Positions 1 through 64,000 of a stretch of 64,000 nucleotides of DNA are shown here, piece by piece. The notes below the pieces were generated by a model. It ran no database searches. It had not been told where the DNA came from and was given only the letters and a program-made list of their open reading frames with translations. Made by a program: the position numbers and the translations under genes. The DNA comes from Caldifarciminota bacterium (GTDB lineage Bacteria; Hydrothermota; Hydrothermia; Hydrothermales; JAJRUZ01): NCBI GenBank assembly GCA_024277525.1, contig JAJRUZ010000042.1, forward strand, positions 62,001 through 126,000, read 5' to 3'. Position 1 is the first letter of the stretch. The number at the start of each line of letters is the position of its first letter.

Positions 1-1
1 A

Positions 2-127
2 AAAATCGGAATAGAACCGCAACCCGAAAAGCCCGATGAAAGAATACCGGAGATTCTTGAAATGCTTGAAAAGGGAGAAATAACCGTGGACGAGGCTGAA
101 AAGAGGATAAAAGAAATGAGAGGATAA
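2..127 (+). CDS. C-terminal fragment of a protein ending ...IPEILEMLEKGEITVDEAEKRIKEMRG (SHOCT-like/YvlB-type short helical domain)
   Basis: Open frame from the window edge to TAA at 125-127; motif resembles 'MLeeGkIt.eEAe.ll' domains. Confidence 0.5.
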   Translation, partial: KIGIEPQPEKPDERIPEILEMLEKGEITVDEAEKRIKEMRG

Positions 128-217
128 TTAGAAAAAAAATTACAAAGAAAAATTGCAAATTATTCCCCGTAAAAATACAGTTATCATCCCTATGTATGAT
201 TTTCATGTGCAGTCGAC

Positions 218-246
218 TTGACAAATCGGAATATTTAATGTATAAT
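218..246 (+). promoter_or_regulatory. Sigma70-type promoter for tRNA-Trp/rpmG/secE/nusG
   Basis: TTGACA (218-223), 17-bp spacer, TATAAT (241-246). Confidence 0.85.
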
Positions 247-266
247 TTAATACCCCTTTTTATTAT

Positions 267-340
267 AGGCCCGTAGCTCAACTCGGGAGAGCGTCGGATT
301 CCAAATCCGATGGTTGGGGGTTCAAATCCCTCCGGGCCTG
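267..340 (+). tRNA. trnW: tRNA-Trp (CCA anticodon)
   Basis: Cloverleaf: AGGCCCG/CGGGCCT acceptor, anticodon loop ATTCCAAAT, T-arm GGGGGTTCAAATCCCTC. Confidence 0.93.
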
Positions 341-369
341 TTTGAAATTGTGAGGGTAGGTGCCTCATA

Positions 370-525
370 ATGAGGGATATTATTTTTTTAACTTGTTCTG
401 TTTGTAAAAGACGAAACTACAGAACCACAAAATCAAAACAGAAAAAGATGATTAAAATGGAATTGAAAAAATATTGTAAATGGTGCAGAAAGCACACCTT
501 ACATAAAGAAACAAAAATAAAATGA
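370..525 (+). CDS. rpmG: 50S ribosomal protein L33
   Basis: 51 aa [51 protein letters not shown]; CxxC pairs; between tRNA-Trp and secE; absent from ORF track because short. Confidence 0.9.
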
Positions 526-713
526 GATATGTCAAAAGTTTTATAAATTTTTTAAAGGAGGTAAAAGTTGAAATGGAAAGAGTTGCATGGCCTGATCGAA
601 AATTAACAATGAATGCAACCGTAGGTGTCATTATATTCTCAATTATTGTTGCAATTTTTATCGGTTTGCTTGACTTCATTTTTTCAAGAATCATAGGAGT
701 GATATTGCAATGA
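522..713 (+). CDS. secE: Preprotein translocase subunit SecE
   Basis: 63 aa, F.kEVK.EM.rVaWP motif plus single C-terminal TM; upstream of nusG. Confidence 0.92.
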
Positions 714-1279
714 CAGAGGTCAAAGAAAAAGAAGAAACACAATGGATTGTTTTCTGGACACTTTCTGGAAGGGAAAAAAGGGTTAAAAAGATCCTTGATA
801 ATTTTATTAAAGAGAATAAATTGGAGGAGAAAATTAAACAGGTTCTTGTTCCAACGGAGACAAAGGTCAAAATATTAAAGGATGGAAAGAGGGTTCCGCA
901 TGAAAAACCGCTTTTTGCAGGTTATGTTCTGGTTGAAATAAGAAAAGATGCAAAGGATGTAATCAGCATGCTTCAGAGTTATGCAGGTTTAAGACCCCTT
1001 CTTGCCCGTGACCCCAAAAAGGATATTCCTGTGCTTAAAAAAGAAGAGGTTGAAAAGCTGCTCGCGACCATAAAAGAGGAGCAAGAGAGAAGAAAAGCAG
1101 AAAGTCCGTTTCTGCCCGGTGATAAGGTCAGAATTATGGCTGGCCCGTTTGAGAATTTCACAGGAGTTGTTGATAAGGTTTTTCCTGATAGGGGGAAGCT
1201 CAATGTGGTTGTTACAATTTTCGGAAGAGCGACAATGGTAAGTGATCTCGATTTTGATATGGTTGAAAGGGTGAGGTGA
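710..1279 (+). CDS. nusG: Transcription termination/antitermination protein NusG
   Basis: NGN domain and C-terminal KOW ([21 protein letters not shown]); canonical position. Confidence 0.96.
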
Positions 1280-1283
1280 AATT

Positions 1284-1718
1284 ATGAAATCAAAAAAAGA
1301 GGTAATTGCTGAAATAAGATTGCAGATTCCGGCAGGACAGGCAAATCCTGCTCCGCCGGTCGGTCCTGCACTCGGTCAACACGGAGTCAATATAATGGAA
1401 TTCTGTAAAAAATTCAATGATGCAACGAAAAATATGGAACCCGGACTCGTTGTTCCTGTCGTAATAACGGTTTATAAGGACAGGTCCTTTTCTTTTATTA
1501 TAAAAACCCCCCCTGCCTCGGTACTGTTGAAGAAAAAAGCGCAAATTGCAAAGGGTTCCGGAGAACCGAATAAAGTAAAAGTGGGAAAAGTCACAAAAAA
1601 GGACATTGAGGAAATTGCAAAAATGAAAATGAAAGATTTAAATGCAGGTTCCCTTGAGGCAGCCATGAGAATAATTGAAGGAACAGCAAGAAGCATGGGG
1701 ATTGAAGTTATTGACTAA
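1284..1718 (+). CDS. rplK: 50S ribosomal protein L11
   Basis: [31 protein letters not shown]. Confidence 0.98.
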
Positions 1719-1732
1719 ATAAGGAGGAAAAG

Positions 1733-2449
1733 GTGGCAAAACACAGCAAAAGATACATTGCATTACTTGAAAAGGTGGACAGGAGTAAATTTTACACACC
1801 TGAAGAAGCTATCCCTCTTTTAAAAGAACTTGCAACTGCTAAGTTTCCCGAGACAGTTGAATGTGCAATTAAATTAAATGTTGATCCCAGGAAAGCAGAT
1901 CAAATGGTAAGAGGAACATGCATGTTGCCTTACGGAACGGGTAAAAAAATAAGGGTTCTTGTTTTAACGCCCGGAGAGAATGAAAAAGAGGCAAAGGAGG
2001 CGGGTGCGGATTATGTTGGATTTAAGGAATATATAGATAAAATAAAACAGGGATGGCTTGAATTTGACGCAGTTGTTGCAACGCCTGATGCAATGAAAGA
2101 GGTTTCAAAACTTGGTAAGATTTTGGGACCGAGAGGGCTTATGCCTTCTCCCAAGACGGGAACTGTAACAAAAGATGTTGGAAGGGTTGTTGCCGAACTT
2201 AAAAAAGGAAGAATTGAATTTAAAGTTGATAGAACAGGAAATATTCATGCACCCATCGGAAAGGTTACATTTCCGGAAGAACATCTGATTGAAAATTTCT
2301 ATGCTTTCATAAATGAAGTAATAAATGCAAGACCTTCTGGTGTTAAGGGAAATTATATTGAAAAGATTGCTTTATCAACTACAATGAGTCCTGGGCTTAA
2401 AATTGATGTAAATTATGTGCTTGAAGAAGCAAAAAGGAGGAAGGAATAA
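1733..2449 (+). CDS. rplA: 50S ribosomal protein L1 (GTG start)
   Basis: LGKILGPRGLMPSPKTGTVT signature; aaggagg SD. Confidence 0.98.
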   Translation: MAKHSKRYIALLEKVDRSKFYTPEEAIPLLKELATAKFPETVECAIKLNVDPRKADQMVRGTCMLPYGTGKKIRVLVLTPGENEKEAKEAGADYVGFKEYIDKIKQGWLEFDAVVATPDAMKEVSKLGKILGPRGLMPSPKTGTVTKDVGRVVAELKKGRIEFKVDRTGNIHAPIGKVTFPEEHLIENFYAFINEVINARPSGVKGNYIEKIALSTTMSPGLKIDVNYVLEEAKRRKE

Positions 2450-2976
2450 TGCCTTCTTTACAAAAGATTAAAATGGTTGAAAATTACAAAGAATTACTGG
2501 ATAATTTTAAAGCTATTTATGTGATTGATTTCACGGGTTTTACCGTGCCTGAGATGACCGAGTTAAGGAGAAGAGTAAAAGAAAGGAAAGGGCTTTTAAA
2601 AGTGGGAAGAAATCGGCTTTTTAAAATTGCTTTAAAAGAAAAAAATGTAAATGGGCTTGATGATTTCCTTGTCGGTGTTTCCGCGCTTCTGATTGCCTAT
2701 GAGGATCCTGTTGAGCCGCTTAAAGTATTTTATGATTATTCAAAGGAAAAAGGTAAGGGTGTTATAAAGGGCGGATATGTTGAAGGTGAGGTATTCGGGA
2801 AAGATAAAGTTGATTTTCTTGCAAAATTACCTTCAAGGGATGTACTTGTTCAGAATCTCCTTTCAAGAATTAAAGGTCCAGTGTATGGGCTTGTTTTTGT
2901 GTTAAGTGGTCTTATGAGAAATCTTGTTTTTATTTTGAATGAAATAAAGAACAAAAAAGAGGGTTCCAACCCCTGA
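2449..2976 (+). CDS. rplJ: 50S ribosomal protein L10
   Basis: Synteny and L10-like N-terminus; precedes rplL. Confidence 0.92.
   Translation: MPSLQKIKMVENYKELLDNFKAIYVIDFTGFTVPEMTELRRRVKERKGLLKVGRNRLFKIALKEKNVNGLDDFLVGVSALLIAYEDPVEPLKVFYDYSKEKGKGVIKGGYVEGEVFGKDKVDFLAKLPSRDVLVQNLLSRIKGPVYGLVFVLSGLMRNLVFILNEIKNKKEGSNP
2961..2973 (+). promoter_or_regulatory. T-arm-like mini-hairpin upstream of rplL (GGG-TTCCAAC-CCC)
   Basis: 3-bp stem, 7-nt loop TTCCAAC (U54, A58, Y60); 26 nt before ATG; no clear SD. Confidence 0.45.
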
Positions 2977-2999
2977 TATTTAACTTAAATTTTTAAAAA

Positions 3000-3389
3000 A
3001 TGGCGGAAAAATTAACCCTTGATCAGATAATAGAAGGGATAGAAAACCTATCCGTATTGGAACTTGCTGAGCTCGTTAAAAAACTTGAGGAAAAATTCGG
3101 TGTTACCGCACAGGCACCTGTATATGCTGCTCCAGGGGCGGTTCCCGGAGCAGCAGTTGCTGAGGAAAAGGAAGAAAAAACTGAATTTGATGTGATATTA
3201 AAAGAAGTCGGATCCGAAAAAATTAAGGTCTTAAGAGAGGTAAGAGCAATAACGGGTCTCGGATTGAAAGAGGCAAAGGAACTCATTGATAGTGTTCCGA
3301 AACCCATAAAAGAAGGCGTCTCCAAAGATGAAGCGGAAGAAATAAAGAAAAAACTTGAATCCTTAGGTGCAAAAGTGGAGTTAAAATAA
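3000..3389 (+). CDS. rplL: 50S ribosomal protein L7/L12
   Basis: [48 protein letters not shown]. Confidence 0.97.
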
Positions 3390-3421
3390 ATATAAAATTC
3401 AAAATAAAAAGATATTTTTTT

Positions 3422-3440
3422 AACCGGTCCGAATCCGGTT
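3422..3440 (+). promoter_or_regulatory. T-arm-like hairpin upstream of rpoB (AACCGG-TCCGAAT-CCGGTT)
   Basis: Perfect 6-bp stem, 7-nt loop TCCGAAT; 26 nt before ATG. Confidence 0.65.
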
Positions 3441-3466
3441 ATAACCCTTTTTTAAAGGCTTAAAAC

Positions 3467-6400
3467 ATGCCAAGAAAAAGAATCGGAGCAAAAAACGAAA
3501 TATTACCTATACCTGACCTTTTACAGGTTCAGCTGGTATCTTTTAAGGAGTTCTTACAGGAAGATGTTGAGCCTGAGAAAAGAAAAAATGTCGGACTTGA
3601 ACTTTTATTTCGTGAATTTTTCCCTATAGAAGACCCGGGAAAAAAGTTTGTCCTTGAATATGTAAAATACAGGGTTGAAAAACCGAGATTTACACCCGAG
3701 GAATGTATTGAAAAAAGTATGACTTACAGTGCACCGGTTTATGCAACTTTTAGATTAAAAGAATTAGACCCGGAAACAAATGACATAAAAAAAGTAAGAG
3801 AGGAAGAGGTTTTCTTTCTTGACCTTCCTTTAATGACTTATAAAGGTACGTTTGTAATAAACGGAATTGAAAGGGTTATTGTGAATCAGCTTCACAGGTC
3901 CCCGGGGATATACTTTGATATTGAGCAGATAGAAGGGGGTTATAAATACATAGCACTTTTTGTTCCTTATAGGGGACCCTGGATTGAATTTTCAATAGAC
4001 ACACAAAAGGTTTTCGGGGTTACAATTTTGAAAAGGAGAAGATTTCCTGTAACAAGAATTTTGAGAAGTATGGGATATGAGACAAATTCGGATATTCTTA
4101 AGTTATTTTTCGGTGATCCGGAACTTAAACATATTAAATCTATTGAGCCGGAGCTTCACATTCTGGCGGAAGAAGTTGTAGGACCTCAGGGTGAACTTCT
4201 ATATGACACCGGTGAAATTGTGACCGAAAGGACTCTTACAGGTCTTGAGGCAGCAGGGTATGAAAGTATTAAAGTGTATCCGATCGGTACTCCCGGTCTT
4301 GATGTCATTTTAACCACAATAAGGCATGATAGAGCAAAGACAAAGGAGGATGCCCTTACTGCAATTTACCGGCTTTTGAGATACATCGCTCCTCCGAGCT
4401 TGGAAGAGGCACAGGAGTTTTTCAATGAGACATTTTTCTCAAAAGTCAGAATGGAAGTCGGTGCGGTTGGAAGATATAAACTTAACAAACGCTTGGGACT
4501 CAGTATCCCTGAGGATAAATATGAACTTACAAAAGAAGACCTTATTGCTATTTTTAAAAAATTACTTGATTTATATAACGGAGAAGAAAAACCTGATGAT
4601 GTGGATCATCTTGAGAACAGAAGGGTAAGAAGGGTCGGAGAACTTCTGACTAACCATTTAAGAATGGCATTTATGAAGCTACAGAGAAATATAAAGGAGA
4701 AAATGCTTTCCGAGAGAGACCAGATACTTACTCCCAGAGCACTTATAAATCCTAAGATAATAGCAAGTTTGCTTAAATCCTTTTTTACGGTGAACAGATT
4801 ATCCCAATTTCTGGATCAGACAAACCCCCTTTCAGAATTAACTCATAAGAGAAGATTATCAGCGCTCGGGCCGGGAGGTTTAACCAGGGAAACTGCTGGA
4901 TTTGAAGTAAGAGATGTTCATCCCAGTCATTACGGAAGACTGTGTCCGATTGAAACCCCTGAAGGACAGAATATCGGTCTTATCACCTCTTTAACGACAT
5001 ATGCTCAGGTTGATGAATTCGGATTTATAAAGACTCCTTTAAGAAAGGTCAAAAAAGGAAAAGTAACAAATGAAATTGTTTATATGACTCCGGTTGAGGA
5101 GAAAAATTACAAAATAGCTCCTGCTGATGTACCGATTGACAAAAACGGTAGAATAATACCCGAGCTTGTGCCTGTCAGATACGGAGGAGGATATCCTACT
5201 GTTAAAAGGGAGGAGATTGATTTTATAGATGTTTCACCCAGACAGCTTGTTTCTCCTTCCGCTTCTTTAATTCCTTTTCTTGAACACGACGATGCAAATA
5301 GGGCACTTATGGGTTCAAATATGCAGAGGCAAGCAGTGCCGCTTTTAGAGCCCGAAGCTCCTATAGTAGGAACAGGTATGGAAAAGAAGATTGCATACGA
5401 TACAGGAATGGTTTTATTGGCTAAAAGAAGTGGAACTGTTATTGAAGTTGACGCAAGGAAAATTGTCATAAAGCCTGATAAGCCTTCTTCTAAGAACCCT
5501 TTTGAAGAGGAAGATGTGGATGTTTATTATCTTACAAATTTCAAAAAGACGAATCAGGAGACGATTTTGCACCATAGACCAAAGGTAAATCCTGGGCAAA
5601 AGGTAAAAAAAGGAGACCTTCTTGCTGATAATGCAGCAACAGATGAAGGAGAATTATCCTTAGGTAAGAATCTTTTAGTTGCCTTCATTCCTTGGTATGG
5701 ATACAATTATGAGGATGCAATAGTTATATCCGAAAGGGTGTTAAAAGATGATGTATTTACTTCAATTCATATAAAGGAACTTGAGGTTTCGGTAAGGGAG
5801 ACAAAATTGGGACCAGAAGAAATTACAAGGGATATACCTAATGTAAGTGAAGAGGCACTAAAGCACCTTGATGAATATGGAATTGTGAGAGTCGGAGCAG
5901 AGGTCGGACCTGATGATATTCTTGTGGGTAAAGTTTCACCAAAAGGCGAGAGAGAGTATGCTCCAGAAGATAAATTGATACAAGCAATATTCCAAGAAAA
6001 AGCAAAAGAGGTGAGAGACACATCCCTCAGGGTTCCTCCAGGGGTTCAAGGAGTTGTTGTGGATGTGATAATTTTAACCAGAAATTATGAACATCCCCTT
6101 GCGAAAAAAATTATAAGAGAGAGAAGAAGAAAAATTGAGGAAGAATTCATGAAGAGAAGGGAAAGAATCATTTACATATTAAGGGATAAATTAAAAAATA
6201 TGCTTTTGGGTAAAAAAACAAAAATATCTTTAAGAGATGAAAGAGGAAAGGTGCTTTTAAGGAAAGGAGCGTCATTCAGTGAGGAATTTTTCAGAGGAAC
6301 CAAGTATTTGGATATCGTGTTTGAAAAAGGATTTTTGGGTGATTCTAAAAATGAAGAAGAGGTTATAAGGCTTTCGAAACTTGCAAAACAAAAACTCGAA

Positions 6401-7210
6401 GAGATTGAAAAAGAATATAAAGCAAAGAGACAAACCGTTGAGCTGGGAGACGAGCTTCCTCACGGAGTTAATATGCTTGTGAAGGTTTTTGTTGCTCAAA
6501 AAAGGCAGTTAAAAGTCGGAGATAAACTTGCGGGAAGACACGGTAATAAAGGTGTTGTTGCAAAAATTGCACCTATTGAAGACATGCCGTTTCTTGATGA
6601 CGGGACACCCGTTGATATTGTGTTAAATCCCTTGGGAGTCCCTTCAAGGATGAATGTAGGACAGGTTCTTGAGACTATTCTCGGCTGGGCGGGTAAGAAA
6701 AAAGGAGTATATTATGCATGTCCTGTATTTGAAGGTATGACAATTGAGGAAATAGAAAAGGAATTAAAAGAAGCCGGATTACCTTTAAACGGAAGGGTAA
6801 GGATTAGAGACGGAAAAACCGGAGAGTATCTTGATAACGAAGTTACAGTAGGGTACATTTATATGATGAAGCTTGTTCACATGGTTGAAGATAAGATTCA
6901 TGCAAGAGCAGTAGGTCCTTATTCAATGATAACTCAGCAACCGCTCGGAGGGAAAGCAAGGTTCGGCGGTCAGAGGTTCGGTGAAATGGAGGTGTGGGCA
7001 CTTGAAGCCTATGGTGCTGCATATACACTTCAGGAAATGCTGACAGTAAAATCGGATGATGTGAAAGGAAGAAACAGGTTATATCAAGCTGTTATAAGGG
7101 GAGAAGAGGCACCTGAGCCCTCTTTACCGGTTTCTTTTGATGTCCTTTTAAATGAATTAAGAGGTCTTTGTTTGGACATTGAAATTGAAACCGAAAAGGA
7201 AAAAATTTAA
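3467..7210 (+). CDS. rpoB: DNA-directed RNA polymerase subunit beta
   Basis: 1247 aa full-length; GRLCPIETPEGQNIGLI, KVGDKLAGRHGNKGVV. Confidence 0.99.
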   Translation: MPRKRIGAKNEILPIPDLLQVQLVSFKEFLQEDVEPEKRKNVGLELLFREFFPIEDPGKKFVLEYVKYRVEKPRFTPEECIEKSMTYSAPVYATFRLKELDPETNDIKKVREEEVFFLDLPLMTYKGTFVINGIERVIVNQLHRSPGIYFDIEQIEGGYKYIALFVPYRGPWIEFSIDTQKVFGVTILKRRRFPVTRILRSMGYETNSDILKLFFGDPELKHIKSIEPELHILAEEVVGPQGELLYDTGEIVTERTLTGLEAAGYESIKVYPIGTPGLDVILTTIRHDRAKTKEDALTAIYRLLRYIAPPSLEEAQEFFNETFFSKVRMEVGAVGRYKLNKRLGLSIPEDKYELTKEDLIAIFKKLLDLYNGEEKPDDVDHLENRRVRRVGELLTNHLRMAFMKLQRNIKEKMLSERDQILTPRALINPKIIASLLKSFFTVNRLSQFLDQTNPLSELTHKRRLSALGPGGLTRETAGFEVRDVHPSHYGRLCPIETPEGQNIGLITSLTTYAQVDEFGFIKTPLRKVKKGKVTNEIVYMTPVEEKNYKIAPADVPIDKNGRIIPELVPVRYGGGYPTVKREEIDFIDVSPRQLVSPSASLIPFLEHDDANRALMGSNMQRQAVPLLEPEAPIVGTGMEKKIAYDTGMVLLAKRSGTVIEVDARKIVIKPDKPSSKNPFEEEDVDVYYLTNFKKTNQETILHHRPKVNPGQKVKKGDLLADNAATDEGELSLGKNLLVAFIPWYGYNYEDAIVISERVLKDDVFTSIHIKELEVSVRETKLGPEEITRDIPNVSEEALKHLDEYGIVRVGAEVGPDDILVGKVSPKGEREYAPEDKLIQAIFQEKAKEVRDTSLRVPPGVQGVVVDVIILTRNYEHPLAKKIIRERRRKIEEEFMKRRERIIYILRDKLKNMLLGKKTKISLRDERGKVLLRKGASFSEEFFRGTKYLDIVFEKGFLGDSKNEEEVIRLSKLAKQKLEEIEKEYKAKRQTVELGDELPHGVNMLVKVFVAQKRQLKVGDKLAGRHGNKGVVAKIAPIEDMPFLDDGTPVDIVLNPLGVPSRMNVGQVLETILGWAGKKKGVYYACPVFEGMTIEEIEKELKEAGLPLNGRVRIRDGKTGEYLDNEVTVGYIYMMKLVHMVEDKIHARAVGPYSMITQQPLGGKARFGGQRFGEMEVWALEAYGAAYTLQEMLTVKSDDVKGRNRLYQAVIRGEEAPEPSLPVSFDVLLNELRGLCLDIEIETEKEKI

Positions 7211-7225
7211 AGGAGGTTAAAAATT

Positions 7226-10200
7226 ATGAAACAAAGTGTCGCAGGACTTTTGCCTGAAGTTTTAAAGGCGGTGAGGATAAAACTTGCCTCTCCGGAGGCA
7301 ATAAGGTCATGGTCATATGGTGAAGTAAAGTCAGCCGAGACAATAAATTACAGAACCCAAAGACCCGAAAGGGGTGGTTTATTCTGCGAAGTGATCTTTG
7401 GACCTGTTAAGGATTACGAATGTGCATGCGGGGCTTTTAAAGGAAAAAGATTCGGGGGAACGGTTTGTGATAAATGTGGTGTTGAAGTAACTTCTTCATC
7501 CGTTATAAGGGAAAGAATGGGACATATTGAACTTGCGGTACCTGTTGCACATATATGGTTTTATAAAATACCCCCATCAACAATTGCTTTATTGCTTGAT
7601 ATACCTTCTACGGATTTGGAGAGTATCTTATATTATGATAAATATATTGTAATAGACCCGGGTGATACGCCCCTTGAGAAAAAACAAATTTTATCAGACA
7701 GGGAATACGAGGAATATATGAGAGAATATAGAGGGGGATTTATGGCTGAAATGGGTGCTCCTGCGATTAAAAGACTCTTAAAAGAGATTAATCTTGAAGC
7801 ATTATCCGCTGAACTGAGGGTTAAATTAAGGTCAGAAAAAGTAGAGCATATTAAAGGAAAAATCCTGAAAAGATTACAGATAGTTGATGCCTTTTTAAAT
7901 TCCGGAAATAAACCTGAATGGATGATTCTTGAAGTTTTGCCTGTAATTCCTCCTGATCTAAGACCCCTTTTTCCTCTTGAAGGAGGAAGATATGCTACAA
8001 GTGATTTGAATGACCTTTACCGAAGGGTTATAAACAGAAATAACAGGATTAAGAATATAACAAAGATGGGAGCGCCTGAAATTATATTGAGGAATGAAAA
8101 AAGATTGCTTCAGGAAGCAGTTGATGCGCTTCTTGATAATTCCAGAAGATCGAGACCTGTGATGGGCAAACAAGGTAAACCTTATAAATCATTATCAGAT
8201 ATGCTCAGGGGTAAAAAAGGAAGATTCAGAAGGAACCTCCTCGGGAAAAGGGTTGACTATTCAGGTAGATCAGTAATAGTGGTGGGTCCCGAACTTAGAT
8301 TGCATGAAGTGGGTGTTCCGAAAGAGATGGCACTTGAACTTTTCAGACCCTTTGTGGAAAGAAGACTTGAGAAAAAAGGTATTGCAGAATCTTTAAGAAG
8401 TGCAAGAAGACTTGTAAGGGAAAGACCGGTGGAAGTGTGGGAAATCCTTGAGAATATTGTGAAAGACCATCCCGTTCTTTTAAATAGGGCGCCGACATTA
8501 CACAGGGTATCAATAGAAGCATTTTATCCCAAATTGATAGAAGGTAAAGCAATCCAGCTCCATCCGCTTGTTTGTCCCCCTTTCAATGCGGATTTTGATG
8601 GAGACCAGATGGCTGTTCATGTGCCTATTTCTCCCGAATCCCGTCTTGAATCACACTTTTTGATGCTTTCAAGACATAACATCTTATCTCCTGCACACGG
8701 TGCACCTCTTATGACTCCAACTCAGGACATGGTAATCGGAATTCATTACATTACAAAAATTAAAAAGGGAGCGAGAGGAGAAGGAAGGAAATTTGCCACC
8801 TTTAACGAAGCAATACTTGCTTATGAATTGGGTAAAATTGATTTACATGCAGAAATAGAGGTTGAAGAAATCGAAAGCAAAAATAAGAAAACAACTGTCG
8901 GTAGGATATTGTTTAACAGGATTGTTCCTGAAGGAATTGAGTATATAAATGAGGAAATGAACAAGAAGAAACTTGCAAATCTTGTAAAAAGGGTATATAT
9001 AGAGAAGGGTTCCCTTATATGTCAAGAATTCCTTGATAATTTGAAAGATATGGGATTTAAATGGGCTACAAGAGCGGGTGTTACTTTCGGTATAGATGAG
9101 ATGATTGTCCCTCCCGATAAAAAGACGATCTTGGAAAAAGCAGAGAGAAAGTTGCATAAAATCGAGAACGATTACATAAAAGGTAAAATTTCCGCGGGTG
9201 AGAGGTACAATGCGATTCTCGATTTATGGACAGAGGTAACCGATTTACTCACCGATAAGATGGTGGACTTAATGCAAAAAGATAGAAAAGGGTTTAATTC
9301 AATTTATATGATGATGAATTCGGGTGCAAGGGGTTCTCTTGATCAGGTGAAACAACTTGCGGCAATGAGGGGTCTTATGGCAAGACCAAAGAGAATAATA
9401 GGTCTTACGGGTGAATTTATTGAAACTCCTATTAAATCAAATCTGAAAGAAGGTATGTCTGTTCTGGAGTATTTCATTTCTACGCATGGAGCAAGGAAAG
9501 GTCTTGCGGATACTGCTTTGAAAACAGCCGATGCCGGATATTTAACAAGAAGATTAGTTGATGTAGCTCAGGCGGTTGTAATCAGTGAAGAAGATTGCGG
9601 AACAATTCAAGGGAGAGAAGTCTCTGCTCTTAAGGAAGGTGAAACTGTTATTGAAAGTTTATCCGAAAGAATTGAAGGACATTTCGCAGCAGAGAATGTC
9701 AGGAATCCGTTTACAAAGGAAATCATTGTAAAGGCAGGAGAACTCATAACAGAGGAAAAAGCAAAGGAAATAGAGAATCTTGGAATCGAAAAGGTAAGGG
9801 TAAGACATGTTTTAACTTGTGAGTCGAAAACAGGTATATGTGTAAAATGTTACGGTAAACACTTGGGAACAGGAAGAATCGTTGAAATAGGAGAACCTGT
9901 CGGAGTCCTGGCCGCTCAAAGTATCGGTGAACCCGGAACACAGCTTACATTGAGGACATTCCATGTAGGAGGAGCGGCTTCAAGGGTTATGGAAAAATCC
10001 AGGCATGAGGCACCTTTTAGAGGAAAAGTTGAATTTGTTAACCTTAAAGTGGCAACAAACAGTGAAGGTAAAAGTGTTGCAATTTCAAAAAAAGGTATGA
10101 TCCGAATATCTCATATTCAGAATCCGGAGGTAAAAAGGTCATTTGCTATACCTCAGGGTGCCGAAGTTCTTGTTAAAAACGGAGAAGAAGTTGATAAAGG

Positions 10201-11266
10201 TGATCCTGTATGTGAATGGGAACCTTATATCATACCCATTCTTGCAACAAAGAACGGAAAAGTAAAATTGGTTGATTTTGAAGAAGGGATTACTTACACA
10301 GAGACAGCAGAAGAAGGAAAGGTTGAGATTACGGTTATTGAGGACAGGACAAAAAAACTTCATCCGAGATTGGAAATTATCGGTTCAAAGGGTAAGGTCC
10401 TTGAAGAAATTGCTTTACCGAAAGATGCAAGGGTTGTTGTAAGGGATGATATGGAAATAAAGGCAGGAGATATTGTAGCAAAGTTGCCCAGGGAAGCAGG
10501 TAAGACAAGAGATATAACAGGAGGTTTGCCCAGGGTAAATGATTTATTTGAGGCAAAAGTTCCAAAGGATAAAGCAATTCTTGCAGAGATAAGTGGAATT
10601 GTAAAGATCGGAAAACCGGAAAAAGGGTTCAGGGATGTAAAAATTGTATCGGAATCCGGATTGGAAAAAACTTACAGGATACCCTATACAAAATATTTGC
10701 TTGTTGATGACGGAGAAAAGATTAATGCGGGTGAACCCTTGACACTCGGTCCGATAGATCCTCATGATGTTTTAAGAATAAAAGGAAGAATAGAAGTTCA
10801 GGAATTCCTTCTTGATCAAATTCAGGAAATATACAGATTGTCCGGTGTAAAAATTCATGATAAACATATAGGCATTATTGTGAGACAGATGATGAGAAGT
10901 GTAAGGATTGAGGATCCGGGGGATACTCATTTTGTTAGAGGGCAATATGTTAATATTGTGAAGCTGGAGGAAGAAAATAAACGAACAATAGAAAGGGGTG
11001 GAAGACCTGCTGTATATTCTCCTGTTATTCTGGGAATCTCAAAGGCGGCTCTTTCTACGGATAGCTTTATCTCGGCTGCCTCTTTCCAGGAAACAACCAG
11101 AGTTCTTGCATCTGCTGCACTTTTCGGAAGGAAGGATGAACTTAAGGGTTTAAAAGAAAATGTGATAGTGGGTTCACTTGTTCCGTGCGGTACAGGTATG
11201 AGAGAATTTCAGCAAATTAAAGTATTGCCGAAAATTGAGGAGGAAGAAGAATATCTTGCAGCATGA
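7226..11266 (+). CDS. rpoC: DNA-directed RNA polymerase subunit beta'
   Basis: 1346 aa; [12 protein letters not shown] catalytic motif; zinc-binding [23 protein letters not shown]. Confidence 0.99.
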
Positions 11267-13737
11267 AAGAGTTTAATTTTCCTGAAATTGAAAAAAAATG
11301 GCAAAAATTCTGGGAAGAGAAAAAACTGTTTAAAGCTCCTGTATCTCCTAAGAATAAGATGTATGTTCTCGGAATGTTCCCTTATCCCTCAGGTGACCTT
11401 CATATGGGACATGCGAGAAATTACACAATAACAGATGTACTTGCAAGATATTTTAGAATGAAGGGCTATGATGTATTACATCCTTTCGGATGGGATGCAT
11501 TCGGATTACCTGCTGAAAATGCAGCTATTACAAGGAATATCCACCCGAAAGAATGGACTTTTAAAAATATAGAGGAATCAAGAGAAGACATAAAGAAAAT
11601 GGGAATTTCCTATGACTGGTCAAGAGAAATTTTTACTTGTAAACCCGGTTATTACAAATGGACCCAATGGATTTTTCTTTTGCTTTATAGAAAGGGGCTC
11701 GCCTACCGGAAAAAAGCATATGTAAACTTTTGTCCCTCTTGTCAGACTGTTCTTGCAAATGAACAGATCGTCGAAGGAAGATGTGAGAGATGTGATACTC
11801 CTGTAACAAAGAAGAATCTTGAACAATGGTTTTTCAGAATAACAAAATATGCGGATAGATTGTTGGAAGACATGAAATATCTTGAAGGAAAATGGCCGAA
11901 ACAGGTGCTTGATATGCAAAGAAACTGGATAGGAAGAAGTGAAGGAACAAAAATAATTTTCAAACTGAAGGAAAAAGATATTAACTTGCCTGTTTTTACA
12001 ACAAGAATTGACACAATTTACGGAGTTACATTTCTTGTTATAGCTCCTGAACATGAATTGATGGATGAAATAATTAAACTCTCACCTGAAAGGGATAAAC
12101 TCATTAAATACAGAGAAAAAACCCTTATGAAGTCAGAAATTGAAAGAACAAGAGAAGAGAGAAAAAAAGAAGGTATTTTTACTGGACTGTATGCTGTACA
12201 CCCCCTGACAGAAGAGCGAATACCTTTATTTACAGCTGATTATGTTCTTGCCCATTACGGAACAGGGATTGTTATGGGTGTTCCCGGACATGACCAGAGG
12301 GATTTTGAATTTGCAAAGATGTATAATTTGCCGATAAAAATTGTTATTCAAAAAAATGGAGAACCCAAAAATGTCGATTCTATGGATGGAGCAATGGAGG
12401 AATACGGGGTAATGGTGAATTCCGGAGAATTTACCGGTCTTTCTTCTGAAGAAGGGATAAAAAAATTAAATGAATATCTGAGAGAAAAAAACCTCGGCGG
12501 ATATGCTGTTTCCTATAAAATAAGGGACTGGCTCATATCAAGACAGAGATATTGGGGTGCACCTATTCCTATGGTGCACTGTGAAAAATGCGGAATAGTT
12601 CCTGTTCCTGAAAAAGACCTGCCGGTCCTTTTGCCAGAAGTTGTGGATTATTTGCCAAAAGGTAAAAGCCCTCTTGCTTCTTCGGAAGAATTCATAAATA
12701 CAATTTGTCCTGAATGCAAAGTGAAAGCAAAAAGGGACCCGGATACAATGGATACTTTTGTTGATTCTTCCTGGTATTTTTTAAGATATGTTGATCCTCA
12801 AAATGATGAGGAAATTTTTGATAAAACCCTCGTCAATAAGTGGCTTCCTGTTGATTATTATATAGGAGGTATTGAGCATGCGACAGGACATCTAATTTAT
12901 GCAAGATTTATTCATAAAGTTCTTTATGATGAAGGATTGGTTAATACTCCCGAACCTTTTGAAAGGTTATTTACTCAGGGAATGGTTTTGAGAAGAACGG
13001 ACGAAGGGAATGTAGAAATGATGAGTAAAAGAGCAGGAAACGCTGTAAGAATCAGGGATTTTGTAAAAGAAAGGGGAGCGGATATTGCAAGGGTATATAC
13101 ATTATTTGCGGGTCCGCCTGATCAAGACTTTGAATGGACGGATGAAGGAGTAAAAGGTGCGGAAAGGTTCCTTTTGAGGGTGAAAAGAATTTTTAATGAA
13201 AATATAGAAATTTTTATAAATATCACAGATAAACCTCCCGCCCCCCGAACCGAAAAAGAAAAAGCTCTAATAAAAAAATGTTATAAAACATTGAAGAAAG
13301 TAACAGAAGATATAGAGAATTTCAGATTCAATACAGCAGTTGCATCAATGATGGAATTTTTGAATAATCTTTATGTTTTTGAAGATAAAAAATCCGGAAT
13401 CTTTGCTCATTGTCTTTATATTTTTATAAAACTTCTATCACCCTTTGCTCCACACCTTGCAGAAGAAATATGGTCATGGAGAAATGAAGGAAGTATTTTA
13501 ACAGCAAATTGGCCTTCTGTATTTGAAGAATTCCTGAAAGAAGAAAAAGTTATAATACCCGTTCAAATAAACGGAAAAATTAGAGGGCAGATAGAAATAA
13601 ATATAGATGCGGATGAAAAAGAGGTTATTGAAATTGCTAAGCAAAATAAAAATGTGAGTAAGTATTTAAATGAAAAAAATATAAAGAAAGTTCATTATGT
13701 AAGGGGTAAAATAATAAGCTTTGTAGTGAGTGACTGA
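11263..13737 (+). CDS. leuS: Leucyl-tRNA synthetase
   Basis: PYPSGDLHMGHARNYTITD (HIGH-like) and MSKRAGN (KMSKS-like). Confidence 0.97.
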   Translation: MKEFNFPEIEKKWQKFWEEKKLFKAPVSPKNKMYVLGMFPYPSGDLHMGHARNYTITDVLARYFRMKGYDVLHPFGWDAFGLPAENAAITRNIHPKEWTFKNIEESREDIKKMGISYDWSREIFTCKPGYYKWTQWIFLLLYRKGLAYRKKAYVNFCPSCQTVLANEQIVEGRCERCDTPVTKKNLEQWFFRITKYADRLLEDMKYLEGKWPKQVLDMQRNWIGRSEGTKIIFKLKEKDINLPVFTTRIDTIYGVTFLVIAPEHELMDEIIKLSPERDKLIKYREKTLMKSEIERTREERKKEGIFTGLYAVHPLTEERIPLFTADYVLAHYGTGIVMGVPGHDQRDFEFAKMYNLPIKIVIQKNGEPKNVDSMDGAMEEYGVMVNSGEFTGLSSEEGIKKLNEYLREKNLGGYAVSYKIRDWLISRQRYWGAPIPMVHCEKCGIVPVPEKDLPVLLPEVVDYLPKGKSPLASSEEFINTICPECKVKAKRDPDTMDTFVDSSWYFLRYVDPQNDEEIFDKTLVNKWLPVDYYIGGIEHATGHLIYARFIHKVLYDEGLVNTPEPFERLFTQGMVLRRTDEGNVEMMSKRAGNAVRIRDFVKERGADIARVYTLFAGPPDQDFEWTDEGVKGAERFLLRVKRIFNENIEIFINITDKPPAPRTEKEKALIKKCYKTLKKVTEDIENFRFNTAVASMMEFLNNLYVFEDKKSGIFAHCLYIFIKLLSPFAPHLAEEIWSWRNEGSILTANWPSVFEEFLKEEKVIIPVQINGKIRGQIEINIDADEKEVIEIAKQNKNVSKYLNEKNIKKVHYVRGKIISFVVSD

Positions 13738-15813
13738 AAAAACATCCGACCTTTTTATTTCTATTGATAAATTAAAAGGTATAGGGTATAAAAGAAAGAA
13801 ACTTTTTTCCAAATACGGAATTAAAACAATCAGAGACCTTCTTTATTTTAAGCCCAAAAGGTATATTGATCGCAGAAGGATTAAAAAAATAAAAGATCTC
13901 AAGGAAGATGAGGAAGCGGTTGTTATGGGAAAGATATTTTCAAGAGGTGAAAGAAAAGGAAGGGACAGGACCCTTTTTATTGTGATAATTAAAGATAATT
14001 CGGGTTTTATGGAGCTTGTTTTTGTGAATACTCCCTATATGAAAGATTATTTTCCCCTTGATAAAACAATAGTAGCAGCCGGTAAAATAAAGAGATACGG
14101 CGCAGTTTTTCAGATTTTTCACCCGGAATTTGAAATAATTGATAAGAGAAATCAGGATTTAATTCATGCAGGTAAAATAGTTCCTATCTATACCTTTATA
14201 GGCTCAGGGAAAAACAAAATAAGTTCTTTATTTATAAGAAGGGCAATATATGAGGCAATAGGAGAGTATTACAATTACATTCCAGAAACAATTCCTGAAC
14301 AGATAAGAGAAAAATTCGGACTTCTCTCAAGGAGGGAAGCCCTTAGAAATCTCCATTTTCCGGAATCTCATGATAAACTTGACAAAGCACTTTTTACATT
14401 GAAGTTTGAAGAGTTTTTCTTTTTTTTTCTTAAACTTTTTATTTATAAAAGAAGAAAAAAGGAAGCATCTCCTTTTTTAAAAAAGAGGGAACTGACAGAG
14501 AAATTTCTATCGCTTCTCCCTTTTGAACTTACCGATTCTCAAAAAAAGGCGATAAAAGAAATCGAAATTTCCCTTTCAAAACCCTATGCCATGAGAAAAC
14601 TTCTGCAAGGGGATGTAGGATCAGGAAAAACAATTGTTGCCCTTTTTTCTGCTTTAAAAGCAATAGAAAACGGTTATCAGGTTGCTTTTATGGCTCCTAC
14701 CGAAATCTTAGCAGAGCAACATTACGAAACAATGAATGAATTTTTGGATAAATTGAATATAAAATATGAACTTTTGACAGGAACTTTAAGTTTAAAGGAA
14801 AAAAAGGAAATTTATGAGAAAATAAGAAAAGGTGAAACACAGTTACTACTCGGCACTCACGCTTTGCTTGAAGAAAAAGTAAATTTTAAAAATCTCGGTC
14901 TCGTGATAATAGATGAGCAACATAAATTCGGGGTATCACAGAGAGCAAGATTGTTATCAAAAGGCAAAAGTCCTCATTTTCTTGTAATGACTGCAACTCC
15001 GATACCCCGGACACTTGCATTGACTTTATACGGGGATCTGGATGTTATAACACTTAAGGAAATGCCCCCAGGAAGAGGAGAAATAGAAACAAAGGTCATT
15101 TATTATGAAAACAGGGAGGAATTCTATAAAAAATTTTTTTCTGCTTTAAAAAGGGAAAATGCAAAGGCTTATATAATCGCACCTTTAATTGAAGAATCGG
15201 ATAAGATTATTACCGCCTCAATAGTTAAACTTTATAAAGAAATTAAAAATAAATGGGCTCAGAATATTAATATAGCATACATACACGGAAGGATGAAACC
15301 CGAGGAGAGGGAAAAAATAATGAAAAAATTTAAAAATGGAGAGATAAAAGTCTTGGTTGCAACGACCGTAATTGAGGTCGGAATAGATGTGCCTGATGTA
15401 AAATATATGGTGATTGAAGGTGCTGAGAGGTTCGGACTTTCAACATTACACCAGTTAAGAGGAAGGATAGCAAGGAAAATTAAAAAAGGGTATTGTTTTA
15501 TATTTTGTTCAAAAAAATGCCTTCTGAGACATTGAGAAGAATATCCGCCTTCAGAAAGACAAATGATGGGTTCAGGCTTTCGGAAATTGATTTAAGATTA
15601 AGGGGACCCGGTAATATACTCGGTTTTGCTCAACACGGTTTTTTTTCTTTTAATTTCGGAGACTTGATAGAAGATAAGGAACTGCTTGAAAAAGTCAGAA
15701 ATACTGTTAAAAACTTACTTGAAGTGGATCCTTTTCTTTTACGGGAAGAAAATAAATTCTTAAAAAATTTCCTGACAAAGGATGAAAGACTCTGGCTGAC
15801 AGAGGTTGCTTAA
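13730..15813 (+). pseudogene. recG: ATP-dependent DNA helicase RecG, split into two frames (13730..15535 and 15493..15813) at an A7 tract
   Basis: GDVGSGKTIVA, DEQHKFGV, MTATPIPRTLAL in frame 1; the expected C-terminus (PSETLRRISAFRKTNDGFRLSEIDLRLRGPGNILG) lies in the -1 frame after ttcAAAAAAAtgcc. Could be slippage or an assembly indel. Confidence 0.85.
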
Positions 15814-15819
15814 GGTATT

Positions 15820-16689
15820 TCAGTGCTTATCATTTTTATAAAAAATTGAAGTCAAAGAAGAAAATCCGGTAGAGAGAGCAAGCCCGAGATTTAGAATAAT
15901 TTTTTTTGTAAAATTTATTGAGTTATGTTTATAGAAAAACTTGTAAATGGATTTTTTTAAAAAATAATCGGATTTTAATCCGAGATACCTTCTTGATTGC
16001 CCGTGAAAGTGAATTACTTTTATTGTCGGATCATGAATTACTTTATAGCCCTCTTTTTTTATTCTCAGACATAAATCAATATCCTCTGCAAAAAGGAAAA
16101 ATCTCTTATCAAATCCTCCGATCTTAAAAAATATTTCTTTTTTTATTGCCATGAAGGCACCAACAACACCTTCTACCTCTACGGGTTCTTTTATGTCTTT
16201 CAAATCCAGATAAAGAAATTCTCTTGTAATAGGATTATTTTTTAGTAAAGAAGAACCTATGGATTTTCTTCCGAAAAGTAAATATTTAAACCTTGGATAT
16301 CTTCTACAACTTGCTTGGAATGTTCCATCCGGATAAAAAAGTTTTGCACCTATGATTCCTATTTTTTTGTTTTCCTCAAAATGTTTTTTAACCTTATCAA
16401 ATGTCCCGTTTGTTATAATAATATCCGCATTGGAGAATATTAATATCTCACCCTTTGCGAGTTTTGCGCCGAGATTACACCCTGCACCGTAACCGAGATT
16501 TTTCCTGTTTAAAACGTATTTAAACTGAGGGAAAACTTTTTTTGCTTTTTCTATTGAACCGTCTCTGGAATCGTTATCTATGATTATTACTTCGTAATCC
16601 CCGGAAGGGGGATTCAATACAATTGATCTTAAAGTATATAAAAGGTAATCTCCGCTATTGAAATTTACTATAATGATAGAAAATTTCAC
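15820..16689 (-). CDS. Glycosyltransferase family 2 (rhamnosyltransferase-like)
   Basis: FSIIIVNFNSGDYLLYTLRSI...VIIIDNDSRDGS; EDIDLCLRIKKEGY. Confidence 0.88.
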   Translation of the reverse strand: MKFSIIIVNFNSGDYLLYTLRSIVLNPPSGDYEVIIIDNDSRDGSIEKAKKVFPQFKYVLNRKNLGYGAGCNLGAKLAKGEILIFSNADIIITNGTFDKVKKHFEENKKIGIIGAKLFYPDGTFQASCRRYPRFKYLLFGRKSIGSSLLKNNPITREFLYLDLKDIKEPVEVEGVVGAFMAIKKEIFFKIGGFDKRFFLFAEDIDLCLRIKKEGYKVIHDPTIKVIHFHGQSRRYLGLKSDYFLKKSIYKFFYKHNSINFTKKIILNLGLALSTGFSSLTSIFYKNDKH

Positions 16690-17048
16690 TTTTGTTCTTT
16701 AATTTTTATTTTTTCCTCCATCAAGCATTTTCCGTTAAAAATAACACCTTCTTCAATCATGAGACTTTTACAGTAAAGTTCTCCGTCAAACTTTGCAGTT
16801 TTCTCCATGTGAACTTTGCCTTCAATGATCATTTTACCCGAAAAAACGCCCCCTATTTTTGCATTTTTTGCCTTTACTTCGTTTGCCTTTACCTTTCCGC
16901 TGGAGCCGATTATCAAAAGATCCTTTGTTTCAAGATTTCCTTCAAAATCACCGTCAATCCTTACACCTCCTTTTGCTCTTATTTCACCTTTAATAACAGT
17001 GGTTTCTCCTATGTGGGTATCAACCTGTGGAGTGTTTCCTTTATTCAT
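16686..17048 (-). CDS. Bactofilin family protein (polymer-forming cytoskeletal)
   Basis: THIGETTVIKGEIRAKGGVRIDGDFEGNLETKDLLIIGSSGKVKANEVKAKNAKIGG beta-helical repeats. Confidence 0.9.
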   Translation of the reverse strand: MNKGNTPQVDTHIGETTVIKGEIRAKGGVRIDGDFEGNLETKDLLIIGSSGKVKANEVKAKNAKIGGVFSGKMIIEGKVHMEKTAKFDGELYCKSLMIEEGVIFNGKCLMEEKIKIKEQK

Positions 17049-17066
17049 TTTGAATCAAAAAAATTT

Positions 17067-18452
17067 TCATGGAATTGAACCGAGTTCAACTTCCTCAAAT
17101 TTTGATAGAGCATCCATAATAATACTTTTAATTTCCTCCATCCTTTCAGGGGTTTTACCTTCAAATCTCAATACAAGTACGGGCTGAGTATTGGATGCTC
17201 TTACAAGTCCAAAACCGTCAGGGAATATAATTCTCACTCCATCAATGTCCAAAATTTTATATTTTTTTGAAAATTTCTTCTTGAGTTTTTCGACTACCTT
17301 GAATTTGTGTTCATCAGGACAATTTATTCTTATTTCTGGAGTGGAATAATAAAAGGGGATTTCATCAACAAGTTCAGATACCTTTTTACCGAAAGAATCA
17401 AGTACCTCAATAAATCTTAAAGAAGCATAGATTGCGTCATCAAATCCATAAAACCTGTCATTAAAAAAGAGATGTCCTGACATTTCTCCTGCTATCGGGG
17501 CGTTCTCTTCCCTCAATTTTGCTTTAATTAAAGAATGTCCTGTTTTCCACATAAGCGGAATTCCTCCTAAGGATTTTATGTATTCATAAACTCCTTGTGA
17601 GCATTTCACATCAAAAATAATTTTCTCTCCTTTTCTTTCTTCAAGAACTTTTTTTGAAAGAATTGCAAGAATTTTATCTCCATAAATGATTCTATATTTT
17701 TCATCTATAACCCCGAACCTGTCTCCGTCTCCATCAAATCCGAAACCCGCTGTAAAATCTCCTTTTTTCTTCATAAACTCAATCAAATCTTTCATATATT
17801 TTTCCACAGTCGGATCAGGGAGATGATTTGGGAAATTTCCGTCAGGTTCCATATAAATTCCCTCAAATTTAATATTCATCTCTTTATAAAGTCTTTCAAC
17901 CACAGGACCGCATGTTCCGTTTCCCGGATCAACCCCGAATTTGAAATTTTCCGGATTCCATATTTTTATTCTTTCCTTCACTTCTTTTATATACTCATCA
18001 ACAATGTCCTCTTTAATCCATCTTTTACCATGTCCTTCAGTATATTCTCCTTTTTCAACCATCTCTTTTATTTTCTGTATTTCTTTTCCGTAAACGGTTT
18101 CTTTTCCGCACATTATTTTTATTCCGTTGAACTCTTTGGGATTATGACTTCCTGTAACCTGTATTCCTCCGTCAACTCCGAGGTGAAAAACCGAGAAATA
18201 GAGGAGGGGAGTAGGAACCATACCGATATCTATTACATGAAGTCCTGACTTCAAGAAAGCATCAAGTAAGACATTTTTAATTCTCGGTGAAGACAATCTC
18301 GCATCCCTCCCCAAGGTTACGGTTTTACCTCCTTTGGAAATTAAATAAGAAGCTATTGCCTTTCCTATATGCCATACATTTTCATCCTTTAAATCTTCGT
18401 CTGCAATTCCGCGAATATCGTATTCCCGAAAAATAAAAGGGTTTATTTTCAT
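17067..18452 (-). CDS. Phosphomannomutase/phosphoglucomutase
   Basis: GIQVTGSHNPKEFNGIK (phosphoserine loop), GFDGDGDRFGVID. Confidence 0.93.
   Translation of the reverse strand: MKINPFIFREYDIRGIADEDLKDENVWHIGKAIASYLISKGGKTVTLGRDARLSSPRIKNVLLDAFLKSGLHVIDIGMVPTPLLYFSVFHLGVDGGIQVTGSHNPKEFNGIKIMCGKETVYGKEIQKIKEMVEKGEYTEGHGKRWIKEDIVDEYIKEVKERIKIWNPENFKFGVDPGNGTCGPVVERLYKEMNIKFEGIYMEPDGNFPNHLPDPTVEKYMKDLIEFMKKKGDFTAGFGFDGDGDRFGVIDEKYRIIYGDKILAILSKKVLEERKGEKIIFDVKCSQGVYEYIKSLGGIPLMWKTGHSLIKAKLREENAPIAGEMSGHLFFNDRFYGFDDAIYASLRFIEVLDSFGKKVSELVDEIPFYYSTPEIRINCPDEHKFKVVEKLKKKFSKKYKILDIDGVRIIFPDGFGLVRASNTQPVLVLRFEGKTPERMEEIKSIIMDALSKFEEVELGSIP
17071..17081 (-). promoter_or_regulatory. T-arm-like sequence GGTTCAATTCC upstream of the bactofilin gene (weak stem)
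   Basis: Identical core; 22 nt before ATG; overlaps the end of the upstream CDS; no SD. Confidence 0.3.
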
Positions 18453-18479
18453 ATAAATATTTTAAGATAAAACTCGCAC

Positions 18480-18515
18480 TTTTTAAAAAGAGGGAGGGGA
18501 ATTTGCCCCTCCCCC
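18480..18515 (-). terminator. Rho-independent terminator downstream of the subtilase gene
   Basis: Minus strand GGGAGGGG-CAAATT-CCCCTCCC followed by TCTTTTT. Confidence 0.85.
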
Positions 18516-18523
18516 GATGTTTT

Positions 18524-21340
18524 CTATTTTGAAATTATAATCTTTTTTGTTTCTGTTCTTTTATCCGTTTCAAGCTTTATAAAGTACACTCCTTTCGGAA
18601 GTTCAGAGGGAATTTTGAATCTGTTTTCACTTGCAAATATTCCTTTTTTAAGAATTTTAACTTTTCTGCCCGCCGAGTTATAAATTTCAAGTATTCCTTT
18701 TTCGATTTGGGGAAGTGTAAGCAATATTTCGTTTGTGTTCATTAAAGGTATAAAACTGAATTTCTTTTTCATTTTTGTATCTTCGGTTGAGGAAAGGAAA
18801 GGTGAGGGTTGTTTTGTTGTGAATTTGATAGCATATGAAGCGGTAGGGTCATGAAATCCCGGTCTCGGAGCGTCCGCATACCATGTTGTTATTCCTGTGT
18901 TTTCATAGGGTGACTCAATGCCGATTACAGAGCCTATGTTCCAAAACTCCGTATTGTCTCCGGTAGCAGGAGCCCTTGCATATTTAAATACAATTTCTCC
19001 GTCTCCTGTCGGGGTGGGACAATAAGCAGGGTCATACAAAATGACCTCAAATTTCTCCAAGGTTGTGAGCCCCCAGTGAGTAACATCCTCCCAAGAAACA
19101 AAGAATCTGTGATTTGTGGAATCATACCATGAAAAGACATTACCGCTTGAGTCAAAGTCTGCCCATAAAGGCGCTATCATAGGATAAGCATCATGATAAG
19201 GAAGAGGTTTATTCATGTAAGGGGAATATGAAGTATTGACAGCAACCATTAAATGACCGTTATTTCCTATAATTATATAATCAATGGGCATACCGTAGTA
19301 TCTGAAAGTGAAAGGTAAAGGAACATAAATCGCGTCATCGTCTCCGAGCTCAGCGTGGTTGACTGCTCCCGGCTGTAAGGAAACATCAACCCACGAATAA
19401 GTAGGAGAATTTGCATCTGGGTCATTTGACTCGTAGGCATAATAACCGTAATCATCCGGACCGTACACATCCGTAGGTAAATAAGGATTCAAAACTACAA
19501 CTGCAAACCTCTTGGCATAATAATTCCCGGAATTTCCGTAAAATTCCGCATCAAATACCGCTCTTTTTTCATTCGGGACATCATTTGAAACAGTAAATTG
19601 AAAAGGTCCGACCCATTTTTCCTGAGAAGAAGCAAAATCACCCGCATTTACAGAATTTGTTGTGATATTTACATACGGAGAATAGGTACTTAAATAGGCA
19701 TTTACTCCGGTAATTGAACTTGTTCCGACATTTTTAACCTTTAGGAAATATGACACATTTTCACCGGGCTCAATTAATCCGTTTCCGTTCTGGTCAGAAA
19801 CCGAATCACCTGTTATCACAAGATGATATTGAGGTAAAGGAGTTGCAGTAATAGCTGAAGGCACATTTACAATGCCTGCACCCGTAGAATTATCCTTTCC
19901 AGTCGGACCCCAATCAGTAGCAGTTGTCTCTAATATAGAATCTGCCTCTCTCGGGGTTAATTCAGGATTTTTTGAAAGTAAAAGTGCAAGAACACCGGAA
20001 ATGTGAGGAGTTGCCATACTTGTTCCGCTCATTAATCTGTATCCATCATTTGTCTCACCCGCAATACTCGGAACATAAACACCGGGTGCAGCAATATCAG
20101 GGTCAATAAGACCTTCTGGAAGCGGAAAGTCATTCCAGGGATAAACATCACTCCAATATGAAGGTCCCACAGAGGAAAATCCTGCGGTGTCACCGGCTTG
20201 ATCTATTGCTCCCACGGTTATAACTCCGGATAAAGACCCCACATTCCCTGTTGCAATCTGGTCAGGATGAAGCCAAGGGGGAGGGGATGAGCCCGGATTA
20301 ACAATGTTGTTGTTCGGAGAATCGTTTCCGTTGTTTCCTGCAGCACATGACATTATAACACCCGCAAGACGTGCCATCTTTGAAACATATCTCCATCTTG
20401 ACCTATCAAGTGTCCAGTCATTCATCCATCCGATTGAGAAACTCATTACATCACAACCGTTTTCAATTCCGTATTCAATCGCAAGCCATACCCATCCTTC
20501 TGCTCCGTAACCTACCGAATTTAGCACTTTTAAAGGCATAATGGTTGCTTCGGGTGCTACACCCGTAAGAAGACCGCCTGTCCCGTCTCCTGCGATTGTT
20601 CCTGCAACATGGGAGCCGTGATAAATAGGATTTCCCCACATATCCCTTAAATCATCCATCGGGTCATTATCCCAATTAGCAAAATCCCATCCCATATAAT
20701 CATCAACATATCCGTTTCCGTCATCATCAACTCCTTCTATTCCGTTATATTCTGCTTCGTTTCTCCATATTCTGTTTTTTAAATCATTATGATTATAATT
20801 AACTCCTGTATCAAAGACACCTACAATAATTCCGTTTCCTTTATATCCCTGATCCCAAGCCGCACTCGCATTTATGAATTCAACACCCCACGCGGTATCA
20901 GGTGCAGGAGGAAGGGATTTTAAAGTAATCTTACTCCCTTTCTTGGTATCTTTCAAAATTGCTTTTTGAGGTTCATCTATCTCAATTCCCCAAATGTCAT
21001 CCCTTTTAAGCAATTCCTTTATTATTTCTATATCAAGTTTTGCGTATATTGCATTAGCGATCCAGATAGGTTTAATATCTTTTACATTTTTCTGAGATTC
21101 AAGGTAGGAGAGAAGCCCTTTCTGTGATTTTTCTGCAAATTCCTTTAATTTCTGAACAACGATTTTCCTTCTCAGTTCCTTTGATTTTCCATTTATAAGA
21201 GGAACAAGTTTATCTTCGGATAAAGTTTCGTTCATATAAATTATGACAGGATATGTTCCGGCTTTACCCTTTGCAAGAATTTCCTTTAATTTAGGTCCTG
21301 CTTGGGCTGTTATTAAAATTGAAAGAATAATTCCGAACAT
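18524..21340 (-). CDS. Secreted S8 subtilisin-like protease with T9SS-type C-terminal sorting domain
   Basis: FDTGVNYNHNDL (Asp), HGSHVAGTIAG (His), SGTSMATPHISGVLA (Ser); C-term ILEIYNSAGRKVKIL...LPKGVYFIKLETDKRTETKKIIISK. Confidence 0.93.
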   Translation of the reverse strand: MFGIILSILITAQAGPKLKEILAKGKAGTYPVIIYMNETLSEDKLVPLINGKSKELRRKIVVQKLKEFAEKSQKGLLSYLESQKNVKDIKPIWIANAIYAKLDIEIIKELLKRDDIWGIEIDEPQKAILKDTKKGSKITLKSLPPAPDTAWGVEFINASAAWDQGYKGNGIIVGVFDTGVNYNHNDLKNRIWRNEAEYNGIEGVDDDGNGYVDDYMGWDFANWDNDPMDDLRDMWGNPIYHGSHVAGTIAGDGTGGLLTGVAPEATIMPLKVLNSVGYGAEGWVWLAIEYGIENGCDVMSFSIGWMNDWTLDRSRWRYVSKMARLAGVIMSCAAGNNGNDSPNNNIVNPGSSPPPWLHPDQIATGNVGSLSGVITVGAIDQAGDTAGFSSVGPSYWSDVYPWNDFPLPEGLIDPDIAAPGVYVPSIAGETNDGYRLMSGTSMATPHISGVLALLLSKNPELTPREADSILETTATDWGPTGKDNSTGAGIVNVPSAITATPLPQYHLVITGDSVSDQNGNGLIEPGENVSYFLKVKNVGTSSITGVNAYLSTYSPYVNITTNSVNAGDFASSQEKWVGPFQFTVSNDVPNEKRAVFDAEFYGNSGNYYAKRFAVVVLNPYLPTDVYGPDDYGYYAYESNDPDANSPTYSWVDVSLQPGAVNHAELGDDDAIYVPLPFTFRYYGMPIDYIIIGNNGHLMVAVNTSYSPYMNKPLPYHDAYPMIAPLWADFDSSGNVFSWYDSTNHRFFVSWEDVTHWGLTTLEKFEVILYDPAYCPTPTGDGEIVFKYARAPATGDNTEFWNIGSVIGIESPYENTGITTWYADAPRPGFHDPTASYAIKFTTKQPSPFLSSTEDTKMKKKFSFIPLMNTNEILLTLPQIEKGILEIYNSAGRKVKILKKGIFASENRFKIPSELPKGVYFIKLETDKRTETKKIIISK

Positions 21341-21356
21341 CTCTTCACCTCCTTTT

Positions 21357-23003
21357 TTATTTAACGATTATAATTTTTGATTTCATCTCTTTTTTACCTA
21401 TGTTTCCTTTAATCATGTAAATTCCTGCAGGGAGATTTTTTCTGTAATTGAAATATCCTTTTATATTTTGCATTTTTAAGACATCAACCTTTCTTCCGTT
21501 GATTGAGTATATAAGCAGGTTTAAATCCGACACATTTTTTGTGAATAATTTCACATCAAGATTTTTCGAAAGGGGAGAGATTTTTATGAATTCTTCATTT
21601 TTATACACCCCTTCCCGTACATTTGTTCCGTAGCCTATCTTTACATAATCAACAACAATATTTGAGGTTCCATCATCCGATATGCCTACAAATTTTACCT
21701 GAATTGTCTGATTTGCATATGCGGAAAGGTCAAAAGCAAACCATTTTTCATAGTTTCCGGAGATAACTTGAAGCAAATTCCAATTTATTCCATCGGTTGA
21801 TACATACAATTTCAGGGTGTCATCATTATTACTTGTTCCTCTATTCCATCCCCAGAAGAAAACACCGGGTGTTCCGTTTGCAGGATTGAGATATACAAAA
21901 GGAGAAACGAGTTCACCTGAAAGACCGGCATAGGTATTAAAAGAAGGAAATGAAGCATATCTGGTTCCATCGTAGGCATATGAAGGTTCTACTATATTAT
22001 CGCCGTAATAAGGTCCCTGTCTCCAAGAAACTGCACCGTTTAAGGTCCAGGAAAGAGGAGGGAATGTATCTTCTTCGAAGCTCTCAATAAGGGATTCTTG
22101 AGGAGTGTAAACATAAAATTGAGAAACAAGAGTATCATCAGGAGGGTACTGGTCAAGGGTATATACAACATAAGCTTTAGCGTTGTACCATCCATCATAA
22201 GGTGGGTTAAATATTTTATTAAAATGAAGTGTATCTTTATTTCCTGTAAGTAATGTATTTCCGGTAAGTGTATCTGCATAGAGAAGATTCAAAAAGAGGG
22301 AGTCATAAATTTCAAAATAGGCGTCATAAGTCGCATCATTTGCCCCAGTGTTTGTGACCTCCATTTCGGGGTAAATTGCAGAAAACCTGCTCACCGCCCC
22401 TTGAGGTTCAACAATTTGTGTGGTCGTAAGATTGTAACTGAGAACACCCTCAACAGAGACATTATCAACAGCAACCGCCCAGTTCCAACCTCCTGAATCA
22501 ATATATTCGAACATCACTTGAAGGCTCTCTGCAGGAAGAAATGAACTTAAATCAATTGTATCTTGTCCGTTTGCATCAGGATAGTGAGTTGCTATGGTAT
22601 CCCAAGTTCCCCAGCTTCCGCCTGAAAAGAATCTTGCTTTTACTACAAGATAATCATCTGCACTCCAGGTGTATATTCCCCAGCCGTAAATTAACCTTAG
22701 ACTACCCACGGAAGGCAATGCAATTGAAGGTGTTATAAGTTGTTCATCACTTGCAGGTGCCGAGGAACCGGCATCATCATCACTGTAATATGCATATGCT
22801 GTTCCATAATTCGGAGGTGCGTAACCGTCAATATCACCGGTTGTCCCCACAACCCATGAATACCCGTCTCCGTTTGCATCTATTACGGTCCATCCGGGCG
22901 GTATCACCCCTGTCTCAAAGTCTTCTTGAAAAAGAGGAGTCCACCCGGCTTTTACTCCTATTACCCCTATGAGGAGCATTACAAATAGTTTGTTTAACTT
23001 CAT
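21357..23003 (-). CDS. Secreted adhesin/MAM-like protein with T9SS-type C-terminal sorting domain
   Basis: Signal peptide; FQEDFETGVIPPGWTVIDANGDGYSW; C-term LNLLIYSINGRKVDVL...LPAGIYMIKGNIGKKEMKSKIIIVK. Confidence 0.8.
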   Translation of the reverse strand: MKLNKLFVMLLIGVIGVKAGWTPLFQEDFETGVIPPGWTVIDANGDGYSWVVGTTGDIDGYAPPNYGTAYAYYSDDDAGSSAPASDEQLITPSIALPSVGSLRLIYGWGIYTWSADDYLVVKARFFSGGSWGTWDTIATHYPDANGQDTIDLSSFLPAESLQVMFEYIDSGGWNWAVAVDNVSVEGVLSYNLTTTQIVEPQGAVSRFSAIYPEMEVTNTGANDATYDAYFEIYDSLFLNLLYADTLTGNTLLTGNKDTLHFNKIFNPPYDGWYNAKAYVVYTLDQYPPDDTLVSQFYVYTPQESLIESFEEDTFPPLSWTLNGAVSWRQGPYYGDNIVEPSYAYDGTRYASFPSFNTYAGLSGELVSPFVYLNPANGTPGVFFWGWNRGTSNNDDTLKLYVSTDGINWNLLQVISGNYEKWFAFDLSAYANQTIQVKFVGISDDGTSNIVVDYVKIGYGTNVREGVYKNEEFIKISPLSKNLDVKLFTKNVSDLNLLIYSINGRKVDVLKMQNIKGYFNYRKNLPAGIYMIKGNIGKKEMKSKIIIVK

Positions 23004-23026
23004 ACAATCTCCTTAAAATATTTTTT

Positions 23027-23041
23027 AGGGAATTGAACCCT
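23027..23041 (-). promoter_or_regulatory. T-arm-like mini-hairpin (AGGG-TTCAATT-CCCT) upstream of the 21357..23003 gene
   Basis: 4-bp stem, 7-nt loop; 23 nt before ATG; downstream of a candidate TTAATA-N17-TTAAAT promoter. Confidence 0.65.
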
Positions 23042-23171
23042 GTTATTTAAATTTTTATATTTTAAAATATTAACATAAAAAAAATCAAAAATCCATAATA
23101 AGGTTGAAAAACTTAACTTTTTTGTCTTAGAAAAATCTTAGAAAAATTTTCAAAAATTATTTGAATTATAT

Positions 23172-23183
23172 TAAAATTTTTTT
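23172..23183 (+). promoter_or_regulatory. -10 box of a predicted leaderless promoter for purD (TAAAAT-N6-ATG)
   Basis: TAAAAT (23172-23177), TTTTTT, ATG at 23184. Confidence 0.5.
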
Positions 23184-24449
23184 ATGGAAAAAATACTTGT
23201 AATCGGAAAAGGAGCAAGAGAACATGCCCTTTCTTATTGCCTTCTGAAAAAGGGACACAGGGTATATGTGGCACCCGGAAATGCGGGAATGAAAGAAGGA
23301 ATGCACCTATGTCCTGAAATCGAATCTGATTTTGAAAATATTAAAAAATTTATTGAAAAAGAAAATATAAAATATGTGATTGTAGGTCCTGAGGAGCCTC
23401 TTGTAAAAGGAATAAAGGATTATCTTAAAGACTCCTGTTTTGTATTCGGTCCCTTTAAAAAAGAAGCAATTCTTGAAGGTGAAAAGGCATACGCAAAAGA
23501 ATTTATGGCTGAATTCGGAATTCCTACCGCAAGGTTTGAAGTTTTTGATGATTATAAGAAAGCACACGAATATGTGGAAAAAAAGGGCACACCCTTAGTG
23601 GTCAAAGCAAGCGGGCTCGCAGCAGGAAAAGGAAGTATTGTGTGTAAAACAAAAGAAGAAGCACATGACGCAATTAAAAAAATAATGGAGGAAAAAATTT
23701 TCGGAGATGCAGGAAATTTATGCGTGATTGAAGACTTTCTTAAGGGAATAGAAATGTCCGTGATTATTGCTGTTGCGGGAGATGAGTATTTACCTTTTTT
23801 AACCTCTCAAGACCACAAACCCGTATTTGATAATGATGAAGGTCCGAATACCGGAGGAATGGGAGCTTATGCTCCTTGCCCTTTTGTTTCAGAATTCTTG
23901 TTTGAGGAAATAGAAGAAAAAATTATTAAAAGAACAATTAAAGGAATGGCATCAAGGGGATTTGAATATCAAGGTTTTCTCTATTTCGGACTCATGCTCA
24001 CAGATGAAGGTCCTTTTATGTTGGAATATAATGTAAGAATGGGGGACCCTGAAGGGGAAGTTCTACTTTATTTGCTTGAAACGGACCTTTTTGAAATTAT
24101 AATTTTTTCCCGAGAGTTTAAACTCGGAAAGTTAAGAAAATTGGAATTTAAAGAAGGATTTGCAACCTATGTTGTACTTGCATCTAAGGGTTATCCGGGC
24201 AAATACGATAAGGGAAAGTTAATAGAAGGGTGGGAAAAAGTTGATACCGAGAACAGAAAAGTGTTCTTTGCAGGTGTGAAAGAAAAAGAGGGTAAACTTT
24301 ATACAGACGGAGGAAGAGTTATGGGTGTTTTAGGCTATGGAAAAACCCTTAAGGAATCAATTAAAAATGCCTATGAAGGGGTTTCCCTTGTCAAATTTGA
24401 AGGAATGCATTATAGAACAGATATAGGAAAAAAGGGGTTAACTAAATGA
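23184..24449 (+). CDS. purD: Phosphoribosylamine--glycine ligase
   Basis: GKGAREHALSYCL, ATP-grasp PLVVKASGLAAGKGSIVCKT, QDHKPVFDNDEGPNTGGMGAYAP. Confidence 0.97.
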   Translation: MEKILVIGKGAREHALSYCLLKKGHRVYVAPGNAGMKEGMHLCPEIESDFENIKKFIEKENIKYVIVGPEEPLVKGIKDYLKDSCFVFGPFKKEAILEGEKAYAKEFMAEFGIPTARFEVFDDYKKAHEYVEKKGTPLVVKASGLAAGKGSIVCKTKEEAHDAIKKIMEEKIFGDAGNLCVIEDFLKGIEMSVIIAVAGDEYLPFLTSQDHKPVFDNDEGPNTGGMGAYAPCPFVSEFLFEEIEEKIIKRTIKGMASRGFEYQGFLYFGLMLTDEGPFMLEYNVRMGDPEGEVLLYLLETDLFEIIIFSREFKLGKLRKLEFKEGFATYVVLASKGYPGKYDKGKLIEGWEKVDTENRKVFFAGVKEKEGKLYTDGGRVMGVLGYGKTLKESIKNAYEGVSLVKFEGMHYRTDIGKKGLTK

Positions 24450-24456
24450 AACTTTT

Positions 24457-24501
24457 TTGATACTTTTTCGTTATAATTATATAAATTAGGGTTCAAATCC
24501 C
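24457..24501 (+). promoter_or_regulatory. Promoter (TTGATA-N17-TATAAA) with a T-arm-like mini-hairpin (GGG-TTCAAAT-CCC, 24489-24501) at the predicted transcription start
   Basis: -35 24457-24462, -10 24480-24485, hairpin 24489-24501, ATG 24523; no SD. Confidence 0.65.
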
Positions 24502-24522
24502 AAATAAATTTCAAAATTAAAA

Positions 24523-26658
24523 ATGAATTTATTATTATTTTTTTTGATTCTGAATATAAAAAACTTTCTTGAAGTTAAATTCAGCAAAAACGGTATTATT
24601 TTTGATGGAGAAATTGATAGTATCTGGAAGGAATGCGACTCAATAAGGGTATATAAAGAGTTCTATCCATATTACGATTCTGTAACAAACCGCATTACGG
24701 TTATAAAATCCCTTCAGGACGAAGATAACTTATATTTTTTAGTAAAAATAAATTACGGTAAAGACAAACCCAGAACAGCATTAAGCGGAGAAAATGATGA
24801 AGTTGTGATATATATTGATCCTCTTTTATCAAAAGTAAATGCGTATTATTTCACTATAACCCCGGATGGGAGCAGATGGGACGGTATTGTTATTCAGGAT
24901 GGAAGAAGAAGAGATCCTTCATGGGATGGAGTATGGGAAAATAAGATCAAAATTCTAAAAAACGAAAAAGGAGAATATATACTTGTATCCGAAATAAAAA
25001 TACCTTTTAAGACTATAAGTTTTTCCGAGGATAAAAATGAATGGGGATTTCAGGTCAAGACATATTTTTATAAAAATAAAGAAACAAATTTTTTAATTTT
25101 ACCTGACCAGAACGAAGGATTGAGGGTTTCTAAATTCGGATTGTTAAAAAATGTCAAACCGGGGAGCAAGGGGTACGGAATTGAAGTTTTTCCTGTGTTA
25201 CTCCTGAAAAATAATTACTATTTTGCACGGGATACAAGTTTAAAAGGAAAAACAACCCCCTGGTTAGGTGTTGATATATTTTATAAAAAAGAAAATCATA
25301 CACTGAATGTGACAATTTTACCGGATTTTGCGGAGATAGAGTCCGATCCTTTTACAATGTCATTCAGTAAATATGAGATATATTATATGGAAAGAAGACC
25401 TTTTTTCATTGAAGGGAAAAATATCTTTGAACCCACAGGATTCGGGCAGATGGGTTTTTATTCTCCCGTAAGATTGTTTTACTCAAGAAGGATAGGAAGG
25501 AAGATGTTGGACGGAACGGGCGAGGTTCCTATTTTGTCTGGTGTTAAATATACATATAAGTCAAACAGATACGAGACAGGATTTTTAAGTGTTTTGACCG
25601 ATAGAAAGAACGGTGACTGGGACACCGCATACCAGAGTTTATGGAATGTTGTGAGATTAAAAAAATACTATTTTTTAAATTCCGAAACAGGAATATTATT
25701 AACTTATAAGAAAAATCTCGAAAAAAATGAATATTATTTCGGAGGAGACGTAGACGGTGCTTTAAGATGGGGTAAAAATCAAGTTGTTTATCAATTAGTT
25801 TCAAGTGTAAAGGATAAGGAAAAAGCCGGATTTTTGTTTAATTCCGGTGGAAACATGTTTATCACGGATAAATTTATATGGATTTTCAGCACAAGATATG
25901 TAAATGATTATCTTGATATTTCGGAAATGGGGTTTCAAAGATTTTATCCGGGTGACAAAGGATTTTTCACAGGAGTAGGATACTGGAATTTCCCGAAAAA
26001 AGGAAAGATAGCAAGTTATTCATTATTCAGCGGAATGTGGTATACAAAAGAGGGATATGAAAAAGAAAATTCAATGATAGGGATGATTGAGACAAATGTA
26101 AATTTGAGAAATCCTAACGCCAATCTACATTTTTCCGTCGGTTTCGGGAAGGGCTTTGAAAAAGATACTTCATTTAATTATAAATCAATAAATGCAAATA
26201 TATGGTTCAGGTCTTCTCAGTTTTCTTTATGGACAGGTTTTTTTGCAAGTTATGACTGGAATTATAACCGCGATTTTCTTGCATGGAGCTCAAATTTATG
26301 GGGAGGGATGAATTTTCCGATAGGCTCAAGACTCCATCTCAGTGTAAATCTTAACGGATGGATGGAATTTGACACCTCCATGCATTACCTTAGCACAACA
26401 CTCAGCAAAAATATCTGGCTTACATTAAAAATGACCCCTTTTATGCACATAACCCTTTATGTTAATCCGGTATCGGTAATTGAAAAAAACAGCATAAATG
26501 TATCCCTCATCAGAACTTCTCTTTATTACACATGGGAAGTAAAACCGAAATCAAAAATTCACTTCGTGTATAATCACCTTTTTAACAAAACAGGTAATAT
26601 TTATGACACGGTGGAAAGAATTTCCGCAGTAAAAATAAGATGGATATTTTTGTTTTGA
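24523..26658 (+). CDS. DUF5916-like outer-membrane protein with N-terminal CBM9-like domain
   Basis: FDGEIDSIWKECDSI...VVIYIDPLLSKVNAYYFTITPDGSRWDG; SKYEIYYMERRPFFIEGKNIFEPTGFG; barrel-like C-terminus. Confidence 0.8.
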   Translation: MNLLLFFLILNIKNFLEVKFSKNGIIFDGEIDSIWKECDSIRVYKEFYPYYDSVTNRITVIKSLQDEDNLYFLVKINYGKDKPRTALSGENDEVVIYIDPLLSKVNAYYFTITPDGSRWDGIVIQDGRRRDPSWDGVWENKIKILKNEKGEYILVSEIKIPFKTISFSEDKNEWGFQVKTYFYKNKETNFLILPDQNEGLRVSKFGLLKNVKPGSKGYGIEVFPVLLLKNNYYFARDTSLKGKTTPWLGVDIFYKKENHTLNVTILPDFAEIESDPFTMSFSKYEIYYMERRPFFIEGKNIFEPTGFGQMGFYSPVRLFYSRRIGRKMLDGTGEVPILSGVKYTYKSNRYETGFLSVLTDRKNGDWDTAYQSLWNVVRLKKYYFLNSETGILLTYKKNLEKNEYYFGGDVDGALRWGKNQVVYQLVSSVKDKEKAGFLFNSGGNMFITDKFIWIFSTRYVNDYLDISEMGFQRFYPGDKGFFTGVGYWNFPKKGKIASYSLFSGMWYTKEGYEKENSMIGMIETNVNLRNPNANLHFSVGFGKGFEKDTSFNYKSINANIWFRSSQFSLWTGFFASYDWNYNRDFLAWSSNLWGGMNFPIGSRLHLSVNLNGWMEFDTSMHYLSTTLSKNIWLTLKMTPFMHITLYVNPVSVIEKNSINVSLIRTSLYYTWEVKPKSKIHFVYNHLFNKTGNIYDTVERISAVKIRWIFLF

Positions 26659-26690
26659 TGAATTTGATACAGAATTGTGTCAGGTAATAT

Positions 26691-28220
26691 ATGTATTTGA
26701 AAGACATAATTTATATTTTTGAAAGAATAAAAAATGAGAACTCCCTGAATAAAAAAATCTTGATACTCTCAGATTTTTTCGGCAAATTAAATCCCGAAGA
26801 AACAAAAATTTCTTTTGCCCTTTTATCAGGAATTCCTGTTTACGGAAAACTTAATGTCGGATATTCAATTTTAAAGGATATGATAAATACGGTAAAAAGT
26901 CAGATAAAGAAAAACATAACATTAAAAGAAATTGATATATTTTTGAGCAAATTAAAAGAAATAAAAGGAGAGGGAGCTGTCAGCTTTAGATACAGGATGC
27001 TTAAGGATTTTTTCAAAAAACTTGATGAAAAGAAAAGAATTTTTATGTTTTATTATCTTCTCGGGGAAATAAGACAGGGGGCAAAAGAGAAAATTATTTT
27101 TAAAGCACTTTTGAAAGCAAAAAACATTGATTTAAAAGAGGGAGAAAAATTATTGAAAAGGGGAAACATACTTGAACTTGTTTATGACATTGCATTAAAG
27201 GGTAAGAATATTTTAAAGGAAGAAAAGATTAAGATTTTTGAACCCGTTTCTCCGATGCTTGCCGAAATTGAGGAAAACCCCCTTAAACTTTTCAGAACAG
27301 GAAAACCTCTTTTACTTGAATTTAAAATGGATGGGGCAAGACTCCAGATTCATAAGGAAAAGGATGAGGTAAAGATATTTACAAGAAATCTCAGGGATAT
27401 AACGGATAAACTGCCTCATTTAAAAGATTTCTTCAAAAACTTCAAGGATGATTTTATCCTGGATTCAGAAGCAGTTATATTAACGGAAAAAGGAACCCTC
27501 TTACCCTTTCAGGACTTTATGAAAGAATTCGGAAAAAAGATAATAAATATCTCACAAATAAAGCCCTTTATATTTGATATAATTTACAAAAACGGTGAAT
27601 TCCTTTTTGAGTATCCTTTAAGGGAAAGAATTAAAATTCTTGAGGATACAATATCCGATGAAATAAGAATGCCCTATTTGATAACCGATAAAAGAGAAGA
27701 AGCTCAGAAATTCTATGAAGTTTCAATAGAAAAGGGAAATGAGGGTCTTTTAATTAAAGAACTTTCAAGTCCCTATGTTTACGGTAAAAGAGGTAAGCAC
27801 TGGTTTAAATGGAAAAAATTTTATACCCTTGATTTAACAATAACAGGTGCTGAATGGGGGCACGGAAGAAGAAAGGGATTTTTATCAAATCTTCATCTTG
27901 CATGCATTGATGAAAAAAGGGAAAATTTTCTGGAGCTCGGTAAGACCTTTAAAGGTTTAAAAGATGAAGACCTCATTTTTCTGACTCAAAATCTTCCGAA
28001 ATTTAAAAAACAGGATTTCGGCTGGATGATAAAAGTTAAACCCTTTTATGTTGTTGAAATTGCCTTTGATGAAGTTATAGAAAGTAAAAAATATAATTCA
28101 GGATTTTCATTAAGATTTGCAAGGGTAAAAAGGTTCAGATTTGACAAAAATGTTAATGAAATTGCGGATATAAATGAGATAAGGAAAATATTTGAGATGG
28201 AGAGGAAAAGGAAAATTTAA
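26691..28220 (+). CDS. ATP-dependent DNA ligase (archaeal/eukaryal type)
   Basis: Adenylation motif LEFKMDGARLQIH, FTRNLRDITDKLP, EGLLIKELSSPYVYGKRGKHWFKWKK. Confidence 0.93.
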   Translation: MYLKDIIYIFERIKNENSLNKKILILSDFFGKLNPEETKISFALLSGIPVYGKLNVGYSILKDMINTVKSQIKKNITLKEIDIFLSKLKEIKGEGAVSFRYRMLKDFFKKLDEKKRIFMFYYLLGEIRQGAKEKIIFKALLKAKNIDLKEGEKLLKRGNILELVYDIALKGKNILKEEKIKIFEPVSPMLAEIEENPLKLFRTGKPLLLEFKMDGARLQIHKEKDEVKIFTRNLRDITDKLPHLKDFFKNFKDDFILDSEAVILTEKGTLLPFQDFMKEFGKKIINISQIKPFIFDIIYKNGEFLFEYPLRERIKILEDTISDEIRMPYLITDKREEAQKFYEVSIEKGNEGLLIKELSSPYVYGKRGKHWFKWKKFYTLDLTITGAEWGHGRRKGFLSNLHLACIDEKRENFLELGKTFKGLKDEDLIFLTQNLPKFKKQDFGWMIKVKPFYVVEIAFDEVIESKKYNSGFSLRFARVKRFRFDKNVNEIADINEIRKIFEMERKRKI

Positions 28221-28277
28221 TAAATGATTTTAATATAACCAAATTTTAAAAAAATGGAATTAATAATTTAAAAAGCT

Positions 28278-28289
28278 TATAATATAATT
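28278..28289 (+). promoter_or_regulatory. -10 box of a predicted leaderless promoter for the ATPase gene (TATAAT-N6-ATG)
   Basis: TATAAT 28278-28283, 6 nt, ATG 28290. Confidence 0.5.
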
Positions 28290-29474
28290 ATGATCCAAAA
28301 ATTATTTATTAAGAATTTCCGTTCAATTGAGAAACAGGAAATTAATTTATCTCCATTAGTAGTATTATATGGACCTACTGCTTCTGGTAAATCCACCTTG
28401 CTTTATTCTCTTCTTGTATTCAGAAATTTCATTATAAATCCCAATCAGCAATTGGATGGGTTCTTTAATCTGGGTTTCCAAAACTTAGGGAATTTTGAGG
28501 ATGTTATTTTTAACAAAGATAAAAATTCAGAAATAGAGTTTATAATTTCTGTAGATAAGGCTGAATACGGTATTTCATTTTCCCAGATAGGAGGGAGAAT
28601 TTTTATAAAGCTACAAACAGACAATATGGGTATTAACCTGGAAGGCACAATCCCGATACCATACGGATTAAATCGAAATTTCCCCGTTAGGAAAAAGATT
28701 GATCAGAACGATTTTACAATAAATTGGAACGGTATAACTGCAAACGTTATTCCATCACAACCTACCGTGGAGTCCAATAAAATAGCAAAGAATATTGCGG
28801 AGCAATTAAATCAGATTCCAGAAATTTTAAGAAGAGTTGATATTGTCCCCCATAGAAGAGGTTTTTTTCAACCCTTTTACACACCTTCTCAGGTATCTTC
28901 TTTGCCTGTATCAGAAGCCGAAGTGGCTACGCTTATTATTACAGATGCAAATCTTGCACCCAGAATTTCGGTAGATTTAGAGGAAATAACAGGAAGGGAA
29001 TTCAGAATTTATACTCCACCAGGAACAGCAACCGTTTATTTTCAAACAATAGATAAGAAATCCAGAATGCCTTCTTATCTTGTAAATGATGGGTTCGGGG
29101 TAAATCAGCTTGTTTATATATTAGCTAAAATATATAGGCAAGAAGTTAAAACGATTTTAATTGAAGAACCAGAGGTTCATCTACATCCTACCGTGATACG
29201 TAGTTTTATTAGGCGGATATGTTCAATCATAGAAGAAGAAAAAAAACAGATAATATTTACTACACACTCAGAGGTTCTGGTTGGTTCTTTACTTGTAGCA
29301 ATTAAAGAAGAATTAATATCCGTGAATAAAGTTAAATTATTTTTAACTCAAAAATACAATAAAGCAACAATTTTTAAAGAACAAAAAGTAAACGATAAAG
29401 GTCAAATTGAAGGTGGCTTGAGTTCATTCATAGAAGGAGAATTGGAGGACTTAAGGACAATGCTTGAAATTTAG
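28290..29474 (+). CDS. AAA15/AAA21-type ABC-fold ATPase (OLD/RecF-like)
   Basis: IKNFRSIEKQEINLSPLVVLYGPTASGKSTLL (Walker A), TILIEEPEVHLHPTVIRSFI (Walker B), IIFTTHSEVLVGSLL (H-switch). Confidence 0.88.
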   Translation: MIQKLFIKNFRSIEKQEINLSPLVVLYGPTASGKSTLLYSLLVFRNFIINPNQQLDGFFNLGFQNLGNFEDVIFNKDKNSEIEFIISVDKAEYGISFSQIGGRIFIKLQTDNMGINLEGTIPIPYGLNRNFPVRKKIDQNDFTINWNGITANVIPSQPTVESNKIAKNIAEQLNQIPEILRRVDIVPHRRGFFQPFYTPSQVSSLPVSEAEVATLIITDANLAPRISVDLEEITGREFRIYTPPGTATVYFQTIDKKSRMPSYLVNDGFGVNQLVYILAKIYRQEVKTILIEEPEVHLHPTVIRSFIRRICSIIEEEKKQIIFTTHSEVLVGSLLVAIKEELISVNKVKLFLTQKYNKATIFKEQKVNDKGQIEGGLSSFIEGELEDLRTMLEI

Positions 29475-29476
29475 AA

Positions 29477-29932
29477 GTGATACTCATAATTGATGAATGG
29501 CTTTGGCATGATATAACAGGTGAAAATGGAGAAGAAAAAAGAAAAGAAAGTTTCAAGTTTCTTGAATGTATATTAAAAATATGCGATGAAATTGCTATAA
29601 TGAAAAAATCAAAATTTTCAAAAAAACTTTGGAAAGTTGCTAAGAATAAAGACCTTAAGACGATTAAAATAGTCAAATTTTTTATATCAAAAATTTTACA
29701 CAATTCCCGGAAATGCAGAATATATGAATATGAAAATAAACACTATTTGGGAGGAATTAAAGAGGACGATATCTACTTATATAATTTATATATTTTAATT
29801 GAAGAAAAAGAAAAATGTATTATTACAACCGATAATCCATTACTAAATGTTCTTAAAAACCACAAAATAAAAGTGTGTTCAAGGGAAAAATTTATAAAAA
29901 GTTATCTAAAAAATTGTGAAGAGACAAAATAA
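29477..29932 (+). CDS. Putative PIN-like nuclease domain protein, coupled to the ATPase (GTG start)
   Basis: 2-nt gap after ATPase stop; acidic residues in PIN-like order: IIDEWL...IKEDDIYLYNLYIL...CIITTDNPLLNVL...VCSREKFI. Confidence 0.5.
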   Translation: MILIIDEWLWHDITGENGEEKRKESFKFLECILKICDEIAIMKKSKFSKKLWKVAKNKDLKTIKIVKFFISKILHNSRKCRIYEYENKHYLGGIKEDDIYLYNLYILIEEKEKCIITTDNPLLNVLKNHKIKVCSREKFIKSYLKNCEETK

Positions 29933-29935
29933 ACA

Positions 29936-31138
29936 TTACATCTCAAAAATAATCTTTAAAGCTTTCCTAAGTTCCTTTTCTCTAAAATAAACAGAAGGCA
30001 CAAAGGATAAAACATTATGTTTTTCTCCTTCAAGAAGTGTTAAAAAACCCCTTTCAATAAGAATTTTCCAGACCTTTAAAGCAAATTTCTCATCCCTAAA
30101 TTCAATTCCCCACATTATCCCCTTCCCCCTTATATCTTTAATTTTTTCAGAATCTTTTAATTTTAATAAATGTTTTTCAAAAATTTTTTCTTTTTCTTTG
30201 ACAATTTTAACGGGTCTTTCTTTTTTATAAAGTTCAAGAAAAGCAAGGGAAGAAATAACGGATACAGGGTGGGTGAGGAAAGTTGTTGCATAAAGGGGGT
30301 CACCTTTTACCTCCCATACCTTCATTATTTCCCTTCTTCCAACACATGCGGAAAGGGGGAAACCGCCTCCGAGAGCCTTTCCGAGACACAAAATATCAGG
30401 AAAATCAATTTCATATTGAAAGCAAAAATCTTTACCCGTTCTTGAAAAACCCGTAAATATTTCATCAATTATAAAAAGAATATCATTTTTTTTACAGAAA
30501 TCATAAAGAATTTTCAAAAAACCTTTCGGAGGAATTCTTATTCCGCCTCTTCCCTGAATCGGCTCAACAATTATCCCTGCAATCTTTGAGGGATTTAATT
30601 TTTTTAATCTCTTTTCCAGTTCCTCAAGTTCCTCTTCTTTTTCAGGAAATTTAAGTTCTATTGAATAATTCTTTAAAAATTTCTTAAAAGGATTTTGAAA
30701 GTGCTTTAAATTTGTTAAAGGAAGGATGCCCATTGAAAGACCGTGATAGGAATTTTTAAAGGAAATAATTTTTTCTTTTTTTGTATAAAGAAAAGCGGTT
30801 TTTATTGCGAGCTCAACGGCATCCGTTCCTGAGATACCGAAGGTAACAGAGAGGTTTTTATTTTTAAAAAGCGAAACAATTTTCTCTGATAATTTTTCCC
30901 TTTCTTCATAGGGAAAAAGGTCTCCCATTGAGTGGGGCTTTTCTTTAAAATAATTCTTGACCCTTTTAATTATAAAAGGATTGAAGTGTCCGAAAAGGGA
31001 AACACCGAAAAAGGAGGTAAAGTCATAATATCTTTTGCCTTTATTATCCCAGATATAATCACCCTTTGCTTTTTTTAAAATTAAAGAAAAGCCCCCTGTT
31101 TTAAGGGAAAGCGATGTGGGAGATTCGTATTTGAACAA
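29936..31138 (-). CDS. Class III PLP-dependent aminotransferase
   Basis: GKRYYDFTSFFGVSLFGH, IIVEPIQGRGGIRIPPKGFL, LFIIDEIFTGFSRTGKDF, LCLGKALGGGFPLSA. Confidence 0.93.
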   Translation of the reverse strand: MFKYESPTSLSLKTGGFSLILKKAKGDYIWDNKGKRYYDFTSFFGVSLFGHFNPFIIKRVKNYFKEKPHSMGDLFPYEEREKLSEKIVSLFKNKNLSVTFGISGTDAVELAIKTAFLYTKKEKIISFKNSYHGLSMGILPLTNLKHFQNPFKKFLKNYSIELKFPEKEEELEELEKRLKKLNPSKIAGIIVEPIQGRGGIRIPPKGFLKILYDFCKKNDILFIIDEIFTGFSRTGKDFCFQYEIDFPDILCLGKALGGGFPLSACVGRREIMKVWEVKGDPLYATTFLTHPVSVISSLAFLELYKKERPVKIVKEKEKIFEKHLLKLKDSEKIKDIRGKGIMWGIEFRDEKFALKVWKILIERGFLTLLEGEKHNVLSFVPSVYFREKELRKALKIIFEM

Positions 31139-31150
31139 ATTTAAAAGAAA

Positions 31151-31222
31151 TGGCGGCGGGCGGATTCGAACCGCCGACTCAGGGCTTATGAAACCCCCGC
31201 TCTACCCCTGAGCTACGCCGCC
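31151..31222 (-). tRNA. tRNA with CAT anticodon (Met elongator or Ile2)
   Basis: GGCGGCG/CGCCGCC acceptor, anticodon loop TTCATAA, T-arm GGCGGTTCGAATCCGCC. Confidence 0.92.
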
Positions 31223-31330
31223 TTAATAAAATTATAAAAAATATTCAATAAGAATTCAATTCTTTAAAACAAAAATACACCCCAGGAGCGGAGATGACAA
31301 GTTATTTTCTGAATTTGAATAACTTTTTTA

Positions 31331-31729
31331 TCATTTAATAAGTTTTTCTATGAATCTTTTGGCAAGCTGGAAAGTATCTTTAACTGTTTCAATTCCACTT
31401 AAATTTCCCCTATAATATCCAGCAATGTGAATCTGGTCATACAATTTACTTGCCCATTTTTTCAGTTTTCCATCTTTGTGTGAAAGATATTTCCCGATGT
31501 AAAGTTCATAAGTTTCCCATTTCTGGGGTAATTCATCTTTGGATAAACCTCTTTTCAATAATGCATAATCAATTGCCTTTAAAATAGCAAGCCAGAGTGT
31601 TCCGAATGCTTCCTGAACATATTTGATATTATCATAAAATCCTATTTCATAATCGGGTTCCGCTTTTTTCAAAATTTCCTTTGCGTTTTCATAATATTTT
31701 AATGCTTCAATTTCGGGTTTCTTTTCCAT
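31331..31729 (-). CDS. HEPN-like/DUF5618-like protein
   Basis: 132 aa helical; YYENAKEILKKA...IKYVQEAFGTLWLAILKAIDYALLKRGL...LYDQIHIAGYYRGNLSGIETVKDTFQLAKRFIEKL. Confidence 0.6.
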   Translation of the reverse strand: MEKKPEIEALKYYENAKEILKKAEPDYEIGFYDNIKYVQEAFGTLWLAILKAIDYALLKRGLSKDELPQKWETYELYIGKYLSHKDGKLKKWASKLYDQIHIAGYYRGNLSGIETVKDTFQLAKRFIEKLIK

Positions 31730-31764
31730 ATTTAAATTATATTCTCCTCCTTTTGAGCTTTCAA
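31730..31764 (-). promoter_or_regulatory. Leaderless promoter TTGAAA-N17-TATAAT-N6-ATG
   Basis: Minus strand: TTGAAAgctcaaaaggaggagaaTATAATttaaatATG. Confidence 0.65.
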
Positions 31765-31838
31765 TTTTGTTTAATCCACTTCTACAATCTCTTTTGTTTC
31801 ATACCTGGACCCTTATTTTGAACTTACTGCACTCAAAT

Positions 31839-32381
31839 TTAAAGCCATTCAATTAACAAGTTTTTTTTCAACTTCACCGCTGCACCTGATAAAAGTTCCT
31901 TTATCCATACAATAACAAGATTATTTTTCTCATCAATCTTTTTTATTTTTGCCCTTACTCCTTTCAAAGGTCCTCTTTTAAAAGTTATTTCTTCTTCCTC
32001 TTCCAAAGAATATACAGGAAAAACATCCTTTTTATGCTTATCCGTGATAATTTTTAAAGACTTTATCTCTTCTTCGGTTATAATCGCTGGAATATTGTTG
32101 AACTTAACATAACCGACAACTCCTTCAGCATCCATTGCAATATAAAAAGGTTTTGTTCTCGGAGTAACTTTTACAAAAACATAAGACCTGAATAAAGGAA
32201 TTTCCCTTTCCTTTCCGGGTGAAACATATATAATTCTGGTCGGTAAAAAAGTTTCTATATCAAATTTTTTTAAATAGTTGTGAACCTTTTTTTCATGATT
32301 ACCCTTTGTGAATAATGCAAGCCAGACGGGATGTTTTATTTGATAAAATTTATCCTTTAATTCTTCCATTTTGTAATTCAT
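31839..32381 (-). CDS. NusG paralog (RfaH/UpxY/LoaP-like specialised NusG)
   Basis: WLALFTKGNHEKKVHNYLKKFDIETFLPTRIIY...REIPLFRSYVFVKV; C-term KOW-like ITFKRGPLKGVRAKIKKI; distinct from nusG at 710. Confidence 0.85.
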   Translation of the reverse strand: MNYKMEELKDKFYQIKHPVWLALFTKGNHEKKVHNYLKKFDIETFLPTRIIYVSPGKEREIPLFRSYVFVKVTPRTKPFYIAMDAEGVVGYVKFNNIPAIITEEEIKSLKIITDKHKKDVFPVYSLEEEEEITFKRGPLKGVRAKIKKIDEKNNLVIVWIKELLSGAAVKLKKNLLIEWL

Positions 32382-32429
32382 ATTTAATATGTTATAATTC
32401 TAAAATAACAAATTTTATGGAGGCAAATC

Positions 32430-33383
32430 ATGATTTTGAATTTATTTATTTTTTTTATTCTATCCTTTCCCTATTTTTCAAGAAAGGAAAATATAAGATG
32501 TTATTCCTGTCATCTTACTCCTGAAATTTTGACACAAGAGGGGAAAGATTATATGCATAATTATGAAAATCCCGATAAAAGAAAATTACTTGTTCTTTCT
32601 CCGGATCTTGATATGGAAAGAAGTTTTCCGATATCTGTACAACTTTATTTTGACAATAATAAAAATTTCTTTTCCGATATATTTATAGCGGGTCAGGCAA
32701 GTGCTAACAGAAAACTTTATTTGAAAATAAGGGGAACAGAAAAAATTTATATAAAGGAATTTTTTTTCACTTACAGAAGATTCGGAGCGAATTTTTTTGC
32801 GGGTATGACAAATTTTCTTTTTCACAGCCCTTTGAAATTTGTTTTTAAAGATTCAATATTCTCTTTTTTTTATGTGCCGGAAAATTTATTTCCGCATAAG
32901 GAATTTTCATGGGGAATTTTTAAAAATTTTCATTTTAAAGATTTTATAACAAGGGTATCTTTCAACTATCCGTTTCCGAAAAAAGATGAAAAATTTCCTG
33001 AATATTCATTTTATTCTTTAAGTTTTTATAGTAAAGTTTTTTCTACGGACTTATTTTTTCTTTATTTTAATGAAAATAATTATACTTACGGTCTTATTTC
33101 CGAAATTATTTTTAAGCCTTTGTTTATGAGGGGAATTTTCATTGTGAAAAGCCTCGAAAATTATTTTAATGTGGAAACAGGAATTATAAAAATGTTCAAA
33201 AATCCTTTCAGTTTGTTTTTATTTTTTGATTCAGAATACAAAAATCAAAAATTTTATCCCGGATTTTCAATATACCTTTTTGTTCAGGAAAATATAAGAT
33301 TCGGAGCAGAATACAAAATTTTAAATAATGAGTTAATAAGTGATTTAAATCTTTTAAAATTATTTATAGATGTGCATTTGTAA
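32430..33383 (+). CDS. Putative outer-membrane beta-barrel with N-terminal c-type heme motif
   Basis: Signal peptide MILNLFIFFILSFPYFS then RCYSCHLTPEILTQEGKDYM (CxxCH); alternating aromatic beta-strand pattern. Confidence 0.65.
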   Translation: MILNLFIFFILSFPYFSRKENIRCYSCHLTPEILTQEGKDYMHNYENPDKRKLLVLSPDLDMERSFPISVQLYFDNNKNFFSDIFIAGQASANRKLYLKIRGTEKIYIKEFFFTYRRFGANFFAGMTNFLFHSPLKFVFKDSIFSFFYVPENLFPHKEFSWGIFKNFHFKDFITRVSFNYPFPKKDEKFPEYSFYSLSFYSKVFSTDLFFLYFNENNYTYGLISEIIFKPLFMRGIFIVKSLENYFNVETGIIKMFKNPFSLFLFFDSEYKNQKFYPGFSIYLFVQENIRFGAEYKILNNELISDLNLLKLFIDVHL

Positions 33384-33424
33384 TGACTCTTAATAATTTG
33401 AATTATAATGGGAAAGAGGGAAAT

Positions 33425-36400
33425 ATGAGAGAATGTCCAAAATGCGGTTTCAATAACCCCGAGAATGCGAAGTTTTGCACTCAATGTGCAACAATGCTTT
33501 CCCAAATTTTTGAGGAAAGACGCCTGCTCACAATATTATTTGCAGATTTATCAGGTTTTACAAGATTGGCACACCAACTGGACCCGGAAGACACATCGGA
33601 TGTTGTCAATATTTGTTTCAAACAATTAAATCCTATAATTACAAAATACGGAGGAATAATTCATAAATATGAAGGGGATTTGGTAATTGCTCTTTTCGGC
33701 ATCCCTGTTGCCTATGAAGATGCTGGTGAAAGAGCGGTGAAGGCTTCTTTGGAAATGATGGAAAATTTACCGGAATTAAATAGGAAACTCTCCGATAAAA
33801 TTGACTTCAAAACCGGACTCGGACTTCATATAGGAATAACAAGCGGGATAGTCGCAGTTGGAGAGATCGGCTCAAGTGAGAAAAAAGAATATACCGTGAT
33901 GGGAGATGTAGTAAATATTGCTTCAAGACTTAAAGATACAGCAAAAGATAGAGAGATTCTTGTTTCAGAATCGGTTTTCAAGTCATCAAAGCATCTCTTT
34001 GATTATGAGGAAATTTCATCAGTGAAGTTAAAAGGCATTGATAAACCCGTAAAAGTATTTAAAGTTTTAAAGATAAAAGAAAAACCCGGGGCAAAACGCG
34101 GTATAAAAGGACTCCATTCACCGCTTGTCGGTAGAGGTAAGGAATTTAGATTACTTAAAAGAAAAATATCGGAATTGCAAAAGGGAAAAGGGGGTGTGAT
34201 TCTTATTTTGGGCTCCGCAGGAATCGGAAAATCACGACTGTTGGAAGAAGTGAAAAAACATTTTACTCTCGGCGACATAAACCGAAATACTCCCATTTTT
34301 CTTGAATCTCACTGTTTAGCACACGGAGATGTAATACATTATTACCCTTTTTTGAAAATTATGGAGTCCGTATTCCAAATAACAGAAAGGGACACTGTTA
34401 AAGTGCTTAAAAAGAAATTATTGAAATATATACAGGAGATATTTCCCCAGGGATACGAAGATATTCTACCCTATATCGGATATTTATTCTCGGTGCGCTT
34501 TTCCGATAGAATAGACAGGAAAATAAGATATCTCGGTGCAAAAGCATTAAAATTGCGGGTATTTTTAAGTATCAAAAAACTTCTTTTTAGGTTGGCAAGA
34601 GAAAAACCTCTGGTAGTTGTTATTGATGACCTTCATTGGATTGACACTGCATCGTCAGAGCTTCTGCAATTTATTCTCTGCGCTCCTGAGTCTCTTCCTT
34701 TACTTTTCATAGGGTTATCCCGTATCGAAAGAAGAAATAACTTCTGGAAGATAAGGGAGCAGATAAGAGGAAATTTTAAAGGAAATTGGACAGAAGTCAA
34801 ACTTTTTCCCCTCGGTTATAAAGAGAGTAATCAATTAATAAGCAATTTACTTAAAATTATAAAAATACCCGATGAGTTTAAGAAGAAGATTCTCGCAAAA
34901 GCGGAGGGTAATCCGTTTTATCTTGAAGAAATACTAAAAGACCTCATAGACAGGGGTATCATTATTTTTAAGCACGGAACATGGATACTTAAAACAAAAG
35001 TCAATATTCATATTCCTGATACAATTCAATCCGTGATATTGTCGCGTATTGATAAGTTAAAAAAGGACTCAAGGAATATTTTACAGATTGCATCAATAAT
35101 CGGCAGAAGTTTTAACATAAGAATTTTAGAACACATTTCAAAGTTAGATTCCTTTGCACTTTCCTTAAATTTACTATCACTTGAAGAATCAGACTTTATA
35201 AGAAGGCTGAAACATGGGGTGGAATTTATATTCAAACACCCTTTAATACAGGAAGTGACATACAATACGGTATTAAAGAAAAAAAGAAAAAGACTTCATA
35301 ATGAAATAGGGAAATGTATAGAGGAGATATTTTCCTATCGGATTGAAGACTTTGTAGATTTACTTTCCATTCAATACTTTTTAGCAGAAGATTACCGAAA
35401 GGCATATGATTATTCGGTTCGTGCTGCGGAGAAAGCAAAAAATGCTTATTTAAATAAACAAGCAATAGAACTGTATACACGGGCATTTAATTGTTTAACA
35501 CGTATGAAACCGTCTCTTATGCCTTATGAGGAGCGAATAAAGAAAAAGGTTTTTTTATTAAAGGAAAAGTCGGATGTTTTGAATTTTATCGGTGATAATA
35601 AGAATGCATTGAAATATATTAAAAGGGCAATTAATTTAGCGGGAAAAATCGGAAATAAAAACTTACTTGCGGATTGTGTTTTACAGCTGAGTAAAATTTA
35701 TGATTCCATAAGTAAGTATCAACTTGCTTTGGAAAAGGCAAAATATGCATTTGAAATTTACAGACAGATAAATGACAGAAAAAAAATCGCGGACTGTTTT
35801 CATAATATCGGTGTTACTTATTATCATCTCAGAGATTACCGAAAAGCGCTTGAGTATTATAACGATTCTTTAAGAATAAAAAAAGAGATAAAAGAGAAAG
35901 AAACACAGGCGTCGACCCTTAATAATATGGGGGTTATTTACCGCCAGGTCGGTGAATATGAAAAGGCTCTTAAATATCTTAAGGATGCTTTAAAAATAGA
36001 TAAAGAAACGGAAAATAGAAGGGGAGAGTCAGCAAGTCTCAATAATATCGGGAATGTGTATCGTTCGCTCGGTGACTTTAAAAATGCATTTAAATATTAT
36101 CTTGATTCCCTGAATATAAAAAAAGAGATTGGAGACCGGGAGGGAGAGGCAACAAGCCTTAATAACATCGGAATTATATGTTATTATCGGGGTGATTATG
36201 AAAAAGCAATCAGGTATTACAATGAAGCATTGAAAATAAAGAAAGAAATAGGGGACAAGAAGGGAGAGGCAATGAGTCTTAACAATATCGGTATTGTGTA
36301 CTATCGGCTCGGAGAATATGAAAAAGCGTTTAAATATTATGTTAAATCTTTAAAAATTAGGGAGGAAATACATGACCTTTACGGTCAGGCATCAAGTCTT

Positions 36401-37015
36401 CATAACATCGGTAATGTATTTTTGAATATCGGAGAATACAGAAAAGCATTGAGATACCATAATAATTCTCTAAAAATAAGAGAAAAGATAGGGGACCGGA
36501 ATGCTCAACCTTACAGTTTTCACATACTCGGTAAGATATACACGAAGTTAGGAAAATTTAAGAAAGCAAGAGAAAACCTCATTAATGCAAAAAGAATATC
36601 GCAAGAGACTAAAGAAAAATATATTTTATGCAGCACAGAGATTTCCCTCGCTGATTTAGAATTGGAAGAAAACAATCTTAAAAAAGCATTAATTCATATC
36701 AAAGAAGCTTTTAATCTTGTTCGGGAAGTGGATTCAAAAGAGCTCAAAGGTTGTGTATTTCTGGTGTATGCGAAGGTTAAAACCCAGGAAAGGAAGTATC
36801 AAGAGGCGGAAAGTTATTTCAAAAAGGCAATTAAAATATTTAAAGAATTGAAGCAACCTTTTGAATCAGGAGAAGCATGGTATTATTACGCAAGGCTTAA
36901 GAAATTAGAAGGTGATATTTCAGCCGAGCAGAAATTTCTGGAAAAGTCAAGACAGATCTTTAAAAAACTTTCCGCGCAGGGTTGGCTTAAAAAAATAAAC
37001 GATTTATATTTATGA
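33425..37015 (+). CDS. Zinc-ribbon + class III adenylate/guanylate cyclase + AAA ATPase + TPR protein (likely start 33425, not 33383)
   Basis: CPKCGFNNPENAKFCTQC; LLTILFADLSGFTRLAHQLDPED...VMGDVVNIASRL; GSAGIGKSRLL; about 7 tandem 40-aa TPRs; TATAAT at 33404 and gaggg SD precede 33425. Confidence 0.93.
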   Translation: MRECPKCGFNNPENAKFCTQCATMLSQIFEERRLLTILFADLSGFTRLAHQLDPEDTSDVVNICFKQLNPIITKYGGIIHKYEGDLVIALFGIPVAYEDAGERAVKASLEMMENLPELNRKLSDKIDFKTGLGLHIGITSGIVAVGEIGSSEKKEYTVMGDVVNIASRLKDTAKDREILVSESVFKSSKHLFDYEEISSVKLKGIDKPVKVFKVLKIKEKPGAKRGIKGLHSPLVGRGKEFRLLKRKISELQKGKGGVILILGSAGIGKSRLLEEVKKHFTLGDINRNTPIFLESHCLAHGDVIHYYPFLKIMESVFQITERDTVKVLKKKLLKYIQEIFPQGYEDILPYIGYLFSVRFSDRIDRKIRYLGAKALKLRVFLSIKKLLFRLAREKPLVVVIDDLHWIDTASSELLQFILCAPESLPLLFIGLSRIERRNNFWKIREQIRGNFKGNWTEVKLFPLGYKESNQLISNLLKIIKIPDEFKKKILAKAEGNPFYLEEILKDLIDRGIIIFKHGTWILKTKVNIHIPDTIQSVILSRIDKLKKDSRNILQIASIIGRSFNIRILEHISKLDSFALSLNLLSLEESDFIRRLKHGVEFIFKHPLIQEVTYNTVLKKKRKRLHNEIGKCIEEIFSYRIEDFVDLLSIQYFLAEDYRKAYDYSVRAAEKAKNAYLNKQAIELYTRAFNCLTRMKPSLMPYEERIKKKVFLLKEKSDVLNFIGDNKNALKYIKRAINLAGKIGNKNLLADCVLQLSKIYDSISKYQLALEKAKYAFEIYRQINDRKKIADCFHNIGVTYYHLRDYRKALEYYNDSLRIKKEIKEKETQASTLNNMGVIYRQVGEYEKALKYLKDALKIDKETENRRGESASLNNIGNVYRSLGDFKNAFKYYLDSLNIKKEIGDREGEATSLNNIGIICYYRGDYEKAIRYYNEALKIKKEIGDKKGEAMSLNNIGIVYYRLGEYEKAFKYYVKSLKIREEIHDLYGQASSLHNIGNVFLNIGEYRKALRYHNNSLKIREKIGDRNAQPYSFHILGKIYTKLGKFKKARENLINAKRISQETKEKYILCSTEISLADLELEENNLKKALIHIKEAFNLVREVDSKELKGCVFLVYAKVKTQERKYQEAESYFKKAIKIFKELKQPFESGEAWYYYARLKKLEGDISAEQKFLEKSRQIFKKLSAQGWLKKINDLYL

Positions 37016-37378
37016 AATTTCCGTAAAAATTCTTTCTATCTTTTCCTGAACACCGAAGGAATTCTTCTCAAGTTCAAGCACCTTATCAAAACCGTTTTCT
37101 AAAAGTTCATTTAAAAGTTTATCATTCTTCTTTTTTATTAAAGCAATAAAAGGAATTGAATAATTCTTTTTAACCTCCATTAAATCACTCAAATTGACCT
37201 CCTGCATAAAAGGGTCAATAAATACACATTTTATATCCCCCTTTTTTAAATATTCCTCAATTTTATTACCATCTTTTAAATTTATTACATCATAACCTTC
37301 AAGAATAATTGCAGGCTCGAGGAGATTTGCATTCTCCTCCGCACATAGGCAAAGGATGTATTTTTTATCACCCATCAC
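37010..37378 (-). CDS. Response-regulator receiver-like domain protein (possibly degenerate)
   Basis: ILCLCAEENANLLEPAIILEGYDVINLKDGNKIEEYLKKGDIKCVFIDPFMQEVNLSDLMEV. Confidence 0.5.
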   Translation of the reverse strand: MMGDKKYILCLCAEENANLLEPAIILEGYDVINLKDGNKIEEYLKKGDIKCVFIDPFMQEVNLSDLMEVKKNYSIPFIALIKKKNDKLLNELLENGFDKVLELEKNSFGVQEKIERIFTEIS

Positions 37379-37534
37379 TTATCTAAAAAGCAAATTTTGT
37401 TCCAAATATTTGAACTTAAGGGTACATTAAAAATCCTGCTCTATCACAGAAAGAAATAAGATTGACTTTTCTAAAAGGTGTGTAATTTTTGCAAAAATGT
37501 GTTTCTTTTACTTAACACAAATTGCGGTAAGGAT

Positions 37535-37638
37535 ACCGTTCCTACGGTGTTAGGGATTCGGGATTAGGGGTTGAGGAATCTGGATTCGAATTCTCCTTTT
37601 TTCAGTTTCTCCTGCAGGAGCAACTTCGGAGTCGCGAA
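37535..37638. repeat. Structured non-coding segment with short inverted repeats; REP-like sequence at 37609-37638
   Basis: ACCGT-TCCT-ACGGT (37535-37548); palindrome CTCCTGCAGGAG (37609-37620) followed by GCAACTTCGGAGTCGCGA. Confidence 0.4.
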
Positions 37639-37658
37639 TGTTTTTTCCGGTTTAACAG

Positions 37659-38585
37659 TTATTTATATACTCCTCTTTTTATATTATCAATTGTTCCGTG
37701 CGTTCTTTTGTGTTCTTCCAAAAGTTTTTCAAAATAAGTATTGATCATTTCCTGTATTTCTTTAATATCTTCCTCCTCGAGGTGTCTGAATCTGCCCTGA
37801 AGTTTAAAGTATTCCTCTATGGGTATTTCTTTGGGATAATAATTAATGGTGAGTTTTTCTCCGTCTTCAACTTCGTATAAAGGAAACAATTTTGTATCAA
37901 CTGCAAGGCGTGATACCTTTATTGTAAGTTCTGAATCCATTCTCCATCCCGGGGGACAAGGTGCAAGAACATGGATAAACCTTGTTCCCTTGAGTTCTTT
38001 TGCCTTTTTAACTTTTTTATATAAATCAAGAGGAAAGGCAACTGTTGCGGTTGCAATATAGGGAATTTTATGTGCTCTCATTATCTCAACAATGTTTTTT
38101 TTCGGTCTTTTATTCGGGCTCTCATAAGGTGTTGTTGTTGTCCATGCCTTGTAAGGGGTTGCGCCTGACCTCTGAATACCCGTATTCATGTACGCTTCAT
38201 TGTCATAACATATGTAAAGAATATCTTCATTGCTCTCTGCAACTCCGGATAACGCCTGAAGCCCGATATCAAATGTTCCCCCATCTCCTGCCCAGGCTAA
38301 CACATTTGTGTCCTTATATCCTCTTGTATTTAAGCCAGCTCTTATTCCGGTTGCAGCTGCGGCAGCAGTTTCAAAAGCAGTATGGAAAAAAGGAATTTTC
38401 AAAGAATGATAAGGAAAAGGACCGTCAATGATGGTCCAGCAACAGGCAGGAACAGTAATGATTGTGTTTTTACCCAGTGCTTTTAAAACTTGCCTTATTG
38501 CAATTGTTGAACCGCATCCCTGACAGGAAAGGATTCCGGGATCTAAAACTTCTTCCTGTAAAAGTTCTTCCCATTCAAAAGCCAT
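37659..38585 (-). CDS. porB: 2-oxoacid:ferredoxin oxidoreductase beta subunit (pyruvate synthase PorB-like)
   Basis: CQGCGSTIAIRQVLKALG; NVLAWAGDGGTFDIGLQALSGV (TPP binding); YICYDNEAYMNTGIQRSGATP. Confidence 0.93.
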   Translation of the reverse strand: MAFEWEELLQEEVLDPGILSCQGCGSTIAIRQVLKALGKNTIITVPACCWTIIDGPFPYHSLKIPFFHTAFETAAAAATGIRAGLNTRGYKDTNVLAWAGDGGTFDIGLQALSGVAESNEDILYICYDNEAYMNTGIQRSGATPYKAWTTTTPYESPNKRPKKNIVEIMRAHKIPYIATATVAFPLDLYKKVKKAKELKGTRFIHVLAPCPPGWRMDSELTIKVSRLAVDTKLFPLYEVEDGEKLTINYYPKEIPIEEYFKLQGRFRHLEEEDIKEIQEMINTYFEKLLEEHKRTHGTIDNIKRGVYK

Positions 38586-38586
38586 T

Positions 38587-39237
38587 TTATTTCCTCCTTT
38601 TTTTAGAGTTTTTTATTTCTATTTTCCCGTCTTTGTGATTTATACAATAATAATTGAGTTTTTTTATAAAGTTTAAATCTAATACTCCGTCTATCTGTCC
38701 TTCCTCAGGAAAATCATGAGCAAGAACCTCTATGTTTTTAATTTCGACCGAATCAATTCTTAGTGCCCTTATGTTTACTTTTGGAACAAATTCTATCCCG
38801 CTCCCTGTAACGAGTCTCACTCTATCTTTATAAGAAACATTTGAAGGGTCATAACCAAGCCACTCAAGGGTATCCCAAGAAATCACTGTATAAGTAGCTC
38901 CTGTATCAAAGGCAAGCGAAATGTAAGCTTCTTCTTCATTTTTCCCCTTTATTATTGCCTTTAAAGTTATAAGGCTTTCACACGGATCAAAATTTATAAC
39001 TTTACTTAAAAAAAGCCCTATTACCTCCGGCAACTTACCTGTATACACTATTGCTATTTTTTTTACTTTTCCTTTAAATTTGTGCATTTCATAAAGAATA
39101 TCCCTTTTTCTAAAACTCGCTAAAAGAACTCTACCCTTTTTTATATTATTCTTTCTATCTATTTCAAAATCACCTATCAAAACCCACATATCCGGATATT
39201 TTCTTTTTATTTGATTGAAGGTGAGCATTTTTTTCAT
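38587..39237 (-). CDS. Retropepsin-like (clan AA) aspartyl protease family protein
   Basis: AYISLAFDTGATYTVISWDTLEWLGYD (DTGA at 38896-38907) and IDGVLDLNFIKKL. Confidence 0.75.
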   Translation of the reverse strand: MKKMLTFNQIKRKYPDMWVLIGDFEIDRKNNIKKGRVLLASFRKRDILYEMHKFKGKVKKIAIVYTGKLPEVIGLFLSKVINFDPCESLITLKAIIKGKNEEEAYISLAFDTGATYTVISWDTLEWLGYDPSNVSYKDRVRLVTGSGIEFVPKVNIRALRIDSVEIKNIEVLAHDFPEEGQIDGVLDLNFIKKLNYYCINHKDGKIEIKNSKKRRK

Positions 39238-39239
39238 TT

Positions 39240-40439
39240 TTATAAATTTATATTCTCTTTTTTTAATCCCCAGAATATTATATCTTCGTCTTTTTCCCTT
39301 TTTTCAGCATCTTTTATCACACCTTCAACATCCTTTGGAGTTATATCCCTTCCTCCGAGTCCCCATATATAACCGAGCAATATCGGTTTTTCACTCACAG
39401 AATAAAGCGATGACCTTATTTCGTTAAAGAAAATTCCTCCGAGCCCGAAAGATATGTTTCTGTCAAGGACAATCACTTTTTTTCTTCCTGAAAGAATTTT
39501 TCTTATTTTCTCAAAGTGAAAAGGTCTTAAAATCCTCATTCTTAATACCCCTATTTTCTTTCCTTCCCTTTTTCTTATTTCATTAACAGTGTATTTCACG
39601 GTTGATGATACCGCTCCTGATGTTATAAGAACAACATCTGCATCATCCATCATAAATTCCTCTACAAATTCCCATTTCCTTCCGAATAATTCATAAAATT
39701 CATTACATGCTTTTTCAATTTCAGGAATTGCTTTTTCCATTGCCTTTTGTATTTTATATCTTAATTCCATGTAAGGGCCATCAGGCATAACAACCGCTCC
39801 TATTGCATAGGGCTTTTCGGGTGTAAGAGCGTGGGGTAATTCAAGGGGGGGCAAAAATTCATCAACTTCTTCTTGAGCAGGTACCTCAACGGGCTCTGCT
39901 GTATGAGACAAAATAAAAGCATCAAGAACAAGCATTGAAGGAAGAAAAACTTTTTCCGAAACTTTATAAGCAAGAATAACAGAATCCAGGACTTCTTGGT
40001 TTGATTCACAGTAAATTTTCATCCAACCCGTATCCCTCTGGGATAGTGAGTCATTTTGATCGGACCATATCGACCATGGCGCTGCTACTGCACGGTTGAT
40101 AACTGCCATTACAATGGGTAACCTATCCCCTGCTGCCCAGTGAAGAAGCTCATGCATTAAGAGAAGACCTTGTGCAGAAGTAGCAGTAAATGTTCTTACT
40201 CCTGTAATACTTGCTCCTATACATACAGCCATTGCAGAATGTTCTGATTCCACATTTACAAATGTAGCATCAAGTTCACCTTTTCCTACCATTTCTGATA
40301 AAAGTTCAACAACCTGTGTTTGAGGAGTTATCGGATAAGCAGATATTACCTGTGCCCTTGAAACTTTTACGCCATAAGATACAGCATGGTTTCCGTATAA
40401 AACTTTTTTAATACCCTTTTTTGTTTTTAAATCTCCCAT
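39240..40439 (-). CDS. porA: 2-oxoacid:ferredoxin oxidoreductase alpha subunit (PorA-like)
   Basis: GNHAVSYGVKVSRAQVISAYPITPQTQVVELLSEMV; ATSAQGLLLMHELLHWAAG. Confidence 0.93.
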   Translation of the reverse strand: MGDLKTKKGIKKVLYGNHAVSYGVKVSRAQVISAYPITPQTQVVELLSEMVGKGELDATFVNVESEHSAMAVCIGASITGVRTFTATSAQGLLLMHELLHWAAGDRLPIVMAVINRAVAAPWSIWSDQNDSLSQRDTGWMKIYCESNQEVLDSVILAYKVSEKVFLPSMLVLDAFILSHTAEPVEVPAQEEVDEFLPPLELPHALTPEKPYAIGAVVMPDGPYMELRYKIQKAMEKAIPEIEKACNEFYELFGRKWEFVEEFMMDDADVVLITSGAVSSTVKYTVNEIRKREGKKIGVLRMRILRPFHFEKIRKILSGRKKVIVLDRNISFGLGGIFFNEIRSSLYSVSEKPILLGYIWGLGGRDITPKDVEGVIKDAEKREKDEDIIFWGLKKENINL

Positions 40440-40451
40440 TTTTAAACCTCC

Positions 40452-42125
40452 TTAAATTTCCGAGACCATCTGAATGATTCCTCTCGGACACTCACTTGCA
40501 CATACTCCGCATCCTTTACAAAAATCATAATCCACCACCGGTTTTCCGTCTTTCCATAAGATTGACATATCAGGACAATAAACATAACAGTTTCCGCAGG
40601 AATTACAATAACCGCATGAAAAGCATCTTTTTGCCTCTTTTAACGCCATTTCCTCTGAAAAAGTTTTAACCTCTTCTTCAAAGCTTTTAATTCTTTCCTC
40701 CACAGAAAGCTCCTGGGGATGAATTGCAGGGGCTTTATCAAAATATTCGGTTCTTATAAGCATGAAGGAGACAGTTCTCGGTGGGATTTCCTTTACATTT
40801 ATGTCTTCACCTTTCAAAAATCTATCAATACTTCTTGCAGCCCTTTGAGCCCATGCCTCAGCCTCAACTACGGTTGACGGACCCTGAATGAAATCACCAC
40901 CCGCAAACACCCCTTCAACTTTTGTTGCTCCTGTTTTTTTATCCGCATAAGGCCATCCGTCCTCTCCGAGGTATTCTTCCGGCAAAATTTTCCTATCCGC
41001 TTCTTCTCCTATTGCTTTGATAACAAAATCGTATTCTTCCTGAAATTCAGAACCTTCTATCGGAATGGGTCTCCTCCTTCCGGATTTGTCAGGTTCTCCC
41101 AATTTCATTTTTTGATTGGTTAAAAGAATCTTACCATTCCTGTTTTCTGCTTTTATGGGTAAGGTAAGAAAATGGAAAGGAATACCATCTGCTTTAGCTT
41201 TTTCTCTTTCTTCTTCAAGAGCAGGCATTTCTTTTTCTGTTCTTCTGTAAAGAATACAAGGTTCTGCTCCTATTCTTTTTAAAGTCCTCACCACATCCAT
41301 TGCAACATTTCCTGCACCTATAACAGCCACTTTTTTACCCTTAAATTTACTTGTCTCCTTTCCCTCGTTGACATCTTTAAGAAAGTGAACACCCGATAAA
41401 AGATTCTCTTCTCCTTCCATTCTCATTCTTTTTTCAACCCATGCCCCTATCCCGATGAATACCGCATCAAATTTTTGCCTTAACTCATCAAGATATACAT
41501 CCTTTCCGAGTTCTTTATTTGTTTCAATTTTGATTCCCATATTTAATAGCATCTCAAATTCCTTATCAAGGATATCCTTTGGGAGCCTGTAAGAAGGAAT
41601 TCCGTACCTTAAAACACCTCCCGGCTTTGATTCTCTTTCAAATATTGTTACAGAATGTCCATATCTTCTCAAAAAATATGCAACCGCCATTCCTGCAGGT
41701 CCTGAACCAATAACAGCTATCCTTTTTCCTGTATCAGAAGGGAGTTCTTTTATCTTATAGCCTCTTTTTATAATATAATCACCCACATATCTCTCAAGTT
41801 CTCTTATTGATATTCTTTCATCAAATCTTTTTCTGTTGCATCCTATTTGACAGAAAGCAGGACAAACTCTACCGGTAATTGCGGGAAAAGGGTTTCTTTC
41901 AAGCAAAACATCTGCTGCTTTTTCAAGGTCTTTTTCAATTATCCAATAAAAGTAATGAGGAATTTTTGTTCCCAATGGGCAGGCTTTTAAGCAAGGCGCT
42001 GCTTTATTTTCTATCACGGGTTTAACATTTCTCCATGAACCTGTTTTTAAAACCCTCGTTGTTCCTGTTGATAATGCAACATCCGGGATTTCATCAATGT
42101 TTTTATAACGAATTCTTTCCGCCAT
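40452..42125 (-). CDS. GltD-like FAD/NAD(P) oxidoreductase fused to a 2[4Fe-4S] PorD-like ferredoxin
   Basis: GSGPAGMAVAYFLRRYGHSVTIFERESKPGG; VIGAGNVAMDVVRTLKR; C-term CFSCGYCNSCGNCYVYCPD...CKGCGVCASECPRG. Confidence 0.9.
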   Translation of the reverse strand: MAERIRYKNIDEIPDVALSTGTTRVLKTGSWRNVKPVIENKAAPCLKACPLGTKIPHYFYWIIEKDLEKAADVLLERNPFPAITGRVCPAFCQIGCNRKRFDERISIRELERYVGDYIIKRGYKIKELPSDTGKRIAVIGSGPAGMAVAYFLRRYGHSVTIFERESKPGGVLRYGIPSYRLPKDILDKEFEMLLNMGIKIETNKELGKDVYLDELRQKFDAVFIGIGAWVEKRMRMEGEENLLSGVHFLKDVNEGKETSKFKGKKVAVIGAGNVAMDVVRTLKRIGAEPCILYRRTEKEMPALEEEREKAKADGIPFHFLTLPIKAENRNGKILLTNQKMKLGEPDKSGRRRPIPIEGSEFQEEYDFVIKAIGEEADRKILPEEYLGEDGWPYADKKTGATKVEGVFAGGDFIQGPSTVVEAEAWAQRAARSIDRFLKGEDINVKEIPPRTVSFMLIRTEYFDKAPAIHPQELSVEERIKSFEEEVKTFSEEMALKEAKRCFSCGYCNSCGNCYVYCPDMSILWKDGKPVVDYDFCKGCGVCASECPRGIIQMVSEI

Positions 42126-42137
42126 ATTAAACCTCCC

Positions 42138-42695
42138 TTAAATCCCTTTTATGGAATTGAACGCTTCTTCGGCTGCTTTTTTATTTTCTTCTGTCTTATA
42201 AGGTATTTCCTCCTCAATGGCATAGGAGAGATTTTCCATGTCAAAGATGTTCATTATTTTTGCAAGTGCACCGAGTATTGCAGTATTGACTATTGGCTGT
42301 ATCTTTGAACCGAGTTTATATTTTACTGCAATCTGTGTTGCATCCACAGTATAAACCTCAAAATTTTTATTAAATTTTATATTTTCCGGAGATTGAGGAG
42401 TATTAAGGAGTATTTTGCCATTTTCTTTGAGCCCTTCTGTAACATCAATCATTTCAAGAAGAGTCATGTCAAGCACCACAATTATATCGGGTTCATAAAT
42501 ATTACACCTTATAAAAAGATTTTCTTCCGGCTTATGAATTCTTAAAAAAGCCTGAACAGGTGCACCCCTTCTTTCGACACCGAACTGGGGGAAAGCAAGG
42601 GGATAATATCCTGCTTTAAAGCAGGCATTTGCACACACCTTTGAGGCAACTACTGCCCCTTGCCCCCCTCGTCCGTGAAACCGAACCTCAAGCAT
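42138..42695 (-). CDS. porG: 2-oxoacid:ferredoxin oxidoreductase gamma subunit (PorG-like)
   Basis: VRFHGRGGQGAVVASKVCANACFKAGYYPLAFPQFGVERRGAPVQAFLRI. Confidence 0.94.
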   Translation of the reverse strand: MLEVRFHGRGGQGAVVASKVCANACFKAGYYPLAFPQFGVERRGAPVQAFLRIHKPEENLFIRCNIYEPDIIVVLDMTLLEMIDVTEGLKENGKILLNTPQSPENIKFNKNFEVYTVDATQIAVKYKLGSKIQPIVNTAILGALAKIMNIFDMENLSYAIEEEIPYKTEENKKAAEEAFNSIKGI

Positions 42696-42725
42696 TTTAA
42701 AATCCTCCTGATTTCTTAATTAATT

Positions 42726-42740
42726 AAGGAATTGAACCTT
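42726..42740 (-). promoter_or_regulatory. T-arm-like mini-hairpin (AAGG-TTCAATT-CCTT) upstream of the por operon
   Basis: 4-bp stem, 7-nt loop; 30 nt before porG ATG. Confidence 0.6.
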
Positions 42741-42805
42741 TAATCAGAGAAATTAATACTTCGGATAAAAAATAAAATTATATTTAATATTGTGAATCAA
42801 AATCA

Positions 42806-44053
42806 ATGGAAGTTAAAATTATAAATATGGGAATCACAATGTTAATTCCTACATATTGGGCAAGGAAAAGAAAAGAAGGCTGGAAAGAAAAAGATGAAAT
42901 TTATGATCATCCGACCCCTCTTGACTCCGAAGGCACCTTAAGAAGATGCATAGAAAGCATAAGAATACTACGGGATAAAAGTTTTAAATTGGTTATTATA
43001 GCATGCCCGGTTTCAGAAGATATTTCAATAGAAGTTGAGAAAAAAGTTAAAAGACTCGTTAAATCGGTTTCATTACCTGTCGAAACTTTTATCTTTACTC
43101 CCTCACTTTTGAAAGAAATTCATAATTTTTTGATAGAAGAAGGCAAAAAAGAATTTGTATCTTTACTTTCTATTTACGGATACTCAAATATAAGAAATTT
43201 ATGTATTTTTATTACTCATGTTTTTAATTCCGATATAGCACTTTTGATTGATGACGATGAAGTATTTGAAGATCATGAATTTATAAAAAAAGTTAAAGAA
43301 TTTATAGGTAAAAACCTGGGTAAAAAAAAGATATGGGGAATAGCAGGTTACTATGTTGGAGCGGATGGTGATTATCATGTTAAGAAGGAAATAAGACCAT
43401 GGATGAAATACTGGAATCAATATGAAAAAATGAACGAAGCCTTTGATAAAATAATAGGAAAGGGTCCGAGATTAAAGGAAACACCTTTTGTATTCGGTGG
43501 AAATATGATCATTCACAGAAGTCTTTTAAGAAAAATCCCGTTTGACCCAAATATTCCGAGAGGTGAGGATATTGACTACCTTATTAATGCAAAAATGTTT
43601 GGAATAGATTTTTTTCTTGATAATGAACTTAAAATTAAGCACCTCCCCCCTCCTAAGGCACATCCATTATGGCGTCAATTGAGGCAAGACATATACAGAT
43701 TTATCTATGAAAGGGAAAAAATAAGGAAACAGAGAAAAATCTCCGGCATGAGGAAGGTTTATCCCGAAGATTTTGATCCTTATCCAGGTTGTTTTCTTAA
43801 AGATGATTTAGAAGAAAAGATTGAAAAATCATCACGGATCCTTTCCTCAGAGTATCTTGAAAAAGGAGACAAAAAAGGAAGCGAAGAGGCAATAAAAAAT
43901 ATAGAACTTGCAAAAAAATATCTCAATTTTAAATTTGATGTATTTGAGAAGCTCTTAAATTTACAAAAAATGTGGGAGAAATTAATGAAATATATAGATG
44001 AAGAAAATGTACGGTATGTTTTGAAAAAAATTATTAAAAAGGGGAGAATATAA
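42806..44053 (+). CDS. Glycosyltransferase family 2-like protein
   Basis: TMLIPTYWAR...DIALLIDDDEVFEDHEF; FVFGGNMIIHRSLLRKIPFDPNIPRGEDIDYLIN. Confidence 0.75.
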   Translation: MEVKIINMGITMLIPTYWARKRKEGWKEKDEIYDHPTPLDSEGTLRRCIESIRILRDKSFKLVIIACPVSEDISIEVEKKVKRLVKSVSLPVETFIFTPSLLKEIHNFLIEEGKKEFVSLLSIYGYSNIRNLCIFITHVFNSDIALLIDDDEVFEDHEFIKKVKEFIGKNLGKKKIWGIAGYYVGADGDYHVKKEIRPWMKYWNQYEKMNEAFDKIIGKGPRLKETPFVFGGNMIIHRSLLRKIPFDPNIPRGEDIDYLINAKMFGIDFFLDNELKIKHLPPPKAHPLWRQLRQDIYRFIYEREKIRKQRKISGMRKVYPEDFDPYPGCFLKDDLEEKIEKSSRILSSEYLEKGDKKGSEEAIKNIELAKKYLNFKFDVFEKLLNLQKMWEKLMKYIDEENVRYVLKKIIKKGRI

Positions 44054-44054
44054 A

Positions 44055-45263
44055 ATGCGAATTCTTTTTCTTCCCAAGTTACTTCCCAGGTCAAACATAA
44101 TAGGCGGGCCAATACTTATATATCACCGAATAAAGAATCTTTCTCAAATGGGTCATAAGATAAGCGTACTTGCTCCCTCCTATACAGAAGAAGATAAAAA
44201 GGATAAATCTCTTGAGAAGTTTTGTGAAAGAGTTATAAAAATAGATTCAAAAAAAGAAAAATCCGATTCTGAAATTGAAAGGCTTTATAAAAGATTAAAA
44301 AGACCAAAGTTTTTCTTTACAGGAGACGGAGGGTATGATGAAAATATTGAAAATGCTTTAAGAAAAATTTTAAGAGAAAAACAGTTTGATGTAATAATTG
44401 CGGAATATTCTATGATGGGGCAATATTTAGAATCCAATAGAAAATTTATTCCTCAGGACACACTGACAGTAATTTCTGTCCATGAATGTTATACAAAAGC
44501 ATTTGAATTAAGAAGGAAAAAAGGAGAAAATATAAGTGGAGAAGTAATAGAAGAACTTAGAAATTACGAGTTTAAAATGTATAAATCGGTTGATAAAATT
44601 TTTACGCTTACAAAAGAGGATGCATATTTTTTAGTAGAGTATTCACCTGAGTTGAAAGAAAAGATTTATGTAATTCCTCATGGTGTAGATACTGATTTTT
44701 ATAAGCCTCCGAAAAGAAGGGTATGGGATAGAGATACTAAGAATATTCTTTACATAGGAAATTTTAGACATTATCCGAATGTGGATGCAGTAAAAAATTT
44801 CATATTTAAGGTATGGGAAAAAGTTTTAAAAGCTGTCCCGGATGCAAAATTTTATGCCATAGGCTTTGATCCTCCGGATGAACTTTTGAATTTAAGAAAT
44901 GAAAATATAATTATTCAGCCCGGAGGAGACAATGAAAATGTGAGAAGATTTTATTGGAACAGTGATATATTTGTTGCTCCTATAGAGTTAGGAACAGGAT
45001 TCAGGGGTAAGATTTTAGAAGCAATGGCGTGCGGGTTACCTGTAGTTGCTACCAAACTTGCTACTTTCGGAATTGAGCCTGAACATGGAAAACATATGTT
45101 TATTACGGATGATTATGATGAATTTGCAGAATATGTAATTATGCTTTTAAAGGATAAAAATTTGAGAAAAAAGATTTCTATGAATGCACTCGCACTTGCA
45201 AGAGAATTTGATCATAAAAACGCAGCAAAAAAATTACATAAAATACTTAAGGAAGCCAGATGA
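44055..45263 (+). CDS. Glycosyltransferase family 1/4
   Basis: VIPHGVDTDFYKPPKRR; ILYIGNFRHYPNVDAV; FVAPIELGTGFRGKILEAMACGLPVVATKLATFGIE. Confidence 0.9.
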   Translation: MRILFLPKLLPRSNIIGGPILIYHRIKNLSQMGHKISVLAPSYTEEDKKDKSLEKFCERVIKIDSKKEKSDSEIERLYKRLKRPKFFFTGDGGYDENIENALRKILREKQFDVIIAEYSMMGQYLESNRKFIPQDTLTVISVHECYTKAFELRRKKGENISGEVIEELRNYEFKMYKSVDKIFTLTKEDAYFLVEYSPELKEKIYVIPHGVDTDFYKPPKRRVWDRDTKNILYIGNFRHYPNVDAVKNFIFKVWEKVLKAVPDAKFYAIGFDPPDELLNLRNENIIIQPGGDNENVRRFYWNSDIFVAPIELGTGFRGKILEAMACGLPVVATKLATFGIEPEHGKHMFITDDYDEFAEYVIMLLKDKNLRKKISMNALALAREFDHKNAAKKLHKILKEAR

Positions 45264-45309
45264 AAAAAAACTGACGCCCGCATAATAAATTCCTCTTTTA
45301 AAATATCTC

Positions 45310-46008
45310 CTATACAAAAAGTTTTACATATTTTTCAAAGAATTTTTTTAATTCAAAAAAATTATTAAAAACATGATCTGGATCACTCTTTTTTAATTCT
45401 TCAAAAGAAAATCTGAAAGTAGCCATTCCTATGGATTTGAAACCCGCCTCTTTTGCCGCCTTTATATCCCTCGGGGTATCTCCTATTACAAATACATCCG
45501 AAATCTCAAAGTTTTCCCTTTCCGCAATTTTCTTTCCCTTTTGATAAGCAATCTTCAAAATTTCGGTTCTTATATGCGAATCAGAAGCAAATCCCCCAAA
45601 TTTAAAATATTTTAAAAGAGAAGAAGGTCTTAATTTAATAATTGCTCCTTTCTCCAGATTTCCTGTCGCAAGACCCATTAAAAATTTGTTTGAATCCTCA
45701 GCCCATTCAAGAAACTCTTTCACTCCCTCTATTATTTTATAAAAAGGATTTTTTATCTCTTTTTGAAGATATAAAAGATATTTTTGCAAAATTTCCTCTA
45801 TTTCTTTTTTATCAGGGTTCTTTTTCAATTTTTTAACAAAAACTTCCTCAATAATCAAAGGATCCGTTTTTCCATCAGGAGAAATTCCCTTCATTGCCTC
45901 CTTTATCCCGTATGTTTCTCTAAAAGATAAATCAATTGACCTGGTTCCTGCACCACCGGAATAGATCAATGTTCCATCAACATCAAAAAGAAGCATAATT
46001 TTTTGCAT
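45310..46008 (-). CDS. HAD-superfamily hydrolase (phosphoglycolate phosphatase-like)
   Basis: MLLFDVDGTLIYSGGAG; VFVIGDTPRDIKAAKEAGFKSIG. Confidence 0.9.
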   Translation of the reverse strand: MQKIMLLFDVDGTLIYSGGAGTRSIDLSFRETYGIKEAMKGISPDGKTDPLIIEEVFVKKLKKNPDKKEIEEILQKYLLYLQKEIKNPFYKIIEGVKEFLEWAEDSNKFLMGLATGNLEKGAIIKLRPSSLLKYFKFGGFASDSHIRTEILKIAYQKGKKIAERENFEISDVFVIGDTPRDIKAAKEAGFKSIGMATFRFSFEELKKSDPDHVFNNFFELKKFFEKYVKLFV

Positions 46009-46020
46009 AATAAAATTATA
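46009..46020 (-). promoter_or_regulatory. -10 box of a predicted leaderless promoter (TATAAT-N6-ATG)
   Basis: Minus strand TATAATtttattATGCAAAAAATT. Confidence 0.5.
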
Positions 46021-46065
46021 CTAAAATTTGATATAAAAGGGATAAAATTTTTATACTTAATAACA

Positions 46066-47934
46066 ATGAGTGTGATTTTTCTTTTAATAATTAACTTAAC
46101 ATGGTTCCAACGCGACCTTAATTATGCAAAGAAGTTATATAATGAAGCATTGATGGGGGAAGCCGATTCTTTAAATCCCTTTTTATATTTTCTAAAAGCA
46201 ATAGAATTTGAAAGAGGAGGAAGTTTGCAAGAAGCAAGGAATAATTTTGAAAAAGCAAAATTGTTTTCAAATCTTGAACCCGCAATTGTTTTTTTGATGC
46301 TTAAAATAAGTGATAAACAGAATTTACCGGATTTTTATAATGATTTATGGAATGAACTTCTGAAATCAAAGATAAAAAAAGGTGTAAAAGAAATACCAGA
46401 AATTTCATATTATTTTCTGAATAAAGCAGGAGAGAAAATTCTATTATCCGCAAAAATATCCCAACTTAATAAAGCACTCAAAATTTCTCCTTCTTTTTAT
46501 CCTGCCTGGTATGAAAAAATAAAACTTTATTACCTGAATTTTAAATTTTTGGATGCATTAAAGACATTTTTTAATTTTTCTCCCTTTTTCTCAGGGAATC
46601 CTGCTTTAAAAAAAATCTTTCAGGTCACACTGCTCAGAATTTTTATTATTCTTATTTTTGTTCTCATTTCAACATTAATTTTGTCCTTTACGATAAGAAA
46701 AAGACAGAGTATTTATTTTTATCTGCCTCAAAATATTCCTCATGTTCCTGAACTTGAATTTATTTTAAGTATAATTTTTATTTTGTTTATCTTTATAGGT
46801 CTTCCGCTTCCTTTTTTGTTCTTACTTGTTTTCCCTGTTGTTTTCAATTTGGAAAATAAAGAAAAAAAGGCTTTGTTTTTGTTTAGCCTGTTTCTTTTTT
46901 TAATAACCGTTATCGGGATGATATGCGAGAGAAGACTTGTAAATTTTATTAATGACAAAAATAATCCTGATGTTTTACTTTATCTTACCAAAAATTCTCC
47001 TTATGATGAAGAACTTATAAAAAAATGGGACAATGTAAAAGTAAAAGAAGCTGAGCTTTTAAAGGCGATAATTTATTTAAAAGGCAATAAAATTAAAGAG
47101 GCAAAAAGCATACTAAAAAAAATGATTAAAACAAGTTCTGATTATGAAGTTTTAGTGAATACCGGAAATCTTTATTTTCTTGAAAATAAATTTGATTCCG
47201 CAAGTATTTTTTACAGAAGGGCAATTGAGATTGAACCGGAAAGATTTGAGGCACATTTTAATCTTGCACAGGTCGCATTTTCTCTTGTTGATTTAACATT
47301 GTTTCAAAAAGAGATTGACATGGCAAACAGAATAGATCAGCAAAGAACAGAAGAATTTACAAGAAGAATCAAAGAATTCAAATTAATCCCGATCATTTAT
47401 GCATATCCTGAAAAAATAAAAAATTACAAATATAAGGGTGAAAATACATTTCTTTTCACCGATTCATATCTTTTACCGCCTTTTTTAATTCTTGAAATTT
47501 TGGTTCTGATATTTCTGATATTTTTTGTAAAGAGCGGTAGAAGTATTTTCAGGTGCAGGGCATGTTTAAAAGGAATCCCTCAAGGTGGTAAAGAGGTTGA
47601 ACCTGTGGGAGAGGTATGCGATGTATGTGCTAAGGAACTTGAAAGCACTGCTTCCCTTAAATTGAGACAGCGCCTTGCCATGAGACTCAGAGCAAAAAGA
47701 AATAACAAGTTAAAGACCGGGATTCTAATTGCAAATTTCATGATACCGGGGTTGGGATTTGGAATAAATAACTCCTTTTTTCTGTTGACTTTTACATCAA
47801 TGATATTCGGTATTTCTTTGATTATCATCCTCTTTACAAGTTTTAAAACTTTTGGTATAATTTTATATATGCTTTCAATAATCATAGGTCTTATCTATTA
47901 CATAACAGGAGGTAGAATAGATGCAAGCATTTAA
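46066..47934 (+). CDS. TPR-containing membrane protein with CxxC...CxxC ribbon (track start 46003; ATG at 46066 more likely)
   Basis: Several TM segments; SIFYRRAIEIEPERFEAHFNLAQVA TPR; FRCRACLKGIPQGGKEVEPVGEVCDVCAKEL. Confidence 0.7.
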   Translation: MSVIFLLIINLTWFQRDLNYAKKLYNEALMGEADSLNPFLYFLKAIEFERGGSLQEARNNFEKAKLFSNLEPAIVFLMLKISDKQNLPDFYNDLWNELLKSKIKKGVKEIPEISYYFLNKAGEKILLSAKISQLNKALKISPSFYPAWYEKIKLYYLNFKFLDALKTFFNFSPFFSGNPALKKIFQVTLLRIFIILIFVLISTLILSFTIRKRQSIYFYLPQNIPHVPELEFILSIIFILFIFIGLPLPFLFLLVFPVVFNLENKEKKALFLFSLFLFLITVIGMICERRLVNFINDKNNPDVLLYLTKNSPYDEELIKKWDNVKVKEAELLKAIIYLKGNKIKEAKSILKKMIKTSSDYEVLVNTGNLYFLENKFDSASIFYRRAIEIEPERFEAHFNLAQVAFSLVDLTLFQKEIDMANRIDQQRTEEFTRRIKEFKLIPIIYAYPEKIKNYKYKGENTFLFTDSYLLPPFLILEILVLIFLIFFVKSGRSIFRCRACLKGIPQGGKEVEPVGEVCDVCAKELESTASLKLRQRLAMRLRAKRNNKLKTGILIANFMIPGLGFGINNSFFLLTFTSMIFGISLIIILFTSFKTFGIILYMLSIIIGLIYYITGGRIDASI

Positions 47935-48859
47935 AGAAGGAATGACAGGCAGTTTGAAAATTTTCTCTGCTCCTGATGTTTTACAGCTTGTTTCACAGCA
48001 GAGGAAAAAGGGAGTTGTTTATTTTTATAAGGGCAAAACAGAAGCAGCGGTGGGATTTGAGGATGGAGCCGTTGTTGCAGCATACATTATAAGAGAAGGA
48101 AAATTTGAGACACTTGAAAATTATCTTGTGAGATCAGGGCTTGTTCCTCTGCATGATTTTAAAACGGCAAAAGAAATTAAGGAGGAAACCGGAGAACCGA
48201 TTGAAGAGATACTTGTAAGGGAAGGTATAATAGGTTCGGATCAGTTGATGGAAATCATAAGTTTTAAAATTCAGGAGGTGATAGATGAAATAATCACTTG
48301 GAAGGAGGGCATTTATAAATTTGAGCCTGATAAGGAAATTTATAAGTTTTCAAAAATTAAAATTAAATTACCGCTTGACTCCCTCTTAATGGAGGCTGCA
48401 TGGAGGCAGGACGAATGGCCGAGAATAAAAGAAAAAATAAATGACCCGAATATGGTCTTTCGTGTAAGTAAGAAAAAACCTCAGATTGATTTGGAACCGG
48501 AAAAGGAAGAAAAGAAGGTTCTTTCGCTTATAAACGGGAAAAGAACGGTACAGGAACTTGTAGAAATAAGCGGTATAGGAAAATTCAAAACATACTTTGC
48601 TCTTTTCAGACTTTATGAAATGGGAAGGATTGAGCCTGTCTTGAAAGAAGAAAAGAAAGCAAAAGCAGAAGTGAAAAAAGAAGTGAAAGTAGAGAGAAGG
48701 AGAGTTGTAAACATTTTACCTGCTTTCGGACATTTTGTGGTGATTTTGGTCCTTGTAGGTTTATTCTTTGCTTTTAAAGTATATAAAAGGGGACTTTTCC
48801 CTAAAATTCAAAAAATAGCCCCTTCTTATTATGAAGAAAATTTAAAAATAGTGCCATGA
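47921..48859 (+). CDS. DUF4388/PATAN-domain protein
   Basis: MTGSLKIFSAPDVLQLVSQQRKKGVVYFYKGKTEAAVGFEDGAVVAAYI; C-terminal TM. Confidence 0.75.
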   Translation: MQAFKEGMTGSLKIFSAPDVLQLVSQQRKKGVVYFYKGKTEAAVGFEDGAVVAAYIIREGKFETLENYLVRSGLVPLHDFKTAKEIKEETGEPIEEILVREGIIGSDQLMEIISFKIQEVIDEIITWKEGIYKFEPDKEIYKFSKIKIKLPLDSLLMEAAWRQDEWPRIKEKINDPNMVFRVSKKKPQIDLEPEKEEKKVLSLINGKRTVQELVEISGIGKFKTYFALFRLYEMGRIEPVLKEEKKAKAEVKKEVKVERRRVVNILPAFGHFVVILVLVGLFFAFKVYKRGLFPKIQKIAPSYYEENLKIVP

Positions 48860-49809
48860 ACGGAGACAAAATGAAATTATCAAAACTTATTTCAAAAATA
48901 GAAGATTTTGAGGAACTTGAGCCGGATATTATAAAAAAAATTTTCGGTTCAGAGGGAAGGGCACATCGAATCGGTTTTACAGGTCCGCCCGGAGCAGGAA
49001 AAAGCACATTGAGCGATATAATTGCAAGAAAACTGCTCGAAGAAAACAAAAAAGTAGGAATTTTAGCAGTTGATCCGACAAGTCCTTTTACAGGAGGAGC
49101 AATTCTGGGTGACAGGATAAGGATGTCAGAAGCAATGAAAAAAGGAGCCTTTATAAGAAGCATAGGCACAAGAGGAGGAATAGGTGGATTATCAAGAAGA
49201 ACTTATCTTTCGTCCCTGTCAATGGAATCTTTCGGCATGGATTACATAATTATTGAGACAGTGGGAGTAGGACAAGCAGATTTTGAAGTGAAGTTCATAG
49301 TTGATACTGTATGTGTAGTTTTAACTCCTGAATCCGGTGATTATGTTCAAGCAATGAAGGCAGGACTTATGGAAATCGGTGATATTTACATTATAAACAA
49401 GTGCGATAGACCCGGAGCAAAGGAAATAGCAGGTGAAATTAAAAATGCCCTTGACCTGATACCCATTGAAACAGAATGGAATCCCCCTGTTCTACTTACT
49501 AACGGCATAAAAGAAGAGGGAATGGAAGAAGTAAAAAAATATATACTTGAACATCAAAGATATTTGAATGGCACCGGTTTAAAAAACGAGATAATAAACA
49601 AAAGGAGAAAAAGATTTTTAATTGAATTTTTAAGAGATGAAATATGGGATGAGATTCAGGAGTTTCTTGAAAAGAACGGTCTTATTGATAATTATTTAAT
49701 AGAACTTAAAAACGGTACAACTTTTGAAGAGATAAAGAAAAAATTTTTAAATATGTTTTTACAAAAAGGGTTCAAAACCCTGAAAACGAAGAATAAAAAG
49801 TATGGATAA
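48856..49809 (+). CDS. meaB: Methylmalonyl-CoA mutase-associated GTPase MeaB (ArgK family)
   Basis: [62 protein letters not shown]. Confidence 0.96.
49767..49781 (+). promoter_or_regulatory. T-arm-like mini-hairpin (AGGG-TTCAAAA-CCCT) upstream of the mutase gene, inside the meaB 3' end
   Basis: 4-bp stem, 7-nt loop; 20 nt before ATG; no SD. Confidence 0.5.
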
Positions 49810-51478
49810 AGAAAAAATTTTAGAAGAAAAGAAAAAATGGGAAGAAAATTGTAAAAAGGATTTTAAGGACCAAAAAGAAAGATATTTGACGATTTCAGGA
49901 CTCGAGATCAACGATATTTATACACCGCTTGATGTAGAAAATCTCGATTATTTGAGGGACTTAGGGTTTCCGGGACAATATCCCTTCACACGGGGTGTTT
50001 ACGGGAACATGTACAGGGGAAGAATATGGACGATAAGGCAGTTTTCGGGTTTCGGCACAGCAAAGGATACAAACCAGAGATTTAAATTTTTATTAAAACA
50101 CGGTCAAACCGGGCTTTCAACAGCCTTTGATATGCCAACCCTTATGGGTTATGACTCTGATCATCCGCTTGCAGAAGGAGAAGTTGGAAAGGAAGGTGTT
50201 GCGGTAGATACACTTGCAGATTTTGAAATCCTTTTTGATGGAATACCACTTGATAAAGTCTCAACTTCTTTCACAATAAATTCGCCTGCTGCAATAATTT
50301 TGGCAATGTATATTGCAGTGGGAGAAAAGCAGGGGGTGCCTTATCACATGTTAAGGGGAACAATTCAGAATGACATATTAAAAGAATATCACGCTCAAAA
50401 TGAATGGATTTTTCCTCCCGAGCCTTCAATAAAGATAATAACGGATATATTTGAGTTTGCAAAAGACCATTTGCCGAGGTTTAATACAATTTCAATATCC
50501 GGTTATCACATAAGGGAAGCAGGTTCAACTGCTGTTCAGGAGCTTGCCTTTACACTTGCGGACGGCTTTGCATATGTAGAGGCAGGAATAAGAAGGGGGC
50601 TTGATGTGGACGAGTTTGTTCCCAGACTTTCCTTCTTTTTCAATGCTCATATGGATTTCTTTGAAGAGATAGCAAAATACAGGGCTGCAAGAAGGATATG
50701 GGCAAGGGAATTGAAAGAAAGATATAAGGCAAAAAATCCGAGGTCATTGATGCTAAGGTTCCATACACAGACAGCAGGATGTTCCCTTCAGGCACAGCAA
50801 CCCCTTGTAAATATAATAAGAACAACACTTGAAGCCCTGTCCGCTGTATTAGGAGGGACACAGAGCTTGCATACAAATGCCTACGATGAGGCACTTCAAC
50901 TTCCTGCTGAATTACCTGCGGTTATAGCAGTCAGGACGCAACAGGTAATCGCCTATGAAAGCGGTGTAACAAACACGATTGATCCGCTTGCGGGAAGTTA
51001 TTTTGTAGAAGCACTCACAAACAAGATGGAAGAAGAAGCATACAGGTATTTTGATAAGATTCTTGAAATGGGAAACGGCTCCTTTCTTGATGGTATATTA
51101 AGGGGTATTGAAGAAGGATTTTTCAGAAGGGAAATAGCAAATGCTTCATATGAATTTCAAAAGAGAGTTGAATCAGGTGAATACATAATAGTAGGAGTAA
51201 ATAAATATGTTGATCCCGAGGAAAAAATAGAAGTTCCTCCTTTTAAAATAGACCCTGAACTTGAAAGAAAGCAGATAGAATTCCTGAACAAGGTTAAATC
51301 CGAAAGGGATAATATTCTTGTTCAAAATATGTTAAAGCGATTGGGGGAAGCGGCTGATAGAGGAGACAATCTGATGCCCTATATTATTGACTGTGTAAAA
51401 GCATATGCAACAGAGGGTGAAATAATACAGACATTAAAAGTAAGGTTCGGTGTTTACAGGGAAAAAGTGGTGGTTTGA
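49802..51478 (+). CDS. Methylmalonyl-CoA mutase large subunit, catalytic domain only (no B12-binding domain)
   Basis: [61 protein letters not shown]; 558 aa, ends without DxHxxG. Confidence 0.96.
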
Positions 51479-52272
51479 GAATTTTTTCCGAATTTTTCGG
51501 AGAAGAAATAGAAATTCCTCATGAACCGAAAAGAATTGTATCCTTAGCTCCTGATATAACGGAAATAATTTTCAGATTAAAAGCAGAAAATAGGTTAAAA
51601 GGGATAAGTTTGTATTGTAAAAGACCTTTCGGGAAACTTGACCGATATGAAAGAGTGGGCTCTTATTTAAAGGTTTTATGGCATAAGCTTGAAAAAATAA
51701 ATCCTGATTTGATTTTATTGAGCACAGGAGCCCAGAGAAAAATTGCAGAACAAATCAGAAAAAGAGGGCTTACCGTATTTGCATTTTCAGTCCCGGTCTC
51801 AATCTGGGGAATTCTTGATAATATAAAAAAAGCAGGAATAATACTCAATAGAGAAAAAGAAGCGTGTTCACTTATAGATAATCTTTTTAAAAAATTAGAA
51901 AAAATAAGAGAAGACAAAATTTTTTACAGAGTGTATTATGAAGTTTACTTAGGAGATAAAATAACCTGCGGAATTTCGAGTTATATAACGGATGGATTAA
52001 AGATAATAGGGCTTTACAATATTTATTCATTTAAAAAAGAAAGTTATTTTGAACCTGATGATGATTTGACAAGGAGTATGGATTTTGATTTTCTTCTTTA
52101 TGAGCCTCATTCCGAAAAGATAAAAAAAGAAATTTTGGAGGATAAATTAAGAAAAAGGTTCGGGAATAGGAAAATAATAATACTTCCTTCTAATTTTCTT
52201 GTTCATTACGGACCTTCTTTCATTGACGAGATATTGCCGAGGTTGAAAAAACTGATAAATAAAAGAATTTAA
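51475..52272 (+). CDS. BtuF/periplasmic-binding-fold protein without signal peptide (TTG start)
   Basis: [39 protein letters not shown]...INPDLILLS; start overlaps the mutase stop. Confidence 0.8.
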
Positions 52273-52278
52273 ACTTTT

Positions 52279-53394
52279 TCAATCAATCTTTAAATGCTCT
52301 TCGTCCCAAGTTTCTGAAGTTGTTTTAATTCCTTTTAATTTAAGTTTAAATTCATCAGGATTTGTAACATTTTCAAGTGCATCCTCAAGGGTGATAAGTC
52401 CTTCTTTGTAAAGTTTCATTATGGATTGATCAAATGTTTGCATTTTATATTCATAATAACCCTCTTCGATTGCCTGAGGTATTTCAACTGTCCTTTTCTC
52501 ATCCATAATTAACTCTTTAATTCTGGGAGTATTAATCAAAATTTCAACAGCAGGAACCCTTCCCTTACCATCTGCTCTCGGAATTAACCTCTGGGAAATA
52601 ACCGCCACCAGTGTAGAAGCAAGCATTATTCTTATATGCTGATGCTGATGAGGAGGATAGAAAGATATTATTCTGTTTACTGTTTCCGTTGCATTAAGGG
52701 TATGTAAGGTTGACATTACAAGATGACCAGTATCCGCTGCCTTTATTGCTGTATCCATTGTTGCTTTATCCCTTATCTCACCTATCAATATGACATCCGG
52801 ATCCTGTCTTAATATGTATTTAAGGGCAGAGGCAAAAGAAGAAGTATCACTTCCGATTTCTCTTTGAGAAATTACAGATTTTTCGTCCCTGAATAAGAAT
52901 TCTATGGGGTCTTCAATTGTGATTATATGGCGTGCCCTGTTCTGATTGATATATTGAATCATTGCAGCCAATGTTGTAGATTTACCACTTCCTGTGGTAC
53001 CCGTAACAAGAATTAATCCCCTGGGATTTAAACATATTTCTTTCAAAACATTCGGCAGATTTAATTCTTCAAATGTTTTAATTTTTGAGGGAATAGCACG
53101 CATTGCAATTGCGATACTTCCCCTTTGAATAAAACAGTTTACCCTGAATCTTCCGAGTCCGGGAACTCCTATTGCGAAGTCAAGTTCCTTTCTGACAACA
53201 AATCTTCTCTGTTGCTCCTCTGTCATTATGAGTTTCACAATTTCTTTTAAGTCCTGAGGGGTAAGAGGGTCCATCTTTGCTTTTATAAGTCTTCCGTGAA
53301 TTCTGTAAACAGGGGGAAGACCTGCCTTTAAATGGAGGTCAGACGCCTCCATTTCCATCATTTTTCTCAATAAAAATTTCAAATCAACCGCCAT
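52279..53394 (-). CDS. pilT: Type IV pilus twitching motility ATPase PilT
   Basis: ILVTGTTGSGKSTTLAAMIQYINQNRARHIITIEDPIEFLF; RQDPDVILIGEIRDKATMDTAIKAADTGHLVMSTLHTLNA. Confidence 0.96.
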   Translation of the reverse strand: MAVDLKFLLRKMMEMEASDLHLKAGLPPVYRIHGRLIKAKMDPLTPQDLKEIVKLIMTEEQQRRFVVRKELDFAIGVPGLGRFRVNCFIQRGSIAIAMRAIPSKIKTFEELNLPNVLKEICLNPRGLILVTGTTGSGKSTTLAAMIQYINQNRARHIITIEDPIEFLFRDEKSVISQREIGSDTSSFASALKYILRQDPDVILIGEIRDKATMDTAIKAADTGHLVMSTLHTLNATETVNRIISFYPPHQHQHIRIMLASTLVAVISQRLIPRADGKGRVPAVEILINTPRIKELIMDEKRTVEIPQAIEEGYYEYKMQTFDQSIMKLYKEGLITLEDALENVTNPDEFKLKLKGIKTTSETWDEEHLKID

Positions 53395-53395
53395 T

Positions 53396-53863
53396 TTACC
53401 CTGTTGGTTCTATTTTAAATAATTTTTGCCCGTATTCAACGGGCTCACCGTTTTTAACCAGGATTTCCTTTACAATTCCCTCAACGTCGGATTCAATTTC
53501 ATTCATTATTTTCATTGCTTCAATTATACACACAACCTGACCCGGTTTTACATGGGAACCGACCTCAACATAAGGGTCAGCATCAGGAGCAGGTGCTCTG
53601 TAAAATGTTCCGACAAGAGGAGCAGTTATGTAATAAAACTTATCCTCCCTTTCTTCAACAACTTTTTCTTCTTCGGGTAATTTAAGCTCTTTTATTTCCT
53701 TCTCACTTATTTGTGAATTTTCTATTGTCTTACCGGTTTTTATAATTTCCCCTTTTTTTAAATGTATTTTCAAAAATGGCTTTTTTATTTCAATTTCAAC
53801 AAGACCCTTTTTTTCCATTAATTCAATCAATTTTTCGATTTTTTTTATATCTTTATCATTCAT
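53396..53863 (-). CDS. accB: Acetyl-CoA carboxylase biotin carboxyl carrier protein
   Basis: PLVGTFYRAPAPDADPYVEVGSHVKPGQVVCIIEAMKIMNEIESDVEGIV. Confidence 0.95.
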   Translation of the reverse strand: MNDKDIKKIEKLIELMEKKGLVEIEIKKPFLKIHLKKGEIIKTGKTIENSQISEKEIKELKLPEEEKVVEEREDKFYYITAPLVGTFYRAPAPDADPYVEVGSHVKPGQVVCIIEAMKIMNEIESDVEGIVKEILVKNGEPVEYGQKLFKIEPTG

Positions 53864-54408
53864 GCCCTTTCTATGAATTCTCCTGTTCTTGTATCAACCT
53901 TTATTTTTTCTCCGATTTTAATATAAAGGGGAACCTTAACAACAAGACCTGTTTCAAGCTTTGCAGGCTTTGATCCGCCTGAGGCGGTATCTCCCCTCAC
54001 TCCGGGGTCAGTATCCACAACTTCAAGAACAACCGCAGTCGGTAAAACAATTCCGATGGGTTTTTCTTCCACATATTGAATCCTCACTTCCTGTCCCTCC
54101 GTTAAATAAAGAAGTGCATCTTCTATAAGTTCTTTATTCAAAATAATTTCTTCATAATTTTCGGTATCATAAAAATAATAATTATCACCCTGAGAATAGG
54201 AATAGGTTGCTTCCCTTTCCCTGAGTTCAACTTCTTCAAATGTGTCGGATTCCCTTATTGTTCTTTCAAAGACCTGTCCTGTTTCCACATTTTTAAGTTT
54301 TGCCTTGACAAAAGCATGTCCTCTTCCCAGCATCACATGTTGAAAGTCAACAACCTGAAATATTTTTCCTTCAAATTTAATAACCATTCCGCGTCTGAAT
54401 TCAGGCAT
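53860..54408 (-). CDS. efp: Elongation factor P
   Basis: FRRGMVIKFEGKIFQVVDFQHVMLGRGHAFVKAKLKN; DPGVRGDTASGGSKPAKLETGLVVKVPLYI. Confidence 0.97.
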   Translation of the reverse strand: MPEFRRGMVIKFEGKIFQVVDFQHVMLGRGHAFVKAKLKNVETGQVFERTIRESDTFEEVELREREATYSYSQGDNYYFYDTENYEEIILNKELIEDALLYLTEGQEVRIQYVEEKPIGIVLPTAVVLEVVDTDPGVRGDTASGGSKPAKLETGLVVKVPLYIKIGEKIKVDTRTGEFIERA

Positions 54409-54425
54409 AATTTTACAAATTTAAA

Positions 54426-54440
54426 AAGGATTTGAACCTT
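54426..54440 (-). promoter_or_regulatory. T-arm-like mini-hairpin (AAGG-TTCAAAT-CCTT) upstream of efp
   Basis: 17 nt before ATG; TTAACA-N17-TTAAAT candidate promoter immediately upstream; no SD. Confidence 0.65.
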
Positions 54441-54549
54441 AATTTAATATTTTAAAGCAAAAAATGTTAAAATTTAAATTTAATACCAAAACTTATGATT
54501 CTAAGTTGCATTTTTTTTTCATTGTATTATATATTACTCCTTATTTTAG

Positions 54550-54564
54550 AGGGTTGAATTCCCT
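54550..54564 (+). promoter_or_regulatory. T-arm-like mini-hairpin (AGGG-TTGAATT-CCCT)
   Basis: 24 nt before ATG at 54589. Confidence 0.6.
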
Positions 54565-54588
54565 TAGAACTTAAAAAGGGAGGAAAAA

Positions 54589-55767
54589 ATGAAAAAAATG
54601 ATAATAGGTAGCATAATAACAGGGGTGATTTTATTCCTGTACTTCTGCAAAAAAGTTTCAAGCACTGTGGAACCCTCTTTAAATATTCAGCATACATATG
54701 GATATATTATTATAAATGAAACATATAAAGATACAATAAATATTTCAGGCAACCCTTATAAAATCTCAACGGGGAGGGAATTTGCGTTAAATCATCTTTA
54801 TGCAATAAAATATTCGTTGGAAAATGGAGAAGCAGAGTTTCGACCAGAAAACAAAAAGAAAACTCTTATAAATAAAATGAATGCATTAATTAATATGGTA
54901 AATACAGGCGGAATAAAGGGGGCAAAACAGAAAATTTTAAATGATATTTTCCCTTATGCTAAAAAATGGGTAAGGGGAGACGTAAGATGTGCATTATTCA
55001 GAGCTTTGGAAAGCAGTTTATATGGACTTTAACATCCTCAGGATACAATAATTTTTGAGCCTTTACAAACTTCCCTTTACCCGCTTGTTGAAAATACTTA
55101 TGAAATAAAAGTGGATGTAATTGTCCTTATAGCTGGTACTTATATTAAGGGAGACTTTGTAGAAATAATTCCTCTTCCATATACAATTTATGAAAAAATG
55201 GACGAAAACACCTTCTCGATGGCTAAGGAATATTTTCTCTCCTTGCCTGAAACACAAAGAGCATTGAATGTACTCCGTCAAAAAGGATGGGCAGATGATT
55301 TTCACTTAGAGGGTTCTTTCGGAATTGTAATGGATCCTGCTGGACCTGGATACCCCGAAGGATATTTCAATAAGCATTACGCAATAATTTTTGGCGTACC
55401 TGTTTTAAAACAGGATTCGTCCAGAATATCGCAAATAATAATTGGAAGTGACGGGTATCTCAATTACGTGTGGGGTGTATCTTGGAAGGTTTATTCTTCT
55501 GATAGTGCAGTAATTGATTATCTTTTTGAAGTTGTAGAAGGTAAAATTTATGAAGAAATAACACCTGCAAATAGGTTACGGATGCTTTTAAGTCCCTTAC
55601 ACCCAATTGTAGCATGTTGGTTAGCATGTATGGCTGCTTGTGAAGCCGGATGTTATTACGAAAACTGGGATAATTGGGAAGATATTGCAGATTGTGTAAA
55701 TGGGTGTGTAATATCCTGCTCCATATTATGCGGACTTTCAGGTTTATTTAGACTTCTACCTCGATAA
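54589..55767 (+). pseudogene. Secreted/lipoprotein-like protein interrupted by an in-frame TAA (55030-55032), with Cys-rich C-terminus
   Basis: ORFs 54589..55032 and 55111..55767 share a frame; between them only one stop (...SSLYGL*HPQDTIIFEPLQTSLYPLVENTYEIKV...). Confidence 0.7.
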
Positions 55768-55809
55768 TGCCCGATTTTGAAATATATTGCTGAAACAGGG
55801 GGAAACGAA

Positions 55810-56103
55810 ATGAAAAGTAAATTATTTTATCTCTTAAAAGGTTATGCATGGTTAACTGCAGGATTGTTAGTTATCTACATTTTTTCACATGTAATTAAAA
55901 TTCCGCTCCTTAAAGATTATCCAAAAGAACTTCTTCCTTATATAATACACTATTTTTTATTTCCCTTTTTATTCTTTTTGCCTACTTTGGTTATTAAAGA
56001 AATATCCTTAAAAAGAGGGTGGAATAAGAAAAAAGTTTCCATTTTAATAAGCTCATATGTAGGGCTTTACAGTGCCTTTATTATAATATCCCTAAGATTT
56101 TAG
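55810..56103 (+). CDS. Small membrane protein (about 3 TM)
   Basis: Hydrophobic segments GYAWLTAGLLVIYIFSHV, YFLFPFLFFLPTLVI, SSYVGLYSAFIIISL; likely start 55810 after ggggg. Confidence 0.45.
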   Translation: MKSKLFYLLKGYAWLTAGLLVIYIFSHVIKIPLLKDYPKELLPYIIHYFLFPFLFFLPTLVIKEISLKRGWNKKKVSILISSYVGLYSAFIIISLRF

Positions 56104-56109
56104 AGTTTG

Positions 56110-56251
56110 CAGGCTGTCTAAAAACTTGCAAATTTCCATTCCCTTGATGGGAGAGGATTAAGGGGAGGATGAAAATTTTATTGTAGCACATAGACTTTCA
56201 CCCCCACTCAGCCTCCCTCATCAAGTGGAAGGAGAGTTTTCGGACAACCTG
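56110..56251. mobile_element. MITE-like non-autonomous element with about 18-bp imperfect terminal inverted repeats
   Basis: Left CAGGCTGTCTAAAAACTT (56110-56127); right GAGTTTTCGGACAACCTG (56234-56251), 14/18 complementary; inner arms CTTGATGGGAGAGG.../...CCCTCATCAAG. Confidence 0.65.
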
Positions 56252-56263
56252 TTGCCCCTCAAT

Positions 56264-57391
56264 TTAAATCTTAATCATTTCCTTTGTAAATCTTGTTATC
56301 ACATTTGCTTTTCCGTTTTTATCAATATAAACAAGGTCTTCTATTCTGACTCCTCCTTTTGTCTCCAAGTATATTCCGGGTTCAATCGTAAAAACCATAC
56401 CTTTTCTTAATTTTTCTTTCCCCAAGGGCGAAATGGAGGGATTTTCATGAACTTCAATACCTACTCCGTGTCCGAGACCGTGCCCGAATTTCTCTCCGTA
56501 CCCTTTTTCTTTTATATAATTCCTGGCAATTGCATCAATTTCCTTTGCATCCTTTCCTTCATAAATTGCTTCCTCTGCTTTTAAAACCGCATCAAGTGTA
56601 ATTCTGTATATTTTTTTAAACCAATCAGGCGGATTGTTTCCGACCCAAAAAGTCCTTGTCATATCGGAATGGTAGCCCTTATACACAGAACCCATGTCTA
56701 TTAGCAAAACGGTATTATTTTTGATAACAACATTTCTGGGTTTTGCATGAGGAAGGGCAGAGTTTCTGCCTGATGCAACCAGAGTAGGAAAAGATATATC
56801 AAATCCATCTTTTTTAAAAAGATACTCAATTTCTGAAGCAAGATCCAGTTCTTTTGTTTTACCGGGTTTTAAACTTTCAACAACTTTTTTCAAAACTTCC
56901 TCTGCTTTTCTTTGTGCCTTTTTTATTTTCTCTATTTCCTCTTTGTTTTTAAACATTCTTATTTTGTATACAGGTGAACTCACGGGCTTTACTTTTAAAA
57001 ATTTCTTTTTTCTTAAATTGCTGTATGTATCATAACTCAGATTTTCTTTCTCAAATAAAAGTTTTACCTTCTTTTTCTTGTTTTTAAAAATGTCAAAAAT
57101 TTCGTCAAATTTTTTTATTATTTTTATCTCATAAAATTTTTCAACTTCCTTCTTAGATTGAATTTTATATCTAAAATCGGTAAAAAAATATGATCTGTTT
57201 CTTGTTAAAATTAAATATCCCGAAGAACCCGTAAATCCGGAAAGATAGAAAACATGCGGTAAATAGTTTATGAAAAACGCATCCGCGTCATTTTCCTTTA
57301 TAAATTTCTTTAAGAATTCAACCCTCTCTTTTGAGGATTTTAATCCATTCGACAAAACTTCTGTAGTTTTTCTCCGAGATTTTACTTTCAT
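56264..57391 (-). CDS. pepQ: M24 Xaa-Pro aminopeptidase/dipeptidase (start may be internal, TTG near 57352)
   Basis: VLLIDMGSVYKGYHSDMTRTFWVG; GHGLGHGVGIEVHENPSISP; GMVFTIEPGIYLETKGGVRIEDLV. Confidence 0.93.
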   Translation of the reverse strand: MKVKSRRKTTEVLSNGLKSSKERVEFLKKFIKENDADAFFINYLPHVFYLSGFTGSSGYLILTRNRSYFFTDFRYKIQSKKEVEKFYEIKIIKKFDEIFDIFKNKKKKVKLLFEKENLSYDTYSNLRKKKFLKVKPVSSPVYKIRMFKNKEEIEKIKKAQRKAEEVLKKVVESLKPGKTKELDLASEIEYLFKKDGFDISFPTLVASGRNSALPHAKPRNVVIKNNTVLLIDMGSVYKGYHSDMTRTFWVGNNPPDWFKKIYRITLDAVLKAEEAIYEGKDAKEIDAIARNYIKEKGYGEKFGHGLGHGVGIEVHENPSISPLGKEKLRKGMVFTIEPGIYLETKGGVRIEDLVYIDKNGKANVITRFTKEMIKI

Positions 57392-59147
57392 CCCTTTCCT
57401 CCTTTTTTTCAGGATAAGTTATTTCCTCTCTTTTTTCCTCTTCCTCAAAAAGCTCGGAAACCTCATCAAAAATTTCCATCTCCTCTTCCTCGGAAGGTAT
57501 CTCCTCTTCAACTTTTTCACTCACCTTTTCTTCTACCTCTTCTTTTACCTCCTGAACCTCCGGAGTTTCTTTAACTTCTTCTTTTACCTCTTCAACCGAA
57601 ACTTCTTTTTCTTCCTCAACCAAATCAAGCAAGTCTTGAGTTTCCCCTGCTTTTTCAATAAATGTCTCTCCGATACTTTCCGCAGGTCTCTCCGGCTCCT
57701 CCATCATTTCTGTGAGTGAAATTTCTTCCTCCTCTCCGATGAGGGTTAATTCTTCTTTCTCCTCCTCTTCCTTTTCTTCAACTTCTTCAAGAAACTGCGA
57801 AGGATGACCGCTCAATTTTTCCTCCTTTTCCTTAAGCATATCAAGTAAATCGGTCTCCTCTTTTTCCTCCATGATTAATCCTTCCTCTTTTGTCTCTTCC
57901 TTTTCTTCAAAAATATCTTTTATCTCCTCGGGCATTACAAAAGTTTCTTCCTCAATTTTTTCCTCCTCCAGTTTTTCTTCTCCACTTACCTCTTCCTTTT
58001 CAACTCCAACTTCGGATATTTTTTCTTCAATTAAAGGTATCTCCTCAATCAATTCCGGTTTCTCCTCTTTTATTTCTGTTTTTTCAGATTCTTCCGCGGG
58101 GACTTCTTCTTCCTTTATTTCTAACCCGAATTTATCTTCATCAAAAGGAGGAGCAGTTTCCTTAAACTCCAACTCCTCATCAATCAAACTTTCTTCTTCT
58201 ATTCCGATTTCTTCCTTTTTTTCTTCTTCTGTTTTTATCTCTTTCCCTTCGGCTTCAACTTCTGGTATTTCTTCTGTTTTTTCCTCAAAAACAGGAATTT
58301 CTCCGAATTCTATTTCTTTATCAACCAGGCTTTCCTCTTCAACTTTTATTTCCTCTTTCGGAGTTTCTTCCGGAGATTTCTCCTTAACGCTTTCGGGTTC
58401 AATCAAAGATTCTTCTTCAATTTTTATTTCTTCTTTTATATCTTCCGCACTTATAAACTCTCCTTCAATTTCCTCGCCTGCTTCTTCAACAAATTTAACT
58501 TCTTTTTCTTTTTCAACTTCTTCCTTTACGCTTTCTTCTTCAATCTCTTTTAATATTTCCTTTGCTTCTTCAGGAACTTCGGGCAATTCTTCTTTTTCCG
58601 GTACAATTTCCTTTTCTTCAAGAATATCAAGTAGCGGTTCATCAGGAGGGGTGAGAAATTCTTCCTCCTTTTCTTCTTCTATTTTGATTGCTCCGAATTC
58701 AAGCATTCCCGAACCTTCTCCTGCTGTATATTCTTTTACTTTTTCTTCAAGTTCCTTTATCTTTTCTTCGACTCCCTGGGCAAGAGGGTCAAGTTCATAC
58801 AATTTTTTATATGCAGAGAGTGCTTCTTCCTCTTTTCCGAGTTTCTCACACGTTTCTGCAAGTAATTTCCATGCCACGACATGATTCGGGTCAAGTTCAC
58901 ATGTTTTTTCAAGGCTTAATTTTGCGAGTTCAAGTTCATTTTTTTCAAGATGGATTCTTGCTTTAATAAAGTGAGCAACAGGATAATCAGGATGGATTTT
59001 GAGTCCCTCTTCAAGCACAGCGAGTGCTTCCTCATACATTTTCCTTTTTCTGTAAGCATCCGCAAGTGCTGCAAATGTCCTTGACTTTCTTCCTTCTCTC
59101 TCCCATTTGTTAAAAAGTTCTTCAATTTCTTTAAATTCAGAGTTCAT
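57318..59147 (-). CDS. TPR protein with long Glu-rich low-complexity C-terminal region
   Basis: N-term TPRs (KMYEEALAVLEEGLKIHPDYPVAHFIKARIHLEKNELELAKLSLEKTCELDPNHVVAWKLLAETCEKLGK), then about 400 aa Glu-rich. Confidence 0.8.
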   Translation of the reverse strand: MNSEFKEIEELFNKWEREGRKSRTFAALADAYRKRKMYEEALAVLEEGLKIHPDYPVAHFIKARIHLEKNELELAKLSLEKTCELDPNHVVAWKLLAETCEKLGKEEEALSAYKKLYELDPLAQGVEEKIKELEEKVKEYTAGEGSGMLEFGAIKIEEEKEEEFLTPPDEPLLDILEEKEIVPEKEELPEVPEEAKEILKEIEEESVKEEVEKEKEVKFVEEAGEEIEGEFISAEDIKEEIKIEEESLIEPESVKEKSPEETPKEEIKVEEESLVDKEIEFGEIPVFEEKTEEIPEVEAEGKEIKTEEEKKEEIGIEEESLIDEELEFKETAPPFDEDKFGLEIKEEEVPAEESEKTEIKEEKPELIEEIPLIEEKISEVGVEKEEVSGEEKLEEEKIEEETFVMPEEIKDIFEEKEETKEEGLIMEEKEETDLLDMLKEKEEKLSGHPSQFLEEVEEKEEEEKEELTLIGEEEEISLTEMMEEPERPAESIGETFIEKAGETQDLLDLVEEEKEVSVEEVKEEVKETPEVQEVKEEVEEKVSEKVEEEIPSEEEEMEIFDEVSELFEEEEKREEITYPEKKEERDESKISEKNYRSFVEWIKILKREG

Positions 59148-59182
59148 ATTTAAATTTTAATTTTTTTTCTTCAAAATGTCAA
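59148..59182 (-). promoter_or_regulatory. Leaderless promoter TTGACA-N17-TAAAAT-N6-ATG for the TPR/Glu-rich gene
   Basis: Minus strand TTGACAttttgaagaaaaaaaatTAAAATttaaatATG. Confidence 0.75.
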
Positions 59183-59280
59183 GTTGAAAATAATTTTTTG
59201 AAGAGAAGAATAAAATTTGAAATTTTTGAATAAAATATTTTAAAATTTGATTTTGAAAAGTTTTAAGTTCGGAGGTAAAA

Positions 59281-60868
59281 ATGAATAAAAAATTTAAAAT
59301 AAGCGGTTTAAAAGTAGGAGCAATTCTTTTTTTTTGTGTTTTCTTTATTATATTCAGGTTTAAATCTCACCAATTTTGAAATCTTATTTACAAAGCATTC
59401 AACGGGTGATGAGGAATATTCGTCCGCCTACGGAATGGGACTTTGTGGAGGAGACTTTAATCAAGATGGGTATTCAGACATTGTAATAGGAATTATACCA
59501 GAAGACTTATTTATACTTGACACCTCGGGTGTCATAGACACTGTTATAGATACCGTTCTTTATCCCGGTGTTATCCAGATTTTCTTCGGCGGTCCGCTAC
59601 TTGATACCCTACCAGACATTATGATTCCGAATCCCTTCCTCCCTGATAGCGAACTTGCCGCACGTTCGGACTTCTCACGAGTACTTATGTCCGGAGACTT
59701 CACAGGTGATAGTTATGTTGATCTTGTAGCTGAATTGACGGATGGCTCCTTTTGTCTTTTTAAGGGGAAAAGCGGGGGCATTGATACTTTTCCTTATCTT
59801 ATATTCAGAGGAGGCATAGGTTTCGGCAGGGCTTTTTCAAAGGCGGATGTTAACGGAGACGGGTATTTGGACATAATAGCAGGAGAGTATTATTACGGAG
59901 GTAATAAGGGAAGGGTTTGTATTTTTTACGGAGGTCCTTTTATAGATACATTTCCCGATATCATATTAAAACTCCCGTCTGACGCAAATTGGGGGAATTT
60001 CGGCTGGTCAACGAGTGGCTTTCCTGATATAAACAATGATGGGTGTGAAGAAGTATTGGTAGGTGCACCTAATTATCCTGATGGAGGAAGGGGTGCAATA
60101 TTTCTTTATTATGGCGGCAATCCGATGGATACTATTCCTGATTTGATTATCTGGGGTGAATCTCAAGGAATATTCGGGGATTTTGCTTATAGGTTGCGTT
60201 ATATGAAAGATTTTAACGGAGGGGGTATGCCTGACATAATAACTGTTGACCCTGGCTGGTACGGAGAAGATACAACCGCCAGCGGAAAAGTTTATGTTTA
60301 TTTCGGTGAAAACTTCGAAAATTTTGACTCAATCCCTGATATGAGCTTTGTCGCAAGAGATTCCGGCTATTTTATAGGAATTGCTGTGTTAGAAAGCAAA
60401 AATGCCTCTTCCCCATATAGCATGTTTGTTATAGGAGACCCTGGCGGATGGAGCGATTATCCTTCTTTTGTATATCTCTATACAGGTGGAATTAACTATG
60501 ACACATTACCTGATGGTGAAGTTACCGGTTATTATGTTCCCTGGGTTTCTGATTCTGTGGGTGCAGGACTCTCTTTCTATCCCTCAAGTGCAGGGGATGT
60601 TGACGGAGATGGTGTGGATGAGCTACTTATTCAAGGATTTTGGGATACCGACTCCGAAACCGTTTGGCTTTTAAAATATACGGGTCCTTTACCTTATGTT
60701 TTCGAAAACAAAGAGAAGGAAAAGGCATCTGCAAATGGGATGAAAATCGGAATTTACGATATTCAAGGGAGGAAATTAAAAAGCATAAAATTGCCATCAG
60801 GAACTTATTTCATTTTACAAAAAAAACAAAATAAACTCTTTAAAAGAAAAATTTTGAAAATAAAATGA
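59281..60868 (+). CDS. Secreted FG-GAP/VCBS-repeat protein with T9SS-type sorting tail; signal peptide and body in different frames across a T9 tract
   Basis: ATG 59281 (MNKKFKISGLKVGAILFF) precedes ORF 59336 (GTG); FG-GAP repeats DVNGDGYLDIIAGEYYYGG, DINNDGCEEVLVGAPNYPDG; C-term MKIGIYDIQGRKLKSIKLPSGTYFI. Confidence 0.75.
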
Positions 60869-60881
60869 GGTTCAACTCCTC
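60867..60881 (+). promoter_or_regulatory. T-arm-like mini-hairpin (GAGG-TTCAACT-CCTC), overlapping the upstream stop codon
   Basis: 23 nt before ATG 60905; SD ggggagg also present. Confidence 0.6.
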
Positions 60882-60904
60882 AAAGACTCGGGGAGGTATT
60901 AAAA

Positions 60905-63900
60905 ATGCGATGGATGTTTGTGCTCACAGCGTGTCTCTTGTGGGCACAGGACCCTGTGAGTTGGGGTGTAGGTAATATAGATTGGTTCTATAACTACAAT
61001 GACCTGTGGATAACCCCAACGGGCGAAGTATGGGCTTGCGGAGATTCGGGGTTAATCCGGAAACCAGACGGAAGTTATATAAACCTTGACGCGAATTACA
61101 ATTTTTACGGAATATGCGTGCAAGGAAACCGCATATTTGTAGTCGGAGAGGATTTAAATTCCACAAGACCCGATCCTTCGGTTAATATTCCGGAAGGTAT
61201 ATTTTTAAAATTAGACCTATCAGGAAATATTTTAATACGGCGAACAAGCCTTGATATAGATATTCCCCCTTCCCCCTTTTACGATGTGAAATTTGTTAAT
61301 GAAATAAGCGGTTGGGTTGCCTGTGCAAATGGGTATATTTTAAGCACCAGAGATGGAGGTGGGACTTGGGAGGCTCATAATTTTTCGGAGATTTCAGGAA
61401 ATCTCATCAGTCGCTCAAATTCCTTTTTGTGTATAGACACTGACGGTAATTTATTTACAACCGCCTGGGCAGTAGCAGATAACAGAGGATGGTATGTGTG
61501 GACAACGGATGGAGGAAATACTTGGAATTATCCTCCTTCTCCCCCTGATACAGAATTAACACTCTTTAATATTCAGAAATTCGGTGCATATGCTTATGTT
61601 GCTACATCCCACGGGAAGTGGATGAGTATAGACAATACCGGCTCTGCTGTTATTTATGACTTATTCGTTCCTGGCACGGAATGGGGCTACGGAATTTCTG
61701 ACCCTTATCATGCGGGTTCAGCAGGAATAATCTGGAAAGGAAGCACAATCAGATATGCGTCCGGTAGATCAGATGTTGTATGGCGTTGTATATGGGAGAA
61801 TGCAGATACCGGCTTTGTAGCAGGGAAAGGAGGAATAAAAAAATTTGGTTATTTTTCATTTCCTCTTGTTCAAATTACAGCAGAACCTGATCCATCAGGC
61901 TATACCTGCGGTATCAAGGTTTCGGTGACAGTATCACCGCGTTTAGGAGAAATAGGCACAATATGGGTCGTAAGGTGCGATTTTGATGAAATCGGTCCAT
62001 ATACTGATACAGTTGCTATTTTCAACTTTGACCAAGATACATTTCAATTTTCTGTATTAGATCTTGATCCGGGGTATGATAGGAATTACTATTATAAAGC
62101 AATTGTTACTTCAAATCTTACGGGTAGTTTTGTATGGTTAGAGACATATCCTTATCCCGTAGATTGGTCAACACCCCCGTTGGGCTGTTACGACCTTCCT
62201 TCTTATCCTCCAAATCCGTCCAATTTTTCTGCATCCAATATACCTGACGATGACGGGAATTGTATAAAACTTAGCTGGAGTCAAGTGACAAGCGCAGATG
62301 GTTATTATATTTACCGTAAGGCAGAATATGAGCCGGAGTTCAGATTTATCTGGAAAGCTTCATCTCTTGAGGACCATTTTATTGATGATAATGTTGCAAA
62401 TGGTGTGTCATATGCTTATCAAATTCGTTCCTATGTGTGGGACCCTATAAAAGATGAAATACGTGCTTCTACAGGAGTGGTGGCTTCAGCAATAAGTTCT
62501 GATGAGAAAGCTCCTCCATTGGTTCAGAATGTGAATACCTATACAGAAACAGATACTCAATATACAAGGTTCTGGATAAAATGGGACCATGTCCCTTATA
62601 CGCAAGAGAGGAATCTTGCAGGATATGAAGTTTGTCCTGAATTTAAATCTCCTACTGCTACTGCTCTGAGTTTAATCACTTTGGGAACAGATACCCTTGT
62701 CGGAACATTAAGAAGGTCTCAACTGATAGACCGTCCCCACAATCCCGCTTTAATAGAAAGGAATTTTTATTTAATAGAATTCCCGACTCCTTTATTCTCC
62801 ACCTGGATGAGACTCAAAGGTGCTTTATTGGCAGGTGGTGTTAGGGCAGTAGATAGGTCAGAAAACATAGGTCCTTGGTCAGGCACTTTTTATCTTAAAT
62901 ACGGAGCGACAAATCCAAACTGGAACAAAGGTTGGTTCTATGCTTATATTCCCGGTCCCGGCTTAACAGATATTTTGCCGAATAATACGAAAAGAGTTTA
63001 TATTGATCAAAACAATAATATCCATGTTTTTTATTCATACAAAGGAATTGTTTGGCATTCTTTTCTTCCAGAAGGTGCAACGGAGTGGGTAAGGGAAAAA
63101 GTCGTGGACGGTGAAGACCCGGCTGCTGTTGTAATACAAAATACAGTTTACATAATATATACCCAAAAAGGAAAAGAGGGCTTTTTAAATATAAGGGTAT
63201 ATAACATTAATTCAAACGGAGCTTTAATTTTCCCTCCTATAGCCACTGCAAGATTCAAAATAACAAGCACATTAACAACACAGGTTGTTCCTGCTATTTA
63301 TCCTACCGAGTATCCTGTTACCTTCGGTCCCGGTGCACCCTCATTTGCAATAAAAAGAGATACAGGATATGCGGTGCTTACACGAGCATACGGAGAAAGA
63401 CAAGGAGAAACAATCACTTTAAAAGGAACCCATCTTATTTTCGCAAAAATACCTCTTCTCTCACCCGAAAACACAATATTTGAACAGATAGATTATCAGC
63501 CGTTTATGATTGCAGAACCGAGTTTTTCCGGTGAATTTCCCGATAGCTTTAAATCCATTTTCCGTTCCCCTACTGTTACAGTTGACAGACTTAATGGTGT
63601 TCACATTGTTTGGGATAAACCTGCATTTCTGGAATTCGGTGGACCAATTCGTCCAGCAGTTGTTATTTTTTCACCTCTTGCATATTACAGATTTTCCTTT
63701 GACACGGTGAGAGCACAGATAATTGACAATGAAGCATATAATCCTTACCTGAGATACGAGGCAGGAAAAATTCATCTTGTATACGCAAGAAGAAATGCAA
63801 ATTATGAATTAATTTACAGAACACTCGGAATTACATATGAATATATTCCTACAATTGAAAGATTCCCTCCGCCACCGGGTGAACTCATTCCGAGATATAC

Positions 63901-64000
63901 AGAATGGTCAGAACCTGTTATTATTGACACATCCGGTTATTTCTTGGATAATCCCTTTTATGAAAAAGGCAAAATTATTTATAATAAATTCACCGCATCC
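60905..64000 (+). CDS. Large secreted protein (BNR/YCF48-like N-terminus, FN3-like domain), truncated by window end
   Basis: MRWMFVLTACLLWAQDPVSWGVGNIDWFYNYNDLW...; frame open to 64000, hence missing from ORF track; GWVACANGYILSTRDGGGTWEAH; FN3-like IKLSWSQVTSADGYYIYRKAEY. Confidence 0.85.
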   Translation, partial: MRWMFVLTACLLWAQDPVSWGVGNIDWFYNYNDLWITPTGEVWACGDSGLIRKPDGSYINLDANYNFYGICVQGNRIFVVGEDLNSTRPDPSVNIPEGIFLKLDLSGNILIRRTSLDIDIPPSPFYDVKFVNEISGWVACANGYILSTRDGGGTWEAHNFSEISGNLISRSNSFLCIDTDGNLFTTAWAVADNRGWYVWTTDGGNTWNYPPSPPDTELTLFNIQKFGAYAYVATSHGKWMSIDNTGSAVIYDLFVPGTEWGYGISDPYHAGSAGIIWKGSTIRYASGRSDVVWRCIWENADTGFVAGKGGIKKFGYFSFPLVQITAEPDPSGYTCGIKVSVTVSPRLGEIGTIWVVRCDFDEIGPYTDTVAIFNFDQDTFQFSVLDLDPGYDRNYYYKAIVTSNLTGSFVWLETYPYPVDWSTPPLGCYDLPSYPPNPSNFSASNIPDDDGNCIKLSWSQVTSADGYYIYRKAEYEPEFRFIWKASSLEDHFIDDNVANGVSYAYQIRSYVWDPIKDEIRASTGVVASAISSDEKAPPLVQNVNTYTETDTQYTRFWIKWDHVPYTQERNLAGYEVCPEFKSPTATALSLITLGTDTLVGTLRRSQLIDRPHNPALIERNFYLIEFPTPLFSTWMRLKGALLAGGVRAVDRSENIGPWSGTFYLKYGATNPNWNKGWFYAYIPGPGLTDILPNNTKRVYIDQNNNIHVFYSYKGIVWHSFLPEGATEWVREKVVDGEDPAAVVIQNTVYIIYTQKGKEGFLNIRVYNINSNGALIFPPIATARFKITSTLTTQVVPAIYPTEYPVTFGPGAPSFAIKRDTGYAVLTRAYGERQGETITLKGTHLIFAKIPLLSPENTIFEQIDYQPFMIAEPSFSGEFPDSFKSIFRSPTVTVDRLNGVHIVWDKPAFLEFGGPIRPAVVIFSPLAYYRFSFDTVRAQIIDNEAYNPYLRYEAGKIHLVYARRNANYELIYRTLGITYEYIPTIERFPPPPGELIPRYTEWSEPVIIDTSGYFLDNPFYEKGKIIYNKFTAS

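Follow-up and report, generated by a model that had tools for sequence, protein, structure and literature searches.

A horizontally moving gene pair of an OLD/AriA-type ABC ATPase and a PIN-like protein as a probable anti-phage system

Introduction

ABC ATPases of the OLD/AriA group pair with effectors of TOPRIM, HEPN-type and restriction folds. In PARIS, the ATPase AriA sequesters the tRNase AriB, which is released or activated when a phage protein is sensed (PMC12409363). PrrC and RloC couple an ABC ATPase to an RNase and are linked to type I restriction-modification (R-M) systems (PMC2610378, PMC3506569); PrrC is kept silent by the type I R-M system encoded with it until an anti-restriction peptide sets it free (PMC3506569, PMC2610378). 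Recent work shows that defence systems built on other plans also need PIN nucleases (PMC13092281).

The window, which is the whole stretch of DNA analysed here, comprises 64 kb of a 2.34-Mb genome in 102 contigs. It contains two co-directed genes, separated by 2 nt:

28290..29474, + strand: OLD/AriA-type ABC ATPase of 394 aa, predicted sensor/regulator (ORF with ATG start; Pfam, PADLOC and homologues)
29477..29932, + strand: PIN-like small protein of 151 aa, predicted RNase effector (ORF with GTG start; AlphaFold and Foldseek)

A preliminary description of this DNA had read the two open reading frames at 28290-29932, both of which are present, as a candidate defence system of an ATPase and a PIN-like protein. 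The analysis supports this reading: the pair probably protects bacteria against phages by means of an unusual effector. The intact catalytic motifs, the pairing of the two genes at every locus, the PIN-like model with its conserved acids, lateral transfer and the proximity of defence genes make it fairly likely that the pair is a mobile two-gene cassette for abortive-type defence, in which the ABC ATPase gates a PIN-family RNase.

The pair belongs to neither PARIS, Gabija/OLD, PrrC/RloC nor VapBC. With PARIS it shares the arrangement of two adjacent genes for an AAA_15/OLD-type ABC ATPase, which is matched by the AriA profile, and a small predicted nuclease. AriB, however, is a TOPRIM tRNase (PMC12409363), whereas the partner in the window is PIN-like by model and has no AriB match. 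In Gabija and OLD a TOPRIM domain is fused C-terminally, in Gabija together with the helicase GajB, and the window pair has neither. The likeness to PrrC and RloC is most apparent at a related locus where the pair is flanked by hsdS and hsdR (genome G216, see below), but PrrC and RloC are single polypeptides with an anticodon nuclease of the HEPN type, in contrast to two genes, a PIN-like partner and the lack of an R-M neighbour in the window. HEC-01 (AAA_21 and DUF4276) and AbiL follow the same two-gene logic; the AbiLi profile matches the window ATPase and a HEC-01 pair adjoins one of its relatives (in genome G529), yet the partners DUF4276 and AbiLii, families that are RloB-like, do not match the small protein. 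The best PADLOC profile of the ATPase, NsnB, covers its full length and also matches all seven homologues, but the small protein matches none of the Nsn partner profiles; a description of Nsn was not found in the literature searched. VapC and related PIN RNases resemble the small protein by modelled fold (VapC2, 3zvk, E 7.5e-5) and differ from it in that the latter matches no Pfam PIN family and carries variant conserved residues (E7, S45, K50, K79). Moreover, VapBC contains a small DNA-binding antitoxin, whereas the partner here is a 394-aa ATPase and a VapB-type antitoxin is absent. The DefensePredictor systems DS-3 and DS-5 likewise need a PIN nuclease for phage defence, but DS-3 consists of one protein and DS-5 of a PIN protein with a DUF5830/AcrIF4-like protein, and an ABC ATPase is described in neither (PMC13092281).

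A two-gene system of an ABC ATPase and a PIN protein was not found in the literature searched, outside of which lies the ABC-ATPase survey of Krishnan et al. 2020; since that survey might list such a pair, priority cannot be excluded. By a conserved pairing with a PIN-like protein, a major toxin-RNase fold would join the effectors of the OLD/AriA group, which would support the idea of one sensor chassis that swaps its effectors. Such loci are missed today because the small gene is not recognised by Pfam, NCBIfam, PHROGs or PADLOC.

Results and Discussion

Relatives of the gene pair

Relatives were sought by whole-genome searches of overlapping samples, one genome-contig scan and scans of viral contigs. 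Seven further loci were found, distributed over several phyla and one IMG/VR contig, five with intact and two with degraded pairs. Besides the window, intact pairs are present in genomes G032, G216, G383 and G529 and on the IMG/VR contig (L036). The copy on a Thermodesulfobacteriaceae contig (L005) combines an intact ATPase with a partner that ends about ten codons past the conserved IDEWLWHD motif. In G036, stops and frameshifts interrupt the ATPase gene as well as the small gene; this decayed copy (L014:6500-7900) carries extra DNA between the two broken genes, which is consistent with a later insertion there.

At all eight loci, the window included, the ATPase is accompanied by the partner or its remnant, so that the conserved association proposed as a test of the cassette was indeed observed; an ATPase of this family lacking both was not encountered among the loci found. 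The intact genes lie 2-16 nt apart, with a possible overlap in L036. Furthermore, the divergence of the ATPase correlates with that of the partner (r = 0.85, 15 non-independent pairs).

The ATPase

The conserved motifs of the ATPase are located as follows:

28371..28394, + strand: Walker A, GPTASGKS (sequence; G28 and G33-K34-S35 invariant in 7 homologues)
29157..29189, + strand: Walker B with catalytic glutamate and LHP loop, LIEEPEVHLHP (I291, E293-P294-E295 and L298-H299-P300 invariant)
29256..29270, + strand: H-switch, FTTHS (sequence; T325-H326-S327-E328 invariant)

As seen in the alignment, the Walker A, Walker B and H-switch residues are unchanged across the 7 homologues; identity to six of them ranges from 37 to 65%. 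Pfam assigns the protein to AAA_15 (1.7e-22) and AAA_21 (3.2e-22). Among the PADLOC profiles NsnB ranks first (6.8e-37, full length), followed by HEC-03B and AriA (4.5e-28, residues 1-330), and AbiLi also matches (6.3e-20). The chain stops about 65 residues past the H-switch, Pfam detects no TOPRIM domain in it, and the operon contains neither a TOPRIM protein nor a helicase. Judged by its P-loop, Walker B glutamate, H-switch and profile matches, the ATPase is a member of the OLD/AAA_15 ABC family, in agreement with the three motifs and the OLD/AAA15 type that had been read from the letters before.

The leaderless promoter that had been ascribed to the cassette does not hold: a TATAAT is present at 28283-28288, but the region contains 10 promoter-like matches, no more than the shuffled expectation of 10.1 (s.d. 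3.6).

Fold and putative active site of the small protein

Three sites of the small protein carry candidate catalytic residues:

29492..29500, + strand: D6-E7-W8, where predicted strand 1 ends, with a candidate active-site acid (alignment; E7 invariant, N in place of D6 in two homologues)
29765..29770, + strand: D97-D98 at the start of predicted helix 96-107, D98 a candidate metal ligand (D98 invariant; model; HHalign)
29825..29833, + strand: T117-T118-D119 at the end of predicted strand 114-117, D119 a candidate metal ligand (D119 invariant; model; HHalign)

From its sequence alone the protein is not recognisable as a PIN domain. Pfam, NCBIfam, PHROGs and phmmer/hmmsearch against the PDB gave nothing significant, and comparison with the PADLOC profiles revealed no meaningful match or plausible partner; AriB, DUF4435, DUF4276, AbiLii and the Nsn partners are all without a match. 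Matches of the small proteins to the Cmr5 and GajA profiles were discounted, being weak and differing from member to member. An HHalign comparison of the small-protein alignment with four VapC-type PIN proteins from these genomes yielded nothing. With 25 DUF5615 (PIN-like) proteins of the same phylum, a weak local match was obtained (pairwise P 0.0022; reversed controls 0.16-0.21), in which D98 and T117-D119 are paired with the acidic motifs of DUF5615.

The single-sequence AlphaFold model of the small protein was of poor quality (pLDDT 53), and a fold search with it gave nothing meaningful. Addition of one homologue (31% identical) resulted in a model of moderate confidence built from two sequences (pLDDT 68.6, pTM 0.61), which displays the alternating order of strands and helices expected for a PIN domain. 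The best Foldseek match in the PDB is VapC2 of Rickettsia felis (3zvk; E 7.5e-5, probability 1.00, TM 0.54), and the other leading matches are Thermus 3ix7, the PIN protein SSO1118 of Sulfolobus, the PIN domain of human EST1A and further VapC toxins, with TM-scores of the PIN matches between 0.45 and 0.54. A search of a viral fold library gave sub-threshold matches only, the first of them a giant-virus PIN protein. The model, which bears out the PIN fold and the absence of a TOPRIM or HEPN partner suggested in the preliminary description, makes a PIN-like fold of the small protein very likely.

The fold matches also bear on the target of the putative nuclease. As a structure-specific DNase of the FEN/PIN-like kind, the small protein might be loaded onto phage DNA by the ATPase, in the manner of Gabija/OLD. 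OLD-type ATPases do work with DNases (PMC10568477), and the flap nuclease D15 of phage T5 is one weak Foldseek match, but FEN-type structures rank far below the RNase PIN domains of VapC, SSO1118 and EST1A, and 151 aa are too short for the FEN-specific extensions, so that DNA-acting defence is regarded as quite improbable.

Across the six homologues, invariant residues of the small protein are E7-W8-L9, F28, S45, K50, K79, D98, Y100, I115, T117, D119, L122 and F139. The acidic spots IIDEW, KEDD and ITTDN, which had been picked out as PIN-like, hold E7, D98 and D119 of this set. D6 is kept in four of the six and replaced by N in the other two, at L034:8124-8603 and L039:7661-8125 (VNEWL, INEWL). 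With E7 invariant next to it, this replacement suggests an active site that may be displaced from the canonical PIN arrangement. The glutamate that usually follows strand 2 as the second PIN acid is not evident; the corresponding segment has the invariant S45 and K50; together with the loss of D6 in two of six members, this indicates an unusual or possibly weakened active site. The same two peculiarities, the silence of sequence profiles with respect to PIN and the weak, local nature of the DUF5615 match would fit a catalytically dead PIN-like adaptor, or a protein that is not PIN at all, with the ATPase doing something else. Against this, E7, D98 and D119 are invariant although the members are only 25-46% identical, and the Foldseek PIN matches reach probability 1.00. 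A dead or non-PIN protein is thus considered unlikely, and the small protein is likely to be catalytic, as a putative PIN-family nuclease.

Insertion and mobility

The cassette is located exactly between the genes for a DNA ligase and an aminotransferase:

28221..29935, no strand: inserted segment in the interval between DNA ligase and aminotransferase (flanks adjacent in G029 and G030)

In these two sister genomes the ligase (70% identical) and the aminotransferase (76-77%) are convergent and directly abut; in G030 the two reading frames share about 20 nt. This marks the cassette of the window as an insertion. Its distribution is patchy: within the phylum of the window 3 of 147 genomes carry the ATPase, within the Thermodesulfobacteriaceae class 1 of 41 and within a wide sample 2 of 395, and it is absent from the three other genomes of the window's family. 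Moreover, the window ATPase is 65% identical to that of Thermodesulfobacteriaceae, which belong to another phylum, compared with 59% to a copy in its own phylum and class. The cassette is a rare, horizontally moving two-gene unit.

Uniformly vertical presence, named earlier as evidence against the defence reading, was hence not found. Ordinary housekeeping genes passed on by descent would suit the housekeeping flanks in the window, but the pair was not found in any other searched member of the family and order, and the empty site in the sister genomes and the decayed copy in G036 also speak against them. Vertical inheritance of this kind, ruled out by the empty site and the patchy distribution, is hardly credible.

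The tRNA-Met gene at 31151-31222, beyond the aminotransferase, had been regarded as a plausible integration spot. It was rejected as such, as it lies upstream of the aminotransferase with or without the cassette and keeps the same place in the cassette-free sister genomes. Terminal repeats that would mark a transposon are not evident around the cassette, where only short pairs of low identity occur. Close relatives were not found in phage or plasmid records, including 72,556 plasmids; distant ATPases appeared at loose thresholds only, and one weak match was to a Salmonella plasmid (E 0.1).

Defence genes in the neighbourhood

Known defence genes are located within one or two genes of the pair at five of the seven other loci, a raw count from few loci that agrees with the anticipated association with defence genes. 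In G032, SIR2 and a class II pAgo lie one gene off the pair. In L005, a type IIG restriction-methyltransferase of 1163 aa ends about 7 nt before the coding sequence of the ATPase. Type I R-M genes adjoin the pair at three loci. The order in G216, all on one strand, is hsdM, DUF1016 nuclease, hsdS, 23S-IVP-like gene, ATPase, PIN-like gene and hsdR. In L036, hsdR, hsdS, hsdM and a DUF5655 gene are followed by the ATPase, the PIN-like gene and a large serine recombinase, with tRNA-Lys at the recombinase end. In G529, hsdS precedes the pair, and an AAA_21 and DUF4276 pair (HEC-01 in PADLOC) and a zeta-toxin-like gene follow it. Type I R-M linkage is absent in the window, G032, G383 and G036, and no defence gene was recognised near the pair in the window, in G383, where it is surrounded by surface-polysaccharide genes, or in G036, where it lies among housekeeping genes.

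Three of these regions have further features. The gene in the gap between hsdS and the ATPase of the type I R-M operon in G216 (L033:8903-9574) is a weak match to the four-helix, 23S rRNA intervening-sequence type. The contig L036 (1-10416) is catalogued as viral; with a type I R-M operon, the pair and a gene for a large serine recombinase that ends next to tRNA-Lys (9888-9960), it resembles a defence-carrying integrative element more than a phage. At L039:1818-9341, the pair and the AAA_21 and DUF4276 genes stand in tandem and are followed by zeta-toxin-like and VapC-like genes.

The neighbourhoods are also relevant for a plain toxin-antitoxin or addiction module, in which a PIN-like toxin and an ATPase serving only as antitoxin would persist by post-segregational killing, with no sensing of phage. 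VapC toxins are PIN proteins, the genes form a two-gene operon, their spread is patchy and copies decay; the loss of the small gene in L005, where the ATPase was kept, could represent the disarming of a toxin. However, antitoxins are usually small DNA-binding proteins, in contrast to a 394-aa ABC ATPase that has retained all catalytic motifs and that remains intact in L005 even where the toxin is gone. The direct vicinity of R-M and pAgo systems and the lack of a close plasmid match likewise argue against addiction, which therefore seems an unlikely explanation.

Proposed mode of action

For the proposed defence cassette, the mode of action can be outlined by analogy with PARIS and PrrC: the ATPase would keep the predicted PIN-like RNase in check until the cell is infected or another system residing in it fails. 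In the resting cell, the ATPase as sensor or regulator may bind the small protein and keep it inactive. A phage cue, or the breakdown of a restriction system in the same cell, could change the state of the ATPase, and the altered ATPase would free or activate the small protein, a predicted metal-dependent PIN-family nuclease. The nuclease would then cleave RNA of the host, with tRNA or rRNA as the likeliest targets, and the resulting stop of translation might bring phage growth to a halt.

A guard role is hinted at most strongly by G216, where hsdS and hsdR enclose the pair. Its recurrence next to type I R-M, type IIG R-M and pAgo genes makes such a role, acting on blocked restriction, directly testable. 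The trigger may be more general than failure of R-M, since several copies, including that of the window, have no R-M neighbour.

Further genes in the window

The gene at 26691-28220 encodes an ATP-dependent DNA ligase with three ligase domains in a bacterial genome; orthologues are close in two genomes of the same family, diverged in the third and not found in four other genomes searched. Beside tRNA-Met, a DUF5618 gene is located at 31331-31729 (Pfam, 4.5e-23), which may be a separate insertion because it is missing from the equivalent place in the sister genome G030 (L030). A second NusG-family gene at 31839-32381 (Pfam NusG, 4.8e-15) possibly represents a specialised NusG paralogue; the first, at 710-1279, is part of a cluster of ribosomal protein and RNA polymerase genes. 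Finally, a 1210-aa protein encoded at 33383-37015 combines a guanylate/adenylate cyclase domain with AAA_16 and many TPR repeats.
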